IMG/VR virus record: IMGVR_UViG_3300024262_000238
Location: 1-24,063 of that record
Reading direction: 5' to 3' (one strand)
Length of the DNA stretch: 24,063 nt
Source: a virus
The position numbers were made by a program, and so were the translations under genes. Under the pieces are notes generated by a model, which saw nothing but the letters and a program-made list of their open reading frames with translations, was not told where the DNA came from and made no database searches. Below, piece by piece: positions 1 through 24,063 of the stretch. Position 1 is the stretch's first letter; every line of letters starts with the position of its first letter.

Positions 1-114
1 AAAATTGATCATGATCCTAAAATAGCAGCTTACTATAGATTTAAAAATGTAATGCAATTATCTCGAGATTTTGACAACGGAGTATTTGCAGAAGCGTTGA
101 TTTTAGGTATGTAA
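1..114 (+). CDS. 3' end of an unknown gene (partial)
   Basis: An open frame runs in from the left edge and ends at a TAA at 112-114, giving 37 residues that finish in ...EALILGM. The tail contains a helical, aromatic-rich stretch (AAYYRFKNVMQLSRDF). Too little is present to assign a family. It lies 12 bases before a tRNA gene and on the same strand as everything else in the window, so it is probably co-transcribed with it. Confidence 0.6.
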   Translation, partial: KIDHDPKIAAYYRFKNVMQLSRDFDNGVFAEALILGM

Positions 115-126
115 AGTATAAAGTAA

Positions 127-200
127 GGGCCTGTAGCTCAGATGGTTAGAGCAGTGCACTCATAATGCAAAGGTCGTGAGTTCAAATCTCTCCCGGCCCA
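127..200 (+). tRNA. tRNA with CAT anticodon (Met, or Ile2 reading AUA)
   Basis: The cloverleaf can be folded by eye. The acceptor is 127-133 with 193-199 and discriminator A200; the D stem GCTC/GAGC is 136-139 with 149-152. The anticodon stem is 154-158 with 166-170, with loop CTCATAA and anticodon CAT at 161-163; the T stem is 176-180 with 188-192 and loop TTCAAAT. Three positions do not pair (132/194, 154/170, 177/191), so it is slightly degenerate. It is not an initiator type, because G1-C72 is paired and the GGG/CCC anticodon-stem pairs are absent. CCA is not encoded. A CAT anticodon can mean elongator Met or lysidine-modified Ile2, and the sequence alone does not settle which. Confidence 0.88.
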
Positions 201-233
201 CAATTAAATTAACTGTTATAAAAATAAAATCAA

Positions 234-647
234 ATGAAAATGAAAGAAAGTAGAATTAAATTATCAGATAATATGATTTCTGCTGTTGCTAAAATGTCAA
301 ACGGCAATCCTGGAGCAATGACATTTATGATGAAGTTGATAACCGATGCTGAAAAAATAGATCCTGGTAATCAGATGGGTGGTTTACACTCAATGTTACT
401 AGCAGACACTTTTGGTATTTATGGTACTGATTTATATGTACTATGGAGTGATATATGCAATAGAAATACAGGATTGGCTATGGCAATGTTGACCGGCGCG
501 CAGTTAGGTATTATATCTGGTAAATTGTTAGCAGATGCTTGTAGTCGTCAAGATTACTCAGGTAGAGATATGATTGATGTTGAAAGTGTATACAAAAAAG
601 TTTGTGAAAAAGTAGAAAGTTTCGATAAAACATTAGAATCATTATAA
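234..647 (+). CDS. Conserved-looking phage hypothetical protein, 137 aa
   Basis: I do not recognise a named function. The protein is mostly helical with no signal peptide. Its middle part (about residues 20-100) is rich in Gly, Ala and Met and reads like a compact soluble domain (SNGNPGAMTFMMKLI, then LLADTFGIYGTDLYVLW, then TGAQLGIISGKLLADA). Proteins with this general look recur in large tailed phages, but that is from memory and untested. A second ATG at 240 gives a start two codons later. The gene sits between two tRNA genes, with a 39-aa membrane ORF starting 2 bases after its stop. Confidence 0.75.
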   Translation: MKMKESRIKLSDNMISAVAKMSNGNPGAMTFMMKLITDAEKIDPGNQMGGLHSMLLADTFGIYGTDLYVLWSDICNRNTGLAMAMLTGAQLGIISGKLLADACSRQDYSGRDMIDVESVYKKVCEKVESFDKTLESL

Positions 648-649
648 AA

Positions 650-769
650 ATGAAAATTATGTGTATAGCAATAAGTATAATAATAGGAATATCTTTTGCT
701 GCTTTAATAGCTGCATTAATATGGACAATGTTTTGGGATCAAAATGATGGTGGCTTCCCTGGGAGCTAA
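650..769 (+). CDS. 39-aa single-span membrane microprotein
   Basis: An ATG 2 bases after the previous stop opens a 40-codon frame ending in TAA at 767-769. Residues 3 to about 28 are almost entirely hydrophobic (CIAISIIIGISFAALIAALI), followed by WTMFWDQNDGG and a short polar tail. This suggests a one-pass membrane peptide with a short exposed C terminus. The stop is only 2 bases before the first base of the tRNA-Leu gene, which fits one processed transcript. No ribosome site stands out, so translation may be coupled to the upstream gene. Function unknown; phage microproteins of this type can be membrane modulators, but nothing here shows it. Confidence 0.5.
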   Translation: MKIMCIAISIIIGISFAALIAALIWTMFWDQNDGGFPGS

Positions 770-771
770 AT

Positions 772-845
772 GCTTCGGTGACGGAATAGGTATACGTGCT
801 ACACTCAAAATGTAGATTTTGTGGGTTCGACTCCCACTCGGAGTA
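772..845 (+). tRNA. tRNA-Leu (CAA anticodon) with a short variable arm
   Basis: The acceptor 772-778 pairs fully with 838-844 using three G-U pairs; A845 is the discriminator. The D stem ACG/CGT is 781-783 with 795-797. The anticodon stem CTACA/TGTAG is 799-803 with 811-815, with loop CTCAAAA and anticodon CAA at 806-808. The T stem GTGGG/CCCAC is 821-825 with 833-837, with loop TTCGACT. Anticodon CAA assigns Leu (codon UUG). The D arm looks like that of bacterial tRNA-Leu, but the variable region is only 5 bases (816-820) instead of the long extra arm usual for class II tRNAs. CCA is not encoded. Confidence 0.88.
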
Positions 846-863
846 CTAATTAGCTTACTTGAG

Positions 864-878
864 TATATTTATATAAAA
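864..878 (+). promoter_or_regulatory. Candidate phage promoter motif, copy 1
   Basis: TATATTTATATAAAA is identical over 15 bases to the copy at 10331 and near-identical to those at 8312, 19667 and 23353. All five lie in gaps just before genes. It contains the 10-base palindrome TTTATATAAA. Here it directly abuts the annotated ATG at 878, so if it is a promoter the used start may be the ATG at 902. No -35 box is evident. Confidence 0.45.
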
Positions 879-1330
879 TGAAAATATTACTTAGTACGTT
901 AATGAACGAAGCATTTCTTGGATATTATAATGCAGACACAAAAGAAGATGTAGAAGTTTTTATAAACCCAAGAAGCATAAAAAGAATGAAACCTAATATC
1001 AGAGCTATCAGTGATGAGAAAGGTGATTTGTTTGTAATTGATGATGCTTTCGGTGTTATACATATGCATCTTTTAAACTGGTTGGGAAAGAACACTCCAT
1101 ACTTACCTAATAAAAGATATACGTATGATGATTATTCAGATATGTTATCAAAGTATATATTTTGGGAAAGAGATGGTAAATCAGATACATTTGCTTTAGG
1201 TGAATCTTATGCAGATGATGATGCTGAGTTTATTCAAAAAGACTGGGTTGATAAAGTTAAAAGAAAAAATCCACAATATAAATTTACAACAAAAATATGG
1301 GGCGAAGAGGTGTTTAAAGATGAAACTTAA
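878..1330 (+). CDS. Unknown protein, 150 aa, with possible N-terminal head-targeting leader
   Basis: No family is recognised. The protein is soluble, mixed alpha/beta, and rich in aromatic and acidic residues (DDYSDMLSKYIFWERDGKSDTF near residues 105-125). The N terminus MKILLSTLMNEAFLGYY has Glu11-Ala12, which sits where the two following genes have Glu-Gly in an ITEG motif, so the leader may be shared; this is weaker here because the P3 residue is Met. The repeated promoter-like motif ends at the first base of the ATG. An in-frame ATG at 902 (residue 9) is an alternative start, and using it would remove most of that leader. The stop overlaps the start of the next gene by 11 bases, indicating translational coupling. 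Confidence 0.75.
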   Translation: MKILLSTLMNEAFLGYYNADTKEDVEVFINPRSIKRMKPNIRAISDEKGDLFVIDDAFGVIHMHLLNWLGKNTPYLPNKRYTYDDYSDMLSKYIFWERDGKSDTFALGESYADDDAEFIQKDWVDKVKRKNPQYKFTTKIWGEEVFKDET

Positions 1331-2081
1331 TCTAGAAAATATTATAACAGAAGGTATATATGACCCAGGCATACTCAAAGCTGTATTTTTAGCCGGTGGA
1401 CCAGCTTCTGGCAAATCTTGGGTTGTTAACAAGATATTTGGTGTAGGTGGAAAAACAGCAACTGATATATCATCACACTATGGATTAAAACTTATAAATA
1501 GTGATATTCAATTTGAAAGAATATTGAAAAGCAGTGATATTGACATAGCTGATCTAGCTAAATTACCACCAGAAGAATTTAAAAAAATAAGTATGGGTGG
1601 TGATAGTAAAAGAGGGAAAGCAAAGGAGATTGTTGGTAAACAGAAAAAGTTTTTTGAATCTGGTAGACTTGGTTTAATTATAGATGGAACTGGAAAAGAT
1701 CAGAAAAAGATTGAAAGACAAAAACGATCATTAGAAGCACTTGGGTATGATACCGCAATGATATTTGTTAACACTGATTTAAAAACTGCTTTAGAAAGAA
1801 ATAGCAAAAGAAAAAGAGTTTTACCAGATGATTTAGTTGAAGAAATGTGGAAAAGCGTACAAAGAAATTTGGGAAGTTTCCAAAACATGTTTGACTTATT
1901 CATTATAATAGACAATTCAGATATAATACAAGAAGACAGAGATGAAGTTTTTTCTAAAAATGCTAAAAATCAAATAAAAAAAATCGAACAGTTCTTAAAC
2001 AAACCTGTAGAAAATGCAATTGGAAAAGTTTGGATGAATTATAGATTGAAACTAAAAAACAAAACTAGGAGTGAACGCTAG
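1320..2081 (+). CDS. P-loop kinase/zeta-toxin-like NTPase, first of a tandem pair
   Basis: This 253-aa protein has a Walker A motif GGPASGKS at residues 26-33, a conserved NSDIQFE segment near 60-66, LIIDGTG near 119-125 and a basic RNSKRKR patch near 160. Together they fit the P-loop kinase fold shared by polynucleotide kinases and zeta-type kinases. The substrate cannot be read from sequence. The frame is open further upstream, but the ATG at 1320 is chosen because it gives an N terminus colinear with the paralogue downstream and overlaps the preceding stop by only 11 bases. The leader MKLNLENIITE|G resembles T4 capsid-targeting leaders (MKTYQEFIAE|A), which is an inference. The next gene begins at the base after its stop. 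Confidence 0.82.
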   Translation: MKLNLENIITEGIYDPGILKAVFLAGGPASGKSWVVNKIFGVGGKTATDISSHYGLKLINSDIQFERILKSSDIDIADLAKLPPEEFKKISMGGDSKRGKAKEIVGKQKKFFESGRLGLIIDGTGKDQKKIERQKRSLEALGYDTAMIFVNTDLKTALERNSKRKRVLPDDLVEEMWKSVQRNLGSFQNMFDLFIIIDNSDIIQEDRDEVFSKNAKNQIKKIEQFLNKPVENAIGKVWMNYRLKLKNKTRSER

Positions 2082-2831
2082 ATGACTAACATTAAATTAT
2101 TCAAATTAATAACTGAAGGTGTTTATGATCAGGGTATATTGAAAGCTATATTTTTAGCAGGTGGTCCCGGCTCTGGTAAGTCATGGGTTGGTAAACAAAT
2201 ATTTGGAATAGATAGTGAAGAAACAATACGATCTTTTTCTAATTTTGGCTTAAAACAAGTTGCAAACGACATACAGTTTGAGAAGATGTTAAAACAGCAA
2301 GGCTATGATCCAAAAGATTTACAGAATTTGCCACCCGAAGAATTTAAAAAACTTACTGTTGGTGATAACAGCTTAAGGGCAAAAGCAAAAGCAATAATTG
2401 ATAAACAAAAAGATTTTTTTAAACAAGGGAGATTAGGTTTAATTATAGATGGAACTGGACAAAATTATGAGAAAACTAGAAACCAAAAAAAAGTATTAGA
2501 AAGTCTAGGTTATGATGTTGGTATGGTGTTTGTTAATACAGATTTAGAAACTGCACAAAAGAGAAATCAGAGAAGAAAAAGACAGTTACCTATAGATTTA
2601 ATCGAAGAGCTTTGGCACACTGTACAAAAAAACTTAGGAAAGTACCAAGAAATGTTCGGAGACAATTTCGTAATAGTTGACAATTCTGCAGAAGAAGGCG
2701 AAGAGTTTTTCAAACAGTATAACAAACCACAGATTAAAAAAGTAGAAAAATTTTTAAAAGCACCAGTTGAAAATGAAGCTGGAAAAGTTTGGATAGAATT
2801 TCAAATGCAAACTAGAAATAGATTAAAATAA
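2082..2831 (+). CDS. P-loop kinase/zeta-toxin-like NTPase, second of a tandem pair
   Basis: This 249-aa protein aligns end to end with the upstream one, with shared blocks ITEG(I/V)YD, GILKA(V/I)FLAGGP, LPPEEFKK, GRLGLIIDGTG, ALGYD/SLGYD and VFVNTDL. The Walker A motif is GGPGSGKS at residues 27-34. Catalytic-looking features are retained in both copies, so neither looks decayed. The start codon directly follows the upstream TAG, so the two are almost certainly co-translated. Like its partner it carries a short leader ending ITE|G (Glu12-Gly13), a candidate prohead-protease site. The stop is 8 bases before the tmRNA 5' end. Tandem duplication is the simplest origin; the function of having two copies is unknown. 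Confidence 0.85.
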   Translation: MTNIKLFKLITEGVYDQGILKAIFLAGGPGSGKSWVGKQIFGIDSEETIRSFSNFGLKQVANDIQFEKMLKQQGYDPKDLQNLPPEEFKKLTVGDNSLRAKAKAIIDKQKDFFKQGRLGLIIDGTGQNYEKTRNQKKVLESLGYDVGMVFVNTDLETAQKRNQRRKRQLPIDLIEELWHTVQKNLGKYQEMFGDNFVIVDNSAEEGEEFFKQYNKPQIKKVEKFLKAPVENEAGKVWIEFQMQTRNRLK

Positions 2832-2839
2832 TTATAAAG

Positions 2840-3221
2840 GGGGTAGTATTGGTGATTTGACATTCAATACACAGTTCTTTTACATGATGCAGGTAGTACT
2901 AGATGGAAGTACTTAAATATCCTATCAAATACATTAAATGGCGATAACGCACAACTAGCGATCGCAGCGTAGAAACTCGCTGCCCGCGTAGCGGCTGAAA
3001 AAGTATTCTTATTAAGCCACAAAGATGTATAACTGGAATACTTAATACCAGCAATGGCAGTATTATATATCAAATAGTAGTTGAAGCCCAACAAGAAAAT
3101 GGGGATAGCTAGAGATTGTCATTATAACGTGAGCTATATAATTAATGGAAAATGACTAAACTTGTGAATGAATGTAGATTAACATATTGTTTGGACTCGG
3201 GTTCGACTCCCGACTACTCCA
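2840..3221 (+). ncRNA. ssrA: Phage-encoded tmRNA (ssrA)
   Basis: The 5' GGGGTAG (2840-2846) pairs with CTACTCC (3214-3220), including the G3-U70 wobble that alanyl-tRNA synthetase recognises; A3221 is the discriminator and CCA is not encoded. The T arm is TCGGG/CCCGA (3197-3201 with 3209-3213) around TTCGACT. The 5' part continues TATTGGTGATTTGACA, similar to the bacterial D-arm-like region. The tag frame starts at a GGC at 2940 and reads GDNAQLAIAA then TAG (2970-2972). Its stop lies in the loop of a GCAGCG/CGCTGC hairpin (2964-2969 with 2978-2983), the expected helix 5. Further stems fit pseudoknots: AGTACT/AGTACT (2895 with 2908), AAGTATTC/GAATACTT (3001 with 3036), CCGC/GCGG (2984 with 2991). 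CAATA/TATTG may form helix 2. Its role would be ribosome rescue and tagging of stalled products. Confidence 0.93.
2940..2972 (+). other. tmRNA tag reading frame GDNAQLAIAA
   Basis: The ten codons from GGC to GCG followed by TAG encode GDNAQLAIAA. The C-terminal Ala-Ala is the hallmark of degradation tags. The exact resume codon is inferred from the Gly start typical of related tags and from the helix 5 position, and could be off by a codon. Confidence 0.8.
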
Positions 3222-3246
3222 CACTTTAAATTAAATACATAGAAAG

Positions 3247-3510
3247 ATGAAAAATGATATCAATGGATTAGACTTCAGAAATAAGCACAATAAAGGCGAC
3301 ATGATTCGCTTTCATTTTGATGCTACTACTGAAGAGTTTAATCCAGAAATGAGTATTGTCTGCACTCGTGGCGGACAAGTTAGTATATGCTATATAGACT
3401 ATAAAGATATAAAAGAATTAGCAGAGTGGTTAAATGAAAAAATTAAAAACACTGATGAGTCAATTGATAGTAGTGTTGACAATGTTATGGATAATTATAT
3501 CTGTAAGTAG
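3247..3510 (+). CDS. Unknown small protein, 87 aa
   Basis: No family is recognised. The core (residues 18-70) alternates strands and one helix (GDMIRFHFDATTEEFNPEMSI, then QVSICYIDYKDIKELAEWLNE), with an acidic, Ser-rich C terminus. There is no signal peptide or membrane segment. It is the first gene after the tmRNA, 25 bases from its 3' end, and is followed 12 bases later by another small gene on the same strand. Start at ATG 3247 follows a GAAAG tract that could serve as a weak ribosome site. Confidence 0.7.
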   Translation: MKNDINGLDFRNKHNKGDMIRFHFDATTEEFNPEMSIVCTRGGQVSICYIDYKDIKELAEWLNEKIKNTDESIDSSVDNVMDNYICK

Positions 3511-3522
3511 AAAGGAAAGATC

Positions 3523-3723
3523 ATGATAGTAAAATTTATAAATAAAACAGAGAGTTTAGAAAGCATAGATGAGAGAGAAATGCTAAGTAAACCAGAAATA
3601 GGTGAAAGCATTGTATTAGATGGTGAAACATTCATGATAGAAAATATTTCTCATGATTTTGAAAAAGGTAAACAAGTAATATTAGCTTTTATAGTCAAAA
3701 CAAAACAATTATTGAAAGGGTAA
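3523..3723 (+). CDS. Unknown small protein, 66 aa
   Basis: A good ribosome site (AAAGGAAAG at 3511-3519) precedes the ATG, which supports translation. The protein looks like a small beta-rich domain (IGESIVLDGETFMIENISHDFEKGKQVILAFIV from about residue 25), reminiscent of small phage accessory proteins, but no function can be assigned. The 70 bases that follow hold an AT-rich inverted repeat and no gene. Confidence 0.7.
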   Translation: MIVKFINKTESLESIDEREMLSKPEIGESIVLDGETFMIENISHDFEKGKQVILAFIVKTKQLLKG

Positions 3724-3747
3724 GTGTTATTCGTTATGATTATAGAT

Positions 3748-3781
3748 TATAATTATATATGATAATATATGTGTAATTATA
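3748..3781. repeat. AT-rich inverted repeat between small genes
   Basis: TATAATTA (3748-3755) is repeated inverted as TAATTATA (3774-3781), with TATAT/ATATA tracts between them that could extend the pairing. It fills the 70-base gap before the gene at 3794. No T-run follows, so it is not a classical terminator; a regulatory or mRNA-stability role is possible but unproven in so AT-rich a genome. Confidence 0.35.
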
Positions 3782-3793
3782 AACAAAACAAAA

Positions 3794-4078
3794 ATGAATA
3801 ACACTAAAGTTGAACGTAACACTTTTTTAAATCAAGCATTTGCAAACGGACAAGATGACAAAGAATCAAAACTTGGTAAATTATACTGGGGTATAGATTT
3901 TGAAATGTTCACTAAACTTAAAATGGTGCAAGGAAAACAACCAACAATTGGAAGATTAATAGTCGGAAATAAAAACATAGAACTTACCGTAAGTGAATGC
4001 AAACGTGTTTGCGAGACATTAGAAGATGCTATGAATCAATATAATCTAATGGTAAGAACTGGTAGGTACGAAACATAA
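3794..4078 (+). CDS. Unknown protein, 94 aa
   Basis: No named family is recognised. The centre reads as a small beta sheet followed by a long helix (KLYWGIDFEMFTKLKMVQGKQ, then IGRLIVGNKNIELTVSECKRV, then CETLEDAMNQYNLMVRTG). It has no membrane segment. It is 6 bases ahead of the next gene on the same strand and probably co-transcribed with it. Confidence 0.7.
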   Translation: MNNTKVERNTFLNQAFANGQDDKESKLGKLYWGIDFEMFTKLKMVQGKQPTIGRLIVGNKNIELTVSECKRVCETLEDAMNQYNLMVRTGRYET

Positions 4079-4084
4079 AAAAAT

Positions 4085-4501
4085 ATGTGGAATAAAGAAT
4101 TATATGATTTCTATAGTGCATTAGATAAATCTACTAAGCTATATACGCTTTACGAGTATTTCACTAAAGAAAACATAGATGTGGTTACACAGCAGGAGAA
4201 AACTAATAATTTAGAAAAGCTTTTAAGTGCTTATACTGAATTTAAAGCTTTTAAATTTATAGATGAAATTATCAAAACATCTCTCAACAAAGGTTTTGTG
4301 AAAGGTGATATTATTAATATAGCTCAAAACGAACATACTATAGTATTATCTAGTAATAGAATAAAAATATTAGATATAGTTGTAAGTGAGTTTTTCAATT
4401 ATGGTGTAATACTACAAAGGTTGGATAGCTATAGTATTAATAATATAAAAAGTAGAGAATATAAAATAGTTGGTTTTTCTGTTCCAATATCTCATTCATA
4501 A
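4085..4501 (+). CDS. Unknown protein, 138 aa
   Basis: The N-terminal two thirds look helical (YDFYSALDKSTKLYTLYEYF, NNLEKLLSAYTEFKAFKFIDE). The C-terminal third looks like a beta segment (GDIINIAQNEHTIVLSSNRI, then YKIVGFSVPISHS). No catalytic motif or membrane segment is visible. It lies in a run of small genes with 2-6 base gaps. The frame is intact and its codon use, rich in ATA and TTA, matches its neighbours. Confidence 0.65.
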   Translation: MWNKELYDFYSALDKSTKLYTLYEYFTKENIDVVTQQEKTNNLEKLLSAYTEFKAFKFIDEIIKTSLNKGFVKGDIINIAQNEHTIVLSSNRIKILDIVVSEFFNYGVILQRLDSYSINNIKSREYKIVGFSVPISHS

Positions 4502-4503
4502 AT

Positions 4504-4701
4504 ATGCTTAAAAATAAATTAATTGAACATGAAGGAGTATTATATGTTGTTTTAAGAAAAGTCAAAAAAGACTTTTTTACTGATCAATATTATAAAAATT
4601 TGCTGATACTACTTAATGCTGAAAGGGTTTTGCAGAGTAAAACACATTATTTATATTGTATAGCTGTACAGGATGTTGAATTTGAGGAGCAGATAGCTTA
4701 A
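4504..4701 (+). CDS. Unknown small protein, 65 aa
   Basis: A short frame starting 2 bases after the previous stop. The protein is basic at its N terminus (LRKVKKDFF) and mixed hydrophobic after it, with no clear membrane span. No family is recognised. Its stop overlaps the perfect palindrome AGCTTAAGCT (4695-4704). The following 99 bases contain no gene; they are A-rich and may hold a promoter for the membrane genes, but no match to a consensus is convincing. Confidence 0.55.
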   Translation: MLKNKLIEHEGVLYVVLRKVKKDFFTDQYYKNLLILLNAERVLQSKTHYLYCIAVQDVEFEEQIA

Positions 4702-4800
4702 GCTGCTAGCAACACATAGCTTTCTCTTAAAGTTAAATAGCTTAGTTTGTAATAACTATTAAAAAAATATTTAAAAATGCACTTTTGAAAGAAAAAAATT

Positions 4801-5157
4801 ATGAAAAATTTAGTTGATATGAATATAGGTCAGCTAGTATTATTAGTACTGATATTATTTTTGAGTTTATTTAGCACTTGTAATAGCTGTCAAACGAAAA
4901 CTTTACTGAAACAACATATCTCAGAAAATCATGATAATGATTCTTTAATGTTAGATAAGTTTAACAACATTTATACTAAAGCACAAACTGATGTCATAAA
5001 CGACATCAATAACAGAGAATTATCTAAGAATATATTATATGATTGGAATGCGGTTGTAAGAACTGCAGTCAGACCAGATGACCGTATGAACGAATATGAC
5101 ACTGATATAGGTAATCTCAGGAAATATCTTAAAAAGCTAGAATTGGAAGGGAAATAA
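4801..5157 (+). CDS. Membrane-anchored small protein, 118 aa
   Basis: Residues 8-26 form a single hydrophobic span (IGQLVLLVLILFLSLFS) followed by CNSC. This is an N-terminal anchor or signal-like segment, but Phe at -3 makes it a poor lipobox. The rest is polar and helical, with a basic RK C terminus. One possibility is a spanin-like or accessory envelope protein, but no lysis motif proves it. The gene is one base upstream of a four-span membrane protein (its stop at 5155-5157, the next ATG at 5159), implying a joint role at the membrane. Confidence 0.65.
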   Translation: MKNLVDMNIGQLVLLVLILFLSLFSTCNSCQTKTLLKQHISENHDNDSLMLDKFNNIYTKAQTDVINDINNRELSKNILYDWNAVVRTAVRPDDRMNEYDTDIGNLRKYLKKLELEGK

Positions 5158-5158
5158 G

Positions 5159-5965
5159 ATGACTTATAATAAAAATCAAGTAGTAAGAGTTTCTATAGTA
5201 TCGCTGTTTTTGATATTGTATTTCTTTGTCAGTATAATTTCAACAATTCACGTTATAGACTTTTTTCACATGTCTAATACTCGAGCAATGTCTATAATGT
5301 TAGCAATTGCTTTTGAACTAGGTGCTGCAGCATCATTGGCTTCGATAGTGATATTAGACAAAATTAACAAATTTGTTGTCTGGTCACTTTTTATAGTCTT
5401 AACAGCAATGCAAATGATGGGAAACATGTTTAACTCATATATTCATTTAGAAGAATATGTAGCTTGGGTAGAGTTATTTGGCTTAAATACTTTAGATGTA
5501 TTATCTCAGAAAAGAATTATAGCTGCTGTTTCTGGTGCAATATTACCGGTTGTGGCTTTGGGTTTTATTAAATCATTGATAGACTATATTAAACCAACCA
5601 AAGAAAACGATATAAATGACTACGAACCCTTTATTCAACAAGAAGAGTTAGATCCAGAGTTTAATCAAATAGTTAATGACAACTTTAATGATTTATTAGC
5701 TGATGACGGTAGTGGAGAAGACAATGAAGTTAAAATAACTAAAGATGATATGGAGAAGATGAGATCAGAAATACCAGAAGGTAATATTACTAGATCATTT
5801 ATTGAGCGAGAATATGAGAATCAACAAAATGAAAAAAAAGCAGTAAAAGATGACACTAGTGTCGAAAAAAATGATTACCTTTATAATAACGATACACTAG
5901 CTGACTCTTATAGATGGGAAAATCCTGAATTTTATACAGATGTTAGAGATAAAAATAAAAAATAA
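5159..5965 (+). CDS. Four-span membrane protein with acidic cytoplasmic tail, 268 aa
   Basis: Four hydrophobic segments are visible at about residues 9-31, 42-66, 71-93 and 119-142. They are followed by a 125-residue polar, acidic tail without domain-like repeats. The layout places both ends on the same side, most likely cytoplasmic. A GGAAGGGAAA ribosome site lies just upstream, inside the previous gene's end. The final A of its TAA is the first base of the next ATG. I do not recognise the family; a role in remodelling the host membrane or in sensing is conceivable only by analogy. Confidence 0.75.
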   Translation: MTYNKNQVVRVSIVSLFLILYFFVSIISTIHVIDFFHMSNTRAMSIMLAIAFELGAAASLASIVILDKINKFVVWSLFIVLTAMQMMGNMFNSYIHLEEYVAWVELFGLNTLDVLSQKRIIAAVSGAILPVVALGFIKSLIDYIKPTKENDINDYEPFIQQEELDPEFNQIVNDNFNDLLADDGSGEDNEVKITKDDMEKMRSEIPEGNITRSFIEREYENQQNEKKAVKDDTSVEKNDYLYNNDTLADSYRWENPEFYTDVRDKNKK

Positions 5966-6444
5966 TGAAAAAAAATGTTACGAGTAAAATTCACAATTCA
6001 CAATTCAAAGAAATGGAATGTAAACTGTGTGGTGGTATTGTAAAAAAAATTGATCATGATACTGTCGCTGTTACATGTTCTGTATGTGTACAAGAAATGG
6101 TTGGTCCACCTATCATTAAATCTAATGGTAATAACGAATTGAAACGCCCTCGAGGTTGGAGGCTTTATAATTTGTTTGTTGATTCCGTAGGTAATGTGTT
6201 TAGAAAAGGTGTTGAATTTCCTAAAGAAAAAGGGAAACTACCTGTTACTGACATTAAAAAGAAAAGTAAAGAAAAGCCTAAAAAAACCACTAAGCGAGAA
6301 AAGAATATAAAAATTGATGAGCTTTTGGAAGAGCTTAATAAAGAGCGCAGAATGACGATATCTGGTTCTGCATCAGACCAGAAAAAAGCTTCAAGAAATA
6401 TTAAAAAGTTACAAAAAGAACTCAAAAAAGTGAGAGGTTATTAA
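5965..6444 (+). CDS. Zinc-ribbon protein, 159 aa
   Basis: Two CxxC pairs (Cys19/Cys22 and Cys38/Cys41) form a short zinc ribbon near the N terminus. A conserved-looking segment follows, RPRGWRLYNLFVDSVGNVF at about residues 59-77, with GVEFPKEKGKLP after it. The second half is very basic and then helical (about residues 110-155, many Lys, Glu and Arg), likely a coiled coil. Such ribbons bind nucleic acid or protein partners; which applies here is not shown. The start overlaps the upstream stop by one base (TAATG), so the two genes are translationally coupled. Confidence 0.75.
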   Translation: MKKNVTSKIHNSQFKEMECKLCGGIVKKIDHDTVAVTCSVCVQEMVGPPIIKSNGNNELKRPRGWRLYNLFVDSVGNVFRKGVEFPKEKGKLPVTDIKKKSKEKPKKTTKREKNIKIDELLEELNKERRMTISGSASDQKKASRNIKKLQKELKKVRGY

Positions 6445-6454
6445 ATTATATAGT

Positions 6455-7123
6455 ATGATATTATCAGAAAAACAAATCCAGAATAACTGGAATAAAATTC
6501 TAGAAATTATAGAATCAAATATTACTGACAAGAGAAAAAGATTACTAACTCGTTTATATTCTTCATACGAAGAGCGAATGGCTGTCATGCCGGCATCTTA
6601 TAATGTATATATGCATAACTGCTTTCCAGGTGGTTATGTTGAGCATATATTGAGAGTGATACAGCTATCAGATTTTCAGAGTAAGATATATGAGTTTTAT
6701 AATATTAAACCAAACTTTACAGAAGAAGAAAGAATATTTGCTGCGCTCAATCATGATTTAGGAAAAATCGGTACTATTGAAGAACCATATTATATATTTG
6801 AGACCGGCGAGTATTGGAAGAGAAAAGGAAACATATATAAAACAAATACTCTTAAAACTGGTTATATGAAAGTACCAGATAGAAGTCTTTTTTTGCTTCA
6901 ACAACATGGCATTGAGTTAACTGAAAATGAATACTTGGCAATCAAATTACATGATGGTTTATTCGATGAAGGAAACAAAGCATATTATACATTGCGAATG
7001 CCCGAAGTAAGATTACAAAATCAGTTAGTAGTAGTTTTGCACTTAGCTGATTTTATGGCTGCTACAATTGAAAGAAAATTATATTTAGACAAATTAATTA
7101 AAGTAAACAAAATAGAGAATTAG
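6455..7123 (+). CDS. HD-domain phosphohydrolase, 222 aa
   Basis: The HD signature is clear. It comprises GGYVEHILRV with His64, NHDLGKIG with His100-Asp101, further His at 151 and 166 (LHDG), and HLADFMA with Asp199. The order H, HD, H, D matches the metal-binding set of HD hydrolases. Family members cleave phosphate from nucleotides or cyclic and alarmone nucleotides; the substrate is not visible here. Nucleotide salvage, or removal of host signalling nucleotides, are the two plausible roles in a phage. It is a complete single-domain protein with a leading helical region (residues 1-45). It lies between a zinc-ribbon gene and a membrane-anchored gene on one strand. Confidence 0.85.
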   Translation: MILSEKQIQNNWNKILEIIESNITDKRKRLLTRLYSSYEERMAVMPASYNVYMHNCFPGGYVEHILRVIQLSDFQSKIYEFYNIKPNFTEEERIFAALNHDLGKIGTIEEPYYIFETGEYWKRKGNIYKTNTLKTGYMKVPDRSLFLLQQHGIELTENEYLAIKLHDGLFDEGNKAYYTLRMPEVRLQNQLVVVLHLADFMAATIERKLYLDKLIKVNKIEN

Positions 7124-7129
7124 AAAATT

Positions 7130-7474
7130 ATGGAAATAATATTATACATTTTAATAGCTATTTTAATTCTAGAAGCAATTGCAATTGCTTTTTATGCTTA
7201 TATAAATAGAGGAAAAAACAAATTAATTGCTGAACTATTAGAAGCTAATAACGAATATGACGACTGGATTGTAAAGATAAAAATTAAACTCAAGGATTCA
7301 TATGAGAACATGACTGAAATTGATAAGCTGGGTGCGTTTGAAGCTGATGATGAAGTCGGTGAGACGTTTAAAACAATATACGAAATTATAGAAGAACTTT
7401 ATTTATCTTCAGAAGATAATTTTATGGAAAAAACAGACAAAACAATAGACGAAATATTAGAAGAAGATGAGTAA
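7130..7474 (+). CDS. Membrane-anchored acidic protein, 114 aa
   Basis: Residues 2-24 form an N-terminal transmembrane helix (IILYILIAILILEAIAIAFYAYI) with positive residues just after it, placing the body in the cytoplasm. The body is acidic and helical, with a segment MTEIDKLGAFEADDEVGETF around residues 62-81 that resembles conserved phage hypotheticals. Function unknown. Its last 8 bases overlap the start of the sigma factor gene, so the two are likely co-translated. Confidence 0.7.
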   Translation: MEIILYILIAILILEAIAIAFYAYINRGKNKLIAELLEANNEYDDWIVKIKIKLKDSYENMTEIDKLGAFEADDEVGETFKTIYEIIEELYLSSEDNFMEKTDKTIDEILEEDE

Positions 7475-8285
7475 AGAAGAAACAAAAAAAATACCCCAAC
7501 AAGGGTTGGCTGGATTAAACATATTGAAAGAAATAGAAGAAAATCTCGACGTTGACCCAATTAAGATATTTTATGATAGAGTGGATAAAGTACAGTATAG
7601 AACGAGAAAGACTAAAAAGAAAGAAAGAGTATACTTTCCACCTTTAGTTGAAGAAGCCGTAGTAGCATTTATAAAATCAAAAGATAATAGATTAAAAAAC
7701 AAAATATACGGCGAGTATATAATGAAACCTATGAATAAAATGATAGAAAATCTTATTCATACTTTCAAAACTTATTATTTTATAGAACCGCTTGATGATG
7801 TAAAACATATGGTGATTGTATATTATTTAGACAGAATATACAGATATGATCCTTCTAGAGGTAGGGCATTTTCATTTTTAAGTGTTATTGGCAAAAACTA
7901 TCTAATTCAGAAAAACAAGGATGCTTATGATAGTTTGGTTAATAAAACAAATGGTAAAAAGAATAGTGATGATAACATATCACTTGATAATTTCTATCGA
8001 AAAGAAAAAAACGAGGAAATAAAAAATAACATACATATGTTTGTTAAACATTTGGATAATAATATGGAAACGTTATTTCCAAATAGAAAAGACAGAAGTG
8101 TTGTCGAATCGTTTATAGAATTATATAACAAAAGAGAACTTATAGAAGATTATAACAAAAAATCTCTGTATGTTTTAATAAGAGAACGAACAAATATGAG
8201 AACTAGTTATATCACAAAAGTACTTAATAAGATAAAAGTAATATATAAAGATAATTTTGATGATTTAGGTGACAACAACTTATAG
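7467..8285 (+). CDS. T4 gp55-like late sigma factor
   Basis: This 272-aa protein has a region that reads as a sigma-70 region 2: helices from about residue 60 to 155, with LDDVKHMVIVYYLDRIYRYD followed by FSFLSVIGKNYLIQKNKDAY. This pattern (acidic helix, YDP, then aromatic-rich helix) matches minimal phage late sigma factors such as T4 gp55 (185 aa). The C-terminal part (190-272) is basic and helical with a possible helix-turn-helix (NMRTSYITKVLNKIKVIY), longer than T4 gp55. It would redirect host RNA polymerase to phage promoters. It sits just ahead of the structural block, where a repeated promoter-like motif occurs. No clear region 4.2 is seen. Confidence 0.7.
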   Translation: MSKEETKKIPQQGLAGLNILKEIEENLDVDPIKIFYDRVDKVQYRTRKTKKKERVYFPPLVEEAVVAFIKSKDNRLKNKIYGEYIMKPMNKMIENLIHTFKTYYFIEPLDDVKHMVIVYYLDRIYRYDPSRGRAFSFLSVIGKNYLIQKNKDAYDSLVNKTNGKKNSDDNISLDNFYRKEKNEEIKNNIHMFVKHLDNNMETLFPNRKDRSVVESFIELYNKRELIEDYNKKSLYVLIRERTNMRTSYITKVLNKIKVIYKDNFDDLGDNNL

Positions 8286-8311
8286 TTTTGTTATTGGAAA
8301 TTAAACTAATC

Positions 8312-8326
8312 AATATTTATATAAAA
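8312..8326 (+). promoter_or_regulatory. Candidate phage promoter motif, copy 2
   Basis: AATATTTATATAAAA lies in the 51-base gap after the sigma gene, 10 bases before the ATG at 8337. It matches copies 1 and 3 at 14 of 15 bases. A GGAAAAA tract between it and the ATG may be the ribosome site. It is well placed to start transcription of the baseplate block. Confidence 0.55.
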
Positions 8327-8336
8327 GGAAAAATGT

Positions 8337-8687
8337 ATGGACAAAAATAGTAAAGTGTTCGGCGAAAAATCTTTGACTGATATATTTGAAGATGCATATA
8401 ATAATATTAACACCAAGCAAAAATATATTGATGATGTTTTGTCTGTGTTAAAAAAGTCATTAAGAGACAATAAAAATAATGTAGATAAAGTGATTACGCT
8501 TTCAAGGCTTATAAAAGAATATATAGATACGGGCACAAAATTAGCTGAGTTATTTATTAAACTATCGGCTGTTGTGCAGCGATTGATAACAAAAAACAAT
8601 TCAGAAGATGACAATGATGATATATCTGAAGAAGAAAAAGAAAAATTATTAACAGTTTCTAGAGACATTAAAACAGCTACGGGATAA
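8337..8687 (+). CDS. Small helical protein, 116 aa
   Basis: Predicted all-helical and acidic, with long amphipathic stretches (KQKYIDDVLSVLKKSLRDN, then IKEYIDTGTKLAELFIKLSAVV) and an acidic loop NSEDDNDDISEEEKEK near the C terminus. No family is recognised. It is the first gene downstream of the promoter-like motif and precedes the spike-like gene by 4 bases, which suggests a late-expressed structural or assembly role. An ATG at 8333 is in another frame and stops at once, so 8337 is used. Confidence 0.7.
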   Translation: MDKNSKVFGEKSLTDIFEDAYNNINTKQKYIDDVLSVLKKSLRDNKNNVDKVITLSRLIKEYIDTGTKLAELFIKLSAVVQRLITKNNSEDDNDDISEEEKEKLLTVSRDIKTATG

Positions 8688-8691
8688 TGAA

Positions 8692-9816
8692 TTGAAAATC
8701 AATCAAAATATACTTCACGGCGAAGTGATGAGTGTAGATTATGAAACGGCTGAAAATAATTATTTAGCTACTATAAAACTAATTAACAGCAGCGCTAATC
8801 ACTTGCACACTATTCGAGCTTATCCGAAAAATGCTAGTATCAAGATGATGCCGGTAAAAGGTGAGCTCGTTTATGTATATAAAGCGCCGAGTATAATAAC
8901 ATCTGCGAATGTTAACATAGATACGTATTACTATGAATCTGCCGTTAATCTGTATGGTGATGCAAATAATAATATAAAATCTAGAACTACTCAAATAGAA
9001 AAAACAAATGCTGTTGGTAGAGATATTATAAAAAGCGAAACGGGATATGGTGCTGAAGAAGATATATCAGATGAAGAGAATTATGAAAATGAATATCAAA
9101 ATAAAGATATTAAACAACCACAGTTAGAAGAAGGTGATTATATAATAGAAGGTAGATTTGGAAACACTATAAGACTTGGTTCGACTGGTAAGAGTAGTGA
9201 TGACACAGAAGTAGAAAAGAACTGGGAAGGTGACAATTCTACAGATCCTATAACGATAATAAACAATGAGCAGATAGAAGAAGGTGAAGAGTATAGATAC
9301 TATGAGCTGCTTCACAAAAACAAAACTAGTGTTTGGTTAACAAGTAAACAAAAAATAAAATTTTCAGATTATGATTATAATTTAAAATCATTTGACGAAA
9401 AATATGAAAAGCTTTCAGAATACAAATCTAGTCAGGCAATCATCAACTCATCTCGAGTTATTATAAGAGCAGGTTCAGATCACATATTTTTGTTCTCAGA
9501 TAAAAGAGTAGGTATATCTGCAAAAAAAGGTTTTAATGTTGACACTGAGAAAGCTATTTTTAACACAAAAAAAACAAAGCTAGGATATAATGCAAAAGAA
9601 TCTGTATTGCTTGGTAAACAGACTGAGAGAACGTTAGTAGGTATAATAGATAGCCTTTTAGAAGTGATTAATGTTTTGACAAGTACATATACAACTTCAA
9701 ACGGTGGTACACCGGCGCCATCAAACATTTCATTTTTCAATATAGCAACAACTAAACTGAGAAAATTGAAAGCTGGTATAGATAAGATAAATAGTAAAAT
9801 TAATTATGTAGAGTAA
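8692..9816 (+). CDS. Putative baseplate central spike / gp5-like protein
   Basis: This 374-aa protein has an N-terminal OB-fold-like segment (residues 8-75: HGEVMSVDYETAENNYLATIKL, then MPVKGELVYVYKAPS). A conserved-looking block EGDYIIEGRFGNTIRLGST at 147-165 follows, and then strand repeats (about 250-310: QAIINSSRVIIRAGSDHIFLF, VGISAKKGFNVDT, KTKLGYNAKESVLLG) that look like a beta-helix spike stem. T4 gp5 and VgrG share this OB-fold plus beta-helix plan, but no lysozyme domain is present. The start is a TTG at 8692; the nearest upstream ATG (8688) stops after two codons. An internal ATG at residue 13 is an alternative. It is placed next to gp25-like and gp6-like genes, as expected for a baseplate. 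Confidence 0.6.
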   Translation: MKINQNILHGEVMSVDYETAENNYLATIKLINSSANHLHTIRAYPKNASIKMMPVKGELVYVYKAPSIITSANVNIDTYYYESAVNLYGDANNNIKSRTTQIEKTNAVGRDIIKSETGYGAEEDISDEENYENEYQNKDIKQPQLEEGDYIIEGRFGNTIRLGSTGKSSDDTEVEKNWEGDNSTDPITIINNEQIEEGEEYRYYELLHKNKTSVWLTSKQKIKFSDYDYNLKSFDEKYEKLSEYKSSQAIINSSRVIIRAGSDHIFLFSDKRVGISAKKGFNVDTEKAIFNTKKTKLGYNAKESVLLGKQTERTLVGIIDSLLEVINVLTSTYTTSNGGTPAPSNISFFNIATTKLRKLKAGIDKINSKINYVE

Positions 9817-9820
9817 TATT

Positions 9821-10321
9821 ATGTTTGATTTAACATTTTTAGTAAATTTCATTAATAAAGCAATTAATATGATAGTTGAGCAAGCATTTGGTAGTATAAC
9901 CGGAATAGAAGATCAGCTTATGAATTTGCCAGATGAAGAAGATGTTGGCGTGAAGATAACTCAAGAACAATACGATAGAGAAATAGATGATATGAGAGGC
10001 AAAATAGAATCTATTGAAACAACAGTTCAGTCAATTGATCAGGTGCGAATGGCTGTTAGTTCTTTAGTAGTTGCGTTTACTATTATTAAAAATGTTTCAA
10101 AAATAATTATGCTCACATCTAAATTATCAGTTGCTGCTGTTCCGGGTGGAATTGCAGTATTGGCTGCACAGGAATTAAAAGACTTGGGTCAGAAAATGAT
10201 GGAACAGTCAGGTTCTGCAATTGCTGCTCTAAAAAACAAAACAAAAGACATAGGTACTGAAACAAAAAATATAGATGACAAAGTAAAAAATATGTTAGAC
10301 GAATTAAATGATTTAGTTTAA
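9821..10321 (+). CDS. Helical protein with hydrophobic core segment, 166 aa
   Basis: The N-terminal part is amphipathic, the middle (residues 75-120) has two hydrophobic helices separated by VPGG (MAVSSLVVAFTIIKNV, then VAAVPGGIAVLAAQ), and the C-terminal part is a charged coiled coil (about 125-165). It might be a membrane-interacting or tail-lumen protein; it is far too short for a tape measure protein. It starts 4 bases after the spike-like gene and the same promoter unit probably covers it. No family recognised. Confidence 0.65.
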   Translation: MFDLTFLVNFINKAINMIVEQAFGSITGIEDQLMNLPDEEDVGVKITQEQYDREIDDMRGKIESIETTVQSIDQVRMAVSSLVVAFTIIKNVSKIIMLTSKLSVAAVPGGIAVLAAQELKDLGQKMMEQSGSAIAALKNKTKDIGTETKNIDDKVKNMLDELNDLV

Positions 10322-10330
10322 CTTAAGAAT

Positions 10331-10345
10331 TATATTTATATAAAA
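10331..10345 (+). promoter_or_regulatory. Candidate phage promoter motif, copy 3
   Basis: TATATTTATATAAAA is identical to copy 1 over 15 bases. It fills most of the 34-base gap before the ATG at 10356, leaving 10 bases between motif and start. It would begin the unit that contains the gp25-like and gp6-like genes. Confidence 0.55.
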
Positions 10346-10355
10346 ACAAAATATT

Positions 10356-10838
10356 ATGGACTTACAAAAATTAGCAAAACTTCTTCAGTTGATAGTTAGA
10401 AAAGAATTAGAAAAAACTTTGCCAGGCATATTGGAGAAGGAGTTAAATAAAGCTTTGAAAAAAGCAGATTTAATTTCTGGTGGTGTCAACAGTGATGTGA
10501 GAATACTAAACAAAGCTCATGAGTTACATGAAAACATAAAGAACAGACCAAACAAAAAACCGGCTGGCATATCTATGCTTCCTGAAGAAGAAGTAGACCC
10601 GAACGGTGATGTTGGTCTCATACTTGAAAATATCAAGAGAGAAATGATGGGTGGCGGTATTGACAAGACTGCTCCGACTGACTTTACATCATTTGCAAAT
10701 ACAATTCAAACAACACCAGATAGTGATCTTAAACTTGGTAGTAATATTGAAAAAGCTGCAGCTGTGCACAATGATATAATGACAAAAGACTATTCACATC
10801 TTATAAAGCCTAAAAAACATGGTCCGCTAGGAGAATAA
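10356..10838 (+). CDS. Small structural-block protein, 160 aa
   Basis: Residues 2-38 form a strongly amphipathic helix with alternating Leu and Lys (LAKLLQLIVRKELEKTLPGI). The rest is polar and Gly/Asp/Pro-rich, so it may be extended or partly disordered. No family is recognised. It lies directly upstream of the gp25-like gene, and the gp25 ribosome site AGGAG lies inside its last codons, so the two are coupled. A baseplate assembly partner is a reasonable guess from position only. Confidence 0.65.
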   Translation: MDLQKLAKLLQLIVRKELEKTLPGILEKELNKALKKADLISGGVNSDVRILNKAHELHENIKNRPNKKPAGISMLPEEEVDPNGDVGLILENIKREMMGGGIDKTAPTDFTSFANTIQTTPDSDLKLGSNIEKAAAVHNDIMTKDYSHLIKPKKHGPLGE

Positions 10839-10840
10839 AA

Positions 10841-11347
10841 TTGGCAAAACAAAAGAGAGAACAGTATTTTTACAACCCTCTCGATTTAGATAGAGATATT
10901 GCTATAGGTGTTAAACTTAAGTTTGGCTCGAATCAAACAAATGTGCCATATACTAATACCGCTGCGTCTTCTAGTATGGATCCAACTGAAAATTCTACAT
11001 TTTCTCTTTTCGAATCTAGTTATTCAACTGAAGAGCAGGCACATTCAAATTTATTTTCTTTACTACTTACTAGAAAAGGTGAAAGAGTTATGCACCCTGA
11101 ATTTGGTATAGGCATACACTACTATCTTTTCGAGTCTATAAGTGCTGAGATACTAGAAGTTATAAGAGAAGATATAAGAACTGAAATAAATTATTGGTTA
11201 CCTTATATTATAATGAACAAAATCATAGTAGATTTCAATCCGGACCAATATTTACTTAAAATAGAACTTACTTACAAAATAACTAGCAATGGAGCTGAAA
11301 ATTCAATAGTACTGTTTGTAACAGAAACAGTTAATACATTAGTTTAA
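10841..11347 (+). CDS. gp25-like baseplate wedge protein
   Basis: This 168-aa protein carries the gp25-like core from residue 65 to the end: LFSLLLTRKGERVMHPEFGIG with HYYLFES, followed by EILEVIREDIRTEINYWLPYI. This is the family pattern of T4 gp25 and P2 gpW-type wedge proteins. T4 gp25 is 132 aa, and the additional N-terminal 60 residues here are polar and poorly ordered. The start is TTG at 10841, supported by AGGAG at 10829-10833 with 7 bases spacing. It joins gp6-like proteins in the wedge, and the gp6-like gene is next, 8 bases on. Confidence 0.88.
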   Translation: MAKQKREQYFYNPLDLDRDIAIGVKLKFGSNQTNVPYTNTAASSSMDPTENSTFSLFESSYSTEEQAHSNLFSLLLTRKGERVMHPEFGIGIHYYLFESISAEILEVIREDIRTEINYWLPYIIMNKIIVDFNPDQYLLKIELTYKITSNGAENSIVLFVTETVNTLV

Positions 11348-11355
11348 GGACAACG

Positions 11356-13239
11356 ATGGCTGAAATTAAAAAAGACATAAAATATATCAATAGAGATTTT
11401 GCCCAATTTAGAACTGGTCTTATAAACTTTGCTAAAACATATTTCTCAAGTACATATAATGACTTTAACGAATCAGATCCGGGAATGATGTTCATAGAAA
11501 TGTCAGCTTGGGTTGGTGATGTATTATCTTACTATACTGATGTAAATCTTAAAGAATCTTTTATAACACATGGAGAAGAGAGAGCAAATGTATATAACCA
11601 CGCTATAGGCAGAGGTTATAAACCAAAAAACGTTATAGGCGCTTCTGTAGATTTAGAAGTATATCAGCTGTTGCCGGCTAAAGGTAGTGGTACTAATGTT
11701 AAACCTAATTTTGATTATTCATTGATTTTGCAAAAAGATATGGTTATCAAATCAGAATTAAATTCAGATGTAGAATTTAGAACTGAAGAGATAATCGATT
11801 ATACGTTTTCTAGTTCATATAGCACAACTGCAGTTACGGTATACCAAACAAATGATGTGACTAATGAGCCAACATTTTATTTGCTGAAAAAATATGTGAA
11901 AGCAAATAGTGGTAAGGTTAAAGACATTCAATTTGGTTTTACGGAACCAAAAGAGTATGACAAAGTTTTGATTAATGATACTAATATAATTAGAATTTTA
12001 TCAATTATAGATTCTGATGGGAATACTTGGTATGAAGTACCTTATTTAGCACAAGATACTGTTTTTGAAAGTGTTGAAAATATAACCGCAAATGATCCAG
12101 ATTATTATATGCATAGAAACTCGACTCCTTATTTACTTAAACTTATAAAAACATCTAGAAGATTTGTTACTAGATTTAGAGCTGATGGTAAGTTAGAAAT
12201 ACAATTTGGTTCAGGCAAATCAGTTGATTACGATGAAGAATTAGTACCAGATCCTACTTTAGTTGGTAGTGCATTACCGGGAATAATTAATGGTGTACAG
12301 AGTTCGTTTGATCCTTCAAATTTCTTATATACAAAAACATATGGAATTGCACCTTCAAATACTACGCTTACTATAAGTTATTTAGTTGGCAATAGTTTAA
12401 AAGACAATGTTAGATCAGGTGAGTTGACAGATATCACTAGCTATTCACATGAATTTGCTGGTAATAATTTAGATTCTGGAAAGATGAGTACTGTATTGTC
12501 TTCACTATCATGTGTTAACAAGCAGCCGGCTGCTGGTGCGAAAAACAAAGAAGATATAGATGAAATAGTTAATAATTCATTAGCTAATTTTGCTAGTCAA
12601 AACAGAACTGTTACTGGAGAAGACTATGTTGTACGTATATATTCTATGCCGGCTAAATATGGCGCAATATCTAAAGCTTATATAGCTCAAGATGATATGA
12701 TATATATAAACAGAAGAGATAGCGGTATAGTTAGCAATCTTCTCGCTTTAAATTTATATGTTCTCGGTTATGATCACGAAGGTAAATTGACAACTACAAA
12801 TGCTGCTATAAAAGACAACATTAAAAACTATTTATCTATTAATAGAATGCTTACTGATGCTGTTAACATACGAGATGCATTTATAGTCAATATAGGTGTT
12901 AATTTTGAAGTTATGACATATACACAGTTTAATAGCAACGAAATACTGCTTAGATGTATTGATGAAATGAAAAAATATTTTAACATCAGACAGTGGCAAA
13001 TAAACCAACCAATATTAAAATCAAAAGTATATACTACACTTATGGGTGTAGAAGGTGTGAGAGCTGTTAACAGTATTACTTTCAATAATCTATATAATAA
13101 AGATAATGGTTATTCAGGTAATGTATATGATCTCAGTATAGCTACTGAAGATGGTGTTGTTTATCCATCAATGGACCCATGCATATTTGAAGTAAAATAT
13201 CCAAACAAAGACATAAAAGGCAGAGTAATAAACTACTAA
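11356..13239 (+). CDS. gp6-like baseplate wedge protein (baseplate J family)
   Basis: This 627-aa protein is close in size to T4 gp6 (660 aa). The N terminus IKYINRDFAQFRTGLINFAK with YNDFNESDPGMMFIEMSAWVG and YYTDVNLKESF is the typical gp6/gpJ opening. The middle is beta-rich, and the C-terminal region (ADAVNIRDAFIVNIGVNFEV type segment near 480-600) matches the J-like alpha/beta part. It is expected to form the wedge dimer ring that binds gp25-like and gp7-like proteins. A GGA ribosome site (AAGGACAACG) precedes the ATG. The frame is intact throughout. Confidence 0.88.
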   Translation: MAEIKKDIKYINRDFAQFRTGLINFAKTYFSSTYNDFNESDPGMMFIEMSAWVGDVLSYYTDVNLKESFITHGEERANVYNHAIGRGYKPKNVIGASVDLEVYQLLPAKGSGTNVKPNFDYSLILQKDMVIKSELNSDVEFRTEEIIDYTFSSSYSTTAVTVYQTNDVTNEPTFYLLKKYVKANSGKVKDIQFGFTEPKEYDKVLINDTNIIRILSIIDSDGNTWYEVPYLAQDTVFESVENITANDPDYYMHRNSTPYLLKLIKTSRRFVTRFRADGKLEIQFGSGKSVDYDEELVPDPTLVGSALPGIINGVQSSFDPSNFLYTKTYGIAPSNTTLTISYLVGNSLKDNVRSGELTDITSYSHEFAGNNLDSGKMSTVLSSLSCVNKQPAAGAKNKEDIDEIVNNSLANFASQNRTVTGEDYVVRIYSMPAKYGAISKAYIAQDDMIYINRRDSGIVSNLLALNLYVLGYDHEGKLTTTNAAIKDNIKNYLSINRMLTDAVNIRDAFIVNIGVNFEVMTYTQFNSNEILLRCIDEMKKYFNIRQWQINQPILKSKVYTTLMGVEGVRAVNSITFNNLYNKDNGYSGNVYDLSIATEDGVVYPSMDPCIFEVKYPNKDIKGRVINY

Positions 13240-13252
13240 TTAGAGAAAGAAT

Positions 13253-14341
13253 ATGATTTATTCAATTTTTCCACAACATGATACATTTATAGAAGAATAT
13301 TCTAGTACAAGAAATTCCGGAATAGATGCTGTGTTAGAAGTAACAAAAGACATAATCGACGACAGTCAATATAATACAAGAATGTTAGTTAAATTTGATT
13401 TAGCCGAAGTAAGCTCGTCTATTGTTAGTGGTGTTATCGACAATCCCAGATTCTTTCTCAACATGAGAATTACAGAAGCAGAAGAAATCACATCAGAATA
13501 TACATTTGATATATATCCCATTTCTCAATCTTGGAGTCAGGGAGTTGGCAGACAAGACGACACACCTTTGACAAATGAAGGTGCTAGTTGGTATTATAAA
13601 ACTGGTATGGGAACTGATGATGTTTGGTTAAACGACGATGATACATATAATTTAAATACGACTGGTTCTTGGAGTACTGTTGCCGGTGGCGGAACTTGGT
13701 ATACTAGTTCTAGAGCTTCTCAATCATTCTCATTCGAAACTGGCGATATAAGAGCTGATGTTACAGATATAGTTAATTCTTGGCTAGATGGCTCGATACC
13801 AAATGAGGGGTTTATAATTAAACTTACAGATGCTGAAGAATCAGATGAAATAGATTATGGTAGTTCAAAGTATTTTTCGATGGACACTCACACTATTTAT
13901 GTGCCAAGATTAGAAATTGGATGGGATGATTCATCTTGGAATTCGGGTAGTTTATTCCAAATTAGTGGAAACGATTATTTGATTTATACTAAAAACTTTA
14001 GATCAATATATGGTAACAGCGAAAAAGCAAAAATAAAAATATCTTGTAGAGAAAACTATCCAACAAGAACTTATAGTACTAGTTCTATTTATTTAACTAA
14101 TCATCTATTGCCAACGTCTTCTTATTACGAAATAAGAGATGCACATACTAGAGAAGTGATAATACCATTTGATGATGAGTATACAAAAATTTCTGCAAAC
14201 ACTGCAGGTAATTATTTTTATTTATGGACAGATCAATTCTTCCCAGAAAGACAATATAAGTTAGTTTTTAAAACAGTAGAAGATGGTGGTAGTACAATTA
14301 AATATCATGATAATAATTTAATTTTTAAGGTGATTAAGTAA
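13253..14341 (+). CDS. Beta-rich structural protein with DNRLRE-like fold
   Basis: This 362-aa protein begins IYSIFPQHDTFIEEYSSTRNSG, followed by LEVTKDI, then TRMLVKFDL. Those three pieces are the usual skeleton of DNRLRE-type jelly-roll domains (D-T-hydrophobic, N-x-G, R-hydrophobic-LVKFDL). Residues about 70-220 add strands with Trp-rich sequence (SWSQGVG, SWYYKTGMG, GGGTWYTSSRASQSF) and end with DVTDIVNSWLDGSIPNEGFIIK, which fits that family. The C-terminal 130 residues are a second beta region. It likely decorates the baseplate or tail and may bind carbohydrate. The final A of its TAA is the first base of the next ATG. Confidence 0.6.
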   Translation: MIYSIFPQHDTFIEEYSSTRNSGIDAVLEVTKDIIDDSQYNTRMLVKFDLAEVSSSIVSGVIDNPRFFLNMRITEAEEITSEYTFDIYPISQSWSQGVGRQDDTPLTNEGASWYYKTGMGTDDVWLNDDDTYNLNTTGSWSTVAGGGTWYTSSRASQSFSFETGDIRADVTDIVNSWLDGSIPNEGFIIKLTDAEESDEIDYGSSKYFSMDTHTIYVPRLEIGWDDSSWNSGSLFQISGNDYLIYTKNFRSIYGNSEKAKIKISCRENYPTRTYSTSSIYLTNHLLPTSSYYEIRDAHTREVIIPFDDEYTKISANTAGNYFYLWTDQFFPERQYKLVFKTVEDGGSTIKYHDNNLIFKVIK

Positions 14342-15705
14342 TGTCTGATCAAGCAGCAAACGCTAGAGTACCAAACAGTACAAATATGGAAAGTTTTGAA
14401 GCACCTACTAACAGTGTTGGTGTTATAATATTAGATGAAAATTCCGAGTCTGATGCTGTGTTTAGTGATCTGATTACTAGTAAGTTTATTTACAATCAAT
14501 ATGTAAAAGTAATTGATACAAAAATAACAGAACTTAAGTTTTATCCAGAAACGGAAGATAATATAGCTGCTTTAAAAGAAGAGTTGAGAGATGCTAAAGA
14601 TATTATAATTGGTTTAGAAATAGACAATTTAGGGTTAGAAGAAACAACTGGTTCATTAGAAGAAACTATTTTGTCTATGAATGACAACTGTGAACAGCTT
14701 ACAAATGGATATGTGCAACTATTGAATTCTCAAAATCCACCTGCGGGAACATTTATAAAAGTTATACCAGAAGATTATCAAAGATATTTAGTGTTTGAAA
14801 GTGTTGAGCCTAATTTATGTGATGGGCTTGTGGCTGTTAATGAAAAGAAAAGAATACCAGACGAGCATACTTTTGTAGAATTGGCTAAACAAAGAAGTTT
14901 GGAATATAAAACAACTTGGCCAACATATTCTGATTTTGTTGAAAAGCTTGAAAAAGCTAAATTTAATAAAATACCTTTTGGTGGTCATTTAGAAAACCTT
15001 GGGCCAAAACCAATAACTAGTATGCACGGTGATATGATGTTTCACATAAGAGATGAAGATAAATATTTAGTATGGAAACATTCTGGAGTTAATAGAGGCG
15101 ATTCTGTTTCTGTTAATCCTATAAAATATCATAGAATAGTTGAAGAAGGTGATGTTTTAGAAAGAATATACGATTATATATCTTTAAATTATAATAAAAA
15201 AAGCAAAGCTTTTTATAGAGGTTATTTTGACAAGTTTACTAAAGGTGCTGATATAAATTTAGAAAACGTAAATGACTATCTTGGCGAACCACCACCAACA
15301 CCTGAAGATATTCATATAGAAGTATTTGTAGATAATATTCCTGCTTACACTAATATGATGCATGAAGTAGATTTAGATTCGCCTGTTTATTTATACGCAA
15401 AATTAGTAGGCGAAGATGCAGAATCTTGGCAATGGGATTTATCAAAAGCAATACCAAACGCCTCGACTGAAAATCCAGTAACTGTTGTATACGACGTTCC
15501 GGGAGTAGATGATATAACAGTTTCTTGTACATATGAAATATTTAATCAAGGTGTATCTGAAATAAAAACTGAAACGTTAGTATTAACTGGTGTTATAGAT
15601 GTTTTGCGAGATACAGATGATGGTGAAGTAGATCATCCAGATGAAGGTCCAAGCGGAACATTAAATAAATTAGGCAAAAGAATAAAAAACATGCTAGCAA
15701 GATAA
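14341..15705 (+). CDS. Coiled-coil baseplate protein with PKD/Ig-like domain
   Basis: This 454-aa protein has a helical coiled-coil part at about residues 60-135 (heptad-like IAALKEELRDAKDIIIGLEID). A central mixed domain follows at about 140-310 with GGHLENLGPKPITSMHGDMMF. The C-terminal beta domain at about 320-420 contains a W-Q-W-D segment and AVSCTYE-like strands, matching the PKD/Ig fold. The last 30 residues are basic. Its position between a jelly-roll protein and the large 1312-aa protein suggests a baseplate or tail-fibre attachment role. I do not recognise a named family. Confidence 0.6.
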   Translation: MSDQAANARVPNSTNMESFEAPTNSVGVIILDENSESDAVFSDLITSKFIYNQYVKVIDTKITELKFYPETEDNIAALKEELRDAKDIIIGLEIDNLGLEETTGSLEETILSMNDNCEQLTNGYVQLLNSQNPPAGTFIKVIPEDYQRYLVFESVEPNLCDGLVAVNEKKRIPDEHTFVELAKQRSLEYKTTWPTYSDFVEKLEKAKFNKIPFGGHLENLGPKPITSMHGDMMFHIRDEDKYLVWKHSGVNRGDSVSVNPIKYHRIVEEGDVLERIYDYISLNYNKKSKAFYRGYFDKFTKGADINLENVNDYLGEPPPTPEDIHIEVFVDNIPAYTNMMHEVDLDSPVYLYAKLVGEDAESWQWDLSKAIPNASTENPVTVVYDVPGVDDITVSCTYEIFNQGVSEIKTETLVLTGVIDVLRDTDDGEVDHPDEGPSGTLNKLGKRIKNMLAR

Positions 15706-15706
15706 T

Positions 15707-18700
15707 ATGTTAAAATACTATAAAAATACAGAAGAGTTAGATATTTTTGGAAGTGTTAAAAATGCTCAAAGATATACCGATGAAGATTTAAAACTTATCG
15801 AATTCGATGCGCTTGCTAGTAGTTTCCCACAAAATATTAGAGATTATGTAGAATTTCACTTATATGACGTTAGTGGCAATATAATAAATTCAAATCTCGA
15901 TTCTGCTAATTGGGATTTATGGAATGATGATCAGATATATTCTAGACTACTTAAAGATATAAAATATGTAGATGCAGAGTATGGTGACTATAAGTTTGTA
16001 TATAACTACTTTAGAAAAGCTGTAGGTAATACATATAATAATTTATACATAAAAGAAATATCTAATACAAGAAAAGAACTTAGATTAGCAATTGCTAACA
16101 AGACTTCTTCTAATATTTTGACTGATATTAAAAATTTCAAGTATACATTAGATGGAACTTATTACTACCGTTTGTATGTATCAACAAATACAACACCACA
16201 AGCTGTTGCTTATAGAAATTCTATTATACAAAAAGCAATCAAAAATAGTATTACGTTTGAAGAACAAGTAGAGCTAGAAATAGCTTGGTTGAGAATATAT
16301 TCAGATACTGCTTTTGTAAAAGATTATGCCGATGATTTTGTTTTAAACTTTGGTGACAATAAATGTATATTAGGTGTAAATGCTATATTTTCAAAAGACT
16401 TTACTGAATTAATTATAAAACTATACGAGCCTCTCCCTTTAAGCTTTAAAGAAAAAGACAGACTTTGGATTAATTTTGAATTGCTAAAACCATTAGTAGG
16501 TAATGTAATTATTAATAAAGTTGGAGTAATAGTAGAAGATATATTTAGACTAAGAGGACCAAACTTTTTCATAAAAAATGATAACAATAGTTTAGAGACA
16601 GATTACGAAAGTTGGAACTCTTTGCTGGGTAATAATTTAATAACTTCACAGCAATTGGTTAATCAGTATTTTAGCGGCAGTTTAGATACTATAAAATTAA
16701 ACATAGATTATTCAACATTTGATGAATTTATACATTTCAGTTCTGCTACTGAAAGAACTGCAAATTTCAAGTACAAATTAGAACTTGTTGAATTTTATAA
16801 CAGCCGGCTAACTTATCTAACAGAAATTACTGGTAGTACAGTTAACAACATTATAGATTCATTTAATAAAAGAAACGAAGTGATTGCTGGTTTTGATGAT
16901 TTCGAAAAATATCTATATTATACAACTGGTTCTGATAGTATATACACACACATAACCGGCTCTGTTCAACCCTGGCCAAAATACATAAATTCAGGATCAG
17001 CTACAGAACCCTGGTTAGAGTCTTTATATACTTGGAATCAAACAAACGAAATAAGACAAGGTGATGGAAATATATTAAATGTTACAAGAATAGTACCGAA
17101 GTATAGACTATATGCATCTGACCACCCAACATCAGTTAGTTATTTTGAGAATTTACAATTTCTGTCTGATGAATATGATAGAGAAAATTTAGATAGACTT
17201 TCAAACAATATACCTTCAGGCATAATACAGTATACTGATAACGATGATTTCATTTTATTTACAGACATGCTCGGACACCACTTTGATATACTGTGGACAT
17301 ATATTCGTCATTTGACTTCTATGTATAGCAGAGAAGAACATCCAAAAGACGGTATTCCAATGGATATGATTAGCACTGTGACAAATGATTATGGTTGGAA
17401 ATTACATGGTGGAAATAAAGGTAGTGATCTTTGGAATTACACTCTTGGTGTTGACGAATATGGCAACGTTTTCAATACTGGAAGTTTGTATTCAAAATCA
17501 TATGAAGACATAACAAAAGAGGTTTGGAAGAGAATTTACAATAATTTACCATTTTTACTTAAAACGAAAGGTACCAGTAGAGCTATAAGATCAATGATAT
17601 CTTGCTATGGTGTTCCGAGTAGTATTTTAAGAATTAGAGAATATGGCGGTCCAAGTAAAAGAAATGATGAACCTAATTTTAAATTTACGACATTTAAATA
17701 TATACTAGAGCTAGATGGTGCAACTAATTATATAGAAACACCTTGGGAAAAAGTTGAGAAAGTTAATGATACTGGAAGTTATCCAGATACTGTTGCGTTG
17801 CGTTTTTTAAACTACGATGACGAAGAATATGATTATTCTACTAGAGAATATCAGACGATTGTAGAGAAAAACACTACGACACCAGATTTCTTTGTACAGT
17901 TTCAACACACTGGTTCTCAAAATAAGGGAAATATAAATTTTTATTTAAGTGGTACTAGTGATTATTTTACAGCTTCTATAGAAGATGTGTATCTGTTTGA
18001 CGGTGAACCAGCTTATATTTTTTTAAGAAGAAGAGTCTCTGAAGACAACGTAGCAGTTGAAAACATATATGATTTAATATATTCAAAAGAAAAATATGGA
18101 AAAGTATTAGAATTTGTAAGTGCTAGCATATATGCAACTGGTTCAGAAACTTCAGCATTAAATACTAGCTGGGCTAGCGATTCTTATTTAAGAGCAGGTT
18201 ATAATGATATAGCAAACTCAAATTATTATACCGGTTCTGTACAAGAAATAAGATATTGGTCAGTACCACTATCGCAGAGTGTTATGGAGAAGCATACATT
18301 GTCACAGATGGCTTATTCTTCTAATCACGAAACTGGTTCATATGATGAGTTAAATTATAGAATAGAATATACACAAAAATATGATATTGCTGCTACTAGT
18401 AGTATACCTTCTGTGCACCCAAACCAAAACATATCAACATTTTGGAATAGTGTTACAGAATTAACAGCATCTGCTTATGGGTTTACTAGCGAATCATTTA
18501 CTGGGATTGAAGATTATCAAAGTCTGTTTGGTCCGAGTGTAGGCGGGAACAATATATACACAGACAAAATAAGAATAGATACATATATGCCAGAAGGCAT
18601 TCTTGGAAGAGAACATCAAATATCAGAGCCTTCTACTACAAATCACCCCGTAGATTCAAACAGAATTGGTATATACTTTTCACATCAAGATAAAGTTAAT

Positions 18701-19645
18701 GATGATATATACAGTCAATTTGGATATGTTAATTTAGATGATTATATTGGCGACCCCGCACATATAAATTTAGATTACTATCCAGACCTTAGAAGATTTG
18801 CAAATGAATATTGGAAAAAATATACTAGTTCTAACAATATAGCTGAATATATAAGAGCAGTAAGTATATTCGATTTCTCTTTATTTGATCAGCTTAGAAA
18901 CTTATTACCTGCTAGAACTAACAAAATTTTAGGTTTAACAATAGAGCCACATGTTTTAGAAAGAAGTAAGATTAGAAATTTTGGTGCTGCAAGTACTGAA
19001 TATTTAATGTATTCTGGAACTTTGGATTTGATGGGAATAGATTGGAGCATATATGCTTATTATTGTTATTATGAAGCAGAGATTGAATACAATATACCAA
19101 GAAGCATAACTGGTGAATATCTTAGTTTTATACCAGATGCTGTTGTTTCTGCTATGGTGGCAAATATAAGTGCAGAGTATATGTTAAAACAATCAACTAC
19201 TAATATGGGTCTCAGATCACCATCTGTTTATAAACATTCAAATGCAATATTAGATCAGTCTAAATCTAGATTTGATTCTAATCCATTTTTCTATAATGTA
19301 TATAATTCAAGAGATAGATATAGTCCTACTGGTAGTGTAGTATTAAATCAAAGAAGCTCACGTATGTTGAGAGAAAGAGTATATTTTTATGATACATATG
19401 AAAGTGCATCACTCATGATGCCTTACTCATCATCGCTGAGATATGCTCAAGTACAAGATTTCAGGTCACAGCCGGCTGGAGCTTTAAATAGTCTATACAG
19501 AGGAAGCAAACTTGTAGGCACTGCTATTAACGAAAATAGTTTGCAAACTATTGATGGTGGTCCAGTCGTAAGTGTGTATAGAGTCGACCCAAATCAAATA
19601 AATTACAGTGATTACAGCGAAGATGGAAGTTTAGATGTCGAATAA
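15707..19645 (+). CDS. Large baseplate/tail protein with ConA/LamG-like domain, 1312 aa
   Basis: This is the largest gene. At about residues 607-650 it has NNLPFLLKTKGTSRAIRSM then CYGVPSSILRIREYGG, a segment found in tail proteins of the gpI-like type. Immediately after (about 663-890) comes a lectin-like beta sandwich: ILELDGATNYIETPW, repeated TGS-containing strands, then GSVQEIRYWSVPLSQ. The N-terminal 600 residues are beta-rich without recognised domains, and the C-terminal part contains a helical LFDQLRNLLPARTNKILGL stretch. A gp7-like role in the wedge periphery is possible by position. It starts one base after the previous stop. The tandem of a gpI-like segment and lectin domain in one chain is noteworthy. 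Confidence 0.7.
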   Translation: MLKYYKNTEELDIFGSVKNAQRYTDEDLKLIEFDALASSFPQNIRDYVEFHLYDVSGNIINSNLDSANWDLWNDDQIYSRLLKDIKYVDAEYGDYKFVYNYFRKAVGNTYNNLYIKEISNTRKELRLAIANKTSSNILTDIKNFKYTLDGTYYYRLYVSTNTTPQAVAYRNSIIQKAIKNSITFEEQVELEIAWLRIYSDTAFVKDYADDFVLNFGDNKCILGVNAIFSKDFTELIIKLYEPLPLSFKEKDRLWINFELLKPLVGNVIINKVGVIVEDIFRLRGPNFFIKNDNNSLETDYESWNSLLGNNLITSQQLVNQYFSGSLDTIKLNIDYSTFDEFIHFSSATERTANFKYKLELVEFYNSRLTYLTEITGSTVNNIIDSFNKRNEVIAGFDDFEKYLYYTTGSDSIYTHITGSVQPWPKYINSGSATEPWLESLYTWNQTNEIRQGDGNILNVTRIVPKYRLYASDHPTSVSYFENLQFLSDEYDRENLDRLSNNIPSGIIQYTDNDDFILFTDMLGHHFDILWTYIRHLTSMYSREEHPKDGIPMDMISTVTNDYGWKLHGGNKGSDLWNYTLGVDEYGNVFNTGSLYSKSYEDITKEVWKRIYNNLPFLLKTKGTSRAIRSMISCYGVPSSILRIREYGGPSKRNDEPNFKFTTFKYILELDGATNYIETPWEKVEKVNDTGSYPDTVALRFLNYDDEEYDYSTREYQTIVEKNTTTPDFFVQFQHTGSQNKGNINFYLSGTSDYFTASIEDVYLFDGEPAYIFLRRRVSEDNVAVENIYDLIYSKEKYGKVLEFVSASIYATGSETSALNTSWASDSYLRAGYNDIANSNYYTGSVQEIRYWSVPLSQSVMEKHTLSQMAYSSNHETGSYDELNYRIEYTQKYDIAATSSIPSVHPNQNISTFWNSVTELTASAYGFTSESFTGIEDYQSLFGPSVGGNNIYTDKIRIDTYMPEGILGREHQISEPSTTNHPVDSNRIGIYFSHQDKVNDDIYSQFGYVNLDDYIGDPAHINLDYYPDLRRFANEYWKKYTSSNNIAEYIRAVSIFDFSLFDQLRNLLPARTNKILGLTIEPHVLERSKIRNFGAASTEYLMYSGTLDLMGIDWSIYAYYCYYEAEIEYNIPRSITGEYLSFIPDAVVSAMVANISAEYMLKQSTTNMGLRSPSVYKHSNAILDQSKSRFDSNPFFYNVYNSRDRYSPTGSVVLNQRSSRMLRERVYFYDTYESASLMMPYSSSLRYAQVQDFRSQPAGALNSLYRGSKLVGTAINENSLQTIDGGPVVSVYRVDPNQINYSDYSEDGSLDVE

Positions 19646-19666
19646 TGATTATTTTAAATTAAATTT

Positions 19667-19680
19667 TATATTTATTAAAA
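19667..19680 (+). promoter_or_regulatory. Candidate phage promoter motif, copy 4
   Basis: TATATTTATTAAAA in the 57-base gap before the ATG at 19703. It is the variant with one A less in the centre (TTTATTAAA). The gene's AAGGAACG ribosome site lies downstream, leaving a leader of about 20 bases if transcription starts just after the motif. Confidence 0.5.
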
Positions 19681-19702
19681 AACAAATACTTAAGGAACGA
19701 AA

Positions 19703-20371
19703 ATGGGCTATTTAGATAATTCAACAATTACTGTTGATGCTATCATTACTAATAAAGGTAGAGAATTATTGTCAAGAGGGAAAAACTATTTTGAAATTAC
19801 AAAATTTGCATTAGCCGATGACGAAATTGATTATGGTTTGTGGAATCCAGCTCACCCTTTGGGAAGTGATTATTATGGTATAGCTATAGAAAGCTTACCA
19901 CTAGTTGAAGCAATACCTGATGAAACTTATACTATGAGATATAAATTATTCAGCATGCCAAAAACTAGAACAAAAGTACCGGTTCTTGATGTTTCTCCGA
20001 CACAAGTTGTTTTGAGAACAAAAAATCAAAAAGCTACAATTACACCTTCTACATCAAATGGATATGATAGTAGTGGTTATACTGCTATATTGACAGATAA
20101 CACAATGGTGTCTTTATCAGTTCCACCGGGATCAACTATATCTGGTTATCCAACAAATCAACAACCGTCTGAAGGTGCTTCACCTACTACTGTATTTGCT
20201 GTAGGTAAAAAATTCACAGTGACAGCACTATACAATCCGTTTGAAACTAGAGATGCTAAACTGTTTGTATATGGAAATAATACTGGTGCAATGGACTATT
20301 GTTTAATAACTCTTATGAAGATGACAACTGTGGATGACACTTTATTAGATGATAACCAAAATGACATGTAA
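19703..20371 (+). CDS. Tail/baseplate protein with Ig-like domain, 222 aa
   Basis: The opening GYLDNSTITVDAIITNKGREL, then ITKFALADDEIDYGLWNP, then GIAIESLPLVEA is a pattern I associate with structural proteins of large tailed phages. From about residue 92 to 215 the protein is an Ig/Big-type beta domain (VLDVSPTQVVLRTKNQKATIT, FAVGKKFTVTALYNP, ending AMDYCLITL). It is probably a virion surface component. AAGGAACG upstream is the ribosome site. A 28-base gap separates it from the next structural gene. Confidence 0.65.
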   Translation: MGYLDNSTITVDAIITNKGRELLSRGKNYFEITKFALADDEIDYGLWNPAHPLGSDYYGIAIESLPLVEAIPDETYTMRYKLFSMPKTRTKVPVLDVSPTQVVLRTKNQKATITPSTSNGYDSSGYTAILTDNTMVSLSVPPGSTISGYPTNQQPSEGASPTTVFAVGKKFTVTALYNPFETRDAKLFVYGNNTGAMDYCLITLMKMTTVDDTLLDDNQNDM

Positions 20372-20399
20372 AAAGAAAATTAACAAGGAATAAAAAAAT

Positions 20400-21533
20400 A
20401 TGGCAACTTCAGATGTAAATGATAGATTTACAGATCCTAATGGAACTAGCGGTACAAACACTTCTCAACCCGCTCCACCTACTGCTTTGGTTATGAAAGC
20501 TTATAAGTCTTTTAACGAAGAGACTGATATAGTAGAAAATCAAATTGAGTATGTGACAGCTGGTATATGGAGCAACAATGAGGGTAGTTTGATAACTTAC
20601 TATACTTCATCAGGACAAACAACAAACCAAAAAAGATATTATTTAGAAATATTCCAAAGTGAAAGCTATGCAGACAATGCAGAAGCTCAGTTCTCTCTTG
20701 CGTTTGGTCATGTTTGGGGAAGTGGTAGTACAATAACAAACTACGACTATCCAACAAAGGCTACTTATACTCAATATAAGAATATTTTAAATGATGATCT
20801 AAATTCAGCAATAAGTGTAGGTGGTACTGAATCTGATTTTTATTATTTTGTGAATATTAATAGATCAAGATATAGAAATAAAATCGACCCTGGTAACTGG
20901 GAAATAAATCTAGCTAAACTAGATGGCGCATTTGCACCAGATGGTTCTGGTGATGTATATACATTTATTGATGACAGTGGTGATACTTCACAAACTGTAT
21001 ATTCTTCGCGAGCAACAGGCAGAGTTTATAGCTTAGTAAGCGGTTCTTTATCTGATGGTATATATAATTTAGCTGCTTATGGTTTAGCATATCCAGATTT
21101 AGGTATATTATTGTTTGATGGTCCTATGTTAGATACTTATGTTGGTTTTGGTACAGAAACTGGCTCAAACGTCGAAGGTGAGAATGCTAAAAAGATGTTT
21201 GCTGCAATGGATGCTGCAAAAGATATTGATTCAAATTATGCTTTTACTGCAAGAAACGTAGAAAGAATAACTTCAAACCATTATTTCGTTAGAGTTATGA
21301 ATGGTGAGTTTAACTTTAGCAACAATCCTACATTTTATGTTACCGAAAGTAACGGTGATAGACCATATGGCTCTATAAGACATATAGATATGATAGGCGA
21401 CCCAAAAACTTTCTTAACAACTATAGGTTTATATGATTCAAGAAATAGATTATTAGCAGTTGCAAAAACTAGTCAACCTATTTTGAAATCATATAGCAAC
21501 GAAGCGTTAGTGAAAGTTAAGCTCGACTTTTAA
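20400..21533 (+). CDS. Tail protein, shorter member of a two-gene scaffold family, 377 aa
   Basis: This protein shares a scaffold with the gene at 21624. Matching parts are KIDPGNW (residues 161-167) with KVQPGTF, AYPDLGILLFD (230-240) with LFPHLGFAVIS, the YFVRV...NNPT stretch (295-311) with FICKV...TNPT, and TTIGLYDSRNRLLAVAK (340-356) with TSVGLYDDSNQLLAVAK. It ends VKVKLDF. It lacks the lectin insertion of its partner. A tail or baseplate surface role is inferred. An AAGGAATAAAAAA tract precedes the ATG. A strong terminator follows 44 bases after its stop. Confidence 0.65.
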   Translation: MATSDVNDRFTDPNGTSGTNTSQPAPPTALVMKAYKSFNEETDIVENQIEYVTAGIWSNNEGSLITYYTSSGQTTNQKRYYLEIFQSESYADNAEAQFSLAFGHVWGSGSTITNYDYPTKATYTQYKNILNDDLNSAISVGGTESDFYYFVNINRSRYRNKIDPGNWEINLAKLDGAFAPDGSGDVYTFIDDSGDTSQTVYSSRATGRVYSLVSGSLSDGIYNLAAYGLAYPDLGILLFDGPMLDTYVGFGTETGSNVEGENAKKMFAAMDAAKDIDSNYAFTARNVERITSNHYFVRVMNGEFNFSNNPTFYVTESNGDRPYGSIRHIDMIGDPKTFLTTIGLYDSRNRLLAVAKTSQPILKSYSNEALVKVKLDF

Positions 21534-21540
21534 GGTAATA

Positions 21541-21572
21541 GAACGCGGCTGACGGCCCTAGAGAAGCGTCAT
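21541..21572 (+). other. GC-rich structured patch before terminator
   Basis: Roughly 60 percent G+C in a genome that is mostly A+T. ACGC (21543) can pair with GCGT (21566), enclosing GGC(TGACG)GCC; alternatively GACG can pair with CGTC. This is either part of the transcript end structure or an unrecognised RNA element. Only inspection supports it. Confidence 0.3.
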
Positions 21573-21577
21573 TTTTC

Positions 21578-21601
21578 AAGCTCCATTTGGAGCTTTTTTT
21601 T
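21578..21601 (+). terminator. Rho-independent terminator
   Basis: AAGCTCC, loop ATTT, GGAGCTT, directly followed by further T residues to 21601. This is a 7-bp perfect stem plus U tract, the clearest terminator in the window. It closes the unit ending with the gene at 20400. The next gene starts 23 bases later, so it must either be read through to or have its own promoter. Confidence 0.85.
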
Positions 21602-21623
21602 GCACTGAACAGGAAAATAGATT

Positions 21624-23339
21624 ATGTCAAAATATAGAGTATACACAAACATATATGATGGTGATAAAAACATCTATGAGTTTGAAGCGTTTAAGTTGTT
21701 CTCTGACATTACACACGAAAATTACTCTAATTCAGAAAAAGGATATGGTATATATAAAGGACTGTATCAGCTCAGAAATATATACATCGATAATATATTG
21801 CCAATAAGCTCTTCTAATAGTGATGTAGTTTCAGAGCCTAAAAATCTCGATGGTAGTTATCAAAAGCTTATATATTCAAGTGTAGAAAATATGTTTTATG
21901 AAGACTATACTGATTTTTATACTCACCCATTGATGGAAAAACGTCTATTTGCAACTGCTAGTATATTTTCTATACCACAAGTTAGATTTGGTAGAAAAGT
22001 ACAGCCAGGAACATTCTCATTTTATGATTATAGTCCAGTAGGGGCAGCTAATGTTATTGCTGAGACAGATGATTATGGGAACATTAGAGATGTTGACATA
22101 TTTACTGGAAGTTTTGCTACTCAATCTAGTCTTGTTGCTTATTGGGGTTTTAATGAAAAATATGATGAGATAAATAGAACATCTGAACAGGGTAGTATAG
22201 CTAATGGTATACCTAAAAATATAGGTTATGAAAACACTCACAATTACGAATTAGTTGGATATTATCAAAATGTTGGTTTTTCAGGTGGTATAAAAACAAC
22301 AGGTGATGTTGAAGAAGCTTCTGGTGTTAAAGCAAATTTTGACGGAACTGGTTATATAAAAGTAAAAAATACAAAAGACATATCATTTTCTGCTGAAGAA
22401 GATTATGCAATTTCTATGTGGGTTGATATACCACCAATTCAAGCATATACAGACAGCAATACTGTTGGTATATTAACTAAGAGATATATTGAAAATCACA
22501 GTGTATATGATCCTTCATACGTAGTTCATGAAACTGCTTCATTAAGACCTACTAGTAAATATGCATTTGATATAGAAATGTATACACATCTAGGTGTATT
22601 AGATGCTGGGAAGATGATATTCAATAGAAGCGATGGTGTTAACAAAAGAACTGTTACTTCTTCGATTGCATTACCTGCTGGTGAAAACCACTTGTTGTTT
22701 CAGAAAACAGGTTCTAATATGGAAATATATATTAATGCTGTATTAGATAATACCGGTAGTGCTGATGTAACATATTCTACTGTGAATAATCATGATCTTT
22801 ATATAGGTTCTAGAACTAATACAGATGGAAGAGTAAGTGGTTCATTAGACGAAATAAGGATATATAATACTGCATTGACACAGGATCAAATAAGTAGTTT
22901 AGCTAACAATAATTACTTTTCTGGAAGTGCATATCAAACAAATGTAATTGGTAATCTATTTCCACATTTGGGATTTGCAGTAATAAGTGATTATAGACCA
23001 AAATACAAACATGTATTTCTTGGTGAAACTGGTCAATTTGATTATGGTACAGATTATGGTTTTGACATATCATACAGATCGACTGTGAAGATATATGAAA
23101 ATGAATTCATATGTAAAGTGAGAAGAGATCAATATAATACAACTACAAATCCAACTATAAAAAAAGACAAATATGGTAATGTTAAAGAGTTTGCAACTGG
23201 TTCTGATTTTACACCATATATTACTTCAGTTGGTTTATATGATGACAGTAATCAATTATTAGCAGTTGCTAAATTAGCTACTCCAATACCTAAGAGAAGT
23301 GACGTTGATATGAATTTCATTATTAAGTTTGATTCTTAA
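21624..23339 (+). CDS. Tail protein with LamG/ConA-like lectin insertion, 571 aa
   Basis: The N-terminal 135 and C-terminal 140 residues share the scaffold of the gene at 20400 (see matching blocks there). Between them, at about residues 165-430, lies a LamG-type jelly roll: SSLVAYWGFNE, ANFDGTGYIKV, YAISMWVDI, LFQKTGSNMEIYINAVLDNTG, LYIGSRTNTDGRVSGSLDEIRIYNTAL. The last of these is the signature end of Laminin_G_3-type domains. Such domains bind sugars or proteins, so a receptor-contact role is plausible. GAACAGGAAAAT upstream serves as ribosome site. It follows the terminator. Confidence 0.78.
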   Translation: MSKYRVYTNIYDGDKNIYEFEAFKLFSDITHENYSNSEKGYGIYKGLYQLRNIYIDNILPISSSNSDVVSEPKNLDGSYQKLIYSSVENMFYEDYTDFYTHPLMEKRLFATASIFSIPQVRFGRKVQPGTFSFYDYSPVGAANVIAETDDYGNIRDVDIFTGSFATQSSLVAYWGFNEKYDEINRTSEQGSIANGIPKNIGYENTHNYELVGYYQNVGFSGGIKTTGDVEEASGVKANFDGTGYIKVKNTKDISFSAEEDYAISMWVDIPPIQAYTDSNTVGILTKRYIENHSVYDPSYVVHETASLRPTSKYAFDIEMYTHLGVLDAGKMIFNRSDGVNKRTVTSSIALPAGENHLLFQKTGSNMEIYINAVLDNTGSADVTYSTVNNHDLYIGSRTNTDGRVSGSLDEIRIYNTALTQDQISSLANNNYFSGSAYQTNVIGNLFPHLGFAVISDYRPKYKHVFLGETGQFDYGTDYGFDISYRSTVKIYENEFICKVRRDQYNTTTNPTIKKDKYGNVKEFATGSDFTPYITSVGLYDDSNQLLAVAKLATPIPKRSDVDMNFIIKFDS

Positions 23340-23352
23340 TTAAATCTAAAAC

Positions 23353-23366
23353 TATATTTATTAAAA
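23353..23366 (+). promoter_or_regulatory. Candidate phage promoter motif, copy 5
   Basis: TATATTTATTAAAA, the same variant as copy 4, 13 bases after the previous stop and about 100 bases before the next ATG. The long leader in between is the main non-coding stretch of this part of the window. It contains a short AGTGC/GCACT hairpin (23395-23409) and, near the gene, AAAGGAG. Confidence 0.5.
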
Positions 23367-23455
23367 CATAACTAATCTATTTTTATCGCTCTCGAGTGCT
23401 ATATGCACTTTTAGTGGCTTTTGGTCATAAAGAGAAAGGTAAATTAATAAAAATT

Positions 23456-23463
23456 AAAGGAGA
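23456..23463 (+). promoter_or_regulatory. Strong Shine-Dalgarno site
   Basis: TAAAGGAGA seven bases before the ATG at 23470 is the best ribosome site in the window, where most genes have only weak A-rich GGA sites. It suggests the following protein is made in large amounts. Confidence 0.6.
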
Positions 23464-23469
23464 TTAAAA

Positions 23470-24063
23470 ATGAACAAAGCATTAATTAATGCAGTTCCAA
23501 CAGCAAGAGTTGCTTGTAGTAAGCAATTATTACCAGTAGAAAATGGTAACATTTATCTAACCTCAGGTACAGAATTTCAGATAGAACTGTACAACCCAAC
23601 ATCAAATGTTTATTTAGCTAAAATTATTCTTAATGGTGCAAAAACTAGTTCTGGTTTAGTACTTAGACCAGGTGAAAGAGTGTGGCTAGACAGATTTTTA
23701 GATGATGATAAAAAATTTTTATTTGATACATATGAAGTTGATGATACAACTAGCAATAAAAACGCAATTGCAAATAATGGTAGAGTCAAAATAGAGTTTT
23801 TTAAAGAAAGTACTAAAGAAGATTTGAGTACTTATATTTATGATTGGTATGAATCAACAAGAGTGTATGGACCAAACTGGTCTGGTAGAGCACCCGATGT
23901 ATATTATTCAAACGCTAGTTCTAATATAACAATGAATTATGACGTACAACACTTAAGTAATTCAGAAAGTCCAAAAATAGAAACTGGCCGTGTTGAAAAA
24001 GGTTCAAAATCAGACCAACAATTTGTTAATGTTGATAAGAATTTCGAATTGTATGCATCTTAT
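23470..24063 (+). CDS. Structural protein, N-terminal part (partial, 198 aa seen)
   Basis: An open frame runs from the ATG off the right edge. The sequence FQIELYNPTSNVYLAKIILNG, then LVLRPGERVWLDRFLDDDKKF, then GRVKIEFFKES is a beta-rich domain (residues about 35-120) that I associate with phage virion proteins, though no name is certain. The strong ribosome site and the long leader with a promoter-like motif suggest high late expression. The remainder lies outside the window, so its total length is unknown. Confidence 0.7.
   Translation, partial: MNKALINAVPTARVACSKQLLPVENGNIYLTSGTEFQIELYNPTSNVYLAKIILNGAKTSSGLVLRPGERVWLDRFLDDDKKFLFDTYEVDDTTSNKNAIANNGRVKIEFFKESTKEDLSTYIYDWYESTRVYGPNWSGRAPDVYYSNASSNITMNYDVQHLSNSESPKIETGRVEKGSKSDQQFVNVDKNFELYASY

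Follow-up and report, generated by a model that had tools for sequence, protein, structure and literature searches.

Does the tmRNA (ssrA) gene on this phage sequence encode a working molecule for ribosome rescue, and does its tag, GDNAQLAIAA, give unfinished proteins another fate than the tags of the host? The window, i.e. the whole stretch of 24,063 nucleotides that was analysed, is an entire linear IMG/VR virus record of 24 kb and a metagenomic fragment. It contains baseplate wedge genes, and the tmRNA gene sits among phage genes on one strand; the contig is a fragment of a myovirus-like phage.

An intact tmRNA gene and its structure

Based on ARAGORN, a one-piece tmRNA was called in the window at 2840-3222 on the plus strand with the tag GDNAQLAIAA*, and the Rfam model RF00023 matched 2840-3224 over its full length (model positions 1-374 of 374) with 68.4 bits (E 6e-25), the curated cut-off being 47 bits. 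ARAGORN called no tmRNA after the window had been shuffled 200 times with its dinucleotide content preserved (4.8 Mb in all). The phage thus carries an intact, full-length tmRNA gene. This was proposed in an earlier note made from the letters alone, and both searches suggested there, ARAGORN and the Rfam tmRNA model, detected the gene, the latter with a covariance score above the threshold. From the coordinates given in that note (2840-3221) the start was retained, while the end had to be moved, since 3221 is the discriminator base and ARAGORN places the end at 3222. The RF00023 scores of four Bacteroidota tmRNAs (132-158 bits) were far above the 68 bits of the window tmRNA, and some drift or loss of function is possible because of this difference.

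Most structural elements that had been noticed beforehand were recovered (Table 1). The acceptor strands pair as GGGGUAG/CUACUCC with the G3-U alanine identity pair, the TTCGACT T arm was found with the stem TCGGG/CCCGA, and the UAG stop of the tag lies within the loop of helix 5 (H5). By helix enumeration, two crossing helices each were drawn for PK1, PK2 and PK4, whereas PK3, of the four pseudoknots of the tmRNA family, was not clearly drawable. CCA is not encoded in the gene.

Table 1. Positions of the tmRNA gene, its parts and the neighbouring genes in the window.
Feature	Position	Strand	Basis or remark
tRNA, CAT anticodon	127..201	+	ARAGORN, Rfam; upstream of tmRNA
tRNA-Leu(CAA)	772..846	+	ARAGORN, Rfam; upstream of tmRNA
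P-loop kinase 1, tandem paralogue, 55% identical to kinase 2	1320..2081	+	sequence comparison
P-loop kinase 2, ends 8 bases 5' of tmRNA	2082..2831	+	Pfam Zeta_toxin/AAA_33; fold search
One-piece tmRNA (ssrA) gene	2840..3222	+	ARAGORN; Rfam RF00023 68.4 bits; 0 in 200 shuffles
Acceptor 5' strand GGGGUAG, includes G3 of the G3-U70 alanine identity pair	2840..2846	+	pairs with 3214-3220
PK1, 2895-2900/2908-2913 (AGUACU/AGUACU) crossing 2902-2906/2922-2926 (GAUGG/CUAUC)	2895..2926	+	helix enumeration
Tag frame GGC GAT AAC GCA CAA CTA GCG ATC GCA GCG TAG (codons 2940-2969, TAG stop 2970-2972)	2940..2972	+	ARAGORN; resume context TAAATGGCGANAAY as in Bacteroidota tmRNAs
H5, 6 bp GCAGCG/CGCUGC, 2964-2969 with 2978-2983, UAG stop in loop	2964..2983	+	helix enumeration
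PK2, AAGUAUUCU/GGAAUACUU crossing UAUU/AAUA	3001..3047	+	helix enumeration
PK4, AUAGCU/AGCUAU crossing UUAUA/UAUAA	3105..3142	+	helix enumeration
T arm TCGGG-TTCGACT-CCCGA	3197..3213	+	Rfam match, hand-set stem pairs
Acceptor 3' strand CUACUCC (3214-3220) and discriminator A (3221)	3214..3221	+	sequence

The tag and the divergence from host tmRNAs

Nearly all of the 101 readable tags of Bacteroidota-type hosts were GEN.YALAA-like, i.e. GENNYALAA or near it, and the Bacteroidota sample that gave these tags contained no permuted host tmRNA. None of the 101 ended in AIAA and none was equal to GDNAQLAIAA. Likewise, the pattern GDNxx[hydrophobic]AIAA gave no match in 84,980 species, each represented by one genome, and an AIAA tag in tmRNA context was absent from 395 Bacteroidota genomes, all in agreement with the earlier view of a tag distinct from those of the hosts. 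The AIAA ending itself is not unique, as by hand translation a 34-aa tag ending in EYVAIAA was read in the viral record IMGVR_UViG_3300032291_002550 (G005; locus L153, 1501-1859), which ARAGORN missed, and ANDNSYASAAIAA, a further AIAA-type ending, was present in three viral contigs. The tags of Bacteroidota-type phages vary widely (GNNAEMRMAA, the 34-aa tag ending in YVAIAA, GESVYMAMAA) and have no new ending in common.

For ClpX of E. coli it was reported that the last two alanines weigh most, and that a change in the residue before them raises the KM modestly (PMC7652416). GDNAQLAIAA still ends in Ala-Ala, which is what ClpX mainly recognises, and a strong shift in the choice of protease is not expected because these alanines are kept and the role of the antepenultimate residue is modest. 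From this published work in E. coli, the effect of AIAA on protease choice is predicted to be modest.

The RNA outside the tag has also diverged from the host genes. When the whole tmRNA gene was compared by BLAST with the 395 Bacteroidota genomes, only the last 35-70 bases at the 3' end matched, indicating that the window tmRNA has long been separate from the host copies and is neither a fresh host copy nor contamination. In a tmRNA tree it was placed among mixed phage sequences, the support of the nearest node being 0.02. Acceptor pair 6 is A-U in the window tmRNA and C-G or U-A in 68 Bacteroidota tmRNAs, and the first T-stem pair is U-A compared to G-C or C-G in these 68; G3-U70 was identical in all of them. 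As the combinations of the window are absent from the 68 tmRNAs, both pairs are altered on both sides with the pairing kept. On limited evidence, namely hand-set acceptor and T-stem pairs of one phage sequence set against hosts, with no close relative having the same tmRNA found, this argues for selection acting on the tmRNA as an RNA. A covariation count on a MAFFT alignment of whole tmRNAs was unusable, since the 5' end was misaligned, and CTTGTGAA was dropped as a phage-only motif, since it is present also in viral tmRNAs of the alphaproteobacterial type.

Host, relatives and neighbouring genes

A pattern search with TAAATGGCGANAAY and a tag ending in Ala-Ala in the 84,980 species, one genome each, returned almost only Bacteroidota. 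The window tmRNA has this Bacteroidota-type pattern, with the resume context and a Gly-start tag, and judged from its sequence the phage probably has a host among the Bacteroidota. The nearest annotated relatives of the baseplate wedge genes were those of Microcystis phage Mel-JY01, Flavobacterium phage immuto and the huge phage LR756508. A full-length tmRNA was present in the huge phages LR756500 and LR756508 and was not found in Mel-JY01 or immuto. Among 70 IMG/VR records with the same baseplate gene, most of which are fragments, one had a full-length tmRNA over the cut-off and one other a permuted tmRNA. As most of the searched relatives, mostly fragments, were without tmRNA, the gene seems patchy and dispensable for the clade. 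The related phages that do carry a tmRNA, some of them adjoining tRNAs, keep the acceptor, T arm and a tag frame, so that the loss of acceptor and tag frame considered in the earlier note was not seen. Protein and tag-pattern searches of IMG/VR gave no close relatives of the window tmRNA or of its neighbour genes. No SmpB gene was found in the 24 kb fragment, and 8 records of related phages, among them LR756500, LR756508 and G005 with their tmRNAs, gave none either.

The tRNA-Leu(CAA) of the window is 75 nt long with a short variable loop. Bacterial tRNA-Leu has as a rule a long variable arm. The tRNA-Leu genes of LR756508 and S-CRM01 are likewise 75-76 nt long.

Several other forms of tmRNA were seen alongside. 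LR756508 has, besides a full-length tmRNA (L008, 1501-1944) with a hand-read tag of about 35 aa ending in KPAAV that was missed by ARAGORN, a tag-less RNA of 110-112 nt that comprises the tRNA-like part only (L010, 1501-1610; LR756508.1, about 414804-414913; Rfam tmRNA 58.2 bits). The latter has G3-U70, a T arm and a single long closed H2 hairpin, and resembles the TLD-only form of DS6A. Permuted two-piece tmRNAs with Bacteroidota-like tags were found at L154 (1385-1552, GESVYMAMAA, RF04321 63.4 bits) and, below the cut-off, on the minus strand of L322 (about 5560-6010, GENSEMKMAA, acceptor piece about 285 nt upstream); they may represent a separate origin of two-piece tmRNA. The permuted viral tmRNAs with G-start tags at L326-L342 are alphaproteobacterial in type and were left uncounted as Bacteroidota. 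In G005 (L153, L157) the tmRNA is followed by a GOLLD RNA and then tRNAs, and L351 (4998-7482) has in order an RNA-kinase-like gene, a tmRNA with a 24-aa tag, a GOLLD RNA and a tRNA array. The tmRNA of crAssphage cr125_1 is annotated and called by ARAGORN, and is under the Rfam cut-off. Directly 5' of it (L284, 1432-2959) matches to a Hatchet ribozyme and a RAGATH-9 RNA were detected, the RAGATH-9 match overlapping the annotated tmRNA start.

The distance of 8 bases between the tandem P-loop genes and the tmRNA, as described before, was found to be correct. The AlphaFold model of kinase 2 had a mean pLDDT of 84.6, and in a fold search with this model Z was highest, about 14, for O-phosphoseryl-tRNA kinase and for bacterial polynucleotide kinase; zeta toxin scored about 12.7 and T4 polynucleotide kinase about 12. 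Kinase 2 is predicted to be RNA-kinase-like by fold, although likeness in fold is no proof of function. In L351 a kinase about 48% identical to the window kinase precedes the tmRNA on one strand with a gap of 53 bases, and this gene order was absent in Melnitz, HTVC008M and Atu_ph07. A general association of kinase and tmRNA was rejected when synteny was tested from both sides: among 80 relatives of the kinase one had an adjoining tmRNA and one a tmRNA 3.6 kb off, and a match to the kinase family was present in five of 50 phage records, almost all of which have a tmRNA, and adjoined the tmRNA only in L351. It is quite unlikely that both genes form one translation-protecting module, in which the kinase would help to mend tRNAs or tmRNA after cleavage and the tmRNA would free ribosomes and tag their products in a phage-specific way.

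Function in infection and comparison with known systems

Taken together, the gene very probably encodes a functional tmRNA that would rescue ribosomes during infection by way of host factors. The gene, tag, acceptor identity, helices and kept pairs come from sequence and structure; what we infer is that it is expressed and charged, that it uses host SmpB and tags proteins, and which protease degrades the tagged product. Host tRNA enzymes would process the phage tmRNA, after which CCA would be added by the host, and the host alanyl-tRNA synthetase would charge it with alanine through G3-U70. Host SmpB and EF-Tu would then bind it and bring it into ribosomes stalled on broken messages; use of the host SmpB is most likely because this gene is missing from the fragment and from the related tmRNA-bearing phages searched. 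The tag, (A)GDNAQLAIAA, would be appended to the unfinished protein and the ribosome released at the UAG stop. The benefit for the phage is probably that ribosomes are freed and broken proteins cleared while phage and host messages decay, and the tmRNA would act as a supplement to its small tRNA set. In mycobacteriophage Wildcat, the tmRNA was by RNA-seq the most highly expressed lytic gene of that phage (PMC7474061).

Other explanations were weighed against this one. The tag could serve to alter the fate of unfinished proteins, directing them to another protease or to slower or no decay compared to host tags, as may be suspected from its difference to all 101 readable host tags and from the differing tags of Bacteroidota-type phages. 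This seems unlikely, as the Ala-Ala end is retained, the residue just before it has in E. coli a modest effect when changed (PMC7652416), and the phage tags share no single new ending. The phage RNA could also occupy SmpB or stalled ribosomes and thereby dampen host trans-translation rather than add to it; the related LR756508 has its 112-nt RNA with the tRNA-like part only, and a molecule similar to the TLD-only RNA of phage DS6A has been shown to be a strong inhibitor of tmRNA (PMC4131195). However, the window tmRNA has a tag frame with its stop, H5 and three clear pseudoknots, none of which an inhibitor needs, making this highly improbable.

It is highly improbable that the gene is a passive passenger or the relic of an attachment site, i.e. 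a host ssrA picked up by an integrating phage and now decaying. tmRNA genes often serve as sites of integration (PMC11915505) and the gene is patchy among the relatives, but it is complete, strongly diverged from the hosts and has kept its pairing through two-sided changes, and no integrase family was matched among the window proteins scanned. A metagenomic fragment may also be a chimeric contig or contain host DNA. With the tmRNA lying between phage genes, on one strand of a contig with baseplate genes, and matching host ssrA at the 3' end only, this is extremely improbable. A functional phage-encoded tmRNA that works through host factors thus remains the preferred explanation.

Phage tmRNAs were described in 402 of 18,146 phage genomes, about 2% (PMC9004378), and are listed at the tmRNA Website (PMC4131195); many annotated phage records have one, as do 43 of the 58 viral contigs that we retrieved by one T-arm pattern. 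The earlier note called them known but uncommon, and they are indeed known and carried by a minority, but these counts show that they are not rare. The window tmRNA adds an example to them, with a tag that is new compared to the searched bacterial genomes. More unusual are the RNA-kinase-like gene just 5' of the tmRNA, and in other phages the tmRNAs that have a long tag, a permuted order or no tag. Phage tmRNAs have been little described for the Bacteroidota, and a full one with a tag of its own is here added to a phage group linked to this phylum. These phages vary the tmRNA freely, with short tags, tags of 34-35 aa, permuted and tag-less forms, whereas the sampled hosts have nearly one tag, and the fate of phage compared to host tags becomes a testable question.

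Like the bacterial one-piece tmRNA of the Bacteroidota type, the window tmRNA has a G3-U70 acceptor, a T arm, a stop in H5, pseudoknots, a Gly-start tag after TAAATGG and two terminal alanines. It differs in being phage-borne, in its GDNAQLAIAA tag, which is not GENNYALAA-like, and in an interior that is unrecognisable by BLAST. Like the window phage, the mycobacteriophages Bxz1, Wildcat and Kumao, Streptomyces phages and Bacillus phage G carry a complete tmRNA in a large phage genome (PMC4131195), but their hosts are others than that of the window phage, and the Kumao tag has 31 aa compared to the short Bacteroidota-like tag found here. Melnitz (PMC9004378) is, like the window phage, a marine myophage with a tmRNA and the same P-loop kinase family, but its tmRNA is permuted, two-piece, of the alphaproteobacterial type and under a glutamine riboswitch, and the kinase is not adjoining. 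Closer by gene content are LR756508 and IMG/VR 3300032291_002550, which have a baseplate gene family in common with the window phage, and LR756500, which shares another window gene. LR756500 and 3300032291_002550 have their tmRNA near tRNAs, and all three have tags unlike that of the window: GNNAEMRMAA in LR756500, about 35 aa ending in PAAV in LR756508, and 34 aa ending in YVAIAA in 3300032291_002550.
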